Origin: Ignavibacteriaceae bacterium
GTDB lineage: Bacteria > Bacteroidota > Ignavibacteria > Ignavibacteriales > Ignavibacteriaceae
Reading direction: 5' to 3'
DNA: 64,000 bases
Assembly (NCBI GenBank): GCA_014860115.1
Contig: JACZKK010000209.1
Span: forward strand, 1-64,000
Shown: piece after piece, positions 1 through 64,000 of the stretch
Position numbering within the stretch: position 1 is the first letter of the stretch
Layout of the letters: each line of letters starts with the position of its first letter
Notes under the pieces: model-generated
The model's database searches: none
Told to the model about the DNA's origin: nothing
Seen by the model: the letters and a program-made list of their open reading frames with translations, nothing else
Translations under genes and position numbers: made by a program

Positions 1-1277
1 ATAATTTCAATCAGGTAATCAACGTGACTTTGTGTATAAACTCTTCTAGGTATTGCTAGACGGACTAACTCCATCATCGAGGGTATGAACTTTCCGTTCT
101 TATCAGTTTTACCGAACATTACACTTCCTATTTCGACAGCACGGATTCCACCTTCCAGATACAACTCACAAACAATTGATTGACCCGGATATTGATCAGC
201 AGGAATATTCGGTAAAAATCTTTTAGCATCAATATATATTGCATGACCGCCCGGCGGTTCAATAATTGGAACGCCAGCAGCTACAAGTCTTTCACCGAGA
301 TACTCAACGCTGCGGATCCTGTATTCAAGATAATGTTCATCAACAACTTCTTCCAGTCCCTGCGCGACTGCTTCCAGATCTCTTCCAGCTAATCCACCAT
401 ATGTTGGAAATCCTTCTGTAACTATAAGCAGGTTTCTGCATTGCATAGCAAGATTTTCATCATTCAGTGCAAGGAATCCACCAATGTTAACCAATGCATC
501 TTTTTTGGCGCTCATAGTTGCACCATCGGCATACGAAAACATTTCCTGTGCAATTTCCAGAACTGATTTGTCAGCGTAACCTTTTTCTCTTTTCTTTATG
601 AAATAAGCATTCTCAGCGAATCTACAGGCATCGAGGAAAAGTGGAATCCCATATTTCTTGCAAACAGATTTTACATCACGAATGTTTTGCATTGAAACCG
701 GTTGACCGCCACCTGAATTATTGGTTACTGTCATCATACACAAAGGAATATTCTCCACACCTTTTTCTTTTATGAATGCTTCAAGTTTTTCAATATCCAT
801 ATTGCCTTTGAAGTCTGCTCTTTGTTCAGGATGCTTACCGATTTCATTTAACAGATCTTCCGCTTCAGCCCCTGTAAATTCAATATTTGCTCTTGTTGTA
901 TCGAAGTGTGTGTTGTTAGGAAAATATTTTCCTGGACCTCCAACAATTGAGAATAATATTTTCTCGGCTGCTCTTCCCTGGTGAGTCGGGATGATAAATT
1001 TCATATGAGTTATTTTTTTAACGGCATCTTCAAAGCGGTAAAAACTTTTTGAACCGGCATAAGCTTCATCGCCTTCCATGATTCCTGCCCATTGTTTTGC
1101 ACTCATCGCGGAAGTTCCACTGTCCGTAAGAAGATCGATAAGCACATCATCCGCATGGATCATAAATGGATTATATCCTGCATCAAGTAAAATTTTTTGT
1201 CTTTCGTCACGTGTAGTGAATCTGATTGGTTCAACAGATTTTATTTTGAACGGTTCGATGATTGTTTTTGGTTTCAT
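1..1277 (-). CDS. tnaA: Tryptophanase (3' end cut by window edge)
   Basis: PLP-dependent beta-eliminating lyase that splits L-tryptophan into indole, pyruvate and ammonia in the cytoplasm. About 425 codons are visible; roughly the last 40 residues lie outside the window. The PLP-binding lysine is in MSAKKDALVN, and the cofactor site includes PLFLDACRFAENAYF. The family also contains tyrosine phenol-lyase, but two positions read as tryptophanase: FDTT where tyrosine phenol-lyase has a TTT run, and AVEIG where it has MERG with its substrate-reading arginine. The ATG at 1277 is used because the ATG just upstream runs at once into a stop. The gene is divergent from the Yip1 gene, with an inverted repeat between them. 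Specificity is inferred from residues only. Confidence 0.9.
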   Translation of the reverse strand, partial: MKPKTIIEPFKIKSVEPIRFTTRDERQKILLDAGYNPFMIHADDVLIDLLTDSGTSAMSAKQWAGIMEGDEAYAGSKSFYRFEDAVKKITHMKFIIPTHQGRAAEKILFSIVGGPGKYFPNNTHFDTTRANIEFTGAEAEDLLNEIGKHPEQRADFKGNMDIEKLEAFIKEKGVENIPLCMMTVTNNSGGGQPVSMQNIRDVKSVCKKYGIPLFLDACRFAENAYFIKKREKGYADKSVLEIAQEMFSYADGATMSAKKDALVNIGGFLALNDENLAMQCRNLLIVTEGFPTYGGLAGRDLEAVAQGLEEVVDEHYLEYRIRSVEYLGERLVAAGVPIIEPPGGHAIYIDAKRFLPNIPADQYPGQSIVCELYLEGGIRAVEIGSVMFGKTDKNGKFIPSMMELVRLAIPRRVYTQSHVDYLIEI

Positions 1278-1394
1278 TTCATTTCTCAAAAAAGGTTGGT
1301 GATTATTTATAATCCAAATTTACTAAATGAAAATAGACTTTACTTAATTTTTCATCCACGATACACTAAAAAACTGATTTCCCTGAGAAATTAG

Positions 1395-1439
1395 TTATTT
1401 GGTACCTCTAGCCATTTCGAATAACCGATTACCAAATAA
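1395..1439. promoter_or_regulatory. Inverted repeat between tnaA and the Yip1 gene
   Basis: TTATTTGGTA (1395-1404) and TACCAAATAA (1430-1439) form perfect 10-bp arms around a 25-bp spacer in the divergent 229-bp intergenic region. A TTGACA box lies at 1449-1454 on the plus strand. The position suits an operator or a leader hairpin for either gene. Function is inferred; only the symmetry is seen. Confidence 0.4.
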
Positions 1440-1506
1440 TTATTGCCTTTGACAATAAGTAAGGATATTTTTCTTCTAGAATTTCAAATAATTAGTGAGG
1501 CATATT

Positions 1507-2307
1507 ATGGATCTTAACGAAACGACCAATTCATCAGAACAGGAAGCCGGGGAATTAAGTCACTCCGATAAAATGATCGGAGTTTTCACTGAACCAGCCA
1601 ATATGTTCTATCAGACTTCAAGGTTTACACCCAAGCATAAAGACTGGGTAATTCCTGTCGTTATATTTTTCATCGTTATTGCTCTGATTAGAATTCTAGC
1701 AATGACAAATAAAGAAGTTTACTTCGAAGCAAAAAAACAAGGCATTGAACGAATTGAAAAAATGGTTGAAAGTGGAACGATGACAAGAGAACAAGGCGAT
1801 GAAGCTATTGATGCAATTGATCAGCAAATGGAATTTATGCAGGGACCTATTGGCTGGGTGATTTCAATTGTGTCAACATTAATCTTTGGATTCATAATTT
1901 TCATTATTCTGGTTGGTATTTATTATCTATTCATAAAATTTCTGCTTAAAGGTGAAGGAACTTTTACATCTGCTCTTGTTGCGAATGGATTGACAACCTA
2001 TATCAGCATTTTTCAGATTATTATTGCAGGAATTCTAACAATGATGTTGGGTAAAGCTACTATGGATACTAGTCTTGCATCGTTGATGGGTAGTGATAAA
2101 ACAACATTAACTGGCTGGTTGCTGGCTAAAGTTGATCCAATAAGTATATGGGCATACATAATTCTCGCAATTGGATTTGCAAAAATGTTTAAGTCTGAAT
2201 CAACAGGTAAATACTATGCTCTTGTGATTGGTTTATGGCTAATCGGAGGGTTTATTTTATTCCAGCTTGCACAGGCTGTTCCATTCCTGCAGGCATTTAT
2301 ACAGTAA
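1507..2307 (+). CDS. Yip1-family integral membrane protein
   Basis: Predicted 266-residue inner-membrane protein of the Yip1 domain type; its role in bacteria is not defined. A polar N-terminus of about 45 residues is followed by a membrane segment near 45-67 (IPVVIFFIVIALIRILAM). Then comes a charged helical stretch (about 70-115) and four further hydrophobic segments. I start at ATG 1507 rather than the in-frame GTG at 1495, because GTGAGG at 1495-1500 makes a well-placed ribosome binding site for 1507. A strong hairpin terminator follows the stop, so this is probably a single-gene transcript. The Yip1 assignment rests on overall topology and the length of the loop after TM1, so it is moderate. 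Confidence 0.65.
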   Translation: MDLNETTNSSEQEAGELSHSDKMIGVFTEPANMFYQTSRFTPKHKDWVIPVVIFFIVIALIRILAMTNKEVYFEAKKQGIERIEKMVESGTMTREQGDEAIDAIDQQMEFMQGPIGWVISIVSTLIFGFIIFIILVGIYYLFIKFLLKGEGTFTSALVANGLTTYISIFQIIIAGILTMMLGKATMDTSLASLMGSDKTTLTGWLLAKVDPISIWAYIILAIGFAKMFKSESTGKYYALVIGLWLIGGFILFQLAQAVPFLQAFIQ

Positions 2308-2330
2308 TTCTCTTTGCTGAGACTATGAAT

Positions 2331-2376
2331 GTGAGACTCACTTTTGAAGTGAGTCTCACTTGTTCTCTTTCTCTTG
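2331..2376 (+). terminator. Intrinsic terminator after the Yip1 gene
   Basis: GTGAGACTCACTT (2331-2343) and AAGTGAGTCTCAC (2347-2359) form a perfect 13-bp stem with a TTG loop. A pyrimidine-rich T tract (TTGTTCTCTTTCTCTT) follows on the plus strand. It also lies just past the priA stop, so it may act on both convergent transcripts. Confidence 0.85.
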
Positions 2377-2384
2377 TTAAATCA

Positions 2385-4850
2385 CTAAATCACACTCTGT
2401 GGATCAACATCGTAACTCATCCGCACATCTTTGTATCGTGATTTGCGATTAAATTCAACATAAGAATCCAGAATTGCCTTTCTTATAATCTTTCCGCCGG
2501 GATCGGTTTCTTTAGAGGACTTAATTAATATCTGATACCGATACTGTCCTTTAAGTCTCGATATTATAGCGGGAGTTGGAGATGATATTTTTAACCACTT
2601 ACTAAATTTTTTCAGTTCAGAATGAAAGCCTGTTATTGCACCTTTGGCTTTTTCATTCGATTGATCCTTTGCCTCAATCAATGCAATTCTTGTGAACGGA
2701 GGGAAACCCATTTTTTCTCTGTCTAGAATCTCCTTTTCATAGAAACCTTTGTAGTTGCTGTTGACAACCATCTGCAAGGCAAAATGTTTTTCATTTAGTG
2801 TCTGAATAATCACCTCGCCGGGATTTTTGCTTCGTCCTGCTCTTCCGGAAACCTGTGTCAGCAGCTGAAAAGTTCGTTCATCGGCACGGAAATCCGGAAG
2901 CCACAATGTTGTTTCAGCAGAAATTACTCCTACCAAAGTGACACGAGAAAAATCTAATCCTTTAGAAACCATTTGTGTTCCAACCAAAATATCAATCTCT
3001 CCGGCACCAAAGGATAAAAGTAATCTGCTCAGTGCAGATTTTTTTGTAATTGAATCGGAATCTATTCTGCTCATCTTCACACTTGGAAAATAAAACTCAA
3101 GCTCATCTTCAACTCTTTCCGTGCCGGTTCCAAAATATTTTATTTGAATTGAACCGCAATGTGTGCAGGCACCAGGGACATCTTTTATTAGTCCGCAATA
3201 ATGGCATTCGATTATGTTTTTATTTATGTGAAAGACCATCGGCACAGAACAATTATCGCAAAGCTCAACTTCACCGCAATCTGTACAATATATTTGAGTT
3301 GAAAATCCTCTCCTATTCTGAAGAATGATTACAGCTTCACTTTTTCTTAATCTACTTTCGATTTTATCGAGCAATACTTTAGAAAAAATATTTTCCATCC
3401 GCTGTTTTTTTCTTTCCCTGTTCACATCAACCAGAGTTATCACAGGAAGTTTTGCATTGTCTATTCTCTCAGGAAGTTCAAGGAGTTTAAACTTTCCGGT
3501 TTTGGCATTGTACATACTTTCAATGGAAGGCGTCGCCGAACCTAATAAAACAGGACAATTTACAATGCTGCCGAGCATGATTGCAGAATCACGGGCGTTA
3601 TATTTAGGGATCATATCAGCCTGCTTATAGCTGGCATCGTGCTCTTCATCAATAACTATTAGTCCAATATTTTTCAAAGGTGCAAACAAAGCAGATCTTG
3701 CACCGATAACAACATTCGATTTCCCTTTAGAAATTCTTCGCCATGAATCATATCGTTCACCGGGAGACATCCGGCTGTGAATTACAGTTACTTCATCTCC
3801 AAACACATTAAAGAATCGGGAAGTAATTTGCGGTGTGAGAGAAATTTCTGGAACAAGTATCAGTATAGTTTTTTTTTGATCGATTGCCTTCTTGGTAAGT
3901 TCAATATAGACCTGAGTTTTTCCGCTTCCTGTGACTCCGTGAAGTAAATAAGTTCTGAAACTTTCATCCCCAATGGATTTTGATACTTCATCAATTACTT
4001 CTATTTGCTTTTCTGAAAGAGCAAACTTTGTCTGTTCTTCTTTGTAATGCTCAACATATCTTCTGTCAATTTCCTGCTCGTATAATTTTACAACTCCCTT
4101 TGCAGCTAAAGAATCAAGTGAAGATTTGGAGGATGATGTTTTATGAAGAAGCTCGGCAACAGGAAGTCCTTTACCTTTTGCATTAACTAGTTCAAGCAGT
4201 AATTTGATTTGCTTTGGTGATCGTCTTTCGATCTCAGGAAATATCGAGTAAACCTCTCCGACTGTTTTATTCAGCTTGACATAATTAACTGTCTTTGCTT
4301 TAACCTTGGCCTGCTGAAGCGTATCTAACAAAGTTACTACTCCGTGTTCCTGCAAGGTTCTAAGGATCGAATAAATATTTTTTTTCTTTACTATTTTCTG
4401 AAGCTGGTGAAGGCTGATTTCCTCGCGTTCAGAAAGTACTTTGAGAATTTTACCCCTGGTTGAAGATCTGTTTTTTTCTTTTAAAAGCAGATGTGCAGAA
4501 GCTTTTTGATCGGAAACGATTTTTCTTTTAGATTCAACTTCAGAACCATACGGAACAGCAAGCTTTAAAGCTTCACCAAATGAGCAGAGATAATAATCAG
4601 CCAGCCACTCATAAAATTTAAATCCATCTTTATCAACAATTGGCTGTTCATCGATGATATCGGTGATAGGTTTTATTTCTTCTCTAAGAGAAGATGTTTT
4701 ATGCTTATTGATGATAAAACCGGTGAGTGTCCTTTTACCGAAAGGAGCAACAGCTCTTACTCCAACTTTAGCATGTTTTTCAAGTTCTTTTGGAACGAGA
4801 TAAGTGAATGCTTTTCTGAATGGTAATGGAAATACTATTTCAACATACAT
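2385..4850 (-). CDS. priA: Primosomal protein N' (replication restart helicase)
   Basis: Superfamily 2 DNA helicase that recognises stalled or collapsed forks and reloads the replisome. The 821 residues match the family. An N-terminal 3'-end-binding domain (FPLPFRKAFTYLVP) is followed by a winged-helix region, then Walker A (GVTGSGKTQVY, near residue 307) and the DEEH box (VIDEEHDASYKQAD). Next comes the zinc-binding insert with paired cysteines (CTDCGEVELCDNC, CHYCG, CTHCGS), and then helicase motifs V and VI (GTQMVSKGLDF, QVSGRAGR). The ATG at 4850 gives a normal N-terminus. It converges on the Yip1 gene. Lone housekeeping gene with no broken motif seen. Confidence 0.97.
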   Translation of the reverse strand: MYVEIVFPLPFRKAFTYLVPKELEKHAKVGVRAVAPFGKRTLTGFIINKHKTSSLREEIKPITDIIDEQPIVDKDGFKFYEWLADYYLCSFGEALKLAVPYGSEVESKRKIVSDQKASAHLLLKEKNRSSTRGKILKVLSEREEISLHQLQKIVKKKNIYSILRTLQEHGVVTLLDTLQQAKVKAKTVNYVKLNKTVGEVYSIFPEIERRSPKQIKLLLELVNAKGKGLPVAELLHKTSSSKSSLDSLAAKGVVKLYEQEIDRRYVEHYKEEQTKFALSEKQIEVIDEVSKSIGDESFRTYLLHGVTGSGKTQVYIELTKKAIDQKKTILILVPEISLTPQITSRFFNVFGDEVTVIHSRMSPGERYDSWRRISKGKSNVVIGARSALFAPLKNIGLIVIDEEHDASYKQADMIPKYNARDSAIMLGSIVNCPVLLGSATPSIESMYNAKTGKFKLLELPERIDNAKLPVITLVDVNRERKKQRMENIFSKVLLDKIESRLRKSEAVIILQNRRGFSTQIYCTDCGEVELCDNCSVPMVFHINKNIIECHYCGLIKDVPGACTHCGSIQIKYFGTGTERVEDELEFYFPSVKMSRIDSDSITKKSALSRLLLSFGAGEIDILVGTQMVSKGLDFSRVTLVGVISAETTLWLPDFRADERTFQLLTQVSGRAGRSKNPGEVIIQTLNEKHFALQMVVNSNYKGFYEKEILDREKMGFPPFTRIALIEAKDQSNEKAKGAITGFHSELKKFSKWLKISSPTPAIISRLKGQYRYQILIKSSKETDPGGKIIRKAILDSYVEFNRKSRYKDVRMSYDVDPQSVI

Positions 4851-5045
4851 TTTTTTGCTTACTAGCTTTAAGTTGGGTGGTTTTAGTTTTTCAGTTCCAA
4901 GTTGGTAACAATTAAGTACATTGTAATAAAGATTATTTCTTTCAATTTACCGTATAGATTTTAATGATAACAACTTAATTACTCAACTAAAACTGAAGAC
5001 TTATGAACCAAAACAAAAAACCAACAAACCAAAAACTATCTTCTT

Positions 5046-5585
5046 TCATTCTTCTTCGAGATATTTAGTTAGTTCAACGAGGCTCCCACTCTCAACATCT
5101 GCACTGAACATTTTAAATTTTAATGTCCTGATTGAGTTATCCCACATTATTCTTTTGTGGTTATCGGAAACAATTATTTCTCCATTTGTTGAAATAATGC
5201 TGTCTTCAAGCGGAATTGTGATGAAATAGAAAGGCTCCTGATAAACAATACTTTCAACTTTTGAAATATCATCAAAAGAATATTTAATTGTTCCGTTAAG
5301 CTTGCCTTCAGAAATGAATAATTTTCGATCGAGAATATACTTTCCTTCATCCTGCATCTGTTTAACAAAATCATCACTCTTAAGTAATTCATGAAATAAT
5401 TGCTGCTTATCTTCTTCAAGCTCTGTTGTATTCAATGCATCTGAACGTATATCAGATATACTCATATTAACTGTGCCGGACTTTTGATCATCAAGATTTA
5501 CTTCGTAAGAAACAGTGTGGAAGACAAGACAACCCTGCATTGTGAAAATAATTGGTAAAAGAGTTAATAATTTTTTGATGAACAT
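5046..5585 (-). CDS. Putative lipoprotein, unknown function
   Basis: A 179-residue protein with a lipoprotein signal: a hydrophobic N-terminus (FIKKLLTLLPIIFTM) and a lipobox QGC at about residues 17-19. The mature part has no cysteine motif or catalytic signature I recognise. It is rich in acidic residues and beta-prone segments, and it ends LTKYLEEE. It sits between priA (same strand, 195 bp away) and a divergent potassium channel gene, with no sign of co-transcription. It is probably envelope-anchored. Function unknown. Confidence 0.7.
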   Translation of the reverse strand: MFIKKLLTLLPIIFTMQGCLVFHTVSYEVNLDDQKSGTVNMSISDIRSDALNTTELEEDKQQLFHELLKSDDFVKQMQDEGKYILDRKLFISEGKLNGTIKYSFDDISKVESIVYQEPFYFITIPLEDSIISTNGEIIVSDNHKRIMWDNSIRTLKFKMFSADVESGSLVELTKYLEEE

Positions 5586-5744
5586 TTTTCTTTTCCTTAT
5601 TAAATCGATTAAATTCCAACGTAAAGCTAATCCAGTATTACTTAAAAATAAAGTTAAGATTTATTAAATGTATTATTAGTTTAGAAAGAAATTCTGGGTG
5701 AACTTAATTATTTTAATCAAAGATTAATTAAAAACACTTGTAAA

Positions 5745-6734
5745 ATGGTTCAAGGCGCACTAAAACATTTACGAAATGCTCTCATTGCTCTTCTAATAAT
5801 AATCATATTCGGAACCAGTGGTTATATGTTTCTGGAGGGATGGAATCTGGCCGATTCGTTATATATGGTAATCATCACAATTACGACTACAGGTTATGAG
5901 GAAGTTCATCCGTTGACTACAACGGGAGAAATCTTTACACTCTTTCTGGTGATAATCAGCTTTGCAACTGTTATATACATAGGGGGCATTGGAATTCAAA
6001 TTTTAATTGAAAGTAATATCTTCAAGAGGCGAAGAATGCAAAATAAAATTGATAAACTTACCAATCATTATATAGTTTGTGGATACGGTAGAATGGGTAC
6101 ACATATATGTGAGGAATTAACTCATGAAGAGGTACCTTTTGTAGTAATTGAAAATAATCCTGCCAACCATCCAAAGCTGGATGAAATCGGATACCTTTAT
6201 GATAATGGAGATGCTTCACATGATAGTACCCTGGAAAGAGCAGGTGTGAAAAGAGCAAAAGGTTTAATAGCAGTTCTACCAAATGATGCTGAAAATGTTT
6301 TTGCTACTCTTTCGGCAAAGTTTCTAAATCCAAAAATTTTTGTTGTGGCAAGAGCAGTTGAAGATGAAACCGAGCCAAAATTATTAAAAGCCGGTGCTGA
6401 CAGAGTTGTTAAGCCTTATGAGTTAGGAGGAGTCAGGATGGCTTCACTGCTGTTACGACCAGGAGTTGCTGATTTTATAGAGATTGTTTCAGCAAACCGC
6501 AACTTAGATCTTCAAATCGAAGAGATAGTTGTGAAGAAAGGATCTAAAATGCATAAAAAAACTTTGGCTGAACTTCCAATTCGGACAGAATTCAACACTA
6601 TTATTGTTTCTATTCAGAATGATGAAAAAGGAATTTTCGTCTACAATCCAAAGGGAGATACAATTGTTGATGAAGGGAATAAGTTAATAGCAATTGGTGA
6701 GAAGAAAAATTTAGCGCAACTAAAAGATTTCTGA
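5745..6734 (+). CDS. Two-TM potassium channel with RCK (TrkA-N/TrkA-C) domains
   Basis: Predicted inner-membrane potassium channel gated through cytoplasmic RCK domains (329 residues). TM1 is at about 10-35 (ALIALLIIIIFGTSGY) and a pore helix is followed by the filter TTTGYEEV at about 47-54. TM2 is at about 66-90. A Rossmann RCK domain begins at IVCGYGRMGTHICEEL, with the nucleotide-binding GYGRMG and an acidic end of strand beta2 (VVIENN). A TrkA-C domain (IEEIVVKKGSKM...) follows. The filter differs from the usual TVGYG. The gene converges with the LD-carboxypeptidase gene, two bases apart. Ion choice and ligand are inferred from the family. Confidence 0.9.
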   Translation: MVQGALKHLRNALIALLIIIIFGTSGYMFLEGWNLADSLYMVIITITTTGYEEVHPLTTTGEIFTLFLVIISFATVIYIGGIGIQILIESNIFKRRRMQNKIDKLTNHYIVCGYGRMGTHICEELTHEEVPFVVIENNPANHPKLDEIGYLYDNGDASHDSTLERAGVKRAKGLIAVLPNDAENVFATLSAKFLNPKIFVVARAVEDETEPKLLKAGADRVVKPYELGGVRMASLLLRPGVADFIEIVSANRNLDLQIEEIVVKKGSKMHKKTLAELPIRTEFNTIIVSIQNDEKGIFVYNPKGDTIVDEGNKLIAIGEKKNLAQLKDF

Positions 6735-6736
6735 CG

Positions 6737-7786
6737 TCAAGTCACTGCAGCTTCAAGCATTTTTAATTTTTTACTTTCTGCATTCAATTCTGCTTTACCT
6801 CCAAACGGGAGTGTAAATTTATCCGCGATGTGTCCGAACGATAAACCATAAATAACAGGTATTCCAAGGTTTCCAAGCCTATCTTTTAAAACTTCCATCA
6901 GTGAAAAAGATCCGCTGAAAGCAGGATTTGATTTATTCGGCTCACACAATTTAAAGACACCGAGAGCTATTCCCGCTGCAACTTCAAACTTCCCTGCTTG
7001 AATCATTTGAGTGAGCATTCTATCCACCCGGTAGGGTTCTTCGAGAAATTCTTCAATAAAAACGATCTTGTCGGAAAAGTCAATATCATATTCGGTACCT
7101 ATCATCGAAACGATGATTGATAAATTTCCTCCAACTAATTCTCCTTCTGCAATGCCACCAGAAATTGCAGTTATTCCATAAGGATTATAGTTATTTTCTG
7201 TTGTTGAATTCAGAAGTTCAAGTTCAAAGGTTGGATATACTAAAACACTCTCGAAATTTTTTATACTAAAATTGCTAAATGTTGAAATGGATACAGGTCC
7301 GTGAAATGTGATCAGTCCGCAGTTTTTGTAAATTGCGTATTGCAGAGCAGTAACATCGCTGAATCCGATCAAAACTTTAGGATTATCTTCAATCAAATCA
7401 TAATCAAGATAAGGTAAAATTCTTGCGCAGCCATAACCTCCGCGGGCACACATAATTGCGTGTACATCTTTTCTTTCGAACATTTCATTCAGATCAGCAG
7501 CACGTTCTTCATCAGTTGCTGAAAAGTATCCGTTCTTCCTCATCAATCTGTCTGTATAAACAACATTGAAACCGAGACTTCGAATATTATTGATTGACTC
7601 TTCTTTTTCCTGTTCAGTAATGTAACTGCCGGGAGTAACGAGAGCGATTGTATCGCCTTTCTTAAGTCTTGAAGGCTTTGTCTGTTTTTTTGTTGACAGA
7701 ATTCTGCCATCATTTGCATTAACAGGTAATACTGAAGCAGCAACTGTTGCAGCGGAAATTGTTTTGATGAAGTTACGGCGTTTCAT
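6737..7786 (-). CDS. LD-carboxypeptidase (peptidase S66), exported
   Basis: Serine peptidase of family S66 (LdcA/MccF type), which removes the terminal D-alanine from muropeptide tetrapeptides during cell-wall recycling. It has 349 residues. The N-terminus MKRRNFIKTISAATVAAS looks like a Tat signal with a twin arginine, so it probably acts in the periplasm rather than the cytosol where LdcA works. The catalytic Ser lies in GFSDVTAL, the Glu in KIVFIEEFLEE and the His in FGHIADKFTLP; ARGGYGCARI is the usual glycine-rich motif. It starts 21 bases after the HicA-like gene on the same strand, so it may share its transcript. Confidence 0.88.
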   Translation of the reverse strand: MKRRNFIKTISAATVAASVLPVNANDGRILSTKKQTKPSRLKKGDTIALVTPGSYITEQEKEESINNIRSLGFNVVYTDRLMRKNGYFSATDEERAADLNEMFERKDVHAIMCARGGYGCARILPYLDYDLIEDNPKVLIGFSDVTALQYAIYKNCGLITFHGPVSISTFSNFSIKNFESVLVYPTFELELLNSTTENNYNPYGITAISGGIAEGELVGGNLSIIVSMIGTEYDIDFSDKIVFIEEFLEEPYRVDRMLTQMIQAGKFEVAAGIALGVFKLCEPNKSNPAFSGSFSLMEVLKDRLGNLGIPVIYGLSFGHIADKFTLPFGGKAELNAESKKLKMLEAAVT

Positions 7787-7807
7787 TGGTATTCGAATTA
7801 AAATATT

Positions 7808-8047
7808 CTACAATCTCTCGATCAGTTCTTGCTTAGAAATTTTAACTTGAGCACTAATGTCGTTAAGAATAATATTTAAAGTCCCTATCTTTATTGGATT
7901 ATGATTTGGGATGGTAATGTGAAAAGATTGATTTTCTTTGTTTAAAGTTAATCGGATATGGCTACCAACCTGTCGTGTTTGTGAATATCCAAGCTTTGAA
8001 AGCATTTTAATAAGCTTGTTTGCGGAAATATCACGAGGCACTTTCAT
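7808..8047 (-). CDS. hicA: HicA-like toxin (mRNA interferase)
   Basis: A 79-residue protein of the YcfA/HicA family, which has a double-stranded RNA-binding fold and cleaves mRNA in a translation-independent way. The family pattern is clear: an N-terminal helix (SANKLIKMLSKLGYS), then QVGSHIRLTL with the expected catalytic His at residue 30, then PNHNPIKIGTLNIIL. It overlaps the upstream HicB-like gene by 4 bases (8044-8047), a normal sign of coupled translation. Order is antitoxin first, toxin second, the reverse of the classical hicAB arrangement. Activity is inferred. Confidence 0.85.
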   Translation of the reverse strand: MKVPRDISANKLIKMLSKLGYSQTRQVGSHIRLTLNKENQSFHITIPNHNPIKIGTLNIILNDISAQVKISKQELIERL

Positions 8048-8256
8048 AATGTAATTATTTCTTCACGTTGAAAGCGTAAATTGACAATTGCCGGAAGATT
8101 ATTCTCATCAAAATGACATCGAACTGCTTCTGCAATATTTTTTTTCAACTCATCAATATTATCTGCTTCAGTAAAGATGGATTCTCCAACTGCTCTGGCT
8201 TCATATCCCCCCTCCAAAGATTCCTCAACTATAAAAATTATTTCTTTTGTTTTCAT
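8044..8256 (-). CDS. hicB: HicB-like antitoxin
   Basis: A 70-residue protein resembling the partial RNase-H-like fold of HicB antitoxins: a beta-strand start (EIIFIVEESLEGGYEARAVG), then SIFTEADNIDELKKNIAEAVRCHF. It would bind and block the adjacent HicA-like toxin. It has no room for the C-terminal ribbon-helix-helix or HTH domain that longer HicB proteins use for autoregulation, so its control of transcription is unclear. GAGG sits 5 bases before the ATG. It starts 53 bases after the acyl-CoA synthetase stop and may be in that transcript. Confidence 0.8.
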   Translation of the reverse strand: MKTKEIIFIVEESLEGGYEARAVGESIFTEADNIDELKKNIAEAVRCHFDENNLPAIVNLRFQREEIITL

Positions 8257-8309
8257 TTTAACCTCATTTATTTACTTAAAAATATAAATCAATTAACTAA
8301 GAAAAAACA

Positions 8310-10364
8310 TCAACACTTAATCCTTACATCTACCGCAAAGATATTATTATCCTCTGTAACAACAAGTGGATTTAAATCGCATTCAGTTATTTCTTTATGA
8401 TTGAGCATCATTTGTGCAACAGATTTTATCGTACTTTTAATTTTATTTAAGTCAGCTGGTGCTTCACCACGAACACCCTGAATAATTTTTCCGATCTTTG
8501 TATTATTTATCATTTCTTCAATGTCAAAATCAGTAAGGTAAGCTGAGCGAATGACAGTATCTTCAATATACTCAACATATTTCCCGCCAGAACCAAACAT
8601 TACCATCGGACCGAAACTAGGGTCGCGGAATCCGCCGACAAGAAGTTCAAACTTTGTATGAATGTATGGTTGTATGAGGAAGTATTCTATAACAAGATTT
8701 TTACTCCTAAAATTTTTCATCATTTCGTCTGCGGTTTTCATCAACTCAACTTTGTCTCTTATGTTTAATACTACACCTTTCAAATCAGACTTATGAATAA
8801 TTTTTTCACCAACTGCTTTCATCACAACTGGATATTGCAAATCTGATTTCTTCAAATCATCATAACCAAATAATTGGGTTTTAACGATTGGTAGATTGTA
8901 GAATTCTGAAACTTTAATGACATCTTCCTGCGATAGAAAACGACCGGCTTCGAATTTTATTTCTTCAATTTTTACATTTTCTTCAATCAACCTGCTTTTG
9001 TTATCAGGTCTGTTACTGAACTTTAGCATATTTCCAATTACGACAGCAGGATCCTCCGATCTTCGGAACAGAGATCTTTTCGTTGAAGACTCTTTTCTAT
9101 ACTTATCCCAGAATTCCGGCAACGGCATTACAACCTGGAAAATTGGTTTGCCACTTTGTATCTCATTTATTGCTTCAATCACAGGCATTGCAGGAACCAT
9201 AACCGGCTCAACAAATATTGATATTACTGCATCAACATTTTTATCTTCAACCAGAATTTCGTTTACTTGCTTGAATTGTTCTGCAGTTCCACCAGGAAGA
9301 AGATCAACCGGATTGTTAACACTTCCCTGCGGATGGACAATCTCTCGAAGTTTCGATTTGGTTCCGGATGTTAGTTCAGCTAAAGATAAATTATTTTTTT
9401 CAAGAGTATCAACTGTGAGTATTGCCGGCCCGCCTGCATTAGTTACAACCGCAACCCTGTTTCCATTTGGTATCGGAAAATCTTCAAAGCCTTTTGCACT
9501 ATTGAACATATCGTTTAAATCATCTGCGCGAAGAATTCCGAATTGATGAAGCACAGCATCAACAACTTTATCACTGCTGCCAAGAGCTCCTGTATGTGAT
9601 GATGCAGCTTTAATTCCGCTGGAAGTTTTTCCGCCTTTCAAAATGATAACTGGCTTGGTAATCTTTCCTTCAGTAAAATATTTAATGAAGTTCTCACCGT
9701 CTTCGAAACTTTCAAGATAGTAGGTTATTACACTAATGTTTTTATCCTTCTCCCAGAATTCAAGGAGGTCATTTTCGGTAACATCAGCTTTATTGCCAAC
9801 ACTGATGAATTGCGAAAACCTGATATCAGTTTCTCTTAATGAATTTAACACGGCTGCACCTATTGCTCCACTCTGTGAACAGAAAGCCATCTTTCCATTA
9901 CAAGGTTCTTCCGCTACAAATGTTGCGTTCATTTTAATTTCCGAAAGAGAATTAATTATTCCCATACAGTTTGGTCCAACTAATCTTGCTTTAGATTTTT
10001 TAACAAGCTCAAGAATTCTTTTTTCTTCCTGCTCACCTTCTTTTCCTGTTTCTTTAAATCCTGCCGTGATAAGAATAACGGCTCTGGTTCCTTTTTCAAT
10101 TAGTTGTTTAATTGAATCTTCAACAAACTGTTTTGGAACCATAATTATAGCCAGGTCAATTTTTTCTGTAATAGATTCGATTGTCGGATAACATTTGTAA
10201 CCCAGTACTTCATCAGACTTTGGATTGATGAGATAAAGCTTTCCAGTATAACCGTACTGCTTAATTGATTTAGTTAATTCATAACCGAGTGATTTCGGTT
10301 TTGAAGATGCCCCTACTACACAAATTGATTTTGGGTAGAAGTAACTATTGAATACTGTTTCCAT
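8310..10364 (-). CDS. ADP-forming acetyl/acyl-CoA synthetase, fused alpha-beta
   Basis: NDP-forming acyl-CoA synthetase that interconverts acyl-CoA + ADP + phosphate and acid + ATP, typically making ATP during acetate formation. About 684 residues in the usual fused order: CoA-binding Rossmann domain (SICVVGASSKPKSLGYE), succinyl-CoA-ligase-like domains (SQSGAIGAAVLN), the SSHTGALGSSD motif expected to carry the phosphorylated His, then a C-terminal ATP-grasp domain (YPVVMKAVGEKIIHKSD ... GGFRDPSFGPMVMFGSGG). I use the ATG at 10364. The open frame extends 24 codons further, but family proteins start here and GGA lies 7 bases upstream. The real acid substrate is not readable. Confidence 0.9.
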   Translation of the reverse strand: METVFNSYFYPKSICVVGASSKPKSLGYELTKSIKQYGYTGKLYLINPKSDEVLGYKCYPTIESITEKIDLAIIMVPKQFVEDSIKQLIEKGTRAVILITAGFKETGKEGEQEEKRILELVKKSKARLVGPNCMGIINSLSEIKMNATFVAEEPCNGKMAFCSQSGAIGAAVLNSLRETDIRFSQFISVGNKADVTENDLLEFWEKDKNISVITYYLESFEDGENFIKYFTEGKITKPVIILKGGKTSSGIKAASSHTGALGSSDKVVDAVLHQFGILRADDLNDMFNSAKGFEDFPIPNGNRVAVVTNAGGPAILTVDTLEKNNLSLAELTSGTKSKLREIVHPQGSVNNPVDLLPGGTAEQFKQVNEILVEDKNVDAVISIFVEPVMVPAMPVIEAINEIQSGKPIFQVVMPLPEFWDKYRKESSTKRSLFRRSEDPAVVIGNMLKFSNRPDNKSRLIEENVKIEEIKFEAGRFLSQEDVIKVSEFYNLPIVKTQLFGYDDLKKSDLQYPVVMKAVGEKIIHKSDLKGVVLNIRDKVELMKTADEMMKNFRSKNLVIEYFLIQPYIHTKFELLVGGFRDPSFGPMVMFGSGGKYVEYIEDTVIRSAYLTDFDIEEMINNTKIGKIIQGVRGEAPADLNKIKSTIKSVAQMMLNHKEITECDLNPLVVTEDNNIFAVDVRIKC

Positions 10365-10604
10365 ATTGATTTCCGGAATTATAAGAAAATGATGATCAAA
10401 TTTAACTGATTCCTGACTCAGATGCCGAGGTAACAAATCATGTAAAGAAAAAACCAGGATTTTGCGAACTGAATTTCTGGTGTGAAAGTATATGTTCGAG
10501 ATTATATCTTATAATTAAAGAAAAAATGTGGCTGACCATTTATTAAAGCTCCGCTGCAAAAAGGAAGTTAGTATTTAACCACCCGTGATACTTGCTTTCT
10601 CTTG

Positions 10605-10619
10605 TCCGCCTCAGGCGGA
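10605..10619. repeat. Short GC-rich palindrome
   Basis: TCCGCC (10605-10610), TCA, GGCGGA (10614-10619): perfect 6-bp arms, strikingly GC-rich in an AT-rich intergenic region. It resembles a dispersed intergenic palindrome rather than a terminator, because no T tract follows. Confidence 0.5.
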
Positions 10620-10678
10620 GCAGCTGGGGCTTTATATTTCACAATTCATCTAAAATAAATTTGAAGCATGTTATATTT

Positions 10679-10729
10679 CCCTCTCCTTACACGCTTTGAC
10701 AAGCAAAGCGAGGCGACAAAAGGAGAGGG
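10679..10729. repeat. Composite palindrome downstream of a secreted-protein gene
   Basis: Outer arms CCCTCTCCTT (10679-10688) and AAGGAGAGGG (10720-10729) are perfect, and a second stem CGCTTTG/CAAAGCG lies inside (10692-10710). It lies 15 bases past the stop of the beta-helix gene. The same outer arms recur at 44942-44964 behind another T9SS-sorted gene. It could also help terminate transcription, but there is no good T tract. Confidence 0.65.
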
Positions 10730-10744
10730 ATTAAGGAGTGTTCT

Positions 10745-12628
10745 TTATTTTTGCAACACCATCTTCTTAGTCTCAACAAAATCTTGTCCTGAACTTGATT
10801 CAGGGTCTCCTGCTATGAGTTGATAGAAATAAACTCCACTTGACAATCCATTCGCATCAAAGTTAACTTCATAACTTCCTGCAGGTTCTTCCTCATTAAC
10901 GAGTGTTACTATTTCAATGCCAAGAATATCATAAACTTTTAGTGATACAAATTGCCTATTGCTTATTGCATACTGAATACTGGTTGTCGGATTAAATGGA
11001 TTAGGATAATTCTGATTCAGAACAAATTCTGTTGGGAGAGTTACGGATTCTTCAACTGCATTTACTATTACTGTCCCATCAAATTCATCTGCACCAATGT
11101 CCGGGGTTACCGTGTTCCTTATCTGATAGTCAAAGTCATTAACTATTCCTCCGATCGGTTTGCCGCCTGATTCAAGATGTGTGGCTATAGATTCATCTAT
11201 ATGCAAGTATGGTTCAATAAAATGCGGCATCTCATTAATACTGTGCAAATCTTTTCCGGTTGACTGCCAATCTGCAAGCGTATAATAGTTTGTGCCCGCT
11301 CTTTTCACAAGGCAATTGTATTGATTTGTCTCAGAGTAAAGATCATTGTGGTCTGATATAAAGTTTGAGTTGGAAAAATCAACAATTGAAGCTGCACAGT
11401 ATGGTGACTCATCCCTTCTATTAACTAGAATATTATTATTCACTGTAACGTTTGAACAATCGTTTCTTATAAACAATGCAGCAGAGCCTTTCTGATTAGC
11501 TCCGCTCCCGGATAAATATACCGAGTTAAAATATATCTTTGCATAATTCTGCTTCCTTAATTCTATCCCACTTACCTTTGCACTGGTTTGCGTTGAGGCG
11601 CTTTGAATATCATAGATAATATTGTTATAAACTGAATTAACGCAGCCAGAATATCCATTGCATCCATTCAATAATATCCCTATCCCGCCTGTAGTATCGC
11701 CAGCATCTACGTGAATATTGAATATCACGTTATTATTTATTTTCTCTCCAATACCAGCAACGGAAACTATACCGGGACTATAAACAAGACTGGAATTATT
11801 TCTAATGTTTTGAATAATATTAAATTCAACAACGGTTCTTTGGCAGAAGAATAAATTGATACCCCAGGAAATCAGGCTGTCAGTTTCTGAACCAATTTTG
11901 TTTCCGCGAATTATATTTCCGAAAGGTCGGTATGAATATGAAATTATACTGATTCCGATGCCGGCTTTTTTAATAAAATTATTTTCAATCAGGTTACTAT
12001 CAGGAGTGAATGGTCCACTCTCATGTACAAATAATAATGCACATCCTGAACCTGCATAATCTTCGCATTCAAAATTTATATTCTTTATTACATTGTGTTT
12101 TGAATTATTTACGAACACAATACCATCGTTAAAACTCCATTGAGCATTTTTATTAGAATGAATTCTAAGGGTAGTAGCACCGGTTAAACCGATTCCATCT
12201 ATTGTCACATAACTTGTGTTTATAAAGCAGAGCACTGATCGCCCATTTCCTTCAATTGTAATATTCTTGTCAACGGCTGGTCTGATGGTTACCCTGCTGC
12301 TTGTTCCTGTCCCGGGAATTGGTCCATTTAATCTGAAACCATACTGACTGGATGATGCAGTATATAAATCATCAATTAACTCAAGGATTATATCTCCTTC
12401 AACTCCATCAATACTGAGTTTATTAAATGCTGAATCAAGTGTTGGGAAAGATCCCGCACTGCCTACAGAATATGTTCCTGCCTGAAGACCGCTGGAAACT
12501 GGTCCATCAATTTTTTCTGGAACTGAATACTCTGCCATTCTTCTGAAAATCTCATTTTCTTGTGAGAAGATTTGTGTGGTCAGAAGGGACAGTAACAAAA
12601 CTGTCAAGAGAACTATTAGGGTTTTCAT
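10745..12628 (-). CDS. Secreted right-handed beta-helix protein with T9SS sorting domain
   Basis: A 627-residue exported protein. The N-terminal signal peptide is MKTLIVLLTVLLLSLLTTQIFSQ. The central part (about 110-460) is a parallel beta-helix with repeated N-rich turns (NSKHNVIKNINFE, DSNLIENNFIKKAG, GNIIRGNKIGS), as in pectate-lyase-like or nitrous-oxide-reductase-accessory-like folds. No catalytic set is recognised. The last ~95 residues are a type A CTD (FVLNQNYPNPFNPTT ... YFYQL ... VETKKMVLQK) that directs secretion and surface attachment through the type IX system. Repetitive DNA interrupts the CTD coding at two places. AAGGAG lies 7 bases before the ATG. Likely target of the neighbouring HTCS. 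Substrate unknown. Confidence 0.85.
   Translation of the reverse strand: MKTLIVLLTVLLLSLLTTQIFSQENEIFRRMAEYSVPEKIDGPVSSGLQAGTYSVGSAGSFPTLDSAFNKLSIDGVEGDIILELIDDLYTASSSQYGFRLNGPIPGTGTSSRVTIRPAVDKNITIEGNGRSVLCFINTSYVTIDGIGLTGATTLRIHSNKNAQWSFNDGIVFVNNSKHNVIKNINFECEDYAGSGCALLFVHESGPFTPDSNLIENNFIKKAGIGISIISYSYRPFGNIIRGNKIGSETDSLISWGINLFFCQRTVVEFNIIQNIRNNSSLVYSPGIVSVAGIGEKINNNVIFNIHVDAGDTTGGIGILLNGCNGYSGCVNSVYNNIIYDIQSASTQTSAKVSGIELRKQNYAKIYFNSVYLSGSGANQKGSAALFIRNDCSNVTVNNNILVNRRDESPYCAASIVDFSNSNFISDHNDLYSETNQYNCLVKRAGTNYYTLADWQSTGKDLHSINEMPHFIEPYLHIDESIATHLESGGKPIGGIVNDFDYQIRNTVTPDIGADEFDGTVIVNAVEESVTLPTEFVLNQNYPNPFNPTTSIQYAISNRQFVSLKVYDILGIEIVTLVNEEEPAGSYEVNFDANGLSSGVYFYQLIAGDPESSSGQDFVETKKMVLQK
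10786..10806. repeat. In-frame palindrome inside the CTD coding sequence
   Basis: CCTGAA (10788-10793), CTTGA, TTCAGG (10799-10804), extended by two wobble pairs. It encodes the segment DPESSSGQD between YFYQLIAG and FVETKK, where the sister CTDs have only SAGSFSETKK or QLNNFTDTKK. Confidence 0.6.
10951..10985. repeat. Degenerate heptamer tandem repeat in CTD coding
   Basis: Five 7-bp units on the plus strand: ATTGCCT, ATTGCTT, ATTGCAT, ACTGAAT, ACTGGTT (consensus AYTGNNT). They encode SIQYAISNRQ just before VSLKVYD. The 35-bp tract resembles the short tandemly repeated heptamers known from other bacteria. Confidence 0.55.
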
Positions 12629-12747
12629 TGGTGCACTCCTTAAAAAATGATTGAAAATGGTTTTTAAAGTCGCACCACAAATAAAATAGAATGAGGTGGG
12701 GGGAGTTATTAACTATGTATTGAAGACTTGTACTATTTCGCCAATAT

Positions 12748-12789
12748 CTTGCAGTTATGTCTCATCGACTTGCATTTATGTATCATGCT
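12748..12789. promoter_or_regulatory. 21-bp direct repeat, candidate HTCS/AraC operator
   Basis: Two head-to-tail copies of CTTGCAnTTATGTnTCAT start at 12748 and 12769, exactly 21 bp apart, with 16 of 18 positions identical. They lie 120-161 bp upstream of the beta-helix gene and just past the end of the HTCS gene. AraC-type DNA-binding domains classically bind direct half-sites spaced by 21 bp, so this is a plausible site for the HTCS response domain. Binding is inferred. Confidence 0.55.
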
Positions 12790-12862
12790 TCGATTTTGCT
12801 GAATTTTAGGGGGATAAGTTAGAGTTGAGTACTCTTTAGGAAGAGAGATATCTTGATATAAT

Positions 12863-15800
12863 TTAGCTTATAATGTCCCTTGGTGGATAGCCAAATTCCT
12901 CCTTAAAACATCTTGAAAAATATGCAGGACTTGAGAAACCAACCGAGTAAGCTATCTCTGATACATTTCCTTTTTCTTCTTCAATCATCTGCTTGGCGCG
13001 GAATAATCTTACTGTCCTGACATACTGGCTTGGTGATTTTCCAACGAGTGCTCTCAGTTTTTTGTGAAAGTGTGTTCTGCTCAATCCAACTTCGCTGCTG
13101 CACTCTTCTATACTAAATTCTTCTTCTGACAAATGTTTTTCTATTACTTCCAATACCTTTGCCAGAAACTTTTCATCTATGCTTTTTAGTTTTTTCTCCA
13201 CTGGCTTAGATAGAAATTCTCCCTTGCTGAATTTTTCCTGCAGCTTCTTCCTGATGTTGATCAGGTTTTCTACTCTTACCCGGAGCTCCTGAAGATCAAA
13301 TGGTTTCGTAAGGTAATCATCTGCTCCTGTTTGTAATCCTTCTATCTTATTTTCCTGTCCTGATTTAGCCGTTAATATTATGATTGGAATATGGCTGGTT
13401 CTTTCATCGTTCTTCAATACCCGAGTGAGTTCATTGCCATCCATCTTAGGCATCATCAGGTCACTGATTATCAAATCCGGAATAATATTCTCTGCCATTC
13501 TCACTCCCTGTTCACCATTCACTGCTTCTTCAACTGCATAAGTATCAGAAAGAGATTCCTTTATATACTCCCTCATATCATAATTGTCTTCAACTACAAG
13601 TATTGTTGTTCTACTTTCATCCGGTATCATTTCTGATTCTACTAAAATTCTTGGGCCCATATATTCAGCATCATCAATCGGAGTTACTTCTTTATGTACC
13701 TCTTTCTCTGCTACTAATATTTCATCATCCTTCAGATGTGCTCTTCCCAACGGCAGACTGATTGTAAATTCTGTCCAACCTTTTTCCTTCTCTTCAGGGT
13801 TACTTTCTTTGCTATCTACACTTATGCTGCCGTGATGTAATTCTATCAACTCTTTAACCAGGGCTAGTCCTATTCCCGTCCCTTCATACTCTTTTATTTG
13901 AGAAGAATCAACCTGGTAGAATCGATCAAATAATTTTGGAAGTTCTTTTCGTGGTATTCCAATTCCGGTATTCCTTATTCTAATTTCAACAGTGTTATTT
14001 AAGGTTTCACTAATGTTGATAATAACATTTTCTCTCTCCGGAGTGAACTTGAATGCATTTGATAATAAATTAGAAAACGTCTTAAACATTTTCTCCCGGT
14101 CAAAATAGACTTCTACAAATTCTTTGTCTGACTTTATCTTGATCATCACATCTCTGGCTTCCGAAAGAGATTCAAATGAAAGTGCTATTCCTTTAATGAA
14201 TGAAATAATGTTTGCAGGCGAAGCTTCTAACTTTAGTTTGCCTGCATCCAGTTTGGAAAGATCAAGTAGTTGATTTACAAGCTGTAAAAGCCTTCTGGAA
14301 TTTCTGGTTATTATTGAGGCGTCTTTAACAGGATTGGTTGACTGATTTTTTTCTATTTTCTCTGCCGGTCCTAGTATTAAAGTTAGTGGCGTCCGGAATT
14401 CGTGTGAGATGTTAGCAAAGAAATCAGACTTCATCTTAGCAATCTCTTCAAGCTTCTCTGCGTGCTCTGATTCTAATACTAATTTTTGTCTCAACCGCTG
14501 TCTGTTTAAATAAAATCTTGTTGAGACGACGAATATAGAAACCAAAACTATCGTATATAAAAGATAAGCCCACCACGTTTTCCACCAGGGTGGAAGGATA
14601 ATTATTTTGAGTGATGTACCGGCTTCATTCCATACTCGATTACAGGTTGAGCCTTTTACTTTAAAGGTATATTCACCGGGATTTAAATTAGGATAAGTAG
14701 CAAATCGTCTCGTTCCACAGTAAACCCACTCTTTATCTATTCCTTCCATCAGGTAAGCGTACTGGTTCTCCTCACTGTTTATATAACTTAAAGCAGCAAA
14801 TTCAAGAGTCAGATAATTATCATCATGCTTTAACTCAATTTCTTTCCCGAAGGAAGAATACTTATCAAATTTCTTAAAAGCTGTAATCGCAATTGGTGGT
14901 ATGAAAGTATCTTCTTTAATACTATCAGGATGAAATCGTATAAATCCATTTTTTCCGCCAAAACATATTTTCCCATCCTTCATCTTACATCCTACCTGAT
15001 TCCATAATTTAATCTCAGGGAAATAATTGGCAGCGTAAAAATCTTTAAACTTTGCTGTGTGAGGATCGAATCTAGTCACTCCTTTAGATGTACTAATCCA
15101 CAAATTGCTTTGATCATCTTCAATTATCTGCTTTACCCCTTCACTGAGAAAACCATCATTGCCATAAAAACGTGAAAAATTATTTTTTGATCGGTTAAAC
15201 CTTACTAATCCGGTACCACATCCTAACCATAGAGTTTTATCTTTATCCTCGTAGAACGAATAAAAACTATTATCAATTATAGTTGAAGAATCTTCAGAGA
15301 CCGAATTATACACCCTAATCGAATCCTTATTTGGATCATAGCAATGCAGACTGCTTGAGAACCCACCAAACCAAATTAACCCGAAAGAGTCTTCGTAAAT
15401 AGTCCAAATCTGATATTTAATGTTAATAATTAATTTTCTCTCTTTTGTTTTAGTAAAGAATTTAAATAGATCACCTGCCAAAGTACCAATCCAAAAATAA
15501 TTTTCATCTCTTTGATAAAATCCAAAAATAAATTCGGAAAAAGTCGCGCCTACAGAGTCTAGGTAGCAAGTCCATTTATCATCTTTATTTGACTTATAAA
15601 GACCACCCACCGTTGGGGCAATTAATTTATTCCCTGATATGTCGTGACCAATCCCCCAATCATTATAATTATATTTAGAAATTACTTTATGTGACTTTGA
15701 ATCAAGTATTCCCCATGCTTGCTGAGTACCAACCCAAAAGATTCCTTCACTATCTTCAAATAAATCAGTAACACCAGTTAAATTAAAATTTGATTTATCA

Positions 15801-16954
15801 AAGGAATGGGAATCATTTGTGTATTTTTCAAATATTGGTGAGGGAATTTCTAATTTATTCACGCCACGGGAATTCGTGCTTATCCACATTGATCCAGATC
15901 TATCTAAGATAATTGCGGAGATCTCGTTTGCGCTCAAGCTTTCCGGATTACTTGCTTTATAAATATAATTAGTAAAAGTTTTTGTGCTTTTATTAAAAAC
16001 ATCAATTCCATGCTGGGTACCAAGCCAAATAAGACCCGTACCATCAATACACAACGATAGAATTGTATTCCTTGCTAGCCCAACCGAAGTATTTGGATTA
16101 TTATTGTATAAAGTGAAGACTTCTGAATTTTTATCAAATTTTAATAATCCTCCATCTGTTCCAATCCATAAAACACCTTCCCCATCTTCAATTATTGCCT
16201 GAAGCCAATACTGCCTGGTTTTTGGATCACCCCACTGATTATTTGGATAATGCCAGTAGTGATAAAATTTATTTGTTTCTCTGTCAAACTTATCAAGTCC
16301 GCCTCCAGTTGCTAACCAAAGTGTCCCAGACTTGTCTTCATAAATACCATTAACTGAGTTATGACCAAGACTATTTGGATCATCTTCGTTATGTAAAAAT
16401 TGTGTAAAAGAATCACTTGCCTCATTGTATTTATAAAATCCGTATGCTGTACCAATCCACATTACATCATGCTTATCAAAATAAACTTCCAACACCCAGT
16501 TACCCCATTCGGTCGCTGGATGCTGAGGATCCGGCAGGTAATTTTTGAATGTAATTGTTTCAGGATCAAATTTTTCGAGCCCGCCATTGAATGATGCAAA
16601 CCAGATATTTCCTTGATTATCTTCACTGATTGTTCCCGGTAAGTTGTAGTATAAAACTTTAGACTTTTTAGGATATTTATAAGAGGTGAAGGTATAGCCA
16701 TCGTATCGATCGAGACCTTCATCAGTCAAAAACCAGAGATAACCTGTACGGTCTTGATAAATAGAACTAACACTTACTGATGACATACCTTGTTCAACAC
16801 CGAAATGCTGGAAAGAGAGATTTGATTTTTGTGCGCTGACTTGGTCAGGCAAAGAGAGGAATATCAAGAACAGAAATAAAAGACGAAATGAAAAAATAGA
16901 AATATTAGTCCTTCTGATTTTTTTTTGCTCCCATATTTTCAGAGAATTAGACAC
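12863..16954 (-). CDS. Hybrid two-component system (propeller sensor, kinase, receiver, AraC output)
   Basis: One-protein signalling system of the HTCS class, which senses a ligand in the periplasm and controls transcription directly. About 1363 residues. A signal/anchor segment (FSFRLLFLFLIFLSL) comes first, then a two-component regulator propeller with many DxxGxLWxGT-type repeats to about residue 700. After it come a Y_Y_Y domain, a membrane segment (WWKTWWAYLLYTIVLVSIF), HisKA with phospho-His in FANISHEFRTP (about 850), HATPase (NLLSNAFKF, GTGIGLAL), receiver with Asp in IISDLMMPKMDG, and AraC HTH (VGLSRTHFHKKLRALVG). I start at GTG 16954, 4 bases after the TonB receptor stop. The longer frame would add 53 residues inside that gene and bury the signal peptide. 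Confidence 0.9.
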   Translation of the reverse strand: MSNSLKIWEQKKIRRTNISIFSFRLLFLFLIFLSLPDQVSAQKSNLSFQHFGVEQGMSSVSVSSIYQDRTGYLWFLTDEGLDRYDGYTFTSYKYPKKSKVLYYNLPGTISEDNQGNIWFASFNGGLEKFDPETITFKNYLPDPQHPATEWGNWVLEVYFDKHDVMWIGTAYGFYKYNEASDSFTQFLHNEDDPNSLGHNSVNGIYEDKSGTLWLATGGGLDKFDRETNKFYHYWHYPNNQWGDPKTRQYWLQAIIEDGEGVLWIGTDGGLLKFDKNSEVFTLYNNNPNTSVGLARNTILSLCIDGTGLIWLGTQHGIDVFNKSTKTFTNYIYKASNPESLSANEISAIILDRSGSMWISTNSRGVNKLEIPSPIFEKYTNDSHSFDKSNFNLTGVTDLFEDSEGIFWVGTQQAWGILDSKSHKVISKYNYNDWGIGHDISGNKLIAPTVGGLYKSNKDDKWTCYLDSVGATFSEFIFGFYQRDENYFWIGTLAGDLFKFFTKTKERKLIINIKYQIWTIYEDSFGLIWFGGFSSSLHCYDPNKDSIRVYNSVSEDSSTIIDNSFYSFYEDKDKTLWLGCGTGLVRFNRSKNNFSRFYGNDGFLSEGVKQIIEDDQSNLWISTSKGVTRFDPHTAKFKDFYAANYFPEIKLWNQVGCKMKDGKICFGGKNGFIRFHPDSIKEDTFIPPIAITAFKKFDKYSSFGKEIELKHDDNYLTLEFAALSYINSEENQYAYLMEGIDKEWVYCGTRRFATYPNLNPGEYTFKVKGSTCNRVWNEAGTSLKIIILPPWWKTWWAYLLYTIVLVSIFVVSTRFYLNRQRLRQKLVLESEHAEKLEEIAKMKSDFFANISHEFRTPLTLILGPAEKIEKNQSTNPVKDASIITRNSRRLLQLVNQLLDLSKLDAGKLKLEASPANIISFIKGIALSFESLSEARDVMIKIKSDKEFVEVYFDREKMFKTFSNLLSNAFKFTPERENVIINISETLNNTVEIRIRNTGIGIPRKELPKLFDRFYQVDSSQIKEYEGTGIGLALVKELIELHHGSISVDSKESNPEEKEKGWTEFTISLPLGRAHLKDDEILVAEKEVHKEVTPIDDAEYMGPRILVESEMIPDESRTTILVVEDNYDMREYIKESLSDTYAVEEAVNGEQGVRMAENIIPDLIISDLMMPKMDGNELTRVLKNDERTSHIPIIILTAKSGQENKIEGLQTGADDYLTKPFDLQELRVRVENLINIRKKLQEKFSKGEFLSKPVEKKLKSIDEKFLAKVLEVIEKHLSEEEFSIEECSSEVGLSRTHFHKKLRALVGKSPSQYVRTVRLFRAKQMIEEEKGNVSEIAYSVGFSSPAYFSRCFKEEFGYPPRDIIS

Positions 16955-16958
16955 GTTC

Positions 16959-19643
16959 TTAAAACCCCACTTCAATTCCCAACCGCAATGAAAATGAAGG
17001 CTGATATCTGTATGCCTGACCGTAAGTTGGGTTTGGATTAATTGGTTCGCCGTTCTCATCAACTCCAAAATATTTTCTTTGATCAATATCAACAGGTTTA
17101 CGCTGGCCAGCAATATGAAAAAGATCGAGAATCAGTCTCGGCTGTAATGTAGATAATAAATCTAACTCGTACATCAAACGAGCATTCAAATCCCAGATAG
17201 CCGGCGTTCTTCCTGCAGAACCTCTTGGTGAGAGATATTTTACCCCAAAATCTGTGTATGCTAATTCGCTCAGTGGTGTGCCGCTTTGTGCTATGAAGCT
17301 AATTCCTGTTGATAAGTCGAATGAAAAACGATACGATCCCGAAAATTTGAAAACGTGCGTTCGGTCATTTGGCACTAAGCCAGTTGTATTGGTTCTTGAA
17401 GTCGAAAGATCATCAAACATAGAATTTGCATTTGGGAATGCCCCGTGATAAGATGCATCAAAAAGACCCTCATAATTGCCATAATCTTTTGAAAGGACAT
17501 ACGATGCAAGAAAATTAAAATACTCGTCACCAGTTCGTTGAATTGAAAGAATCAACGCAGTGTAATCTCTTTGCGGTTTGGGCCATTCAGATAAAAATCC
17601 TCTTCCAGGATTGCCGTACTGATATCTGCTTTCATCGGATAACCAGACATCGTCAATACCTTGACCCAGCGTCCTGTAAACTCCCTGAATTCCAGCTTTG
17701 ATTCCCAAGCCAATAAGTCTTTCGTAACCTACACTAAACTCATCATAATATTGTGCTTGCAGGTCTTCAACTTCCGGTCGTATAATATGACGGAAATTAT
17801 AAAGAGTATCTCCGCCTGTGTTATCCTCACGCGGGTCATGGTCAAAAAGAATCCAGTAATCATAACCGCTTTCTGAATGATAATTTACTGATTGGAATAA
17901 TGCGAATTCTTGAGAAAATCTTCCGTATGATCCAAAGATTCTATTTGTGCCTTCCGCATCTGGGAGAAAAACAATTCCAATGCGCGGCTGCAATGGAACC
18001 TCAATTGTCTGCGCCACTTCTCCATTAGAACCAATGATTGTATGTCCATCCCACCTTAATCCTGCGGTAACATTAAGTGAAGGAAATATTCGCCAGCTAT
18101 CCTGTACAAAGACTGAGGGAATTCTGTTTGAAACTTCGCCCCAACCTTTACCTATAGCCTCTCCATAATAAACTGAGTCATATCGTTCGATAGTACGATA
18201 ATCATAGATATTATTTACCCCATTGGTTTTGTATTCAACTCCACCATTTAGTAAGTGATCTCCCAAAAGAAAATTTGCCGAAACTCTTCCTACTGTGCTG
18301 TGCCTGTAAGAATCCCAAGTAGACCCTACTCCACCTGACCAAAAATTATTTAAATAATCAACGTAAAAAACTTCGCTTCTACCTACGTCAGTGGCTCCTT
18401 CCCCTGTATCGCGGCGATCCACCCTGGCTACTAATGCTTGCAAAGAAATATTTTTACCAATCCAGTAAGTACCGCTCAAAGAATAATTAATTCCGCCTTC
18501 AACAATATTTTGTAAATATGGATCAGGATTTGCTAAGCTATCCGGTGGAACATTTATACCACGACCAACTGCATCGCGTTGAGTTGGATCACCAGTAATA
18601 GTAAAATTCAAATTCAGATTATCAAGTGCTTTCCAGCTCAACTTTCCTGCGAATGAATTAATTAAAGTTTTGTCAACGTAATTACCAAAGCCTGGTACAT
18701 CAACATCTCTGTTATTAAAATTTGGGTTATAGGCCGCGTAAAACCAAAGTTTGTCAAGAATTATTGGTCCACCTAAACCAAATCCAAAATCATAATTAGT
18801 AAAATCGCCTTGATTCACATCTAGTGAACCATACTTCTGATTCTCGGCTAACTTATTACTTGTATAAAAACCAAAAATAGAACCATGAAATTCATTAGAA
18901 CCTGAATATGTTACTACATTTATCAATCCACCAAGTGAAGCTCGATTTTCAACATCATAGCCACCGGTTTTAACTTCAATCTCCTGTATAAAATTGTAAG
19001 GAAGGTTTGTTGAGTTTGCACCGATCAAAGGATCTGTGACTTCCACACCATCAACAAAATATTTGTTTTCAAATCCTGTTGCACCGCCGATGTTCGCTTC
19101 ATCACCATAAAAGCTTGTGTTAGCTTGAGGCAACAAGGTTGCGATATTTCTGTAATTCCTGTCCACTGGGAGCTGTTCAAAACTTGCAGAATTAATATTA
19201 CCACCATAAGTAGTCGATACAGGATCGATAACGGGTTTCTTTCCGGATACGGTGATTTCAGGCAGAGTAATTGTCTGATGCATTAATTTAATTTCGCCAA
19301 GGTTTGTAGTTTTTCCTAAAAGAACTTGAACATTTTCAAGATTCAATAAACTAAATCCAACAGCACTTACACTAATCGTAAAGTCACCAACCGGTAAGGA
19401 TAAAATTCGGAAATATCCTTTTTCGTTTGTGGTAGTGCCTCGGCTTCCTTGCAAACTTTTACTCTGTAGAGAAACGTTTACTCCTACCAGGGAAGTACCT
19501 GTACTATCTACTATCCGACCTTCGATATTGCCAGTGATATCCTGTGAGACAGAATATGGTGAGAGAAGAAAAACTAAAATGAAGATGGAACAAAGATTCA
19601 TTCCGAAGATTGGGACAAAGTTCCTTAAAATAAGAAGTGCCAT
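16959..19643 (-). CDS. TonB-dependent outer-membrane receptor with carboxypeptidase-like N-domain
   Basis: Predicted 894-residue outer-membrane transporter energised by TonB. A signal peptide (LCSIFILVFLLSPYSVSQ) is followed by a carboxypeptidase regulatory-like beta-sandwich (IEGRIVDSTGTSLVGVNVSL, about 38-120). Then come a plug domain (about 130-250, with VEVTDPLIGANSTNLPYNFIQEIEVKTGGYDVENR) and a barrel that ends in LRLGIEVGF with a terminal aromatic. GGGAGGG lies just before the ATG at 19643. No SusD-like gene follows, unlike polysaccharide utilisation loci. Instead the HTCS gene follows after 4 bases, suggesting the receptor delivers or reports the same ligand. Its leader contains an 85-bp element with inverted ends. 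Substrate unknown. Confidence 0.88.
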   Translation of the reverse strand: MALLILRNFVPIFGMNLCSIFILVFLLSPYSVSQDITGNIEGRIVDSTGTSLVGVNVSLQSKSLQGSRGTTTNEKGYFRILSLPVGDFTISVSAVGFSLLNLENVQVLLGKTTNLGEIKLMHQTITLPEITVSGKKPVIDPVSTTYGGNINSASFEQLPVDRNYRNIATLLPQANTSFYGDEANIGGATGFENKYFVDGVEVTDPLIGANSTNLPYNFIQEIEVKTGGYDVENRASLGGLINVVTYSGSNEFHGSIFGFYTSNKLAENQKYGSLDVNQGDFTNYDFGFGLGGPIILDKLWFYAAYNPNFNNRDVDVPGFGNYVDKTLINSFAGKLSWKALDNLNLNFTITGDPTQRDAVGRGINVPPDSLANPDPYLQNIVEGGINYSLSGTYWIGKNISLQALVARVDRRDTGEGATDVGRSEVFYVDYLNNFWSGGVGSTWDSYRHSTVGRVSANFLLGDHLLNGGVEYKTNGVNNIYDYRTIERYDSVYYGEAIGKGWGEVSNRIPSVFVQDSWRIFPSLNVTAGLRWDGHTIIGSNGEVAQTIEVPLQPRIGIVFLPDAEGTNRIFGSYGRFSQEFALFQSVNYHSESGYDYWILFDHDPREDNTGGDTLYNFRHIIRPEVEDLQAQYYDEFSVGYERLIGLGIKAGIQGVYRTLGQGIDDVWLSDESRYQYGNPGRGFLSEWPKPQRDYTALILSIQRTGDEYFNFLASYVLSKDYGNYEGLFDASYHGAFPNANSMFDDLSTSRTNTTGLVPNDRTHVFKFSGSYRFSFDLSTGISFIAQSGTPLSELAYTDFGVKYLSPRGSAGRTPAIWDLNARLMYELDLLSTLQPRLILDLFHIAGQRKPVDIDQRKYFGVDENGEPINPNPTYGQAYRYQPSFSLRLGIEVGF

Positions 19644-20000
19644 ACTTTACCCTCCCTGATTTTATATGACAAAACTTCTGCTTCGGGAGAGTAATCGTAG
19701 AGTAGTTTTCAGCAACTGTCGGTAACTCAACTCCAGAACTCCTGCTCTCTCGGAGTAGAGAAAAATTACGTATTCAAACTTGATATAATTTTCAACAAAA
19801 GCAAAAACGCTCAATTTCCAAATAGCAATTAAATACTGATAACTATCTACTATCTGCCGAGTCCAAAACCTTCATCGCCCTCCTATTTACCTTCCTGTAA
19901 TTATGCGCAATTACCAAATGCTTCAGTTTTTCTCCCTGCTTTTTACCCTCCTTTTCTCTAATTTTAGTCCCAGTTAAAACTTCATTTCTTAAGGTGCTAT
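19644..20000. other. 357-bp divergent intergenic region
   Basis: No credible gene. It holds the 85-bp inverted-end element (19678-19762) in the leader of the TonB receptor gene. It also has a small dyad GTAATT-ATGCGC-AATTAC (19897-19914) about 90 bp ahead of the histidine kinase gene. Promoters for both divergent genes must lie here, but no box is convincing. Confidence 0.6.
19678..19762 (-). repeat. 85-bp element with inverted ends in the TonB receptor leader
   Basis: Read on the minus strand it opens with TTCTCTACTCCGAGAG and closes with CTCTCCCGAAGCAG, which are approximate inverted repeats of each other. A second copy of nearly the same length lies at 44686-44768, again in the leader of an exported-protein gene, and its ends match almost exactly while the middle differs. 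This could be a miniature mobile element or a conserved leader structure. Confidence 0.55.
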
Positions 20001-21200
20001 ATGAAAATGTCCGGCGGACCCGCTTCAGTTAATATTAAAGTTATCCTGCTGATAATTGCTGTGCTGATTGCAATCGGCACGCTTTACTATACACAGACTC
20101 TCGTTCAGAAGCTTCAGGAAAAAGAAAGACAAATTGTAGAGCTCTATGCTAAAGGAATTGAATATCTGGCAAACACAACCAATCCTGATGTTGATATAAC
20201 TTTTCTTTTCGACAATATCATTAAACCAATTGACTTTCCTTTAATTCAATCAGATGCTGAGAATAATGTTTATAATAAAACTGATATTAGAAATGTTGAA
20301 ATAGATTCTAATATGACCAGCGAACGGTTCAAGGTTTTTGCAGCAGAATTAATTTCTGAAATGGATGAAACTCATCCGCCTATCGAAGTGAAGTATGAAG
20401 GAATAATAATAAATAAAATTCACTATGGTGATTCTGAACATATCAAGCAGCTGCGATATTATCCCTACATTCAACTGGCAATAGCAGCATTATTCATAAT
20501 AATTGGCTATATCAGTTTCAGCAGTATCAAGAGAAGCGAGCAAAGTAATATATGGGTTGGAATGGCAAAGGAAACAGCCCATCAATTCGGAACTCCGATA
20601 TCAAGTCTTATGGGCTGGCTGGAAATGTTAAAACTTAATTATAAGGAACCTGATAAAGTTTTAGATGTTACTGAGGAGATCAGCAGCGATGTTGAAAAAT
20701 TGAATAAGATCACCTACAGGTTTTCTAAAATTGGTGCCAAACCTGAGCTAGCTAAAAAGAATGTTATTGAAGAAATGAAACAGGTCGTTGCTTATTTTGA
20801 AAGACGACTACCGCAAACAGGTAAATCGGTAGAACTGAAAATTTCCGGAGATGATAATGCTTGTGCAGAAATAAATTCTGAATTGTTTGAATGGGTTATC
20901 GAAAACCTGATAAAAAATGCTCTCGATGCCATCGAAGGAACATCCGGTAAAATTGAGATATCAGTAAAAGAGTTTAAGAAACGTGTTGAGGTTGAAGTAA
21001 CTGACAGCGGCAAGGGAATTGAAATGAAGAGAAGGAAAGATGTTTTCAGACCGGGTTACAGCACAAAGAAAAGAGGCTGGGGATTAGGATTGAGTCTTTC
21101 TAAAAGAATTATCGAAGGTTACCACGGTGGAAAGATTTTTGTTAAAAGTTCAATGCCGGGTGAAGGAACAACATTCAAGATAATTCTGAAAAGTTGTTAG
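20001..21200 (+). CDS. Membrane sensor histidine kinase
   Basis: A 399-residue sensor kinase. TM1 is at about 10-30 (VILLIIAVLIAIGTLYY) and TM2 at about 157-177 (YPYIQLAIAALFIIIGYISF), flanking a roughly 120-residue periplasmic sensor region of unknown fold. The phospho-acceptor His lies in KETAHQFGTPISSLMGW. The catalytic domain has N box NLIKNALDAIEG, G1 DSGKGIE and G2 GWGLGLSLSKRIIEGYHGG. AAGG precedes the ATG. No response regulator is adjacent, so the partner is unknown. Its TAG stop overlaps the convergent nadA TAA stop (21197-21200). Confidence 0.88.
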   Translation: MKMSGGPASVNIKVILLIIAVLIAIGTLYYTQTLVQKLQEKERQIVELYAKGIEYLANTTNPDVDITFLFDNIIKPIDFPLIQSDAENNVYNKTDIRNVEIDSNMTSERFKVFAAELISEMDETHPPIEVKYEGIIINKIHYGDSEHIKQLRYYPYIQLAIAALFIIIGYISFSSIKRSEQSNIWVGMAKETAHQFGTPISSLMGWLEMLKLNYKEPDKVLDVTEEISSDVEKLNKITYRFSKIGAKPELAKKNVIEEMKQVVAYFERRLPQTGKSVELKISGDDNACAEINSELFEWVIENLIKNALDAIEGTSGKIEISVKEFKKRVEVEVTDSGKGIEMKRRKDVFRPGYSTKKRGWGLGLSLSKRIIEGYHGGKIFVKSSMPGEGTTFKIILKSC

Positions 21201-22138
21201 CTCATCTCTAGCATTCGATTGATAGGTATCAATGCTTTCTGCGCAATAATCGAATCAAGAATAATCTCAGGAAATTTATTTTCCATACATAAATACAACT
21301 TCTCCATTGTGTTGAGTTTCATATAAGGACATTCATTACAGGAACAGCTTTCTTCTTCAGGTGGTGCTGGAATAAAATTCTTTCCCGGTTCTGCTTTTTT
21401 CATTTGGTGAATAATTCCAACTTCAGTCGCAACGATGTAGGAATTCGAATCATCTTCAGAAATAAACTTTAACAACCTGCTCGTAGAACCGATATAATTT
21501 GCCCACATTAATAGAGTATCCGTACACTCCGGATGAGCAATTAACTTTGCTCCTGGATTGTCAGTCAATAATTTTATTATTTTTTCTTCACTGAAATGTT
21601 CATGCACAATACAGGAGCTTTCCCATAAAAGCATATCTCTTCCGGTTTTTTTTATAAGATACTTACCAAGATTTTTATCCGGAGAGAACAGAATCGGCCG
21701 ATCTTTTGGAATCTGGTTAATAATTTTTTCAGCACTGCTAGATGTGCAGATTATATCGCTCAATGCTTTTACTTCGGCTGTACAGTTTATATAAGTTATT
21801 GCCAGATGATCGGGATGCTGTTTTCGAAATTCTTCGAACTTATCTGCAGGACATCCTTCTGCAAGCGAACATCCGGCTTCAAGATCAGGCAACAGAACGA
21901 GTTTGTTCGGATTTAAAATCTTTGCAGTTTCAGCCATAAAATGAACGCCTGCAAAAACTATAACATCGGCATCCGTCTCTTTAGCTTTTTTTGCTAACTC
22001 AAGGCTGTCTCCAACAAAATCAGCAATATCCTGAATTTCAGATTCCTGATAATAATGAGCTAAAATCACGGCATTTAGTTCACGTTTTTTCAGCAGAATT
22101 TTTTCAGCCAGATCTGTCGTTATTTCAATATCAATCAT
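21197..22138 (-). CDS. nadA: Quinolinate synthase A
   Basis: Condenses iminoaspartate with dihydroxyacetone phosphate to quinolinate in de novo NAD synthesis; cytoplasmic, with a 4Fe-4S cluster. The 313 residues fit the family. Seen: ILAHYYQESEIQDIADFVGDS at the N-terminus (substrate-binding HYY), cluster cysteine candidates in EAGCSLAEGCP and SCSCNECPYM, and CTAEVKA and HPECTD in between. NadB and NadC are not in the window. The gene is convergent with the histidine kinase. Upstream on the same strand lies a possible short peptide (22195-22305), then the aroB terminator, so nadA is probably transcribed apart from aroB. Confidence 0.95.
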   Translation of the reverse strand: MIDIEITTDLAEKILLKKRELNAVILAHYYQESEIQDIADFVGDSLELAKKAKETDADVIVFAGVHFMAETAKILNPNKLVLLPDLEAGCSLAEGCPADKFEEFRKQHPDHLAITYINCTAEVKALSDIICTSSSAEKIINQIPKDRPILFSPDKNLGKYLIKKTGRDMLLWESSCIVHEHFSEEKIIKLLTDNPGAKLIAHPECTDTLLMWANYIGSTSRLLKFISEDDSNSYIVATEVGIIHQMKKAEPGKNFIPAPPEEESCSCNECPYMKLNTMEKLYLCMENKFPEIILDSIIAQKALIPINRMLEMS

Positions 22139-22194
22139 ATTTGTTCACAATAGCAGGGAGTTATTTGGGTTTTCTAATACCATTTTACAGGTAA

Positions 22195-22305
22195 TTATTT
22201 CACAAGCTGCATTTGCAGCGTTAAATAGCTTAATACTTTAAGAAAATCAATACTAAAACCAGTGGCACCGATGTTGAATAATATAAAACGAAATAGTTTA
22301 AGCAT
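22195..22305 (-). CDS. Possible 36-residue peptide upstream of nadA
   Basis: A short frame MLKLFRFILFNIGATGFSID..., ending in LQMQLVK, preceded by a near-ideal GGAGGG five bases before the ATG. It is hydrophobic in the middle and basic at both ends. It lies 56 bases ahead of nadA, in the same direction, and just after the aroB terminator. I do not recognise it. It could be a leader peptide, a small membrane protein or chance; the strong ribosome binding site is the main support. Confidence 0.35.
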   Translation of the reverse strand: MLKLFRFILFNIGATGFSIDFLKVLSYLTLQMQLVK

Positions 22306-22331
22306 AGCATCCCTCCAAATATGACACACAA

Positions 22332-22365
22332 AACTGCCGGGTTTCGCCCTCACAATCCGGCAGTT
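22332..22365 (-). terminator. Hairpin terminator after aroB
   Basis: AACTGCCGG and CCGGCAGTT form perfect 9-bp arms around a 16-base loop, six bases past the aroB stop. On the minus strand a weak TTTTGTGTGT tract follows. It may be a leaky terminator, or a leader hairpin for the small frame and nadA downstream. Confidence 0.6.
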
Positions 22366-22371
22366 GCCCTT

Positions 22372-23466
22372 TTAAACCAAAATCTTTTTTGTTCGTTTCA
22401 ACGCATTATAAATTAATTTTCGATCTGCATCTATATCGATTAATATTTCACCAAAATCTTTAATAAGCACAAATTTGATTTTACCCTCTCTGTTTTTCTT
22501 GTCGTATTCCATTAACCTCAACAACTCTTTTTCATGCAGATTATTCAACCGAATTGAAGATTTAAATTTTAATGGGAGTTCAAGCATATAGTTAAGCTGC
22601 TTTTCACTTATCAAACATATTTCTGACGAAAGAAAGAAAGCACTTATTATTCCTGCAATCACAGCTTTACCGTGTGCTAGTTTATAAGCAGAGTTACTTT
22701 CGAATGCATGTGCGAAGGTATGTCCAAAGTTCAGAATTTTCCTTAAGCCTGTTTTTTCGTGCTCATCCTTCAGCACAACTGCAGATTTTATTTTAACACT
22801 TTCATAAATGATTTTTTCCAGGAAGTTCAAATCTTTCCTCAAAAGTAATTTATATTCAGAAAGTAGAGTTGAGTACAAATCACCATCAGTCAGATAAGAG
22901 TATTTTATTATTTCACCAAAACCAGAAATCAATTCATTTGGGGGTAGAGATTTTAAAAAGTTTGTATCGATTAAAACTAAAGCAGGATGATAAAAAGTAC
23001 CGATTAGATTTTTTGCCTCATTAAAATTAATCCCTGTTTTCCCACCGATTGAGCTATCAACGGCTGATAGTAAAGTTGTAGGAATTTGAAGCAGTGGTAT
23101 TCCTCTCATATAAGTCGAAGCAGCAAAACCTGCAACATCGCCGATAGTTCCGCCACCAATTGCAATTAGTAGTGTATCCCTGCCGAATTTTTCCTCATAC
23201 AATCTGGTGAATATCTGCAGGAGAGTTTTGAAAGATTTTATTCTTTCCGATGCAGGCAAGACAACGAAACATTTCTTAACAGCAAATTCATTAATTATTT
23301 TTTTAATATATGAACCGTGAATCCGCTCGACATTTTTATCTAGAATAACGAAAACGCGTTTAGGAAGACGATACTTCCTGATGAATTCAGGTAAATCATT
23401 AAAAATATTACTACCGATATAAACCGGATAATTATTAGAAGCAGTATTCACTTTTATTTTTTTCAA
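22372..23466 (-). CDS. aroB: 3-dehydroquinate synthase
   Basis: Second step of the shikimate pathway: converts DAHP to 3-dehydroquinate with NAD and a divalent metal, in the cytoplasm. 364 residues. Diagnostic motifs: IGGGTIGDVAGFAAS for NAD binding, PTTLLSAVDSSIGGKTGIN, a metal ligand region GFGEIIKY and GHTFAHAFE, and LAHGKAV. The start codon is TTG at 23466 (no ATG nearby), giving MKKIKVN. It lies 9 bases after the aroK stop, so aroK-aroB form an operon. Confidence 0.95.
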   Translation of the reverse strand: MKKIKVNTASNNYPVYIGSNIFNDLPEFIRKYRLPKRVFVILDKNVERIHGSYIKKIINEFAVKKCFVVLPASERIKSFKTLLQIFTRLYEEKFGRDTLLIAIGGGTIGDVAGFAASTYMRGIPLLQIPTTLLSAVDSSIGGKTGINFNEAKNLIGTFYHPALVLIDTNFLKSLPPNELISGFGEIIKYSYLTDGDLYSTLLSEYKLLLRKDLNFLEKIIYESVKIKSAVVLKDEHEKTGLRKILNFGHTFAHAFESNSAYKLAHGKAVIAGIISAFFLSSEICLISEKQLNYMLELPLKFKSSIRLNNLHEKELLRLMEYDKKNREGKIKFVLIKDFGEILIDIDADRKLIYNALKRTKKILV

Positions 23467-23475
23467 AATGTGCGA

Positions 23476-24024
23476 TCAGTCCTTTAGTGAATCCTTAATT
23501 ATAAATTTTGCAATAATGTCAACTGTTTTTCCAACAGTTTGATTATCAGTATCAATCACAAAATCAGCTTGCTCATAATACGTCTTCCTTGAATCCAAAA
23601 GTTCATTAATTCTTTCAAGAAATTCTTCTTTAGAAGGAACTTCTTCTCCTTCAAATACAAATGCGGGACGATCCCTTTTAAATCTTAGTCTCTTATAAGC
23701 CATTTCCGGTGAAGACTTTAAATAAATAATTTTACCGGTTGATTTGATAATTCCAAAGTTTATATCCGATGCTATGGCACCACCTCCGAGTGAAATAATT
23801 GACTCATTATCCTGAGATAGCTGCTCCAGCAAAACTGTTTCTGACTTTCGGAAATAATCTTCCCCTTTCTGTTCGAAGATTTCAACTACCTTCATTCTTT
23901 CATTTTTCTCGACTTCTTTATCAAGATCATAAAAATTCCAGCCGAGAGTATTTGCCAAAATAGGTCCAATAGTACTTTTTCCGGCAGACATAAATCCTGT
24001 AAGGTAATAGATTTTTTTCTTCAT
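23476..24024 (-). CDS. aroK: Shikimate kinase
   Basis: Phosphorylates shikimate with ATP in aromatic amino-acid synthesis. About 182 residues, typical for the family. P-loop GFMSAGKSTIG at residues 10-20, shikimate-binding Asp in FYDLDKEVE and Arg in YFRKSE, Walker-B-like SLGGGA, and lid arginine in KRDRPAF. The ATG at 24024 is used; a TTG five codons upstream is also open. First gene of the aroK-aroB pair. Confidence 0.95.
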   Translation of the reverse strand: MKKKIYYLTGFMSAGKSTIGPILANTLGWNFYDLDKEVEKNERMKVVEIFEQKGEDYFRKSETVLLEQLSQDNESIISLGGGAIASDINFGIIKSTGKIIYLKSSPEMAYKRLRFKRDRPAFVFEGEEVPSKEEFLERINELLDSRKTYYEQADFVIDTDNQTVGKTVDIIAKFIIKDSLKD

Positions 24025-24276
24025 AAGATTGCAGGTCAAAAATATGTTTTATTTATTGAACCCAAAAATTTCAGTTGAAAAATTAAACGAGCAATCACTT
24101 TCTTTCATGCATAGGAATAGAATCAGCTACCGATAATCTAAATACATTACATTAGATTTTATAAAAAACTTTTTCACTATAAATACACTAATTTTATATT
24201 GTTGATGAGGTTTAGAATTCCCTTTTGAAATTTCAGGGTTATATATTAAAGAAAGCAGAGTTGAGAGCGGTACTTT

Positions 24277-24999
24277 TCAGATGTTAATGACAAGCCCGAA
24301 AATAAAAGTCAATCCATCAATATCTACTTTAGTATCGAAGGGAGATTCAAGAAGAGTAATTGGTTCATCAAAACCTTCAATCTCCACTTTAGTCTTCGAG
24401 TATTTACTTGTTATAGTGTACTGAGGATTTCTAAATTTCATTTCGAAACGCGCTCCAAGATTTTCGAAAATAATGTAGTCCATTGAAGCAGAGACATGGA
24501 AACCAAGGGCAAATTTTCTTTGAGCTATTTCGAGCTCGATATCCTGGAATTTTCTTACAAATTCGCCAACGTAGTAACCGAGTCCCCCTCCCATCATAAA
24601 TTTGAAATCATCGGTAGAGAACGGAAAGTAATAGTGAGCAGTTAGTTCTATTGGAATGGCGCTTAGTCCATCTTCAACTTCAAAAACAAAAACCTGATTA
24701 CCAATGAAAGCTGTAAGGTTAGGAGCAAAAGCCGATTTTTTTATATACTCTACATTCAGACCGAGAATAAATTCATTAGTAAACCTGTATCTGATATCTA
24801 TTCCGGGATTCCAAATATTTTCCAGAGTAAATGATTTATTTCTGATTTCTGAGTTTGAAGAATTGGGATTTAGATATATTTCCGCAGAGGTTGTATAAAC
24901 ACCATTCACAGCAATACCAATATTTCCCGAACTGAATTGTGCAAAGCATTCAGCAGAGAATAAAATGGGGAATATTGTAATTAAAAAAATTTTAAACAT
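24277..24999 (-). CDS. Outer-membrane beta-barrel protein, unknown function
   Basis: A 240-residue exported protein with a signal peptide (MFKIFLITIFPILFSAECFAQ). Alternating hydrophobic/polar strands follow (NIGIAVNGVYTTSAEIYLN, FILGLNVEYIKKSAF, PIELTAHYYFPF, FKFMMGGGLGYYVGEF, KFALGFHVSASMDYIIF) and the C-terminus is GLTFIFGLVINI. This fits an eight-strand OmpW/OmpX-like barrel. No specific family is recognised. It stands alone between aroK and the ppiD terminator. Confidence 0.65.
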   Translation of the reverse strand: MFKIFLITIFPILFSAECFAQFSSGNIGIAVNGVYTTSAEIYLNPNSSNSEIRNKSFTLENIWNPGIDIRYRFTNEFILGLNVEYIKKSAFAPNLTAFIGNQVFVFEVEDGLSAIPIELTAHYYFPFSTDDFKFMMGGGLGYYVGEFVRKFQDIELEIAQRKFALGFHVSASMDYIIFENLGARFEMKFRNPQYTITSKYSKTKVEIEGFDEPITLLESPFDTKVDIDGLTFIFGLVINI

Positions 25000-25056
25000 T
25001 TATCGATTGATATTTAATTCTTTGGGAACTTGTCTAAAATTCTTTAAAAAAGAAAA

Positions 25057-25089
25057 CCCCCGTTTCATACCTTTATTATGAAAAGGGGG
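25057..25089 (-). terminator. Intrinsic terminator after the PpiD-like gene
   Basis: Arms CCCCC.TTTCAT (25057-25068) and ATGAAA.GGGGG (25078-25089) form a stem, and on the minus strand TTTTCTTTTTT follows. It lies 19 bases past the stop of the foldase gene. Confidence 0.88.
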
Positions 25090-25108
25090 CAATAAAAGAA
25101 TTATAAAT

Positions 25109-27199
25109 CTAATAGCCGTAAAACATGTGCCTGTTATCAACTATATCTGCCTGTTCTTTAATCTCAGCCAGCCAGGCATTCAATGAAGCTGTTTTCTTTT
25201 CTTGAATTAAGTTATTTCTTAGCGTGCCAGCTTGGGCTTGATAAGCAGTAGAATCGAAAGGAGTTTTTTCTGTAAGTTGAAATATATAATAACCCCTCAA
25301 ACCTTTGACGGGTTCAGAAATTTCACCGGGTTTCATTCTGAGTGCAGTAAATATAAAGGCATTATCTTTTCCGATTGTTGGAATAGATGTGGTCGAATTA
25401 AATCTGCCGGTGGTTCCAACCTGAATTCTTGAATCAATCTGGTTAACTTTGTTCAAATCGTTGCCAGCTTTTTTCATCACTTCAGTTGCAAGTTCACGGG
25501 CTTTTTCATATTGTTTCTCGACGACAAGCAATTGCCTAACCTTAGGCTGATTATCTTCAAATTTTTCGAGTCCATCAGGTATAACTTCAGTTATTTTTGC
25601 AACAACATATCCACCAGGTAATTTATGAACTTCACTTATTTCATTGAGACTATTTTCAAAAGCAAAAGAAATTAATCTTTTATTTGCACCCAGTCCCGGA
25701 ATTGAAGTGCTCTTCAGGGTAAAACTACCGCTTTGCTGTGTGCTGTAACTCATCAACTCTGCTTCCTTCTCAAATCCATTTTTCTTTGCGAGAAAGGAAA
25801 AGTCATTGGCTGCAGTGAATTTTGCATCACGGCTTGTGGCTGATTCCTGGATAGCATTATTAATTTTTTCAACAACGTATTTACTTGTAGCTTGATCTGT
25901 AACGAGAATAATGTGGTAGCCAAAAGAAGTTTTAATCGGCTTTTGAATTTCTCCAACTTTACCTGAAAAACAAGCTTCTTCAAATTCTTTAACCATCATA
26001 CCTTTACCAAACCAACCAAGATTTCCACCCATTTTTGCAGAGCCGGGATCTTTGGAATAATTTTGTGCCGCTTGAGCAAAGTCAGCTCCGTTCTTTAATT
26101 CATCATATATACGATTAGCCTCAGTAAGGTTTGCAGCGTCATCACCCATCTGTGAAACTAATATATGCGAGGCTTTAACTGACTTATCAGATGTTGGAAT
26201 AATATTTAGAAGATGATATAAATCATATCCACCTCTTGTTGAAGGAACCGGACCAACGATTGAACCTTTATTAGCGCCCTTAAGTGCTGTTATTGCTTCA
26301 TTCGATAATTCAGATACCGTAAATGTATCAACTGAATATGGTACTTCTGAATAAATATCTACAAAATATTTAAAATCGGAAGTGTCATTTTCTGCCATCT
26401 GTTTAACATTTTCCAGATTCTTTATAACTAACATACTATCTGCGTTTGATGGTTCATTCCTGAAAAAGACAAAACTCAGCTTTCTTTGTGCATTAACTTT
26501 AAACTTATCAGGATTCGCTTCATAATAATTTCTCAAGTCATTTTCAGTAATATTTAAAACTGAATCGGGGAAAAGTGCATTTGCAAAGAGAGCATACTGT
26601 GCATCCATATAAGTATTTTGCTCAATAAATTTTCTCATAATCTCATTTTCACCAATTGTAATACCTGCTTCTAACAAGCTCTGCAGCTTTTCTCTGTACC
26701 TGGTTTGTTTAACGATCTCTTCTGCTTGCAAAAGTATCTGTTCGTTTTGAGGATTGAAGATTGCTTCCTCGTACATTTCACGATTAAATCTGCCGAGTGA
26801 ATCTATAAAGTTCTGTTTGAGGAATGCCGGAGGTTCATCTCCAAGAATTATATCTTTAATTTCCTGATTGCTTACTGTTATACCAAGTCTCTGAACTTCC
26901 TGCTCAATTAATTTTTCAGTTACCAGAGTTTCCCACACTTGATCTCTGAATTGATCAAACTGCTCTTCAGGAATATCGTTGCCTGTCTGCTGCTTTTGGG
27001 ACTCTCTTTGCCGCTCAATAGCAAGCTGAAATTCCTGGTAAGAAATATCAATACCATTAACTGATCCAACATCGTTAGTCCTGCCACCTAAAGCTTCAAG
27101 CACGTTCGAATCAGAAATCACCATAAAAAGTACGAACAAAGCACCCACTGTAATAATGAAGACAGGAGCTAAGTTTCTCATTTTAGCCATCATTCCCAT
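25109..27199 (-). CDS. PpiD/SurA-type periplasmic peptidyl-prolyl isomerase
   Basis: Membrane-anchored folding factor for exported proteins (696 residues). One N-terminal TM (APVFIITVGALFVLFMVIS, about 11-29) is followed by a SurA-N-like chaperone region (YQEFQLAIERQRESQ ... VWETLVTEKLIEQEV). A PpiC parvulin domain comes next, near 340-440 (SHILVSQMGDDA, GADFAQAAQNYSKDPGSAKMGG, SFGYHIILV), with a long C-terminal part and a possible second degenerate parvulin domain. The layout is that of PpiD. In this lineage it probably helps the many outer-membrane and T9SS clients. A GGAG lies upstream of the ATG. Confidence 0.88.
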   Translation of the reverse strand: MGMMAKMRNLAPVFIITVGALFVLFMVISDSNVLEALGGRTNDVGSVNGIDISYQEFQLAIERQRESQKQQTGNDIPEEQFDQFRDQVWETLVTEKLIEQEVQRLGITVSNQEIKDIILGDEPPAFLKQNFIDSLGRFNREMYEEAIFNPQNEQILLQAEEIVKQTRYREKLQSLLEAGITIGENEIMRKFIEQNTYMDAQYALFANALFPDSVLNITENDLRNYYEANPDKFKVNAQRKLSFVFFRNEPSNADSMLVIKNLENVKQMAENDTSDFKYFVDIYSEVPYSVDTFTVSELSNEAITALKGANKGSIVGPVPSTRGGYDLYHLLNIIPTSDKSVKASHILVSQMGDDAANLTEANRIYDELKNGADFAQAAQNYSKDPGSAKMGGNLGWFGKGMMVKEFEEACFSGKVGEIQKPIKTSFGYHIILVTDQATSKYVVEKINNAIQESATSRDAKFTAANDFSFLAKKNGFEKEAELMSYSTQQSGSFTLKSTSIPGLGANKRLISFAFENSLNEISEVHKLPGGYVVAKITEVIPDGLEKFEDNQPKVRQLLVVEKQYEKARELATEVMKKAGNDLNKVNQIDSRIQVGTTGRFNSTTSIPTIGKDNAFIFTALRMKPGEISEPVKGLRGYYIFQLTEKTPFDSTAYQAQAGTLRNNLIQEKKTASLNAWLAEIKEQADIVDNRHMFYGY

Positions 27200-27409
27200 G
27201 TCGTAAGAATCTCCGTTTTTAGTTCAAAAATAAGGATACAAACATAGAGACAGGCTGGTTAAAAATCAATTAAAAATAAAGCAATTAATTGGTATGAGCA
27301 TCAACAAAAACGGTTGGCTTTAACAATTTTATGATTCTGCTTATTTGATTTTCAAATCAATGAAACCTATTTTAGGCGGTCATCAATTAAAGAAAAATTA
27401 GTAAAAAGC

Positions 27410-28099
27410 TTGGAAAAAGTTGAATTTTTAAAGAGTGTCCCGATATTTTCAGAACTTAAAGATGATACTCTCGCACAGCTATCCAGATCTGGCTCAGTCC
27501 AGAGTTTCTCAAAAGAATCAATAATCTTATCTGAAAAAGAGGCTGGTTCAGCCTTGTTCATAATCATTTCGGGCAAGGTTAAAATTTCCAGAATAAGCAC
27601 TGAAGATGATGACAGAGAAGTAATACTTTCAATTCTTAATCCTTCTGATTTTTTTGGTGAGATGTCTTTACTCGATGGGCTTGAAAGGTCAGCAACATGC
27701 ACTGCAATGGAAGATTCAAAAATTTTAATTATTCAAAGAAATGATTTTCTTAAACTTTTAGAAGATCATCCCGAAGTCTCAATTGCTTTACTGCAGGAAT
27801 TGACACAAAGACTTAGAGCAGCGGGAATGAAAATAAAAGCCTTGTCGCTTAAAGATGCCGAGGGGAAAGTTGCTTCGGTACTTCTTCAATTGGCTGATGA
27901 TATTGGAAAGATAAAACACGGTGTTGTTGAAATAGAGAAATTACCTTTTCAACATGAACTGGCAAATATGGCCGGAACCTCCAGGGAGACTATCTCACGC
28001 ACATTACACGCATTTGCTAAAAAGGGTTTGGTTGAACTTGAAGGCTCCAAACTAAGAATTGTTGATTACGAAAAATTCAAAGAATTATACGGCTTATAA
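27410..28099 (+). CDS. Crp/Fnr-family transcription regulator
   Basis: Dimeric regulator with an N-terminal cyclic-nucleotide-type beta-roll (LKSVPIFSELKDDTLAQLS ... GEMSLLDGLERSATCTAMEDS) and a C-terminal winged helix (LPFQHELANMAGTSRETISRTLHAFAKKG), about 229 residues. No N-terminal cysteine cluster is seen, so it is not an FNR-type iron-sulphur sensor. Ligand unknown. There is no ATG in frame near the start; I use TTG 27410, while translation may begin further upstream. It is followed after 12 bases by the PHP gene, probably as one operon. Confidence 0.85.
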   Translation: MEKVEFLKSVPIFSELKDDTLAQLSRSGSVQSFSKESIILSEKEAGSALFIIISGKVKISRISTEDDDREVILSILNPSDFFGEMSLLDGLERSATCTAMEDSKILIIQRNDFLKLLEDHPEVSIALLQELTQRLRAAGMKIKALSLKDAEGKVASVLLQLADDIGKIKHGVVEIEKLPFQHELANMAGTSRETISRTLHAFAKKGLVELEGSKLRIVDYEKFKELYGL

Positions 28100-28111
28100 A
28101 TTCGCACTCCT

Positions 28112-28945
28112 ATGATCACAGAGAAAACAGATTTGCACATGCATACATTCCATTCCGATGGTTATCACTCTCCGGAAAAATTAATTGAAAAAGCTAAAAG
28201 TCATGGCATCAAAATACTCAGCATCACCGACCACGATAGCGTTAACGGAATTGGCAAGGCCACTGAATACGCAGCACAGTACGGTATAGAAGTTATTCCG
28301 GGAGTTGAGATTAGTACTGACATTCGTGATACAGAGGTTCATATCTTAGGTTATTTTGTTGATCCAAATAATAAGGACCTTGAACATTATCTGAATTTTT
28401 TCAGAGAGGAAAGACATAAACGTGCAAGCAGAATGGTTAATAAGTTGAACATTCTAGGCCTGGATATTTCTATTGATGATGTTCTGGTTTTTGCCAAGGA
28501 CTCAGCTGTTGGCAGACCGCATGTTGCTCAGGCTCTGCTTGCCAAAGGACAGGTAAAATCCTTCTTCGAAGCCTTTTATAAATATATCGGTAACCATGCA
28601 CCCGCTTACGAACGAAAGGTTCATCTATCACCCCAGAGTGCATTCAAAATTATAAATGATGCGGGCGGATTGTCATTTATTGCTCATCCCGGAAATATGC
28701 CTGAAATCCTCATTAAAGAACTTATAGATGCAGGAGTTGATGGAATAGAAGTAATACATCCATCACATTCACCAGAACAGGTTAAGTTCTATAGAGGAAT
28801 TGTAATCGAATACTTCCTGCTTGAATCTGGAGGCTCCGATTATCACGGAGGTAAAAGAGAAGATGATGAAAATCTTGGTAAATACTATACCTCAACCAAA
28901 GTAGTTGACACTATGCGTACAAGACTTGTCCGAAATATTGAGTAA
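28112..28945 (+). CDS. PHP-domain metal-dependent phosphoesterase (YciV/RNase AM-like)
   Basis: A 277-residue cytoplasmic phosphoesterase with the PHP metal-site motifs in order: DLHMHTFHSDG (residues 6-16), TDHDSVNG, PGVEISTD, FIAHPGN, and a final SGGSDYHGG. The insert SAVGRPHVAQAL is typical of the group that hydrolyses 3',5'-nucleoside bisphosphates or trims RNA 5' ends. Which of these is the substrate cannot be read here. Co-transcribed with the Crp/Fnr gene. Confidence 0.87.
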   Translation: MITEKTDLHMHTFHSDGYHSPEKLIEKAKSHGIKILSITDHDSVNGIGKATEYAAQYGIEVIPGVEISTDIRDTEVHILGYFVDPNNKDLEHYLNFFREERHKRASRMVNKLNILGLDISIDDVLVFAKDSAVGRPHVAQALLAKGQVKSFFEAFYKYIGNHAPAYERKVHLSPQSAFKIINDAGGLSFIAHPGNMPEILIKELIDAGVDGIEVIHPSHSPEQVKFYRGIVIEYFLLESGGSDYHGGKREDDENLGKYYTSTKVVDTMRTRLVRNIE

Positions 28946-29072
28946 GTACGGAGCTATTTTTTAGACTTTCAAACCTGATTATTTTTTATAAGTTTCACTA
29001 AGCGCTAATAAAAATTTTTAAGAGGTACGGTTAGCAAATTTCTACACTTAACTTACAATTGGGAGCTAGAAA

Positions 29073-31313
29073 ATGAGAATTTTATTTTTTTTGTTAATCG
29101 TATCAACATTACTTTCCACTGCACCTGCACAACAATTCATCAACTGGAAAAATTACACCGCATTAAAAAATGTTCAGGATGTAACGATAGGTACTGATGT
29201 ATTTTGGAGTGCGGCTACCGGAGGGGCATTTCAATTCTCATCAACCTCAAATCAATTTACAACACTTCATAAATCTGATGGACTTCAAGGTAATTCACTT
29301 ACATCCGTGATCGTAGATAATTCTGGAAGAACGTGGTTCGGCAGTATTGAGGGCATAATTGATGTCTATAACACCAGCAATAACGGTCTTGAAGTGATTC
29401 TCGATATTTACAACTCAAATCAAATAAATAAAAGGATAAATGATTTTGCTTCGGTTGGTGATACAATAATTGTTTCGACCGACTTTGGCGTTTCTTTGAT
29501 AAATGCAAACAGCTTTCTCTTCTTTGATACTTTTTTCAAGTTCGGCACTTTTCCTTCCAATACAAGAGTGAATAATACTTTCAAGTCCGGCTTGTTCTAT
29601 GTTTGCACTGACCAGGGTGTTGCAATTCAAAAACCGGGAGCGTTAAATCTATCTGCACCCGAATCCTGGAACGTTTATTCACTCGCGCAGGGACTTCCAT
29701 CAAATAAAACTTTGAAGGCCGGCTTATTCCAGGGAGAATTAATCGTGAGCACAGACAAAGGTTTTTCACGTTTTGCAAATAATACGTGGAGCAATTTTAT
29801 ACCAGATCTCGCCAATATTAATATCAACGACTTTCAAATCAGCGGTGATTCTATTCTCATCGTTGCACAAAGCAAAATCTACCTTTATTATAATCAGATT
29901 CTTAGTGAGTTGTACAATTCCATCGTGCCTCTTACAAAAATTAAATACAAAGAAAATTTCGGATTTGTTTGTGCAAGTACTAATGGTACTCTGTTCCTGA
30001 ACAACGCTCTGGCTGGTGATTTTATTTCACCAAATGCACCACCAGTTAATCAATTCCCGTCAATGAGTGTTGATGCAAACAGTGCTCTTTGGTCTGCAAG
30101 CGGCAAGGATGGAAGAGGAGTTGGTTATTATACTTATAACGGGCAACTCTGGGAAATTTTTAATACTGCCAACACACCTGAGCTACCGTACAATGATGTT
30201 TACCATTCATGGACTAACGGCAACTCTGCTTATTTAGGAACCTGGGGTTTCGGATTTCTGGAAGTAAATGGCGCTAATAAAAAACTTTTTAACAGAACTA
30301 ATTCAGGTATGCAGGGAATACCACAGAATCCGGACTTTTTAGTGATCACAGGCTTTGGAAAAGACTCTCGAAATAATTTATGGGTTCTCAATTATTGGGC
30401 AGTTGACAGAAATACTTTATCAATGAGAACTCCTGATAGTGTCTGGTATCATTTTACAATTCCTGCAGCGCAGAACAGAGTTTTACTCGGACATGAAAAT
30501 CTTGCAATAGATCCTTATGACACAAAATGGTTTACTTGCGCGGATCCTTCAAGATTGGGTTTGTTCTATCTCAACGAAAATAAAACTTTCGAAGATCCAT
30601 CTGATGACAGATCTGATTATCTGACTACTGTTGATGGATTAAATACGAATGATATTCGTGATGTTGCGGTTGATAGAAGAGGAGACGTGTGGGTTGCTAC
30701 AAGTCTCGGAGTAAACATAATAACAAATACCAGTGCGGTACCGACCTCAGGAAGTGCTTCTCTCAGGATATCAAGTGTTTTTACTTTACGTCAGCAGTCG
30801 GTTAACGCAATTGCTATTGATCCACTAAACCAGAAATGGATTGGTACAAATGAAGGTCTTCTTCTTGTTAATTCAGATGGTTCACGACTGATTACCACAT
30901 TCACAGCACAGAACAGTGCTTTGCTTTCTAATATAATAAGAAGTATTGCAATTGATGAGAACAAAGGGATCGTGTACGTCGGTACTGATGAAGGATTAAC
31001 TTCATTTGAAACTCCATATATAAAACCACTGGAAAGCTTTGAAGAACTTTTCGTTTATCCAAATCCATATAAAATAAAAAGCGGCAATAATCTTTTAACT
31101 ATTGATGGATTAATCCGTGATACAGACATTAAAATTTTAACCATTGATGGAACTCTTATCACTGAATTTTCTTCACCCGGCGGAAGAACCGCTTACTGGG
31201 ATGGGAAGAATGATAATGGTGAGTTGGTCAGTACAGGAGTGTATATCATTGTTGCTTTTGATACGGAAGGAAACAATATTGTAACTGGTAAAGTTGCCGT
31301 GCTGCGTGAATAA
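29073..31313 (+). CDS. PorZ-like propeller protein with C-terminal T9SS-type domain
   Basis: A 746-residue exported protein with a signal peptide (ILFFLLIVSTLLSTAPAQQ) and two-component-regulator-type propeller repeats throughout (GNSLTSVIVDNSGRTWFGSIEG, LPSNKTLKAGLF, DVAVDRRGDVWVATSLG, AIDPLNQKWIGTNEG). It ends in a beta-sandwich (FVYPNPYKIKSGNN ... YWDGKNDNGELVSTGVYIIVAF). This layout and length resemble PorZ, the surface component of the T9SS attachment complex. It could also be an ordinary propeller protein. GGGAG lies 8 bases before the ATG. The gene is monocistronic with palindromes downstream. Confidence 0.7.
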   Translation: MRILFFLLIVSTLLSTAPAQQFINWKNYTALKNVQDVTIGTDVFWSAATGGAFQFSSTSNQFTTLHKSDGLQGNSLTSVIVDNSGRTWFGSIEGIIDVYNTSNNGLEVILDIYNSNQINKRINDFASVGDTIIVSTDFGVSLINANSFLFFDTFFKFGTFPSNTRVNNTFKSGLFYVCTDQGVAIQKPGALNLSAPESWNVYSLAQGLPSNKTLKAGLFQGELIVSTDKGFSRFANNTWSNFIPDLANININDFQISGDSILIVAQSKIYLYYNQILSELYNSIVPLTKIKYKENFGFVCASTNGTLFLNNALAGDFISPNAPPVNQFPSMSVDANSALWSASGKDGRGVGYYTYNGQLWEIFNTANTPELPYNDVYHSWTNGNSAYLGTWGFGFLEVNGANKKLFNRTNSGMQGIPQNPDFLVITGFGKDSRNNLWVLNYWAVDRNTLSMRTPDSVWYHFTIPAAQNRVLLGHENLAIDPYDTKWFTCADPSRLGLFYLNENKTFEDPSDDRSDYLTTVDGLNTNDIRDVAVDRRGDVWVATSLGVNIITNTSAVPTSGSASLRISSVFTLRQQSVNAIAIDPLNQKWIGTNEGLLLVNSDGSRLITTFTAQNSALLSNIIRSIAIDENKGIVYVGTDEGLTSFETPYIKPLESFEELFVYPNPYKIKSGNNLLTIDGLIRDTDIKILTIDGTLITEFSSPGGRTAYWDGKNDNGELVSTGVYIIVAFDTEGNNIVTGKVAVLRE

Positions 31314-31410
31314 GTTTTCAACTAAAATTCAAGATTATTCTGCAAAGAAGTAATTATTCCGAGTAATTAATATATTTTCTTATTAAATCCAGTTTTAGAA
31401 CTCATCCCTA

Positions 31411-31433
31411 CCCTTCTCTTCCAAAGAGAAGGG
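31411..31433. repeat. Palindrome after the PorZ-like gene
   Basis: CCCTTCTCTT, CCA, AAGAGAAGGG: perfect 10-bp arms. It resembles the CCCTCTCCTT palindromes behind two other secreted-protein genes. It may act as a terminator, but no T tract follows. Confidence 0.6.
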
Positions 31434-31503
31434 ATTATTAAATGTTATGACGTCAAAGCAACTTACTGTCAGATCATTGTTATAAAGCGATTTAATGGTA
31501 ATA

Positions 31504-31530
31504 AGTCTCTCTCTTTTTAAGAGAGAGACT
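31504..31530. repeat. Second palindrome between the PorZ-like and ABC-F genes
   Basis: AGTCTCTCTCTT, TTT, AAGAGAGAGACT: perfect 12-bp arms, 65 bp ahead of the ABC-F start. It is followed by AGAGTGAGTTC, similar in layout to the AGGGTGAGGT flank at 44969-44978, which suggests one repeat family split in two here. Confidence 0.6.
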
Positions 31531-31594
31531 AGAGTGAGTTCTTTTTATTTTTGATATATACAGTTTCAACTATTTTCAGTAAATATTTTTATAG

Positions 31595-33538
31595 ATGATT
31601 GACTTTTCCAACATTTCTCTTCAGTTCACCGGGGAATATCTCTTCCAGAACGTTAATCTGAAAATTAGTTCGGGTGATAAAATTTGTCTTGTCGGTTCAA
31701 ACGGAACCGGCAAAACTTCATTGCTCAAAATGCTGGTTGGACAAATTGAACCTGAAAGCGGTTCCATCAACAAACAAAAAAATATTACAATTGGTTATCT
31801 TCCTCAGGATAATGTAATACATCGCGGAAAGACTTTAATTGATGAAGTCTTCACTGCCCTTTCGGATATTAAATCACTTCATCAGAAAGAAAAAGATATT
31901 ATCAGTCAGCTTGAATCACATTCCTTAACTGATGACGAGAAAAACGATCTCGTAAATCAGCTCGGTGAAGTTCACCTGCGTTTAGAAGAGCTTGAGTCAT
32001 ACAGTACTGAATATAAGATTGAGAAAATTCTTACCGGACTTGGCTTTGCAGAAAAAGATTTCAGAAGATTGACCGATGAATTCTCCGGCGGCTGGCAGAT
32101 GCGTATTGCAATGGCAAAGCTCCTCATCGCACAGAATGATCTTCTTCTGTTTGATGAGCCTACAAACCACCTTGATCTCGATTCACTGCAATGGCTGATT
32201 GGTTACATTCAAGGCTTCAAAGGTTCAATGATAATTGTTTCGCACGATAAAAATTTTGTTAATCTAACTACAAATCGCACCTGGGAAATTTTTCTTCGAA
32301 AGATAAATCCATATAACGGCAAGCTAAATGATTATCTGAAATACAAAGAAGAACGCGACCAGACGCTGATTAATCAGAGAGAAAATCAGCTAAAAAAAAT
32401 GAAGGACACTCAAAGATTTATTGAAAGGTTTAGATACAAATCTACAAAAGCACGACAGGTTCAAAGCAGAATAAAACAGCTTGAGAAAATTGAACTGGTT
32501 GAAATTCCTGATGATGAAGGAAAAGTCAATATCAGATTTCCCAAACCACCACCGAGTGGAGTTTTCAATATTGAACTGAATGGAATCCACAAATCATTTG
32601 GAGAGATGAAACTTTTTGAAGGAATAGATTTTAGAGTAAACCGCGGTGATAAGATTGCATTTGTCGGACCGAATGGTGCAGGCAAAACTACTCTTTCCAA
32701 AATCATCGCTGGGAAAATAGATATTAATAAAGGCGAAAGAATATCAGGGCACAACAACATCATCTCCTATTATTCGCAAGATGTTGCAGATTCTCTCGAT
32801 CCTGATCTTGACCTGCTTGAAACACTTGATTTAGTAGGTTCAGAAAAAACTATTGCACAATTGAGAACTTTGCTCGGTGCGTTTTTGTTTACTGGTGATG
32901 ATGTGTTCAAAAAAGTAGGAGTTCTTTCGGGCGGAGAAAAAAGCAGACTGGCGCTTGCAAAGATTCTACTCTCCCCTTCCAACTTTATAATTCTCGATGA
33001 GCCGACAAATCATCTCGACTACTCATCCAAAAGAGTTTTACAGCAGGCGTTGGTTAATTTTTCCGGCTCACTGATACTTGTCTCTCACGATGTGGAATTT
33101 CTCAAACCGATTGCAAACAGAGTTGTGGATATTCGGACAGGTAAAATAAAAATCTTTGAAGGCGATATTGAATACTACCTCTACAAACGAAACGAAGAAA
33201 CAACGATAGTTGCTCCAAAAAAAACCGAACAACAAATTGATGCTGTTTCCCGAAAAGAACAAAAGCGGATTGAAGCTGAAAAACGCCAGCAGAGATACAA
33301 AGCGACAAAGGATTTGAAGGAAAGATCATCGAAGCTTGAAAAGGAAATCCACCAGCTTGAGCAGGAGCTTGAAAAAATAAATGCGATTCTAATAAATCCG
33401 GATTCATATAACAATCCAAATCAAATTAAAGAGCTAAATGAGAAACACCAGAATCTAAAACTATCTCTCGATGAAAAAGTAAAAAAATGGGAAGAAGTGA
33501 GTTTGAGTTTGGAGGAGGTTGAGAGGGAGTTTGATTAA
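31595..33538 (+). CDS. ABC-F family ATPase
   Basis: Cytoplasmic protein with two ABC ATPase domains and no membrane segments, of the class that acts on ribosomes (translation factor or antibiotic-resistance type). 647 residues. Domain 1: Walker A VGSNGTGKTS (about 34-43), signature FSGGWQMR, Walker B LLLFDEPTNHLDLDS. Linker of about 80 residues. Domain 2: VGPNGAGKTT, LSGGEKSR, FIILDEPTNHLDYSS. A charged coiled coil closes the protein (KRIEAEKRQQRYKATKDLKE...). This is the Uup/YdiF-like architecture; the exact subfamily cannot be fixed by eye. Confidence 0.92.
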   Translation: MIDFSNISLQFTGEYLFQNVNLKISSGDKICLVGSNGTGKTSLLKMLVGQIEPESGSINKQKNITIGYLPQDNVIHRGKTLIDEVFTALSDIKSLHQKEKDIISQLESHSLTDDEKNDLVNQLGEVHLRLEELESYSTEYKIEKILTGLGFAEKDFRRLTDEFSGGWQMRIAMAKLLIAQNDLLLFDEPTNHLDLDSLQWLIGYIQGFKGSMIIVSHDKNFVNLTTNRTWEIFLRKINPYNGKLNDYLKYKEERDQTLINQRENQLKKMKDTQRFIERFRYKSTKARQVQSRIKQLEKIELVEIPDDEGKVNIRFPKPPPSGVFNIELNGIHKSFGEMKLFEGIDFRVNRGDKIAFVGPNGAGKTTLSKIIAGKIDINKGERISGHNNIISYYSQDVADSLDPDLDLLETLDLVGSEKTIAQLRTLLGAFLFTGDDVFKKVGVLSGGEKSRLALAKILLSPSNFIILDEPTNHLDYSSKRVLQQALVNFSGSLILVSHDVEFLKPIANRVVDIRTGKIKIFEGDIEYYLYKRNEETTIVAPKKTEQQIDAVSRKEQKRIEAEKRQQRYKATKDLKERSSKLEKEIHQLEQELEKINAILINPDSYNNPNQIKELNEKHQNLKLSLDEKVKKWEEVSLSLEEVEREFD

Positions 33539-33692
33539 TGTATGTAAAGAATAGAGATAATCATTAAGCATCGTAATTCATTTGAATCCCGATATTTACC
33601 TTAATTGTATTTTTGACCAATCTAATCGCTATCAGCCACTCTTAAGATTCATTCCAAGCCATGATGCAAAGAAGTATTTTCCATAAGTTTGA

Positions 33693-34277
33693 CTATTCTC
33701 GTTTTTTATTTAGTTTCTCCAAAGCTTCTTTATGTAGTCTCTCTAAAACTTCAGGATCTTCATCATAATAAACGCCACCCATTGAGTTACCAGTTGCTAG
33801 ATCAACTTCAAAGAAACACCATTGACTAAGATCCCATGCATATCCCACAAGATTATTATTTTCAATACAAACATCTTTAAAACCATCCCAAGACAGACGT
33901 TTAGTACGCCAAATAATTCCTTTTAAACCAAACCGAGCAAATGCAAGATCCTGCAAAGAAAATATCCAACCTTCAGGATTATTAACTTCAATAGCTTGGT
34001 TTATCCAAGACAAGATGTTCTCTGCTGTATGTTGATCTGCATCTACAAGCCAAAGGTCACCTGCGGCTATAACGATTGCATTAGATTTATTGGGATGAAA
34101 TTGCACAAGATCTACTTTTCCCAGACCTTGTCTAAAATTTCCGACCCAAGTTTCTTTATCGGTTTGGAACTCAACTACCATCCCTTCCTGTCCTTTTTTA
34201 CCCCACTCTTTTGGGAATGAAATAGCCATTGGTCCGTATGGTGGCAAACCTTTAAGCTGTTTAATTCCTTTTATCAT
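33693..34277 (-). CDS. Hypothetical protein
   Basis: A 194-residue cytoplasmic protein with no signal peptide and no membrane segment. It is unusually rich in tryptophan and glycine (KEWGKKGQEGMVVEF, KETWVGNFRQGLG, GWIFSLQDLAFARFGLKGIIWRT, VGYAWDLSQWCFF) and ends in a charged helix. The alternating beta pattern suggests a compact beta-rich domain. I do not recognise a family. It stands alone between the ABC-F and ROK genes, with 154 and 222 bp of AT-rich non-coding DNA around it, which fits an acquired cargo gene, for instance an orphan immunity protein; that is speculation. Confidence 0.7.
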   Translation of the reverse strand: MIKGIKQLKGLPPYGPMAISFPKEWGKKGQEGMVVEFQTDKETWVGNFRQGLGKVDLVQFHPNKSNAIVIAAGDLWLVDADQHTAENILSWINQAIEVNNPEGWIFSLQDLAFARFGLKGIIWRTKRLSWDGFKDVCIENNNLVGYAWDLSQWCFFEVDLATGNSMGGVYYDEDPEVLERLHKEALEKLNKKRE

Positions 34278-34499
34278 AAAAATTCTAATTTTAATTTATT
34301 AATTGCTTTAAATAATAGTAATAAACACAGTAAAGTCATAAGACTTTTTAACCTAATTGTTATTCACACAATTTTGTCCTATAGTTATATCAAGTAAAAA
34401 ATTAGTATAAATGAATTTTACTTAGTAGAATAAGTCTATGAATCTTAATGAATAAAAATTAATAATAATAAACTAACCAAGATTGGAACGATACAAAAT

Positions 34500-35474
34500 C
34501 TAAACCCTCACACCCAAAAACTCTTCTGCAAGTGCAATACCTCCAAATATAGCTGCATCATCTCCAAGTTTGCTTGCTACTATCTTTAAGCCCTTCGAAG
34601 AATCATTAAGCACGTGTTCGGAATAAGATTTTTTTATCAGAGGAAGCATATAAAAATCCAGCGCTTCAATCATTCCTCCTCCGAGAACAATCATATCAAG
34701 ATTAAGAAGATTAGCAATTCCTGCAAGTGTTCCGCCAATTATTTCACATCCTTCTTTTATTCTTCTGCGTACAACTTTATCACCCGACTTAACAGCTGAT
34801 GAAAGCGACTTGCTTCTTATCCGCTCACCCGATTTTACAAGCTTAGATAGCTTACTTCGCTTACCAGATTTAATATCCTTAATAATTTTATTAACGATAG
34901 CTGTTCTGCTTGAAATCGCTTCAAAGCATCCTTTTCTTCCGCAGCCGCATTTTGGTCCGTTCTTCTCAACGAGCATATGTCCTATTTCCCCAGCAACATA
35001 ATTAGAACCGCGGTACATCTTGCCGTCAAATATCAAACCTCCACCAATTCCTGTCCCGACGAAAACTGCGAGCATATTCTTTGCTTTCTTTCCAACGCCA
35101 AAAGTTTTTATTCCAAGTGCTCCGAGATTAACATCGTTCTCAATTAAAACAGGATACGGAATTTCAGCTTCGAGAGATTTTTTTATATTAAAATTTTTCA
35201 ATCCGAGGTTGGGGGCCAATCCGATTACTCCGGTATGAGGATTAACCAATCCGGGCACACCGAGGCAGACAGCTTTTATTTTTTTTCTGTTGACGTGAGC
35301 TTCTTCAATAAGTTCAAAAATAGTTTCTGCAAGCTGGTGGACATATTTTTTTCTTGATACAGTTGGATCGGTTGGCTTTTTTACGCTGGCAATTATTCCC
35401 TCTTTAGAATTTACAACACAGCCGAGAACTTTCGTCCCGCCCATATCTATGCTGATTACTGAATCTCTATGCAT
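34500..35474 (-). CDS. ROK-family sugar kinase (glucokinase-like)
   Basis: Cytoplasmic ATP-dependent sugar kinase or ROK regulator, 324 residues. Phosphate motif ISIDMGGTKVLG is at the N-terminus, the sugar-binding and catalytic Asp region is LIENDVNLGALG, the glycine-rich turn is FVGTGIGGG, and the ROK zinc motif CGCGRKGCFEA follows. The absence of an N-terminal HTH argues for a kinase rather than a repressor. Glucose is the likely substrate but other hexoses are possible. It is divergent from rsmA with a long imperfect palindrome between. Confidence 0.88.
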   Translation of the reverse strand: MHRDSVISIDMGGTKVLGCVVNSKEGIIASVKKPTDPTVSRKKYVHQLAETIFELIEEAHVNRKKIKAVCLGVPGLVNPHTGVIGLAPNLGLKNFNIKKSLEAEIPYPVLIENDVNLGALGIKTFGVGKKAKNMLAVFVGTGIGGGLIFDGKMYRGSNYVAGEIGHMLVEKNGPKCGCGRKGCFEAISSRTAIVNKIIKDIKSGKRSKLSKLVKSGERIRSKSLSSAVKSGDKVVRRRIKEGCEIIGGTLAGIANLLNLDMIVLGGGMIEALDFYMLPLIKKSYSEHVLNDSSKGLKIVASKLGDDAAIFGGIALAEEFLGVRV

Positions 35475-35545
35475 TGGGAATAATCCTTTTTTGTTGTGGA
35501 AAAACTAAAGAGAAATTGAGTTTTATCAAAGAATATTTATTTCTT

Positions 35546-35620
35546 CTCTGTGTCTTTGTGTCTCTGTGGTTAATTAAAAGATTTTTTACCACAGAGGCAC
35601 AGAGAACACAAAGATACACT
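35546..35620. repeat. Long imperfect palindrome between the ROK gene and rsmA
   Basis: CTCTGTGTCTTTGTGTCTC... on one side (ending TCTGTGGT at 35570) pairs with ACCACAGAGGCACAGAG (35588-35604) across an AT-rich loop. The core GTGTCTCTGTGGT resembles the arm of the palindrome at 38142-38192. It sits in a divergent intergenic region, so it is not a terminator. Confidence 0.65.
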
Positions 35621-35643
35621 AAGACTTCTTTATTTTTGACCTA

Positions 35644-36444
35644 ATGAAAATCCACAACAAACCCAAAAAGCGATTCGGGCAGAACTTTCTGCAGGATGAA
35701 AATATTCTTAACAAAATTGTAAGGGAAATAAATCCTCAGCCGGAAGATCTGATAATTGAAATTGGTCCCGGTTATGGATCTTTAACTCAAAAATTAATTT
35801 CATCGACTGAAAATCTGATTGCAATTGAAATTGATAATGAACTTGCTGTGAGTTTGAAAGAAAAATTTCCTTATCTTGAATTACTTAATGAAGATTTTTT
35901 AGAAACTGATTTTTCTAAACTTCAAAAGGATGGGAAAAAACTTCGGGTCGTTGGAAACATTCCATACAACATCACTTCACCAATTCTTTTCAAGCTGATT
36001 CAGAATAACAAATTGATGAAAGATGCTGTATTTATGGTTCAGCTTGAAGTTGCAAAGCGGATGACCGCAGACAGAGGCACAAAAGATTACGGAATACTTG
36101 CAGTTGTGCTCAAATATTTTTCGGAGACAAAACTTTGCTTCAAAATTTCGCCTAATGTATTTCATCCTAAACCAAAAGTATTTTCAGCTTTGGTTCATAT
36201 TAACTTCAAAGAAATTATTTATCCTGAAGAAGAGCAAAAATTATTCATCCAAATTGTAAAGGCTACTTTCGGAAATAGAAGAAAAATATTAAAAAATTCC
36301 CTGAGTAATAGTATATTTCACGAAATTGATTTTTCAAATTCGGGTATTGACCTCTCGCTCCGTGCAGAGAATCTGAGTGTTGATGATTTTGTTATCCTTA
36401 CAAGACACGCAATAAAATTTTCGTCTGGCATCACCCGGAAATAA
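35644..36444 (+). CDS. rsmA: 16S rRNA dimethyladenosine methyltransferase
   Basis: Dimethylates the two adjacent adenosines in the 3'-terminal hairpin of 16S rRNA late in 30S assembly, using SAM. 266 residues. N-terminal RFGQNFLQDENILNKIV, SAM-binding IIEIGPGYGSLTQKL, acidic ribose-binding IAIEID, and catalytic GNIPYNITSPILF are all present; the C-terminal helical domain includes FGNRRKILKNSL. It is followed at short spacing by the PAP2 gene (19 bases) and the methyltransferase, suggesting an operon. Confidence 0.97.
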   Translation: MKIHNKPKKRFGQNFLQDENILNKIVREINPQPEDLIIEIGPGYGSLTQKLISSTENLIAIEIDNELAVSLKEKFPYLELLNEDFLETDFSKLQKDGKKLRVVGNIPYNITSPILFKLIQNNKLMKDAVFMVQLEVAKRMTADRGTKDYGILAVVLKYFSETKLCFKISPNVFHPKPKVFSALVHINFKEIIYPEEEQKLFIQIVKATFGNRRKILKNSLSNSIFHEIDFSNSGIDLSLRAENLSVDDFVILTRHAIKFSSGITRK

Positions 36445-36463
36445 TTCTCTAATAAAACTCTTA

Positions 36464-37414
36464 ATGGATAAGTTTAAACAATTCGTTAAACATCTTAAAG
36501 CTTTCGATGTTGTTGTAATTGCATTCTACATCATCCTGTCTGTAATTCATGTAATTTATCACAATAGAATAGAAACCTGGGCAATATGGATAGCAGTTAA
36601 TCTCTTTATAATCGTTATCGGATTCCTGTTGGCATACCTTGAATCAAAATACGATAACGAATTCTGGAATGCTGCACATTACTGGTACATAGTTCCTGTC
36701 GTGCTTATCACTTTCAAAGAACTTTATTTTATGATAAAGCCGATCAGGATTTACGACCACGACCAGATGTTCATTGCAATTGACAGGTGGATGTTCGGAA
36801 CTGATCCGACTCATTTTCTGTGGCAAATTTCAACTCCAGTGCTGACTGAAATTTTGCAAATTGTATACGGAATGTTTTATCTCCTTCCTATTCTTTTGGG
36901 TTTATTTCTTCTTAAAAAGAAAAGATTTGTTGCAATGGATTTTTCTGTATTCGTTATCATCTATGGATTTTATTTGTCATATCTTGGCTATTTTATCTGG
37001 CCGGGAATCGGTCCACGGTTTACTCTTCACAACTTTGAAACAATTAATCAGGATTTGCCCGGACTTTTTCTCACAAACTTCCTTCGTGAAATTGTGAACA
37101 CAGGCGAATCAATTCCTGCCGGTACACCGAATCCAGCAGAAGTTGTTCAACGTGATATTTTCCCAAGCGGTCACACAATGATTACGTTGATAGTTATGTA
37201 TCTATCTTTCCGTTTAAAAAGCCGATCAAGATTTTTTTTCATACCAATTGGAACTCTTCTCATCTTCTCGACCGTTTATCTGTGGTATCATTACGTAATT
37301 GATCTGATTGGCGGATTGCTGTTTATGATATTTGCGGTTTGGTCTGGTAAACACATCTTCAACTGGTGGAGAAGAAAAATTGGTAAGCCGGAGTTTGAGT
37401 ATGGAAAGTATTAA
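36464..37414 (+). CDS. PAP2-family membrane phosphatase or phosphotransferase
   Basis: A 316-residue integral membrane protein with about six membrane segments. Seen: HNRIETWAIWIAVN, a GIGPRFTLHNFE loop, the PAP2 histidine motif FPSGHTMITLIVMYLSF, and YLWYHYVIDLIGG with the catalytic His and its Asp partner. It matches the PAP2_3-like branch that includes inositol-phosphoceramide-synthase-type enzymes. A lipid phosphatase or a head-group transferase is equally possible. It sits between rsmA and menG. Confidence 0.82.
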   Translation: MDKFKQFVKHLKAFDVVVIAFYIILSVIHVIYHNRIETWAIWIAVNLFIIVIGFLLAYLESKYDNEFWNAAHYWYIVPVVLITFKELYFMIKPIRIYDHDQMFIAIDRWMFGTDPTHFLWQISTPVLTEILQIVYGMFYLLPILLGLFLLKKKRFVAMDFSVFVIIYGFYLSYLGYFIWPGIGPRFTLHNFETINQDLPGLFLTNFLREIVNTGESIPAGTPNPAEVVQRDIFPSGHTMITLIVMYLSFRLKSRSRFFFIPIGTLLIFSTVYLWYHYVIDLIGGLLFMIFAVWSGKHIFNWWRRKIGKPEFEYGKY

Positions 37415-37447
37415 ATCGAGTGATTGTATGGATGGCTGGATGTTTGT

Positions 37448-38131
37448 ATGAATGACAAGAAAAGCAAGGTTAAAAATATTTTTGATTCAATTGCTTTCAG
37501 ATATGATTTCTTAAATCATCTGTTGAGCTTCGGAGTTGATAAATACTGGAGAAGAAAAGCATTAAAGCTGAGTAAAGTCAACAACGAAAGTTTTTTTCTC
37601 GATGTTGCCTGCGGTACCGGAGATGTTGCAATTGAAGCTTACAAACAAGGAGTGAGAAAAATTGTCGGTGCAGATTTCTCTCACAATATGCTCGGACTCT
37701 TAAAGAAGAAAAGTGATTGGATTGATGGCAAAGTAATTCAGACAACTGCAGAACAAATGCCCTTCCGTGACAATACTTTTACAAATATCACAGTAGCATT
37801 TGGTGTTAGAAATTTTTATGACATCAAGGAAGGATTCAAGTCTTTCCATCGCGCTCTGAAAATAAATGGCAAAGCGACAGTGATTGAATTTCAGATGCCG
37901 GAGAATAAAATTTTCAAATCTCTCTACAAATTTTACTTCAAGAAAATATTGCCTCTTGTAGGCGGTATAGTTTCTAAAAATAAAAGTGCTTATCAATACT
38001 TACCAGATTCAGTTGAAGAATTTGATGAAAAGATTGTACTAGTGGAGTTGTTGAAAGAAGCTGGATTCAAGTCAGTAAAAAAATATACGCTGACTTTTGG
38101 AATTGTTCAGGTTGTAATTGCGGAAAAATGA
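37448..38131 (+). CDS. menG: Demethylmenaquinone methyltransferase (UbiE/MenG)
   Basis: SAM-dependent methyltransferase that completes menaquinone by C-methylation, membrane-associated in the cytoplasm. About 227 residues. Signature FDSIAFRYDFLNHLLSFG at the start, motif I DVACGTGDVAIEA, and VAFGVRNFYDIKEG with LPLVGGIVSKNKSAYQYLPDS toward the end. The ATG at 37448 is used; the frame also opens at a TTG eight codons earlier. UbiE would be the alternative name, but a menaquinone organism is more likely here. Confidence 0.92.
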   Translation: MNDKKSKVKNIFDSIAFRYDFLNHLLSFGVDKYWRRKALKLSKVNNESFFLDVACGTGDVAIEAYKQGVRKIVGADFSHNMLGLLKKKSDWIDGKVIQTTAEQMPFRDNTFTNITVAFGVRNFYDIKEGFKSFHRALKINGKATVIEFQMPENKIFKSLYKFYFKKILPLVGGIVSKNKSAYQYLPDSVEEFDEKIVLVELLKEAGFKSVKKYTLTFGIVQVVIAEK

Positions 38132-38141
38132 TTGCTTTGAG

Positions 38142-38192
38142 TCTTAGTGTCTTCGTGGCTACTTAGTCTTTTTTGCCACCAAGACACTAAGA
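38142..38192. repeat. 18-bp-arm palindrome between convergent genes
   Basis: TCTTAGTGTCTTCGTGGC (38142-38159) and GCCACCAAGACACTAAGA (38175-38192) pair with one mismatch around a T-rich loop. It lies between menG and a convergent lipoprotein gene and may stop both transcripts. The arm shares its core with the palindrome at 35546-35620. Confidence 0.75.
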
Positions 38193-38199
38193 TTATTTA

Positions 38200-38979
38200 T
38201 CACTTGGAAATATTATATCCGATTAATTCCTGAGTGAGAATATTTGAAGAAGGCTCGAAAGTAATTCCACCTCCTCCAACATTTACCACAAATTGATTTC
38301 CCTCAAACTTTACTAAACCGACATTCTGCACATACCACATAAAAGCACTGTAAGTCTCAGGTGGTGAACCAATTTCAGTATAAAGCTCCACAGTATAGCT
38401 TACTTTTTTTGAAGGAAATACAATTCTTACTGAATCTATTGTCAAAGCAATCTGTTCAGCACTTTCAAATTTTGCAATGATATCTAAAATTTTTATTTCA
38501 AAACCAGGCTGGACTTCAGCAGTTATTCTATACAAACTCCAGCTGCTTCCTGATGTTAAAGGATAAAAAAGAAGCTGCATTTCATCCCTTAATGAAACAT
38601 ACTGTTTTAGTGAATCGGGAATTAATTGAGCAATCTGACTTGTGTCAACTGCATAGAAAACAGCAGTTTCAGTTTTTCTGAAAAGATATGTCGCAACATT
38701 ACTTTGGCTCCCGAAATCAAGTGAATCTTCCTGAGTTGTGTAATTAATTCCGTTCAGCAAAAAAGTTCCTGAGTAAAGAATATTTCTTGTTCCGCTTTGA
38801 ACAAGATTGCCAGCGGAGTCTTTTTCAGTCATAGAATATTTAAATGTTGAGCCGATGCTTGAAGGATAATAATCAGGATAATCCGGTGTCTGTGGTTCGT
38901 TTGGAGTTTCTTCTTCACAGCCAGTTAAAAGCATTAGTGTGAGTAGGAAAAGAAAAGTTATTTTCAGATATATGTTCAA
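38200..38979 (-). CDS. Putative surface lipoprotein, unknown function
   Basis: A 259-residue lipoprotein: signal MNIYLKITFLFLLTLMLLTGC with lipobox LTGC. The mature start CEEETPNEPQTPDY is acidic right after the cysteine, as in the surface-export signals of Bacteroidota lipoproteins. The rest is beta-rich with no recognised domain. Start is TTG 38979, immediately after the rdgB stop (38980), with GGAG six bases upstream. It is the last gene of the minus-strand cluster. Confidence 0.7.
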   Translation of the reverse strand: MNIYLKITFLFLLTLMLLTGCEEETPNEPQTPDYPDYYPSSIGSTFKYSMTEKDSAGNLVQSGTRNILYSGTFLLNGINYTTQEDSLDFGSQSNVATYLFRKTETAVFYAVDTSQIAQLIPDSLKQYVSLRDEMQLLFYPLTSGSSWSLYRITAEVQPGFEIKILDIIAKFESAEQIALTIDSVRIVFPSKKVSYTVELYTEIGSPPETYSAFMWYVQNVGLVKFEGNQFVVNVGGGGITFEPSSNILTQELIGYNISK

Positions 38980-39564
38980 TTATAACTCCAGCAAGTATTT
39001 TCTCAATTGATTAAAGGCTCTGAACCTGTGACTGATTTTATTTTTTATTTCCGGTGGAAGTTCAGCCGTTGTTTTATCATATCCATCAGGCAGAAACAAA
39101 GGATCGTAACCAAATCCGTTTGTGCCGCGAGGTTCTTTAATTATACTTCCGACAATTTCACCCATTGCAACAATAAAATCAGCACCAAAATAATAGACCG
39201 CTGCACAGACGAACTTTCCTTTGTGAGGTTCAGGAAATGAACTTAATCGCTCAATAAGCTTAATATTGTTTTGTTCATCGGTAGCATTTTCGCTGGCATA
39301 TCTTGCAGAACAAACTCCCGGCTCATTACCCAACTGCATTGCCACAATTCCTGAATCATCAGCGATAGTTGGAAGCTTATATCTATCGTAGATAATCTTA
39401 GCTTTAATTTTTGCATTCCCTTCAAATGTATATTCGGATTCGTGTATTTCATCATTGAATCCAATATCATTCAAAGAAAGGATTTTTGCGTTTATTCCAT
39501 TCAGAATGTGTTTGACTTCTTTTACTTTGCCTTCATTTTTTGAGGCGAATAATATCTCTCTCAT
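38980..39564 (-). CDS. rdgB: XTP/dITP pyrophosphatase
   Basis: Cytoplasmic house-cleaning enzyme that hydrolyses non-canonical purine triphosphates (XTP, dITP, ITP) to monophosphates. 194 residues. Substrate-binding FASKNEGKVKEVKHIL at the N-terminus, catalytic IADDSGIVAMQLGNEPGVCSARYA, FVCAAVYY, GTNGFGYDPLF, and KNKISHRFRAF near the end. It overlaps the upstream amidohydrolase by 4 bases (39561-39564). Confidence 0.95.
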   Translation of the reverse strand: MREILFASKNEGKVKEVKHILNGINAKILSLNDIGFNDEIHESEYTFEGNAKIKAKIIYDRYKLPTIADDSGIVAMQLGNEPGVCSARYASENATDEQNNIKLIERLSSFPEPHKGKFVCAAVYYFGADFIVAMGEIVGSIIKEPRGTNGFGYDPLFLPDGYDKTTAELPPEIKNKISHRFRAFNQLRKYLLEL

Positions 39565-40922
39565 AAAATCCTTTTCATCAACTTTGCCAGTTCTTCTTTC
39601 CCTTTAGAAATAATTTCTTTCTGATCATACACCAAAGACTCTCTTCCCTTTATTAACCATCTTCCATCAACCATCACACTTCTTACATTCTCAGTTGTTG
39701 ATGAAAAAACTATATCCGAATAAACTGATTCCTCAGAATCCGAGTAAGAGTTGGAGTATGAATCAATATCTATCAAAACAAGATCTGCTTTTTTGCCAAC
39801 TTCAATGCTTCCAACTTCGCTTTCAAGATGCAGGGCTCTGGCTCCTTCAATAGTTGCCATACTGAATATAGTTTTAGCATCCAGTACTTCAGCTCCGTGG
39901 ACGGGTTTTTGAATTAAGGAAGCCAATCTCATTTCATTGAAGATGCTGAGATTGTTATTGCACGGCGCACCATCTGCACCTAGTGTAACTGAAATCCCTT
40001 CTTTCAAGTATTGAGGTATCGGTGCAATGCCTGAACCAAGTTTCATATTTGCTGAAGGACAGTGAGCAATTCTTGTATTTCTATCTTTTAACATTTTTCT
40101 TTCATTATCTGAAGTATGAACACAGTGTGCAAGTACTGTATGATCATCAAGAACTCCGATTGAATTAAAGTATTCAATATTTTCTTTGTGAAATCTTTTT
40201 CTGACTTCATCAATTTCCTGCAAGCTTTCAGATGAATGAGTATGATAAATACTACCCGGAAAATCCTTCATTATTTCTTTTGTTTCTTTCAAAAGCTTTT
40301 GAGTGCAAGAAAGAACAAATCTTGGTGAAAATGAATATTTAACTCTTTCATCTGCTGAATTGTGAAAACTCTGTGCAAGATTTGTTATATCTTTTATTTC
40401 ATCTTTTGTCGATGATTTGAAATCTGAGTAAAGATCATTTATGTCAATCAAACATTTACCAGAAAAGCCGCGTATGCCGGAATTAATCATTTCTTGTAGA
40501 ACAACTTCACCATATCTCAAAGTTCCCATATCAAGAAACGTTGTAGTTCCACCCATCAGAAGTTCGTTAATGCTTAGCTTAGTCGTCATCCGGAGTGATT
40601 GTTCGTTATGTGCATTTTCAAAAGGAAAGATTTTCAATCGAAGCCATTCAAGAAGCGGCAACTCATCAGCTAATCCTCTGAAGAGTGTCTGGCTTAAATG
40701 AACGTGAGTTTGAATAAATCCCGGAATCAGAGTCAGATCGTGTGCATTATAAACTTCGTCGTAATTTTGTTTTTGAATTTCATTAAGTGGAATAAATGCA
40801 GAAATTTTGTTATCAAAAATTTCAACAGCTTGATTTTTAATGATTGAATTTGCTTTGTCTGCTGTTACAATTTTTTTAGGGATAATGAGAATTCTCCCCT
40901 TCTTACTCATACTCTTAATCAT
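39561..40922 (-). CDS. Amidohydrolase, MTA/SAH-deaminase-like
   Basis: Metal-dependent amidohydrolase of the 5-methylthioadenosine/S-adenosylhomocysteine deaminase group (453 residues), cytoplasmic. HVHLSQTLFRGLADELPLLE carries the first metal histidines, IYHTHSSES the third, VLAHCVHT the fourth, and LGADGAPCNNNLSIF the metal Asp. The N-terminal and C-terminal beta-sandwich (VEIFDNKISAFIPL; VMVDGRWLIKG) are complete. A second ATG four codons in is also possible. Adenosine-type substrates are likely, but guanine or chlorohydrolase activities occur in the superfamily. It starts four bases after the AhpD-like gene. Confidence 0.87.
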   Translation of the reverse strand: MIKSMSKKGRILIIPKKIVTADKANSIIKNQAVEIFDNKISAFIPLNEIQKQNYDEVYNAHDLTLIPGFIQTHVHLSQTLFRGLADELPLLEWLRLKIFPFENAHNEQSLRMTTKLSINELLMGGTTTFLDMGTLRYGEVVLQEMINSGIRGFSGKCLIDINDLYSDFKSSTKDEIKDITNLAQSFHNSADERVKYSFSPRFVLSCTQKLLKETKEIMKDFPGSIYHTHSSESLQEIDEVRKRFHKENIEYFNSIGVLDDHTVLAHCVHTSDNERKMLKDRNTRIAHCPSANMKLGSGIAPIPQYLKEGISVTLGADGAPCNNNLSIFNEMRLASLIQKPVHGAEVLDAKTIFSMATIEGARALHLESEVGSIEVGKKADLVLIDIDSYSNSYSDSEESVYSDIVFSSTTENVRSVMVDGRWLIKGRESLVYDQKEIISKGKEELAKLMKRIL

Positions 40923-40926
40923 ACTC

Positions 40927-41283
40927 TTACTCTTTGTCTTTCTCCTCGTAAATCTCTTCCATCACTTCAAACGCATAGCGGAGATGAGGAATGACAATTG
41001 AACCGCCAACAATCAAAGCGATGTTGAAAGCTTCGTGTAATTCTTCTTTCGTTGCACCTTCAGATATTGAGCGATCGATGTGGTAGAAAATACAATCATT
41101 GCACCGTAAAACCATTGAGCCGACAAGTCCCATCAGTTCTTTCATTTTGACCGGTAATGCACCTTCGACGTAAGCTTTATTATCAAGAGCAAAAAACTTA
41201 TTAAAATCTCTAAAGCCTGAATTGAGAATTTTATCATTCATATCAAGTCTGTATTTCCTTGTTTCAGGTACGTTTTTTTTCAT
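40927..41283 (-). CDS. AhpD-like carboxymuconolactone-decarboxylase-family protein
   Basis: A 118-residue cytoplasmic helical protein. The redox motif CNDCIFYHIDRS (CxxC with a following His) matches the AhpD/CMD family, and VLR before it with GATKEELHEAFNIALIVGG after it are typical. Such proteins reduce peroxiredoxin partners or act as small decarboxylases; the CxxC favours a redox role. AAGGA precedes the ATG. Operon with the rhomboid gene 11 bases upstream and the amidohydrolase downstream. Confidence 0.85.
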   Translation of the reverse strand: MKKNVPETRKYRLDMNDKILNSGFRDFNKFFALDNKAYVEGALPVKMKELMGLVGSMVLRCNDCIFYHIDRSISEGATKEELHEAFNIALIVGGSIVIPHLRYAFEVMEEIYEEKDKE

Positions 41284-41294
41284 AAGGTTCCTTA

Positions 41295-41966
41295 TTATAA
41301 ATTGTTGAACTTATTTTTTTCAGGATCGTACGATACTTCGAGATCTTTCACGTCAAAATCATCCGGTTCATCTTCCCAATCATATTTCTTTGAAGGAGGA
41401 TCAATTTTTCGAAACAAGTATGCGGCTGATAATCCTGTTATCGCACCGAATAGATGCGACTCCCACGAAATACCTTTCCAGCCGGGAATCATTCCCCAGA
41501 CTAATCCGCCGTAAAGAAAAGTAATCACCAATGCAAGCGCTATTGATGTATTATCTCTTCTGAATATTCCGCTGAAAAATAAAAAACTTACGAAACCGTA
41601 AACAACTCCACTCGCTCCGATATGAAATACCTGTCGTGCAAAAATCCAAACCAGCAATCCTGTAAAAAAATAAATAAACAAAAAAAGCATGTAAGAAACT
41701 TTGGGATAAAACGAAAAAATTATCCAGCCAAGTATTATGAGCGGGATTGTGTTTGAAATAAGATGAGAAAAATCTGCGTGGATTAGCGGTGAAGTAAATA
41801 TGCCGAGCAGCCCAACTAAATTTCTCGGCAGCAAGCCGAGTTTGCTGAGATCTTCATTAAAAAGCAAAGAAAGCAAGTGAACTATCCATATTACAACTGG
41901 GAAAATCAAAGGGGTCAGCAGTTTAGATATATTAAATTTACCTTCTTTTTTCTTATTCGCATCCAT
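41295..41966 (-). CDS. Rhomboid-family intramembrane serine protease
   Basis: A 223-residue membrane protease that cuts substrates within or near the membrane. The catalytic Ser is in GASGVVYGFVSF and the catalytic His in SWESHLFGAITGLSAAYLF; HADFSHLISNTIPLIILGW matches the HxxxN oxyanion-hole region. Six membrane segments and a short acidic C-terminal tail. First gene of the minus-strand cluster down to 38.2 kb. Substrates unknown. Confidence 0.9.
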   Translation of the reverse strand: MDANKKKEGKFNISKLLTPLIFPVVIWIVHLLSLLFNEDLSKLGLLPRNLVGLLGIFTSPLIHADFSHLISNTIPLIILGWIIFSFYPKVSYMLFLFIYFFTGLLVWIFARQVFHIGASGVVYGFVSFLFFSGIFRRDNTSIALALVITFLYGGLVWGMIPGWKGISWESHLFGAITGLSAAYLFRKIDPPSKKYDWEDEPDDFDVKDLEVSYDPEKNKFNNL

Positions 41967-42054
41967 TGATCAGAAAATTTTTCATTCAACGGTAAATATA
42001 ATTATATACCGAAGAAAATTTTGTGTGAAAGAAATTCGCTGGTCAATCAAAAAA

Positions 42055-42088
42055 GCAGTCTGATTCCGGACCAGACCGGAATGACTGC
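42055..42088 (-). terminator. Strong terminator after the DUF2911 gene
   Basis: GCAGT with ACTGC and ATTCCGG (42063-42069) with CCGGAAT (42076-42082) form a two-part stem. On the minus strand TTTTTTGATTG follows at once. It closes the DUF2911/TPR transcript. Confidence 0.9.
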
Positions 42089-42115
42089 CTTCAAACTCCA
42101 GAAATTTATTCAGCT

Positions 42116-43159
42116 TTATTCAGCATCAAGTTGTGTTAATGCACCATTAATTCTTGCGTGCTGATTTTCAGGAGCCATACTTAAAGCTTTCTTGTAATAA
42201 TCAATTGCAAGCTGTTTCTCTCCTATATTCATATAACCTTCTGCAAGGCTATCCCACACATTCCAGCTATCAGGATATAGTTCAGTATTCATTTTAAATA
42301 CTTCAATTGCATCATCAATTTTTCCACCTCCGAGAAGTTGATAACCAAGATTGTTAACATCAGTTTCTGCAGCATTGGTAAATGCTTCTTCTTTTAATTT
42401 AGAGGCTTCTTCTTTCTTACCGAGTGCATTCAGCAATAAAGATTTTGTAAACGTATTTGTAACATTTTTATTTATTCCGATTGAACGATCAGCCCACTCC
42501 AATCCTTCTTCCAATTCAACTCCATTAACGTAACAGTAATTAGCAGCCTGGTTCCATCCCTGCCAGAAAAATCCCGGAATGCCTGTTAATTGGATTGCCA
42601 TTTCATCGAGCATTTGTTTGTGCAGATCTATTTCGATTTTAAAAGGGACTGTAAGTTTTTCCCATTTGAGGGAAGCAGTAACTGAATTCGGAGTGACTTC
42701 ATCGAAAGTGTACATCAGCCATTCCTGAAATTCTGATGGTTGTGGTTTTACTTTAAATCTCAAAAAATCATTTTCTTGCTTATAGAAAAAGCTTCCCCAC
42801 GCTCTGTGATCTTTGTTAAGAATTATAGTCCAATCATTTTCTGTTGGAATCATATGAAGTCCATAAATTCCAGCCGGAACTTTTTTGCCATCAATTATTA
42901 CTTCTTTCGAAAAAGAAATAGTTGTGTTCTCGTTCGCTCCTGCTCTCCACACCTGATCGAATGGAACCAGCTTACCCCAAACTTCCCTGCCTTTAACACC
43001 TGGGCGATGATAATCAATTTTGATTTCACACATACCAACCTGCTGCATTACAACTGCGTGCTGACTTGCATCAGGAAGCGTTAAATTCTGCTGAGCTGAG
43101 ATTGAGAATGTAGAAAGAAGAAAAAGACCAACTAATAGAAAACGTGTTTGTTTATTCAT
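42116..43159 (-). CDS. Exported DUF2911 protein with TPR repeats
   Basis: A 347-residue exported protein. Signal peptide RFLLVGLFLLSTFSISAQQ; DUF2911 domain at about 25-170 (QVGMCEIKIDYHRPGVKGREVWG, VPFDQVWRAGANENTTISFS, VPAGIYGLHMIP). A TPR region runs to the end (GGGKIDDAIEVFKMNTELYPDSWNVWDSLAEGYMNIG). DUF2911 has no known activity. GGAG lies before the ATG and a strong terminator after the stop, so it forms its own unit in a run of small exported proteins. Confidence 0.87.
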   Translation of the reverse strand: MNKQTRFLLVGLFLLSTFSISAQQNLTLPDASQHAVVMQQVGMCEIKIDYHRPGVKGREVWGKLVPFDQVWRAGANENTTISFSKEVIIDGKKVPAGIYGLHMIPTENDWTIILNKDHRAWGSFFYKQENDFLRFKVKPQPSEFQEWLMYTFDEVTPNSVTASLKWEKLTVPFKIEIDLHKQMLDEMAIQLTGIPGFFWQGWNQAANYCYVNGVELEEGLEWADRSIGINKNVTNTFTKSLLLNALGKKEEASKLKEEAFTNAAETDVNNLGYQLLGGGKIDDAIEVFKMNTELYPDSWNVWDSLAEGYMNIGEKQLAIDYYKKALSMAPENQHARINGALTQLDAE

Positions 43160-43271
43160 TTGAATCTCCGGATAATATTTGAATATGATTATTGAAAATA
43201 GGATATACCACGCTATGATTGTAATCTATATGATAAATGGCTGGAATATATTCTGAGAGGTAATAAAAAAC

Positions 43272-43312
43272 CCCGCCAATCTGCCTGTCGAGGGACAAGA
43301 AATATTGACGGG
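43272..43312 (-). terminator. Terminator after the NTF2-like gene at 43.4 kb
   Basis: CCCGCCAAT (43272-43280) pairs with ATTGACGGG (43304-43312) with one wobble. On the minus strand GTTTTTTATT follows the stem directly. Confidence 0.85.
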
Positions 43313-43316
43313 TTGC

Positions 43317-43358
43317 TCTCTGGCATATCTACTCCGAGAGATATGTGGGTGCCAGAGA
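43317..43358. repeat. Nested cruciform sharing the element-end motif
   Basis: Outer stem TCTCTGGCA/TGCCAGAGA and inner stem ATATCT/AGATAT. The inner loop region contains TCTACTCCGAGAGA, identical over 14 bases to one end of the 85-bp element at 19678-19762. Confidence 0.55.
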
Positions 43359-43434
43359 CAAAATGTTCTGCTGGTTTGTTTAGTTCTCTTCTTCCTGAAA
43401 TATTATCTTAAGTAATTCCTGAAAACTGTTCTCC

Positions 43435-43890
43435 TCATTTTATCTCACCACCGTGGTCGCCAATCATTAACCACTTATCACCCTTCTTCATTAAAATATC
43501 TGTCCAGCGTCCCTTTTCAGTTATGGGTTTACCATCTTTGCCCTCATTCACCTGGACATAATAGTAATGGACATAAGCAAAGTTTTCGTTCACCCAAATC
43601 CTTGCTGGAGTAATTACATAATAAACAGTTTTCCCTTTTGTCGTCCAATAACTTAACGACTTTTGAGCATCTGCTTTAGTATGTGGAGTTTCGTTATCAT
43701 AGGACCATCCAAAGTAGGAATCGTCAAAGTAGTTTAGAAAGTCCATTGGTTTATCTGACATACTTACTTCCCAGTATGCTTCAACTCCTTTCCAAACATC
43801 TTTCTGCTCATCCGTCCACTGCTGGGCGTAAATGTTTGTTAGAAATAAAAACGGCATAATTAAAACGAATAGAACGAGTAACTTTTTCAT
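43435..43890 (-). CDS. Exported NTF2-like (SnoaL/DUF4440) protein
   Basis: A 151-residue exported protein with signal peptide KKLLVLFVLIMPFLFLTNIYAQQ. The mature part is a single cone-shaped NTF2-like domain of the DUF4440 type (EAYWEVSMSDKPMDFLNYFDDSYFGW, VITPARIWVNENFAYVHYYY, GRWTDILMKKGDKWLMIGDHGG). No catalytic residue set is obvious, so it may bind a ligand or partner. TGGAGG lies before the ATG. It is one of three NTF2-like exported proteins between 43 and 53 kb. Confidence 0.85.
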   Translation of the reverse strand: MKKLLVLFVLIMPFLFLTNIYAQQWTDEQKDVWKGVEAYWEVSMSDKPMDFLNYFDDSYFGWSYDNETPHTKADAQKSLSYWTTKGKTVYYVITPARIWVNENFAYVHYYYVQVNEGKDGKPITEKGRWTDILMKKGDKWLMIGDHGGEIK

Positions 43891-43952
43891 ATAGAACCTC
43901 CAAATGAATTGTTAATAATGATTATTTAATAAGGTGTTCAGTTGCCTATCAA

Positions 43953-43999
43953 AACCTTCGAGTTTGCCATGCTTATGAGGTTCGTAAACCTCGAAGGTT
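43953..43999. repeat. Palindrome AACCTTCGAG with inner stem
   Basis: Outer arms AACCTTCGAG (43953-43962) and CTCGAAGGTT (43990-43999) are perfect, and an inner stem GAGGTT-CGTA-AACCTC lies within (43977-43992). It is in the 217-bp gap between two NTF2-like genes; no T tract, so probably a dispersed palindrome. Confidence 0.6.
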
Positions 44000-44107
44000 A
44001 CTCTGAACATTCAACTTTTTTTTCAGCGAGTAATTGACTCGCTTCTTCATTTGACTTTTTCTACCAAATAATTTTGAACTGTCACTCTCTAATGAGTAAT
44101 AACTGAT

Positions 44108-44638
44108 TTATTTTTTCTTATCTGGTTTTTCTTCTACAAGAACAACTTTATAACCTAATTGTTTATATAACGGCAACTGATTATAATAAACCCATTCTTC
44201 GACGATCTTACCATTCTCTATCTTTGATATGCTAACTCCGTTGAATGACATTTTCTTACCTGTTGGCGGCATATTTTCACCTAATGGTCCATCGTTAGTT
44301 CCGGTAGCTTTAAATGTAAAAACTACTCTGTCTTTTAACTTCAAAGGTTCATCTAAGGTTACTGCAAAATCCGGATATGAAGTGTATACCCATTGAACAA
44401 ACTTCTTAATTTCCTCAGGTCCCTTTGCATCAAGAAAATCTGCACTGTGGTAAACACAATCTGAAGAATACAGAGTATCTACGATTGCAAGGTCACCGCC
44501 ATTCCACAATATTGTTGCATTGTCTTTATTCTTCTGTGCCTCAGAATCTGTATAAGTTCTTTCTTCCTGTTGCTGACAACCGCAGCAGATCAAAAGTAAG
44601 AATAAAAGAAATGATAATAGAGCAAGAAATTTTTTCAT
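44108..44638 (-). CDS. Exported NTF2-like ester-cyclase-type lipoprotein
   Basis: A 176-residue lipoprotein. The signal KKFLALLSFLLFLLLICCGC includes several cysteines, and the lipid is likely on one of the ICCGC cysteines. The NTF2-like domain matches the SnoaL polyketide/ester cyclase type (DTLYSSDCVYHSADFLDAKGPEEIKKFVQWVYTSYPDFAVTL, PTGKKMSFNGVSISKIENGKIVEEWVYYNQLPLYKQLG). TAGGAG lies upstream of the ATG. Its leader carries the second copy of the inverted-end element (44686-44768). Confidence 0.82.
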   Translation of the reverse strand: MKKFLALLSFLLFLLLICCGCQQQEERTYTDSEAQKNKDNATILWNGGDLAIVDTLYSSDCVYHSADFLDAKGPEEIKKFVQWVYTSYPDFAVTLDEPLKLKDRVVFTFKATGTNDGPLGENMPPTGKKMSFNGVSISKIENGKIVEEWVYYNQLPLYKQLGYKVVLVEEKPDKKK

Positions 44639-44685
44639 AACAGTCTCCTAATGAAATAATTAATAATAAGTTATTTATCAGCAGT

Positions 44686-44768
44686 CTGCTTCGGGAGAGA
44701 AGGTCTGCAGTCAGTAGAGAAGTGTGTTCAGTGAGCAATCAATATTCTTACCCTCTCAAAGTAGAGAA
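44686..44768 (-). repeat. 83-bp element with inverted ends (second copy)
   Basis: On the minus strand it opens TTCTCTACTTTGAGAG and closes CTCTCCCGAAGCAG. The closing 14 bases are identical to those of the element at 19678-19762, the opening 16 differ at two positions, and the total length is 83 against 85. The middle is mostly different. It lies 48 bases ahead of a lipoprotein start. Confidence 0.55.
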
Positions 44769-44840
44769 GAATTAACAGTTGAATAGTGCAATTAATTTTT
44801 CATAAAATCAAATTGAATCGATTTGTAATTAGCAAATGAA

Positions 44841-44870
44841 AACCCCTGCCAGCGTTTATTGACAGGGGTT
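44841..44870 (-). terminator. Terminator after the T9SS gene at 45 kb
   Basis: AACCCCTG.CA (44841-44851) pairs with TG.CAGGGGTT (44860-44870), with one wobble on the minus strand. A TTTTCATT tract follows. Confidence 0.8.
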
Positions 44871-44927
44871 TGATTGAGGTGAAAAAAATTTTTCAGTATG
44901 GATAAGTCAGTAACTAGTTGCTGATTA

Positions 44928-44978
44928 ACCTCTCCCTTAGTCCCTCTCCTTAGCAAGGAGAGGGAAACAGGGTGAGGT
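44928..44978. repeat. Composite palindrome after a T9SS-sorted gene
   Basis: Inner arms CCCTCTCCTT (44942-44951) and AAGGAGAGGG (44955-44964) are perfect with an AGC loop. Outer arms ACCTCTCCCT and AGGGTGAGGT match with one mismatch. It lies six bases past the stop of the T9SS-sorted gene, as its relative at 10679-10729 does behind the beta-helix gene. Confidence 0.7.
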
Positions 44979-44984
44979 CATTTT

Positions 44985-46079
44985 TTATTTCAGCAGCACC
45001 ATTTTCTTTGTTTCACTAAAAGAACCAGCACTTAGTTTGTAGAAATATACTCCACTTGTTATCTCAGGTCTGGAGACCTGAGCTACGTTAAACTCTACTT
45101 CGTATTTCCCAGCTTGAAGTTCTTCATTCACAAGAGTCGTAACTTCATTCCCTAACGCATCATAAACTTTTAAGCTCACAAATCCACGATCCGCAATCCG
45201 AAATCCGATATTAGTAGTTGGATTAAACGGGTTGGGATAGTTTTGTTCTAAAGAAAATGCACTCGGAATTGTTTCCTCATTTGCAATCGAAACGACTATC
45301 TCATCAGTCAGCTTCGTTTCAAGGCCAGGAATTGTAAATGGTGGGACTCCCAAAATCGTAAGATTATCTATGTACTGACCCGGAATAATATCCTGAACAA
45401 TCCAGTTGCCCGGGGCAATCCAGATAGTATCTTTTGTCGCAAGTAAGTCAAATACAATTGGACCTAACAAATAAGCAATCTTCCACTGTAATAAAAACTT
45501 TTTACAATTATAACTTCCAAGAACTGTTTGTATTGTTTCGTCCTGCAGTCTTTTACCGACATATTTAAACCTGAAATTATATCCAGTTGATCCTATGGTA
45601 ATGGAGGTATCTTTTTGTAACAGAGTATATTCATTTGTGCCTGCTGTAAACCTGTAAACATCATACCAATCCTGAAGGGATCTGAAAAAGCTAAGAAAGC
45701 TAAAGTTAGAGGCTACTCCGGCGGAATCCAATGATATCAGGAATGGTTCGATGTTTTTTGTACTAAAATATTCAAAGCCGTTAGTTCCATCGGTATTGTA
45801 AAATAAAGAATCCAAGTACGGCTGAAGAAGAATAGTTTGAAGCGGACCCGATTTTGTTAAAACTATGTTAGCGAGCTTGCCTTCATAATTAGCGACTGAT
45901 TCAAAAGAATCCATTCTGTAAAATGCCAGGGACGGAATAGGATTACTTGCGGAATCAAGCGGAGTCTGTTTGAATTTCCACTCAAAACCTGTTTGTGTCG
46001 GGAAATATTCACTTGCCTGCTGTGCATATCCTGTTCCAATAAAAAACAGCAGAATGAAAGTTGTAATTATTTTTTTCAT
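44985..46079 (-). CDS. Secreted protein with T9SS type A sorting domain
   Basis: A 364-residue exported protein. Signal peptide MKKIITTFILLFFIGTGYAQQ. The ~245-residue mature region (FPTQTGFEWKFKQTPLDS ... WIAPGNWIVQDIIPGQYIDNL) matches no family I recognise. The C-terminal ~95 residues are a type A CTD (FSLEQNYPNPFNPTT ... YFYKLSAGSFSETKKMVLLK) that would send it through the type IX system. A heptamer tandem repeat and a palindrome occur in frame inside the CTD. Its function depends on the unknown mature domain. Confidence 0.8.
   Translation of the reverse strand: MKKIITTFILLFFIGTGYAQQASEYFPTQTGFEWKFKQTPLDSASNPIPSLAFYRMDSFESVANYEGKLANIVLTKSGPLQTILLQPYLDSLFYNTDGTNGFEYFSTKNIEPFLISLDSAGVASNFSFLSFFRSLQDWYDVYRFTAGTNEYTLLQKDTSITIGSTGYNFRFKYVGKRLQDETIQTVLGSYNCKKFLLQWKIAYLLGPIVFDLLATKDTIWIAPGNWIVQDIIPGQYIDNLTILGVPPFTIPGLETKLTDEIVVSIANEETIPSAFSLEQNYPNPFNPTTNIGFRIADRGFVSLKVYDALGNEVTTLVNEELQAGKYEVEFNVAQVSRPEITSGVYFYKLSAGSFSETKKMVLLK
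45063..45082. repeat. In-frame palindrome inside the CTD coding sequence
   Basis: CTCAGGTCT (45063-45071), GG, AGACCTGAG (45074-45082): perfect 9-bp arms. It encodes the extra VAQVSRPEI between EVEFN and TSGVYFY, where the sister CTDs read DANGLSSG or AEGLSSG. Confidence 0.75.
45181..45208. repeat. Heptamer tandem repeat in CTD coding
   Basis: Four 7-bp units on the plus strand: AATCCAC, GATCCGC, AATCCGA, AATCCGA. They encode GFRIADRGF immediately before VSLKVYD, the same CTD position as the heptamers at 10951-10985. Confidence 0.65.
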
Positions 46080-46189
46080 TTACCCACCTCTCAATTATTA
46101 TTTGATTTGATTAAACTTAGTTTGATTTTACCTGGACTTAAGTTTCAAATTTAGATTGAAAAATGCAAGTGAAAGGATTGAGGATAGCA

Positions 46190-48397
46190 TTAAAAAGCTA
46201 AATTAAGGCCGAAAGAATAGTTTCTTATTTTACGAAGGTTGCCGATAAGCTCAACATAATTGTAGTTGAAAATGTTTTTTGCATTCAGGTAGAGATTCAA
46301 TGGCAGGCCTACTGAAAAGAAGTTATAACCAAGATTAACGTCGGTTGTGTAAACAGGTACGCGCAGATCACCATCAACCACCACACCAAGATCAATTAAC
46401 TCTTCATCAATTTCTTCAACTCTGCTTGTGTAACGGAAATTGATACCAAAATCAAAATTCCATTTTCTGAAATCAAGTCCAGAATAAAAAATATGACGAG
46501 GACGATACCTTAATGCTTGACCGGTTTCAAGATCTCTTGCCCACAAATAAGTGTAGTTAAATGAGAATGAGAGTTGATTTGGTATAACGCTCAAGTTCAC
46601 GGCTGATTCAAATCCCTGAATTCTTGCTCTGACAAGATTGCTGAAAAATACTAATCCGTCTGTTGGATCAACTCCTGGTTCAATCATATCATAATATTCA
46701 TTTTGAAAAACTGCTGCATCAATATTTAACAATTTAATCAGGGTATAATTGATGCCAAACTCAAAAGTTAAGTTGTATTCTGATTTAATATTTGGATTAG
46801 GCTTAACAGTTATTCCACCTGTTGAAGTTGAAGTAAATGCCTCAGCAACGGTTGCTGCTCTAAATCCGGTGCCTAAGGATGATCTTAAAATCAAATTCTT
46901 AGACAACTTATAATTCAAACCAAGCTTTGGAGAAACTGCACCCGAGCCTTCAAGCGAATCAAGCTTGCTGTAATCATATCGCACGCCGATACTTGCGATG
47001 AGAGGAAAACTGAAGTTGATATCTCCAACTAAATAAGCTCCGGCAGAAAAAGCATCGGGATCACCAAAGAGACTGGATTCAACATTTGACAAAGTTCCTT
47101 CAACACCACCAGTTAGAACCAAAAAACTTGTAATTGTTGAATGCAGCTGAACTTCACCTCTGTAAAGATTTGATGTTGATTCATTAGGAATATCTGCATT
47201 GTCTTTAAAGTAGTTGCGGTAGTAACTGGTTTTGATATTCATAAGAATTTTATCGCTGATCAGACTTTTATAAATCAGGCCAAACAAGTAGCGGTTTGTT
47301 TCTATTCTGTCGCCGAGATTTTGATCGGGTGGAATAAGAGCATTGCGTGAATCTTTCCAGTAGAGAAACTGACCTGCTCTTTTATTAAAAGTGTTTGCTA
47401 AAAATGTGAGTGAAGATACAGGAGTGAAATTATAAACTGCTTTCAGGAAACCTATATACTTTTTGAAGTCATCATCCTGTTTGTAACTTGATTCTTCAAG
47501 CCGTGTTAAAGAAACATTGAAACCAAATTTTTCAATTTGCTGCGAGTGAGATAATGTGAGTCCATTAAATGGTCTCATTCCACCTGACCAATCCCATTCA
47601 TCGTAGTATGGCTTGTCATAAACGCCATAAAATCCATTAAAGATTGTAAGAGGTTTTTCTGAAATATCTCTTGTAATGCTATTTATAACTCCACCAATGG
47701 CTGACGAACCGTACAATGAACTTGAAGCCCCTTTTATGATTTCCACTTTTTGAATTTCAAGAGTTGGAATCATCTCCCAGATAATATCTCCCGAATCACC
47801 TGTATAAAATGGTAAGCCATCGATGGCAAGCAAAGCTCTCGAACCTGTTCCCCTGCTGTAACCGTTTGAACCTCGAATGCTAATTTGGTCTTCGGTCATA
47901 GTAACACCAGGTACATACCTGATTGCATCTTCAAGGTTGCTGAAATTTCTCTCGGAAAATTCTTCGCCAGAAATAACCTCGGTACTTACTGTCAAATCTG
48001 ATTTTTTCTGTGCATACTTTCCTGCTGTTACAAGTACTTCTTCAGCTTCAATCACTGTTTCCTTTAATACTACATCAAGCGTGATCGATTTATTTTCTAC
48101 AACAGCATTTTCTTTCCTGAATTTTTCATAACCGATTGCGGAAAACTCAATTGTATAAAAATTTGCAGGTAGATTTGTTATTTCATAAACACCTTCACCA
48201 TCAGTAGCAGCGCCATAGTTCGTATTGAGTATTATAACATTAACACCTGGGATTGGATTTGAATTTGAATCAACTACCTTCCCGCTAATGCTGTATGTCT
48301 GAGCAGGAATGTTTTCAGGGATGATTAATAAAAAAGTAAAAAGAAAAATTTTCCACCGTGACAAGTAAGAAAAATATTTTACTGTACACTTTTTCAA
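46190..48397 (-). CDS. TonB-dependent outer-membrane receptor
   Basis: A 735-residue outer-membrane transporter. Signal segment (WKIFLFTFLLIIPENIPAQ), carboxypeptidase-like domain (ISGKVVDSNSNPIPGVNVII, about 36-110), plug (about 125-235; SIRGSNGYSRGTGSRALLAI, VEIIKGASSSLYGSSAIGGV), then a 22-strand-type barrel ending NYSFGLNLAF with a terminal Phe. Length and plug resemble siderophore, cobalamin or metal receptors more than SusC. The start is TTG 48397, overlapping the lipoprotein stop as TTGA, so the two are translated together. Substrate unknown. Confidence 0.9.
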   Translation of the reverse strand: MKKCTVKYFSYLSRWKIFLFTFLLIIPENIPAQTYSISGKVVDSNSNPIPGVNVIILNTNYGAATDGEGVYEITNLPANFYTIEFSAIGYEKFRKENAVVENKSITLDVVLKETVIEAEEVLVTAGKYAQKKSDLTVSTEVISGEEFSERNFSNLEDAIRYVPGVTMTEDQISIRGSNGYSRGTGSRALLAIDGLPFYTGDSGDIIWEMIPTLEIQKVEIIKGASSSLYGSSAIGGVINSITRDISEKPLTIFNGFYGVYDKPYYDEWDWSGGMRPFNGLTLSHSQQIEKFGFNVSLTRLEESSYKQDDDFKKYIGFLKAVYNFTPVSSLTFLANTFNKRAGQFLYWKDSRNALIPPDQNLGDRIETNRYLFGLIYKSLISDKILMNIKTSYYRNYFKDNADIPNESTSNLYRGEVQLHSTITSFLVLTGGVEGTLSNVESSLFGDPDAFSAGAYLVGDINFSFPLIASIGVRYDYSKLDSLEGSGAVSPKLGLNYKLSKNLILRSSLGTGFRAATVAEAFTSTSTGGITVKPNPNIKSEYNLTFEFGINYTLIKLLNIDAAVFQNEYYDMIEPGVDPTDGLVFFSNLVRARIQGFESAVNLSVIPNQLSFSFNYTYLWARDLETGQALRYRPRHIFYSGLDFRKWNFDFGINFRYTSRVEEIDEELIDLGVVVDGDLRVPVYTTDVNLGYNFFSVGLPLNLYLNAKNIFNYNYVELIGNLRKIRNYSFGLNLAF

Positions 48398-48948
48398 TTA
48401 TAACCCGGCGGTTGAGGTGGAGGATTATTGAAATCAACTGTAATATTAATATTTTCGACGAACGTACTGTCAGGAATTAGCATCGTACCGGGTTGTGTTG
48501 TATCACCTTGTGTATAATAAATACCTGATACGAACCAATCTTTTCTTGCAAGTGAAAGCTCATCTGTAGACTGTTGGGCAACTGCAATGTAAGCATACGT
48601 CCCCGGAGGAAATGGTCCTGGTACAGAAGGAATAAAAGCAGAATCTAGTGAACTATACTCATAGGCTGCCGCTCCTATCGGAATTTCTCTGCTGAGATAT
48701 TTCAAATTAAAAACAGTAAAATCCCCGGGAGTGAGTAGTGGATTCTGAAAGACAACCACAAATGCTCGCTTGATGCTATCGGGCCATTCACCGATAAAAG
48801 TAACACTACCACTAAAGCCGGATACCTTATCTATAGGAGTTTCGGGCTTTGGTTCAATGCCATGATCATCGCAGGTAACTGCAAACAGCATCAGTATTAT
48901 AAATGCTGATAGATATTTTAAATATTTTATGTTTGTTTTAATTCGCAT
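48394..48948 (-). CDS. Lipoprotein partner of the TonB receptor
   Basis: A 184-residue lipoprotein. Signal YLSAFIILMLFAVTC, then CDDHGIEPKPETP, an acidic start like Bacteroidota surface-export signals. The mature domain is beta-rich (FSGSVTFIGEWPDSIKRAFVVVFQNP ... FPPGTYAYIAVAQQS) and proline-rich at the end; no family recognised. Its stop overlaps the start of the TonB receptor gene. A surface lipoprotein coupled to a receptor suggests a capture role, analogous to but not homologous with SusD. Confidence 0.75.
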   Translation of the reverse strand: MRIKTNIKYLKYLSAFIILMLFAVTCDDHGIEPKPETPIDKVSGFSGSVTFIGEWPDSIKRAFVVVFQNPLLTPGDFTVFNLKYLSREIPIGAAAYEYSSLDSAFIPSVPGPFPPGTYAYIAVAQQSTDELSLARKDWFVSGIYYTQGDTTQPGTMLIPDSTFVENINITVDFNNPPPQPPGYN

Positions 48949-48965
48949 AAAACAAATTAAAATAA

Positions 48966-49166
48966 TTAATCATTATGTTCAGCAGGTGGAATCTTTTCCG
49001 CGCCTTCCAGTCTTCCTATTAATTGTTCCGGATGATGAATGAGCATGGGAAGACAATGTGAACAGATGTATGCCGGCTTTGAAGAATACGTTAATGTAAC
49101 TAATGGAATTTCATTTTCTGATCTGTTACAGCTAAGACAGTATTTAACGGAAGATTCCTGGATCAT
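48966..49166 (-). CDS. Small CxxC zinc-ribbon-like protein
   Basis: A 66-residue cytoplasmic protein with two CxxC pairs: YCLSCNRSE and YICSHCLPML, a pattern that suggests a small zinc ribbon. The tail has HHPEQLIGRLEGAEKI. No catalytic signature. It lies 17 bases ahead of the TonB-linked lipoprotein gene and 42 bases after the T9SS BNR gene on the same strand. It could be a regulator, adaptor or metal chaperone for that locus, or unrelated. Length and cysteine spacing argue that it is real. Confidence 0.7.
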   Translation of the reverse strand: MIQESSVKYCLSCNRSENEIPLVTLTYSSKPAYICSHCLPMLIHHPEQLIGRLEGAEKIPPAEHND

Positions 49167-49208
49167 AGATTTCCTAAATTTATTTGAAAATAATTTTATT
49201 ATTAAAGT

Positions 49209-51830
49209 TTACCGAATGAGAATCATTTTTTTTGTGTCGGTGAAATTATTCAACTGTAATTTATAAAAATATACTCCGCTTGATAATCCTTCAGCATTGA
49301 ACTCAACTTCATAACTTCCGGCTGGTTTTTCTTCATTCACAAGCGTAGAAACTTCGTTGCCGAGTAAGTCATAAATTTTTAGCGATACGAGTGACCCTTC
49401 GACTTCGCTCAGGGTGACAGATGGAATTGTATACTTGATTTTGGTTGAAGGATTAAACGGATTCGGATAATTCTGCTCCAGAATAAATCCTGCGACAACT
49501 GGTTCTGAAGATTCAACAATTGTTGGTATCTGGTTAAGATCAATTTTATACATTGACCTGCCGTAGGTTCCTGCTACAAGCTCGCGAGTTGTTGAATGTA
49601 TTTTTATATCACCGATTGGAAGAATTGGCAACCCTTCCCCAAGTACCCACCAGTTCAAACCTGAATTAAAGCTGACATACATACCAACATCATTTCCAAG
49701 ATACAATCTTGAGGGCTCAACCGGATCTACCGCAAAAGCATTAACTGGTGCATCCGGTAAATTGCTGCTTATATCGCTCCAGGTTGTACCTTTATCTGTA
49801 CTTCTGAAAACATGCGGCTGTGGATCTCTCCATTTCAATCCGTTGAATGTTGCATAAACAATATTTTCATCAGTGGGATCAACTGCAACACGAGTTACCC
49901 ATCGCTCAGGTAATCCATCCGAAATTTCAGTCCAGTTAGTTCCGTTATCAGTAGAAACCCAAACGTGAGAATCATCTGTTCCAACATAAATTACATTTGA
50001 GTTAGTTGGTGCTATAGCCATCGTAGTTAACGTACCTAATCTTCTGCCCTGAACCCAATCTGTAAGCTGTGGACTTATCTTAACCCAATTGCTTGCACCG
50101 TTAGTAGTTCTGTATAAATAGTTTGTACCGTAGTAAAGAATATTATTGTTATTCGGATCCATCACAACCGGAGTACTCCAGTTAGTAGGTTCATTACTAT
50201 TTATTCCGTTCGTAGCTGAGAAAAAATTATTACCACCATCAGTCGATTTTCCCAGACCTCCATTTTGTGATTCAGCATAAATAATATTAGAATTATTAAA
50301 ATCAACTATTACATAAAATCCATCTCCGCCATAAATGTGCTGCCAGTTATCAATTCCTCCATCGAGAGTTCTGTTTGTACCGTTATCCTGTGTTCCGCCA
50401 TAGTATGCAAGAGGATTACTCGCATCAAGACCAATTTCATAAAATTGTGTAGCAGGAATATGAACCGGATTGGACCAACTAGCGCCCCCATCAGTAGAAA
50501 TATTCATTCCACCATCATTCCCATTAATTATAAAAGAGGGATTTGTCGGATTGAAAGCTAATGCATGATGATCTACGTGAAGCTGATCAGGACCACCGTA
50601 ACCATAAATAATCGGCCAGGTATTTCCACCATTTGACGATCTCATAAAAGCAACATCCATAACGTAAACAATGTCTGGATTACTTGGATGAACCCTTATC
50701 TGTCCAAAGTACCAACTGAATGTTGATGCACCATCCTGCAATTCGTTATCAGGATCAACATCAATCCAATTATTACCGAAATCTGTAGACTTGAATAGGC
50801 TAATAATACTCACGCCATTATTAAAAAGTGTATAAACAATATCAGGATTATTTTGACTGAGAGCTAAACCTATCCTGCCGACATTTTGCGTGTTAGGATT
50901 TGGCAAGCCTGCTGAAGGTGGTATTAACTGCCAGTTATTTCCCCCATCACTTGTTTTATATATTCCACTGGAAGGCCCAAAAAGATGTGAGCTGTTCGGT
51001 CTTCTTACTCTTTCCCACATAGCTGCCATCATTCTGTCAGGATTAGTCGGATCCATAATAATATCAATTGCCCCGGTGGAATCAGAAATGAAAAGAGATT
51101 TATTCCAGGTTAGCCCGGCATCTGTGGATTTATAAACACCTCTTTCCTCATTAGGTGCGAAGTAAGAACCAACAGCAGCAAGATAAACTATGTTTGAATT
51201 CACTGGATGGACAAGTACTCTTCCAATTGAAGTCGTTTCTTCAAGTCCAAGAAATTGCCAGGTTGATCCAGCATTAGTTGATTTGAAAACACCGCCACCG
51301 GGAAAATTATTATGTCCACCATTTGGCTCTCCTGTTCCAACATAGATCACGTCAGAATTCTGTGGATCGATTCCAATATCACCAACAGTTAAAACAGCCA
51401 GCGAGTCAAACACCGGAAACCAGCTGCTGCCCATGTCCGTTGATTTGAAAACTCCACCAGTTGCAAATCCTGCATAAACAATATTCGGGTCTGAAGGATT
51501 AAATTCGATGTCAACAACTCTTCCGCCAACATTCAATGGTCCGATAAATTCCCATGCAACTGAATTCAGACTTTTGTTTAGTCTCTGCTCTGCAGTTTCT
51601 TTATCAAGCCTGTGTGCTTGCTCGAGTGCATCGAGAGTTGCCCGCGGATCAGCATTCAAGTATGGCCAGGTTTTCTTGAGGTATGCCCATTCGTAAGGAT
51701 ATAATTTTTTTTCAGTTTTACTTTTTTCTTTTTTAAAAAAAATATTTCCAACCGACAAAAAATTATCACTAAAAAAAACAATCGATAATATAAGCGAAAT
51801 TGAAAAAGCTAATATTTTAAATGACTTCAT
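49209..51830 (-). CDS. Secreted BNR/Asp-box propeller protein with T9SS sorting domain
   Basis: An 873-residue exported protein. Signal segment (ILAFSISLILSIVFFSD). The body is a large propeller of VPS10/sialidase-type repeats with many Asp boxes (STDMGSSW, STNAGSTW, STDAGLTW, TSDGGNNW, STDFGNNW, STDGGASW, STDNGTNW, STDKGTTW). The catalytic set of sialidases is not evident, so a binding or photosystem-assembly-like propeller fold is more likely than an active glycosidase. The CTD (FILEQNYPNPFNPSTKI ... TDTKKMILIR) targets it to T9SS. The CTD carries the palindrome-derived insert VTLSEVEG. Confidence 0.85.
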   Translation of the reverse strand: MKSFKILAFSISLILSIVFFSDNFLSVGNIFFKKEKSKTEKKLYPYEWAYLKKTWPYLNADPRATLDALEQAHRLDKETAEQRLNKSLNSVAWEFIGPLNVGGRVVDIEFNPSDPNIVYAGFATGGVFKSTDMGSSWFPVFDSLAVLTVGDIGIDPQNSDVIYVGTGEPNGGHNNFPGGGVFKSTNAGSTWQFLGLEETTSIGRVLVHPVNSNIVYLAAVGSYFAPNEERGVYKSTDAGLTWNKSLFISDSTGAIDIIMDPTNPDRMMAAMWERVRRPNSSHLFGPSSGIYKTSDGGNNWQLIPPSAGLPNPNTQNVGRIGLALSQNNPDIVYTLFNNGVSIISLFKSTDFGNNWIDVDPDNELQDGASTFSWYFGQIRVHPSNPDIVYVMDVAFMRSSNGGNTWPIIYGYGGPDQLHVDHHALAFNPTNPSFIINGNDGGMNISTDGGASWSNPVHIPATQFYEIGLDASNPLAYYGGTQDNGTNRTLDGGIDNWQHIYGGDGFYVIVDFNNSNIIYAESQNGGLGKSTDGGNNFFSATNGINSNEPTNWSTPVVMDPNNNNILYYGTNYLYRTTNGASNWVKISPQLTDWVQGRRLGTLTTMAIAPTNSNVIYVGTDDSHVWVSTDNGTNWTEISDGLPERWVTRVAVDPTDENIVYATFNGLKWRDPQPHVFRSTDKGTTWSDISSNLPDAPVNAFAVDPVEPSRLYLGNDVGMYVSFNSGLNWWVLGEGLPILPIGDIKIHSTTRELVAGTYGRSMYKIDLNQIPTIVESSEPVVAGFILEQNYPNPFNPSTKIKYTIPSVTLSEVEGSLVSLKIYDLLGNEVSTLVNEEKPAGSYEVEFNAEGLSSGVYFYKLQLNNFTDTKKMILIR
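49391..49420. repeat. In-frame palindromic insert in CTD coding
   Basis: The tract from GTGACCCTTCG to AGGGTGAC is an imperfect palindrome that encodes SVTLSEVEGS just before LVSLKIYD. The other two CTDs lack this but have heptamer repeats at the same position. Confidence 0.65.
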
Positions 51831-51863
51831 ACACTGCCCTGTTAATTTGGTTTAAAAAATGAT

Positions 51864-52388
51864 TTACATTATTTGCTCATTAGTGAGATACTCTGTTTTA
51901 AATATTTTCCATTTGCCATCTTCCTTTTTCATCAGATGAATTCCTGATGCACGGGTTGGCGCAAATCCTGCTCCGCGTACTGCTCTTGTAGTTTGCATAT
52001 AATAAACTTTTGCTTCCTCGCCGGAGACTTCCAGAACTTCAATTTGTTCAAGATCAAATTTCATATCAAAATTAGCAAACACGTAATCCATCCCTTGAAT
52101 TGTTGAACGACGCTGGGGACAGTCTTTGTGAATAGTTTTCAGCACTCTGTCTTTATCCTTTGCCTCTGTTGCAGCTATATTTTCCCTGATAACAGCAATT
52201 AGCTCAGCAGCAATTTTAGGATCAATATTTTCCTGCTTTTGAATTGTCGGCGGCGGTTGTTCTTGCTGTGGAGGAAGAACATACTGCTGCCCCTGCATTT
52301 GCTTCGGCTCATTTTTTTGTTCTTCTGATTTACAACTGCTGAAAAGAAACAAAGTCGTAAGTGATATAATAATTAAACTTGTTCTCAT
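51864..52388 (-). CDS. DUF4440/NTF2-like lipoprotein
   Basis: A 174-residue lipoprotein: signal RTSLIIISLTTLFLFSSC, a glutamine/proline-rich linker (about 20-55, QYVLPPQQEQPPPTIQKQE), then an NTF2-like domain (ELIAVIRENIAATEAKDKDRVLKTIHKDCP ... VYYMQTTRAVRGAGFAPTRASGIHLMKKEDGKWKIFKTEYL). Ligand-binding or scaffold role likely. It starts three bases after the DUF1028 gene, so the two form an operon. Confidence 0.8.
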   Translation of the reverse strand: MRTSLIIISLTTLFLFSSCKSEEQKNEPKQMQGQQYVLPPQQEQPPPTIQKQENIDPKIAAELIAVIRENIAATEAKDKDRVLKTIHKDCPQRRSTIQGMDYVFANFDMKFDLEQIEVLEVSGEEAKVYYMQTTRAVRGAGFAPTRASGIHLMKKEDGKWKIFKTEYLTNEQIM

Positions 52389-52391
52389 TTT

Positions 52392-53387
52392 TCACTCACT
52401 GACTGATAATATTTTTTGAAGTTCTTCGCTATTTACGTTAAGTAATCCAATTGGGACTAATCTGGAAGTAAGTATTTTCCAATTTTGATTTTTTGAAAAA
52501 ACCTCTTTAAAAAGAGGAAGTGCTCCTTCAAGATCACCGTTGTTGACAAGAGTTGTTGCATGCCAGAACTTCATCTCCTCATTTTCCGGAAACATTTTTT
52601 CAGCGGCTGAATATTCTTTCATCGCAAGTTCCATATCTCCGTGTTCAACTGCAAGATCTCCGGCATTCATATGATTATAAGCTCGATGAATTTTTAGTAA
52701 CCTGTCAAGCTTATCAAGAGGATATGGATCGTCTTCAACTCTGAGATCAATCAATCTGTCCGACCACACTTGTCCGGTTGATCTTCCTTTGACCACCAAA
52801 ATGGCTGCTGATTGTTTACCTCGAATATCTCCGCCAGCTTCCTCGGCAGCAAATAATGCAGTCATCAATCTTTCAGCTAGTGGGCCAGTTGATTTTTCAA
52901 ATGCTTTTGACATTGCACCCGGCACTTTGTCATTCAACATCAGGTTTGCCTGAACAGAATAATTTTCACCAACTATATTTCCTGCACCGGGAATGCAGTT
53001 CTTTCCAGTATAACTTTTCACATTTCCATTCACATCAATGATTGCAAGCTGGCGAACATCTCTGCCTTCATCCTCCGAAATTAATTTATCAACAACTTCA
53101 GAAGCTGTCATACCTGATTTCAATAATTCAAGCCCATCCGGACCAAATGCAGGATTGACAAAAGATTGAGTAGCAACAACACCAACACCGGCTTCTCCCC
53201 ACGAAACAATCGAACCAACAGAAAACCAATGCGATTGAACGGCAACGCCCATTTCACCTGTTTCAGGATCACGGGCAACGATTGAGTAAGTTGAGACCAG
53301 AGGATTTTCAGTATAAAAATTTTGTGAAAAAATGAAATCAGTAAATACTGCGATTAGAATGAATATGTAGATCACCATGTTCCTCAT
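52392..53387 (-). CDS. Exported DUF1028 Ntn-hydrolase-like protein with TPR-like tail
   Basis: A 331-residue exported protein. Signal peptide NMVIYIFILIAVFTDFIFSQ, then a DUF1028 domain (STYSIVARDPETGEMGVAVQSHWFSVG, VVATQSFVNPAFGPDGLELL, CIPGAGNIVGENYSVQANLM, DIRGKQSAAILVVKG), which has an Ntn-hydrolase-like fold of unproven substrate. A roughly 100-residue TPR-like helical tail follows (AGDLAVEHGDMELAMKEYSAAEKMFPENEEM). A good AGGAAGGA lies before the ATG. Confidence 0.85.
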   Translation of the reverse strand: MRNMVIYIFILIAVFTDFIFSQNFYTENPLVSTYSIVARDPETGEMGVAVQSHWFSVGSIVSWGEAGVGVVATQSFVNPAFGPDGLELLKSGMTASEVVDKLISEDEGRDVRQLAIIDVNGNVKSYTGKNCIPGAGNIVGENYSVQANLMLNDKVPGAMSKAFEKSTGPLAERLMTALFAAEEAGGDIRGKQSAAILVVKGRSTGQVWSDRLIDLRVEDDPYPLDKLDRLLKIHRAYNHMNAGDLAVEHGDMELAMKEYSAAEKMFPENEEMKFWHATTLVNNGDLEGALPLFKEVFSKNQNWKILTSRLVPIGLLNVNSEELQKILSVSE

Positions 53388-53466
53388 TTGTTGTTCCTTC
53401 CGAGGTTAGGAATTAATTCTGCAATGCTGGTAAAAATAGACCTGAAGCACTTATCTTTCAATATCG

Positions 53467-56289
53467 TTAATTGAATTCCGCTTTTAAAAATTTGCCTGTC
53501 ACGCTTTTTGAATTTTTAATTATATGTTCGGGTGTTCCTTCTGCAACAATTTTTCCACCAAACTCACCGCCACCGGGACCAAGATCAATTATCCAGTCAG
53601 CCATTTTAATAACGTCCATATTGTGTTCAACTACGACAACTGTATTTCCTTTGTCAACCAGCTTGTTCAAAACATCAAGTAAAATTCTCACATCTTCAAA
53701 GTGAAGACCGGTTGTTGGTTCATCGAGGACATATAGTGTCTTGCCAGTTGAAATTTTACTCAATTCAGTTGCAAGCTTTACTCGTTGAGCTTCACCGCCG
53801 GAAAGTGTTGTTGCCTGCTGACCAAGAGTAATGTAACCCAATCCAACGTCATTCAACGCTTTTATTTTCCGTTTTATTCTTGGAAGATCTTCAAAAAAAT
53901 CAAGTGCTTCAGAGACTCGCATTCCAAGAACATCGGCAATAGATTTTGTTTTGTACAGGACTTCGAGAGTTTCCCTGTTATATCTTTTTCCTCTGCAGGA
54001 ATCGCAATGGACATAAACATCAGGGAGGAAATTCATTTCAATTTTCTTCAACCCATCCCCGCTGCACTCCTCACATCTTCCACCTGCAACATTAAAACTA
54101 AATCTTCCAGTTTTGTATCCTCTCATCTTTGCTTCAGGAAGCTGTGCAAACAAGTCACGAATGTGAGTAAATAAGCCAGTGTAAGTTGCGGGATTGGAAC
54201 GTGGCGTTCTTCCAATTGGCGACTGATCTATCTCAATTATCTTATCAATATTTTCCAATCCTTCAACTTTACTAAATGGAAGAGGGACTGATTTAGACTT
54301 GTAGAGTTTATTAGTTAATATTTTTACCAGTGTCTCGTTCAACACAGATGACTTACCGGAACCGCTGACACCAGTGATTAAAGTTAGAGTGCCGAGAGGA
54401 ATTTTAAGGTTTATATTTTGAAGATTATTTCCTTTTGCTCCCGAGAGAGTTATAAATTTTCCATTTCCTTTCCTTCTCTCGTCAGGAATTTTTATCTTAC
54501 CTCTGCTTCTTAAATAGGAAAGCGTAAGTGAATCATATCCGTTATCAGAATTCAACAGTTTTTTTGTGTCACCCTCCATAACAACGTTACCGCCGTGTTC
54601 ACCTGCACCAGGACCAAGATCAACCATGTAATCTGAACTTTGAATTGTTTCCCTATCGTGTTCAACGACAATAATGGTATTACCGAGGTCACGCAAATTT
54701 TTTAATGAATTGATGAGTTTAATGTTATCGCTCTGATGCAGTCCGATTGAAGGTTCATCCAGAACATAAAGAACACCTGCGAGCCGAGTGCCAATTTGTG
54801 TTGCCAGTCGAATTCTTTGAGATTCGCCGCCGGATAATGTTCTTGCAGAACGCCCGATTGTTAAATAATCCAATCCAACATTATGAAGGAATTCTAACCG
54901 TTCATTTACTTCTTTAATAATTGGTTTGGCAATCAGAGATTCGTTTCCCTTAAGCTTGACACCTTTGAAGAATTCAATAGCTCGTAAAATAGAAAGCGAT
55001 GTTATCTCACTAATATTTTTTCCACTAAACTTCACCGCAAGCGATTCTTTTCGCAGTCTTCCACCGTTACAGGTTGCACAATGCGTTGTATTCATAAACG
55101 ATTCAACCCATTCTCGTATGCTGTTTGATGATGTTGAGTCGTAATAGTGTTTTAGATATTTGATTAAACCTGAGAAACGATGCATATACTGAACAGGTTT
55201 TCCGCTACCGTATGTATAAGTGAATGCTATTCTTTCCTTACTTCCATTTATGACAACATTTCTTTGAGCTTCAGTTAATTTTTTTAGAGGAGTGTCGAAA
55301 TCAAATCCATAATTCTTTGCAACAGCTTCAAGCTGAGTGAAGAACCAGATTTTTCTTGGCTTACCGAGAGGGGCAAGTCCTTCACCATTGATTGATTTAT
55401 TCCAATCAGGCATTAGCAGGTTGATATCAATCTCTTTCTTTTCTCCGAGACCTTCACAATCCTGGCAGGAACCATAAGGAGAATTAAAAGAGAATGAATT
55501 TGGTGCGAGCTCACGGTAGCTTATTCCACAATCAAGACATGCAAGCTGTCGGCTATAAACCTGATCTTCTTTCCCATCATTAACTATTATGCTGCCTTCT
55601 CCATAATTCAATGCTACTTCAACTGATTCTGTTATTCTAGAACTGCTGGATTCGTTCACAGTAAATCTGTCCACAACTATTTCAATATTATGGATTTTAT
55701 AGCGGTCAACCTGAAATCCTTTGGTAATTTCAAAAACCTCTCCATCAACTCTGACTCTTAAAAAACCATCTGATAAAACTTCTTCAAACAATTCTCTGTA
55801 ATGACCTTTTCTTCCTCTGATTAATGGAGAAAGAACGGATATCTTTTTATTCTTGAATGTTGAAAGAATGGAATCAATAATCTGTGAAGAAGATTGTTTC
55901 TTTACTGGTTTACCGCAGTTATAACAATGAGGAATTCCAACTCTGGCAAAAAGTAATCTGAGGTAATCATAAATTTCAGTAACGGTTCCAACTGTGGAAC
56001 GAGGATTTCCCGTGGTTGATTTCTGTTCAATTGAGATGGCAGGACTTAAACCTTCAATCAGATCAACATCAGGTTTTTCAAGCATATCAAGAAATTGACG
56101 GGCATACGCAGAAAGTGATTCGATGTATCGCCGTTGACCTTCAGCATAAATTGTATCGAATGCAAGAGAAGATTTTCCGGATCCGGAAAGTCCGGTAATT
56201 ACCGTAAATGTGTCACGAGGGATCTCAAGATCAATGTTCTTGAGATTGTGCTCTCGTGCACCTTTTATTATTATGAATTCTTTTTCCAA
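53467..56289 (-). CDS. uvrA: Excinuclease ABC subunit A
   Basis: DNA damage-recognition ATPase of nucleotide excision repair; dimerises and loads UvrB. 940 residues, full length. Walker A1 [20 protein letters not shown] near the start, zinc modules ([13 protein letters not shown]...[23 protein letters not shown]...CDSCRGKRY), Walker A2 [11 protein letters not shown], and signature motifs [12 protein letters not shown] and [12 protein letters not shown]. The start is TTG 56289; ATG is absent there and the family N-terminus fits. Confidence 0.97.
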
Positions 56290-56380
56290 GGAAAGGTAAA
56301 TAAAATTTTAATTAGCTATATTAGCCATTGACGGTTTGATAATCAATTAAAAACGCTTTGCACTATTCTACTTTTCTGTA

Positions 56381-57004
56381 ATGAATTTACCTGATGAAAT
56401 AAAGACAATAGATGAATTTCACGAGTCAACTAACAATGTCAAAAAATCCAACTTCATCGCACAGGTTTATTCGATAAACTCCGAAGAAGAATTTAAATCT
56501 CATATCACAAATGCTAAAAAAAAATATTACGACGCATCCCATCATTGTTATGCTTACAAACTTGTAAATGGAACCTTCAGATATTCAGATGCTGGGGAAC
56601 CAAACGGAACCGCTGGTCTCAGAATATTTAACGCCATCGAGCATTTCGGTCTTTCGAACCAGCTTGTTATTGTTTCGAGAATTTTTGGAGGAATAAAGCT
56701 CGGCGTTGGACCACTCGGTAAGGCATATTATCAGTCAGCATATCAAGTCCTGAATAACTCAAAAATCAACACAAAGCATTTATTTCAAAAAATTGAAATT
56801 TCGTCAGAAATTGAGCAAATCAGCCTTATACTCAGAATTTTAGCCAATCATAAGTCTATAATTATAAGTTCCGAATACGAGAAAAAATGTAGCTTATCGT
56901 GCTTGGTTAAGTCTACTGAAATCGATTCTGTTTCTCAAAAGCTCACAGACGCAGGCAAAAACAAAATTAGTATTACTAGTCAACCTGAATTTGTTTACAA
57001 ATAA
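56381..57004 (+). CDS. yigZ: YigZ/IMPACT-family protein
   Basis: A 207-residue cytoplasmic protein. The N-terminal IMPACT domain has KKSNFIAQVYSINSEEEFKSHI, YDASHHCYAYKL, YSDAGEPNGTAG and IVSRIFGGIKLGVGPLGKAY. The C-terminal domain (about 140-207) resembles DUF1949. Proposed roles are in translation or protease regulation; no enzymatic activity is established. It is divergent from uvrA and ahead of a MarR gene. Confidence 0.9.
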   Translation: MNLPDEIKTIDEFHESTNNVKKSNFIAQVYSINSEEEFKSHITNAKKKYYDASHHCYAYKLVNGTFRYSDAGEPNGTAGLRIFNAIEHFGLSNQLVIVSRIFGGIKLGVGPLGKAYYQSAYQVLNNSKINTKHLFQKIEISSEIEQISLILRILANHKSIIISSEYEKKCSLSCLVKSTEIDSVSQKLTDAGKNKISITSQPEFVYK

Positions 57005-57044
57005 AATATTTCTTTTCTTACTAATAATTGTTCAAAAAAAACTG

Positions 57045-57050
57045 TTGACG
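57045..57050 (+). promoter_or_regulatory. Possible -35 box upstream of the MarR gene
   Basis: TTGACG at 57045-57050 lies 10 bases before a palindrome (57061-57085). A good -10 box is not clear (CAATAT or TATTAC nearby). Low confidence. Confidence 0.35.
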
Positions 57051-57060
57051 TTACTTGATT

Positions 57061-57085
57061 CAAATATCAATATTACTGATATTTG
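57061..57085. promoter_or_regulatory. Palindromic operator ahead of the MarR gene
   Basis: CAAATATCA (57061-57069), seven-base spacer, TGATATTTG (57077-57085): perfect arms, 41 bases before the ATG and overlapping a likely promoter. MarR proteins bind such 20-25-bp palindromes in their own promoters. Autorepression is inferred. Confidence 0.75.
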
Positions 57086-57126
57086 TTATGAACAATATTC
57101 CAAAATACACAAAGCATGGGGGTACC

Positions 57127-57579
57127 ATGGACACACACCAAACTGCAGAACATCTTGCTAACCTAACTTTTAGTCTGCTGGCAAATTGCCAGGAGAAAGA
57201 AGTACGTCTTGCCACAGTTCATAATTTAACTCAGGCAGAATTCAGATGTTTGAGATTGTTTGGAACTGACGAGAGTGTAAACAATAAATCAATTGCTGAA
57301 AGAATGAACCTCAGCCCAAGCAGATTAACAAGAATTATTGATGGTCTGGTTGAAAAAGAATATATAATCAGAGAAATTGATCCGAACGACAGAAGAAACA
57401 TGAGGGTTATGCTTTCAAGAAGAGGGAAACATCTCGTTAACCAGCTGAACAAAGCATACGTTCAGATTCACAATGAAATTCTGCAGGATATTGAAGTTGA
57501 TCAGCACGAGCCTTTGATAACAGCAATGCAGCATTTGCTTGAAGCTCTTGAAAACTGGTTAAAGAAACCTGAAAAATAA
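57127..57579 (+). CDS. MarR-family transcription regulator
   Basis: Dimeric winged-helix repressor or activator, about 150 residues. HTH LTQAEFRCLRLFGTDESVNNKSIAERMNLSPSRLTRIIDGL is typical, and the wing carries IDPNDRRNMRVMLSRRG. I start at ATG 57127, preceded by GGGGG five bases upstream. The open frame extends 24 codons to a TTG, which would put the operator inside the gene, so I reject it. Its own promoter holds a palindrome. Ligand and other targets unknown; the yigZ and minus-strand genes around it are not obvious targets. Confidence 0.88.
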   Translation: MDTHQTAEHLANLTFSLLANCQEKEVRLATVHNLTQAEFRCLRLFGTDESVNNKSIAERMNLSPSRLTRIIDGLVEKEYIIREIDPNDRRNMRVMLSRRGKHLVNQLNKAYVQIHNEILQDIEVDQHEPLITAMQHLLEALENWLKKPEK

Positions 57580-57581
57580 AT

Positions 57582-58004
57582 TCAGGTTCGCCTTTTTAAG
57601 TAATTGATATATTTCTTCACAGATTCCAAATCAGTGAATAACTGTGTAAGGTTAGTGAAGTTTTGTGTTGTGATCGTGAAATATGTCTTCTCAAAGTAAT
57701 CTTTCACATCGTCATTACTAAAGGCAATTATTTCCTTGAGCTGATCAATTCCTTTTTTCATATTTTCATTAAGATCGTTCTTGACGTGATCTATACTGCT
57801 GACTTCAGGTATACCGGAAGCATTCTTAACTACACGCATCATTCCGCAAATGTATTTTGCTGTGAATGTTAATTTTTCAAATTCTTCAACTTTATTTGCA
57901 GCAACCGCCTCTTCAATTATTTTTTTAATATCATCTTTCTTCAGAAACAAACTGCCCGTGTAGTCTTCAACTTCCTTTAAAAAATTCTTATCATTTAATT
58001 TCAT
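57582..58004 (-). CDS. Conserved-looking hypothetical helical protein
   Basis: A 140-residue soluble protein, mostly alpha-helical, charged, with no signal peptide or TM (EVEDYTGSLFLKKDDIKKIIEEAVAANKVEEFEKLTFTAKYICGMM; NENMKKGIDQLKEIIAFSNDDVKDYFEKTYF). No family recognised. It follows the O-methyltransferase by 12 bases and is likely in its operon; it converges on the MarR gene with a 2-base gap. Its role may be linked to the methyltransferase, but this is only context. Confidence 0.75.
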   Translation of the reverse strand: MKLNDKNFLKEVEDYTGSLFLKKDDIKKIIEEAVAANKVEEFEKLTFTAKYICGMMRVVKNASGIPEVSSIDHVKNDLNENMKKGIDQLKEIIAFSNDDVKDYFEKTYFTITTQNFTNLTQLFTDLESVKKYINYLKRRT

Positions 58005-58016
58005 ATTAGTATCATG

Positions 58017-58658
58017 TTAAAATTTTACTCCAACACCTAAACCATCACCGACGGGAATAATTGAAGTTTTAAGATTCGGCTGATTCATAAATAACGAATT
58101 AAATTCACGAATATGTCGTGTTGATTCTTTGTATTGCGAAGGCACTCTTGTTGAAGCTGCATAACCATGCCACAATAAATTATCAACAACCAGAACTCCA
58201 CCTTTGCGAAGTAGCACAAGAGAATAATCAAACAATCTTTTGTAATCTTCTTTATCTGCATCGAGAAAAATTAGATCATACTTCTTTTTTAACTGAGGCA
58301 TTACGTTCAATGCATCTCCTTCCAGTACTTTAATTTTATCCATAAGTCCTGACTTCGCTATAAACTCTTTAGCTACCGCAATATTATCTACACTCTTTTC
58401 AATTGAATGAATGACAGATTTACCTCTTAGATGTCGAGCAATTCTTATTGTTGAATATGCAATCGCAGTTCCTAGTTCAAGAACTCGTCTTGGATTTTTC
58501 ATCAGAACTAATTGCTCAAGAAATTCGGCTGACTGCCACGAAAGAATTGGCACATTATGCTCTAGTGCAAAAGCTTCCATTTCCTCAATTAGACTGTCAG
58601 TTTTCTTTCGGAAGGAAGAAATATATTCTAGCTGTGCAGATAGTATTATTTTGTCCAT
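58017..58658 (-). CDS. SAM-dependent O-methyltransferase (COMT-like)
   Basis: A 213-residue cytoplasmic methyltransferase of the catechol-O-methyltransferase-like class. SAM motif I ELGTAIAYSTIRIARHL, acidic motif SIEKSVDNIAVAKEFI, metal-binding LIFLDADKEDYKRLF, and VLVVDNLLWHG with the metal Asp-Asn pair. Substrate unknown: small catechol-like compounds or a modified tRNA base (TrmR-like) are options. It is followed by the hypothetical gene at 57.6 kb. Confidence 0.88.
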   Translation of the reverse strand: MDKIILSAQLEYISSFRKKTDSLIEEMEAFALEHNVPILSWQSAEFLEQLVLMKNPRRVLELGTAIAYSTIRIARHLRGKSVIHSIEKSVDNIAVAKEFIAKSGLMDKIKVLEGDALNVMPQLKKKYDLIFLDADKEDYKRLFDYSLVLLRKGGVLVVDNLLWHGYAASTRVPSQYKESTRHIREFNSLFMNQPNLKTSIIPVGDGLGVGVKF

Positions 58659-58798
58659 AGTTTTTAAATGAAAAGTGAGTAGGTGTGTAGAAAATTAAGA
58701 AAATCTAACTAAAGTTAATAAAGTATATTTTTCTCGCTCGTGGATAGCAGAAGAATTGCGAAGAGGAAAGTATCTAAAGTTTGTGAAAAAATAGTTAT

Positions 58799-60787
58799 TT
58801 ATCTTAAAAGAACAAGATTTCTGCTGTATTGCTTGCCATCTAAATCAATCAAGAAATAATAGACTCCGCTAGCCAAAGGTACACCATTTTCATTTTTTCC
58901 ATACCAGTCGAATCTGTTTTCACCATCAACGGTCAATGTGCTGTAATATCCTACTTGTTGTCCCAACGGATCAATAATTCTGATTATTAAATTTTCATTT
59001 CCTGATGATTTAATAGAAACAGATGTAAAAGAATTTTGCAACGGGTAAAACGGATTTGGAAATGGCTCACTTACTATGAAATCTGTATAAGTTCTTTTTA
59101 AATCTGTATTAAGACTTATATCGAGAGAGCCATAGTAAAATTTATAGTTGTTACTCAAGGGATCTCTTAAAGTAGCCCCAGAGTTGTCATCATACGTAAA
59201 GTAAAAATCAACCAGCTCGTCATTAAACAGATATGGAAGCTTAAAAGTGTACTTTAAGTTACCATCAAAATCCAATTGCTTCTCTATGTAGTCAATACCA
59301 TCTGTTGAATACTGAACATAAACTGTCTGCGGGAAAATATTATCATTCGTAAGAAACATTTTATTCAGAATGAAGGTGCCATCGGATGCATCAAGATTCG
59401 GGAATTCAATTGCTTTAACAGCTGAAAGTAATCCGCAACCTCTTTCATTATTTGGTGAGGAACTATTGTCTGCAGTTTCGATTAGAATATTTCTTATCTG
59501 CGTGTTTTTCAAATGAGGATAGGCAGATAAAAGTAAAGCTGAAATTCCGCTTGCAATAGGAGCCGCGACAGAAGTACCACTGGCCGTTAAATAACCTGTA
59601 AAATTACCAGCGGCTGCACAGTATACACCAACACCTTGTGTAACAACTTCAGGTTTTATTCTTCCGTCATAGCTTGGGCCACGACTGCTGAATGATGCAA
59701 CTTCATTATTATTATTAACTGCACCAATTGCAAGAGTATTTATACCATCTGCTGGCGCAGTTATGTATCTCCATGAGCTATTGCCTTCATTACCTGCCGA
59801 GGAAATAGTTACTACACCTCTTCTGAAAGCAAGTTCAACAGCCTTTGTAACGATTGTAGTTTTTCCATCCATATCTGAATAATTATAAGAAAACTCTGGC
59901 GGATCGAAAGTGCTGTAACCTAATGAGCTGCTGGTTATATCAACTCCATAACTTTCCATCCATTCGATTGCAGCAGCATAGTTATCTTCTTCAATATGTT
60001 TTTCGCTTCTTATATCTTCAGTCTTTGCAAGTATAAATTCCGAACCAAAAGCAGAACCAATTAACGAACCTTCTTTAAATCCTCCAGCAATTGAGAAGAC
60101 TAAAGTGCCGTGATTGTGCTGAGAAGGATTATCAAGTGAATCATTTGCTGTTGATTCATCTTTAAAAATAAAATCATACTCGGCAACTACAGTGGCATCC
60201 TTTAATGATTCGTGGTTCTTCCAATCAAATCCTGTGTCAAGCAGACCTAGTAGAACACCTTCACCAGTTATTCCTTTTGAATGGACTGCGGGTACATCTG
60301 AAAGTTGAAGCTGACCAAATGACGGTCCGTAATCAAAAGAAAATAAATTAGATTCCTGCTTTTGTAATTGGTTAGCTGCTTTCAATTCAGGATTCTTGAA
60401 TACAAACCCTTTTACGGGATCAATTTTTTCAACGAAGGTAAGTCTAGCAACTTTAATTTTTTCATCTTCAGTCAAATAAGTAGTTACGGCATTAAACCAC
60501 CGTAGTTTGTTTTCGATTTTAATTCCAATTTGTTCTAATTGTAAAATATAATCATTCACTAAAGGCAAATCTTCATATGTGATGATGTTATCATCACCTA
60601 AATTTTTAATTCGTCTTTCAATACTTTTTTGAGAGAGCAGTGATAGTGCTGAGTTGTAAATAGAGCTACTCTTTTCAAGCTTTTCTGTCGGTTCAACACC
60701 TTTATCTACAAAGTAAATAAAGTACTTAGATTGGGAAAAACTGAAAGATGTAAATAGAATAAAAATCCAGAGGATATATTTCTTCAT
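58799..60787 (-). CDS. Secreted S8 subtilisin-like serine protease with sorting domain
   Basis: About 662 residues. Signal peptide MKKYILWIFILFTSFSFS, N-terminal propeptide (about 25-130), and the subtilase triad: Asp in LGLLDTGFDW, His in HNHGTLVFSIAGG, Ser in TASGTSVAAPIASGI, with oxyanion Asn in SSAGNEGN. The C-terminal ~90 residues (PFPNPFYPLQNS ... WYGKNENGVPLASGVYYFLI) are a T9SS-type sorting domain. ATG 60787 is used; a TTG four codons earlier is also open. It is the last gene of lepA-lepB-subtilase. Likely extracellular peptidase. Confidence 0.92.
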   Translation of the reverse strand: MKKYILWIFILFTSFSFSQSKYFIYFVDKGVEPTEKLEKSSSIYNSALSLLSQKSIERRIKNLGDDNIITYEDLPLVNDYILQLEQIGIKIENKLRWFNAVTTYLTEDEKIKVARLTFVEKIDPVKGFVFKNPELKAANQLQKQESNLFSFDYGPSFGQLQLSDVPAVHSKGITGEGVLLGLLDTGFDWKNHESLKDATVVAEYDFIFKDESTANDSLDNPSQHNHGTLVFSIAGGFKEGSLIGSAFGSEFILAKTEDIRSEKHIEEDNYAAAIEWMESYGVDITSSSLGYSTFDPPEFSYNYSDMDGKTTIVTKAVELAFRRGVVTISSAGNEGNSSWRYITAPADGINTLAIGAVNNNNEVASFSSRGPSYDGRIKPEVVTQGVGVYCAAAGNFTGYLTASGTSVAAPIASGISALLLSAYPHLKNTQIRNILIETADNSSSPNNERGCGLLSAVKAIEFPNLDASDGTFILNKMFLTNDNIFPQTVYVQYSTDGIDYIEKQLDFDGNLKYTFKLPYLFNDELVDFYFTYDDNSGATLRDPLSNNYKFYYGSLDISLNTDLKRTYTDFIVSEPFPNPFYPLQNSFTSVSIKSSGNENLIIRIIDPLGQQVGYYSTLTVDGENRFDWYGKNENGVPLASGVYYFLIDLDGKQYSRNLVLLR

Positions 60788-60811
60788 AATAATCTGCAAT
60801 ATTTATGAAAT

Positions 60812-61681
60812 TTAATTTAATCCTTTGAAAATTCTATCAGCTCTGATGGCTGAAAGGAAACCAAGAGGCCCGGGCGCTGCCTTTTCTGAATCATAAGACC
60901 AATAAATAAATATGGCTTTTCCTATTATCATATTATCAGTGATAAAACCAAAATGACGGCTGTCCATACTAGCTTCAAAATTATCTCCAACAACAAAATA
61001 GTGATCTTGCTCCAGGACATACTCTGAAATAGCTCTGCCATCCAGAGTGACTAATGTACCTTCGGAAAGCAATGAACGTTCTCCATGATCCATAACAATA
61101 ACAGATTGCCAGCGTTCAAAGTTCTCCGGCGAAACTTTTATAGTATCTCCTTTAGCTGGAATAATTATAGGTCCGTAATGATCTCTATTCCATTTCGAAC
61201 CCGCTGGATAAATATTATCATCTTTAATCCGGATTCCTCCTTCAGTCTCCTTTGAGATTTTAAAAGTAGAAGGTAATTCAAGTGTTTTTCCATTCACAAA
61301 GATTAAACCATTAGTGATGTGAAGTGTGTCGTGAGGACCTGCAATTATCCTTTTGACATATTTAGAACCACCTCTGAGCGAATCATTCTCAAATCCGGTG
61401 GGAAATTCAAAAATGATAACGTCATTTATTTCAGGTTTACCCACTTCAAATAAATTGTATTGGGGGATGTGAATATCAGCAATTGGGATTTCCCGCGGAG
61501 TAGCAATATTATAAACAAATTTATTAGCAATTATGAAGTCTCCGGGCTGCAATGTGTTTTCCATAGACGAACTCGGAATCTGAAAAGCATCAATCGCAAA
61601 TGCTTTAATTACCAGAGCTATGATGGCAACTAAAAAAAGTATTTTAAAAAATTTATAAAGTTTCTTAAAAAAGATCCCCAT
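60812..61681 (-). CDS. lepB: Signal peptidase I
   Basis: Membrane serine peptidase that removes signal peptides from exported proteins. 289 residues. One N-terminal TM (FFKILFLVAIIALVIKAF), catalytic Ser in QIPSSSMENTLQPGDF, the catalytic Lys in GGSKYVKRIIAGPHD, and the closing motif DHYFVVGDNFEASMDSRHFG. It starts four bases after the lepA stop. Its position ahead of a secreted protease gene fits its role on many exported proteins here. Confidence 0.95.
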   Translation of the reverse strand: MGIFFKKLYKFFKILFLVAIIALVIKAFAIDAFQIPSSSMENTLQPGDFIIANKFVYNIATPREIPIADIHIPQYNLFEVGKPEINDVIIFEFPTGFENDSLRGGSKYVKRIIAGPHDTLHITNGLIFVNGKTLELPSTFKISKETEGGIRIKDDNIYPAGSKWNRDHYGPIIIPAKGDTIKVSPENFERWQSVIVMDHGERSLLSEGTLVTLDGRAISEYVLEQDHYFVVGDNFEASMDSRHFGFITDNMIIGKAIFIYWSYDSEKAAPGPLGFLSAIRADRIFKGLN

Positions 61682-61685
61682 AATA

Positions 61686-63479
61686 TTATTCCTCTATTTG
61701 CAATACTGCTAAAAAGGCTTCCTGTGGAATTTCAACATTACCCACTTGCTTCATTCGTTTTTTGCCTTCTTTTTGTTTTTCGAGCAATTTTCTTTTTCTT
61801 GTAATGTCACCGCCATAACATTTTGCAAGAACATTTTTTCTCAATGCTTTTACAACTGATTTAGAAATAATTTTCGAACCGATCGCAGCCTGAATTGAAA
61901 CTTCAAACATTTGTCTCGGGATCAGATCTTTTAATTTCGAGCAGACTTTCCTTCCCCAGTCATAAGCTTTATCACGATGAACAATCATTGAAAGAGCATC
62001 TACAGGATCACTATTCAACAAGATATCAAGTTTAGCAAGATCAGATTCAACATAGCCAATATATTCGTAATCAAAAGATGCATAACCGCGAGTAGTTGAT
62101 TTTAGCTTATCGTAAAAATCGAAAATTATTTCCGAAAGTGGAAATTCAAATTGAAGGTCGGCTCTGGTTGGATCAAGATAAGTTGTGTTTTTATATGTTC
62201 CTCTTTTATCCATCGAGAGTTTCATAATATTTCCCACATATTCACTCGGACAAACTATTTGTGCTTTTATATATGGTTCTTCGATCCTGTCAATCTCTCC
62301 GATTGCTGGCATTTCTGCAGGGTTATCTACAACAATCTTTTCTCCTCTTTTATTATAAACATAATACTCAACGTTTGGAAGAGTAGTAATAATTGTTTGA
62401 TCATATTCCCTATGCAATCTTTCCTGAACTATTTCCATATGTAGAAGTCCAAGGAACCCGCATCTAAATCCAAATCCGAGTGCTGCTGAAGTTTCCGGCT
62501 GATAAACCAAAGCTGAATCATTCAACCTAAATTTTTCAAGAGCATCGCGCAAACCTTCATAATCATCTGAATCTGTTGGATACAAACCACTGTAAACCAT
62601 CGGCTTGACTTCTTTATAACCCGGAAGTGGTTTGTCAGTACCATTCTTTGCCTGAGTTACAGTATCACCAACTTTTGTGTACCTGACATCTTTAATTCCT
62701 GCTATAAGGTAACCAACGTTTCCTGCTGAAAGTTCATCAACCTTTACTTTTCTTAATCCTAAAATTCCAATTTCTTCAGCATCCATTATTTTATCTGTAA
62801 CGAAGAATTTAATTTTATCATTTGTGCGCAGAGTTCCATTGAAGACTCTTATGTATGCAACCGCACCACGGTAAGCATCAAATATAGAATCAAAAACCAA
62901 TGCCTGAAGTGGTGCATTCGGATCTCCTTTGGGCGGTGGAATTCTTTTAACTATTTCTTCAAGTAACTCATCAATACCAATGTTTGCTTTAGCGCTGACC
63001 TTCAGAATATCTTCTTCTTTACATCCGATTAAATCAATTACCTGATGAGAAATTCTTTCGACTTCAGCGCTTGGTAGGTCAATTTTGTTGAGGACAGGAA
63101 TTATTTCCAAACCTGCATCAAGAGCGAGATAAAGATTGCTGATTGTTTGTGCCTCAACTCCCTGTGCTGCATCAACAACAAGCAGAGCACCTTCACAGGC
63201 AGCAAGCGAGCGTGAAACTTCGTAGCTGAAATCAACGTGACCGGGAGTATCAATTAAATTGAGAATATATTTTTCACCATCTTTCGTCTTATAATGCATC
63301 TGGATGGCGTGAGATTTTATAGTGATTCCCCTTTCTCTTTCCAGATCCATATCATCCAGAACCTGAGCTTTTGCTTCACGTTCTGTAACAGCACCGGTTT
63401 TTTCCAGAAGCCTGTCGGCGACAGTGGATTTACCGTGGTCAATATGCGCAATTATGCAGAAATTTCTAATTTGTTCCAT
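61686..63479 (-). CDS. lepA: Elongation factor 4
   Basis: Translational GTPase that back-translocates or helps stalled ribosomes. 597 residues. G1 [16 protein letters not shown]2 RERGITI, G3 DTPGHVDF, G4 NKIDLPSA, and the LepA C-terminal domain with [20 protein letters not shown]. The lepA-lepB linkage is widespread in bacteria. No odd features. Confidence 0.97.
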
Positions 63480-63577
63480 TAATTCTGGATTTAGTCAGAG
63501 GTACAATTAAATGATGAGCAAATATAAAGAGGGGTATGTTCTAATTAAAGGTAAGTAAAAATGAATAAGTGATAATT

Positions 63578-64000
63578 CTAATGTAATAATGACTGGAATT
63601 CCTCCAACTTCATAATTGTATCAACAATTATCCCTTCACGCAAAGCATTCTCTGATACAGTCATCTCTTTCAATTTAAATTTGTGGAAGACTTCACTAAG
63701 GATTAACAACCCAGCAGGAATTATATCTGCTCTTTTTATTTCCATTCCTTCAATAAAAAGTCTATCAACAGGTGATTCGCACTTAAGTACGTCGGAGGTT
63801 AATTCAAATATTTCATTTGAAGTAAAAGTAAAACCGTTCATTGTTTTTTTGAATTTTCCATTACGCCGATAACTCATAATTGATGCTGCTGCCACAATTG
63901 TTCCCGAGCTTCCGATAGCCATTTCGAAGAAATGATTTGGGTGGAGGTTAGCGTTCGTATCAAGTTTATCTTTTATATACTGCCTGCACATTTCAATTCC
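63578..64000 (-). CDS. Ppx/GppA-family phosphatase, C-terminal part (5' end outside window)
   Basis: Fragment of an exopolyphosphatase/guanosine-pentaphosphate phosphatase. About 140 codons are visible and reach the window's right edge, so the start lies outside. Seen: AIGSSGTIVAAASI (the phosphate-binding GSSGT pattern), then IEGMEIKRADIIPAGLLILSEVF and VSENALREGIIVD, a typical C-terminal half. The GSSGT loop plus RADIIPAG are diagnostic of the family. Role: polyphosphate or (p)ppGpp turnover; which one is not resolved. It lies 98 bases upstream of lepA on the same strand. Confidence 0.85.
   Translation of the reverse strand, partial: GIEMCRQYIKDKLDTNANLHPNHFFEMAIGSSGTIVAAASIMSYRRNGKFKKTMNGFTFTSNEIFELTSDVLKCESPVDRLFIEGMEIKRADIIPAGLLILSEVFHKFKLKEMTVSENALREGIIVDTIMKLEEFQSLLH

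Follow-up and report, generated by a model that had tools for sequence, protein, structure and literature searches.

Does a hybrid two-component system (HTCS) that carries an AraC-type DNA-binding domain (DBD) control the gene for the secreted protein that follows it on the chromosome, and through which DNA element would it do so? The question is raised by a locus within the 64,000 nucleotides of Ignavibacteriaceae DNA analysed here (hereafter, the window), in which an HTCS gene is followed by a gene for a T9SS-sorted beta-helix protein. The first-pass annotation had reported a two-copy direct repeat between the two genes and had proposed it as the HTCS operator.

The gap between the HTCS gene and the beta-helix gene

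Sequence comparison bore out the repeat: CTTGCAGTTATGTCTCAT (12748-12765) and CTTGCATTTATGTATCAT (12769-12786) are identical at 16 of 18 positions with a start-to-start distance of 21 bp. The start at 12748 given earlier stands; the last matching base is 12786 and not 12789. As had been stated, the repeat lies between the end of the HTCS gene and the start of the beta-helix gene and both are transcribed in the same direction, in a 234-bp gap that runs from the HTCS stop (12863) to the beta-helix ATG (12628). Read in the sense of transcription, on the minus strand that carries both genes, the half-site is ATGAnACATAAnTGCAAG. When direct repeats at spacings from 18 to 60 were sought across the 64-kb window, just one more reached 16 of 18 identities, at 31092 (spacing 42). 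In Markov shuffles the 43 spacings together produced 0.15 +/- 0.4 repeats of this quality per window, and spacing 21 produced none. The other repeat (31092-31151, 16/18 identity) lies within an ORF, 29073-31313.

The earlier domain calls for the two flanking genes hold (Table 1). The product of the first has, by Pfam, a Reg_prop propeller, Y_Y_Y, HisKA, HATPase_c, Response_reg and HTH_18/HTH_AraC domains, in that order, and so unites a periplasmic sensor, a histidine kinase, a receiver and an AraC-type DBD in a single polypeptide; in the PDB, its DBD is matched best by an HTCS REC+DBD chain, 12aw. The true start of the gene is probably after 16959, the position at which the upstream gene stops. 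The second protein begins with a signal-like N-terminus and carries a T9SS type A sorting domain, and an AlphaFold model built from four sequences (mean pLDDT 64) predicts a parallel beta-helix core, with Foldseek neighbours that include alginate lyase, the polysaccharide lyase RbmB and tailspikes.

Table 1. Features of the candidate operator and its surroundings in the window. Matrix scores are from a half-site PWM derived from other loci; offsets are relative to unit 4.
Feature	Coordinates	Strand	Sequence	PWM score (background p; offset)	Basis or remark
Candidate operator unit 1, distal half-site	12766..12786	-	ATGATACATAAATGCAAGTCG	8.8 (2e-4; -63)	Sequence; PWM
Candidate operator unit 2	12745..12765	-	ATGAGACATAACTGCAAGATA	12.9 (2e-5; -42)	With unit 1, the first-noticed repeat; PWM
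Candidate operator unit 3, variant half-site	12724..12744	-	TTGGCGAAATAGTACAAGTCT	-6.2 (0.06)	Box 2 (TACAAG) kept, box 1 altered
Candidate operator unit 4, promoter-proximal half-site	12703..12723	-	TCAATACATAGTTAATAACTC	8.0 (3e-4)	PWM; conservation
Predicted -7 promoter element	12678..12685	-	TTTATTTG		TTATTTG-type; alignment A1
HTCS gene	12863..17113	-			Pfam domains
Target gene: signal peptide, parallel beta-helix, T9SS type A sorting domain	10745..12628	-
TonB-receptor-like outer-membrane protein gene, upstream of the HTCS gene	16959..19643	-			Pfam

The original pair is real; it forms only the distal half of the element. Two more units follow in the same 21-bp register (12744-12703), so that the element extends over 84 bp rather than 39 and consists, on the gene strand, of four consecutive 21-bp units running from 12786 to 12703, followed 3' of unit 4 by CCCCCC and then TATTTTATTTG. 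The units were scored with a PWM whose training set was ten half-sites, drawn from five other loci that have only two units each. In seven out of seven candidate long loci, the window included and none of them used for training, this matrix placed units at -63, -42 and 0; these were also the three top peaks of the mean profile over the seven loci, with a fourth peak at -21. Four further long operators, likewise outside the training set, came from the model scan described below, making eleven in total. Sibling loci have a short operator, whose two units, at -21 and 0, are both strong. Conservation is highest in unit 4, where ACATAG is invariant across seven long operators. In the third unit of the long operators box 1 is altered and TACAAG or TGCAAG is often retained; a TAAATAGTACAAGTCT-type sequence occupies this position also in the orthologue in G003, in G001 and in G004. 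The orthologous locus of the same genus (G003:C207), where the DBD is 87% identical to that of the window and the beta-helix protein 70%, retains the four units together with the promoter segment, and model matches within the genus agree with this conservation.

Unit 4 abuts a promoter-like TTATTTG element, which resembles the Bacteroidetes -7 consensus TAnnTTTG. In 15 loci, whether the operator is long or short, 33-35 bp separate the unit-4 core from this TTATTTG-type element. The proximal half-site thus stands at a fixed distance from the predicted core promoter, as is characteristic of AraC-type class II activation.

21-bp repeats downstream of HTCS genes

The genome of the window and its relatives provided 86 non-coding gaps that follow HTCS genes. 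A repeat at spacing 21 with at least 12 of 16 identities was present in 32 of them, and every other spacing from 12 to 40 gave between 0 and 5. With a stricter cut-off of at least 13 of 16, there were 17 at spacing 21 as against 0.43 in shuffles, and at most two at other spacings. No spacing-21 repeats were found in HTCS coding DNA, and gaps without an HTCS neighbour yielded one in 58 in the first control set and four in 155 overall, with no peak at 21. The remaining 54 gaps lack such a repeat at the 12/16 cut-off; the targets of these HTCSs may lie elsewhere. In the wider Bacteroidota the downstream 21-bp signal was weaker (13/66) and partly made up of 7-bp simple repeats in Flavobacterium.

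HTCS clades differ in half-site sequence and share the 21-bp spacing. Over 494 pairs from 32 loci, DBD identity correlated with half-site similarity (Spearman rho 0.37, permutation p 0.0005). This covariation is the strongest indication, at the level of sequence, that the neighbouring HTCS reads the repeat. The Ignavibacteriaceae loci therefore share with Bacteroides-type operators both a direct repeat of about 21 bp near an HTCS gene and a motif that follows the DBD. The eleven long operators depart from that type in having more than two sites. When the gaps were examined for self-similarity to their best pair, we saw no general third or fourth unit outside the DBD clade of the window, which indicates that the long operator is specific to this clade and not a general HTCS trait. 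The DBD tree, itself poorly resolved, did not sort long and short operators into clades of their own.

Several of the gaps had other arrangements. At L062, two 21-bp pairs of GCAACA half-sites lie 72 bp apart in one gap, about 45-160 bp past the HTCS stop, a putative further multi-pair operator whose geometry differs from that of the window. L045, whose HTCS belongs to the same DBD clade, has a perfect direct repeat with a spacing of 26 rather than 21, about 95-150 bp past the stop. Directly downstream of some HTCS genes we also noted stand-alone proteins of 94-124 aa that resemble a T9SS C-terminal sorting domain alone (QNYPNPFxxKTxIKYC) and have no signal peptide; several are preceded by a 21-bp repeat whose half-site is CTGGTAGA. 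Such an ORF is the first one in L015, about 165 bp past the HTCS stop; others occur in L016, L049, L052, L055, L066, L067, L080 and L103, and in L253 it is the second ORF past the operator. In L091, L102, L110 and L111, the first ORF after the HTCS encodes a protein of about 62 aa with a single C-terminal membrane helix (GIYSLIIIITISLMLILFN); in the first three of these, a 21-bp repeat with a GCAA box is found in the same gap.

Related sites and the predicted regulon

The first-pass annotation had called for a genome scan for the same repeat upstream of other exported genes, and had named scattering without relation to promoters as the outcome that would speak against an operator. A search with the fixed 18-mer pattern returned seven forward and three reverse matches versus three and one for the reversed control; the matches were mostly due to chance, yet they led to the locus on C179. 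We searched six genomes of the genus with two sequence-only models, R1 (the proximal pair with the promoter) and R2 (the long operator). R1 found 19 sites at E<=2e-5, ten of them outside the training set, followed by a gap to 0.006. Four of these sites are in the genome of the window, on C56 (the window), C179, C107 and C195. Within the window, 12673-12785 was the only site and nothing else scored comparably; the same window-wide scan found no operator in the promoter region of the TonB-receptor-like gene.

Downstream genes were read out for 17 of the 19 in-genus sites and for four sites in other genera (the site of the window is the eighteenth, and that at G003:C403 fell outside the readout). 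Signal-like or lipoprotein N-termini, judged by eye without a signal-peptide predictor, were seen at all 17 and at all four. The sites are thus few and, wherever read out, precede genes with signal-like N-termini, which at this level excludes a scattering unrelated to promoters. Many of the genes behind R1 sites carry a T9SS sorting domain, and small lipoproteins are also among the targets; these take the place of the glycan-utilisation (susC/susD) targets typical of Bacteroides HTCS operators. Among 97 relatives, R1 matched in 12 genomes, including all ten that have an HTCS of the window's DBD clade, although nine of these ten had supplied training sites, so that the match between operator and DBD clade is consistent with the link and not independent support for it.

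In L252, L259, L265 and L270 the first two ORFs past the operator encode paired, related small lipoproteins of about 160-190 aa, in most of which the lipobox is of the GCQE type. Two proteins of this family, those of L252 and L256, matched no Pfam entry. At L256 (G001:C62, around 1719), a long operator, a small lipoprotein gene and an HTCS gene follow one another in the same direction, a gene order suggesting autoregulation.

A candidate mechanism and its relation to known systems

The proposal that the repeat is an HTCS operator and links the sensor with the secreted protein gains support from the enrichment of spacing 21, the covariation with the DBD, the promoter distance and the genome scan. 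In our best explanation, the element would serve the beta-helix gene as operator and promoter, and the adjacent HTCS would read it through its AraC-type DBD, acting as an activator and not as a repressor. With two helical turns to each 21-bp unit, the four half-sites would lie on one face of the DNA, ending beside the -7 element. Upon sensing its ligand, the HTCS would be phosphorylated and, without leaving the inner membrane, would most likely bind as a dimer to the strong units 1 and 2. This dimer would assist a second one to bind the weak unit 3 and the strong unit 4. The protein on unit 4, beside RNA polymerase, would contact it in a class II-type activation, and the T9SS-sorted secreted beta-helix protein would be made. 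If unit 3 has been tuned to be weak, activation would need the upstream dimer. We regard this explanation as very probable.

Whether unit 3 is a protein site is the chief uncertainty of the mechanism. The standard matrix misses it, so the four half-sites may instead be three and a spacer of fixed length: only units 1, 2 and 4 would be bound, with a dimer on units 1 and 2 recruiting a single DBD to unit 4. Unit 3 falls below background thresholds in nine of the eleven long operators, and units 1, 2 and 4 score well in all of them, as such a spacer would predict. Against a spacer stand the recurrent TACAAGT box of unit 3, with an information content of 19.6 bits compared with 22-23 for units 1 and 2, and the short operators of the training set, in which a full half-site occupies this position. 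We consider this variant, which overlaps with our best explanation, rather doubtful.

The operator might also be real and be read by another AraC-type regulator or a paralogous HTCS (for instance that of C179 or C195), the neighbouring HTCS reading a different site. This genome has four operators and at least three HTCSs whose DBDs fall into a single clade (55-100% identity to the DBD of the window), so that a paralogue could bind the operator of the window, and on C107 a long operator stands without an HTCS on its short contig. The position of the operator directly after the HTCS gene, their being kept together in G003, and the way the motif varies with the neighbouring DBD from locus to locus make this assignment unlikely. 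Least probable of all is that the element plays no regulatory part and is either what remains of a tandem duplication or a structure, RNA leader or terminator, belonging to the HTCS transcript. Slippage can create tandem repeats and the element does come after the HTCS stop codon, but the sequences at different loci are unrelated and nevertheless share the 21-bp spacing, and their distance to the promoter element is fixed. We rejected the slippage, RNA-leader and terminator readings on the grounds that no spacing peak or enrichment appears away from HTCS neighbours.

The preferred reading, with two dimers cooperating on four half-sites, can be extended to the clade. Tentatively, and with less confidence than in the operator itself, we suggest an HTCS clade with a rigid four-half-site operator, in which two membrane-anchored dimers would sit on one face of the DNA, a third half-site evolved to be weak would make output depend on both, siblings with two strong half-sites would need one dimer, and the regulon would comprise surface-secreted proteins in place of glycan-uptake functions. 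If this is true, promoters of the same genome differ in the number of receptors that they require. The locus provides a sequence-level handle on HTCS promoter choice, in a phylum where we found nothing experimental, and ties a sensor to its secreted product via a defined 84-bp candidate operator. Natural long and short operators are suited to tests of cooperation among membrane-held receptors on one promoter, and 21-bp self-similarity downstream of HTCS genes offers a generic sequence test for assigning targets to orphan HTCSs.

Elements of this arrangement occur in other AraC-type systems. MelR of E. coli, at melAB/melR, has more than one AraC-type site pair per regulatory region, as does the window, with a different site spacing and a soluble regulator; the title of a 2008 paper by Samarasinghe, cited in PMC4514859, speaks of four molecules of MelR. 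With AraC, XylS and MtlR (PMC4514859 for MtlR) the window shares direct-repeat half-sites, two boxes in each, upstream of a core promoter, those systems having two half-sites; a weaker downstream half-site has been reported for MelR, RhaS and MtlR. In contrast to AraC, XylS and MtlR, the regulator of the window is a one-piece membrane sensor kinase, and it is the proximal unit 4 that is best conserved and unit 3 that is weak.

That an HTCS operator takes the form of a 21-bp direct repeat was already known as a prediction for Bacteroides, in which 16 HTCS motifs were predicted as direct repeats averaging 21 bp (Ravcheev 2013, PMC3878776), and for Bacteroides HTCSs it was shown in vitro that the regulator parts bind DNA in a phosphorylation-dependent way, phosphorylation lifting the REC-DBD inhibition and favouring binding (PMC11253607). 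What appears to be new is that the operator has a rigid long form of four units beside a short form of two, that it occurs in Ignavibacteriaceae, and that the predicted regulon consists of secreted proteins and lies outside PULs; we did not find the four-unit form, the long/short dichotomy, this family context or such a regulon in the openly licensed papers that were searched. In Bacteroides thetaiotaomicron (PMC3878776), too, direct repeats of about 21 bp lie beside HTCS genes and their similarity tracks that of the DBD. There, each operator has two sites and controls glycan-utilisation (susC/susD) loci, whereas the Ignavibacteriaceae element has up to four phased units and stands before genes for T9SS cargo and lipoproteins.
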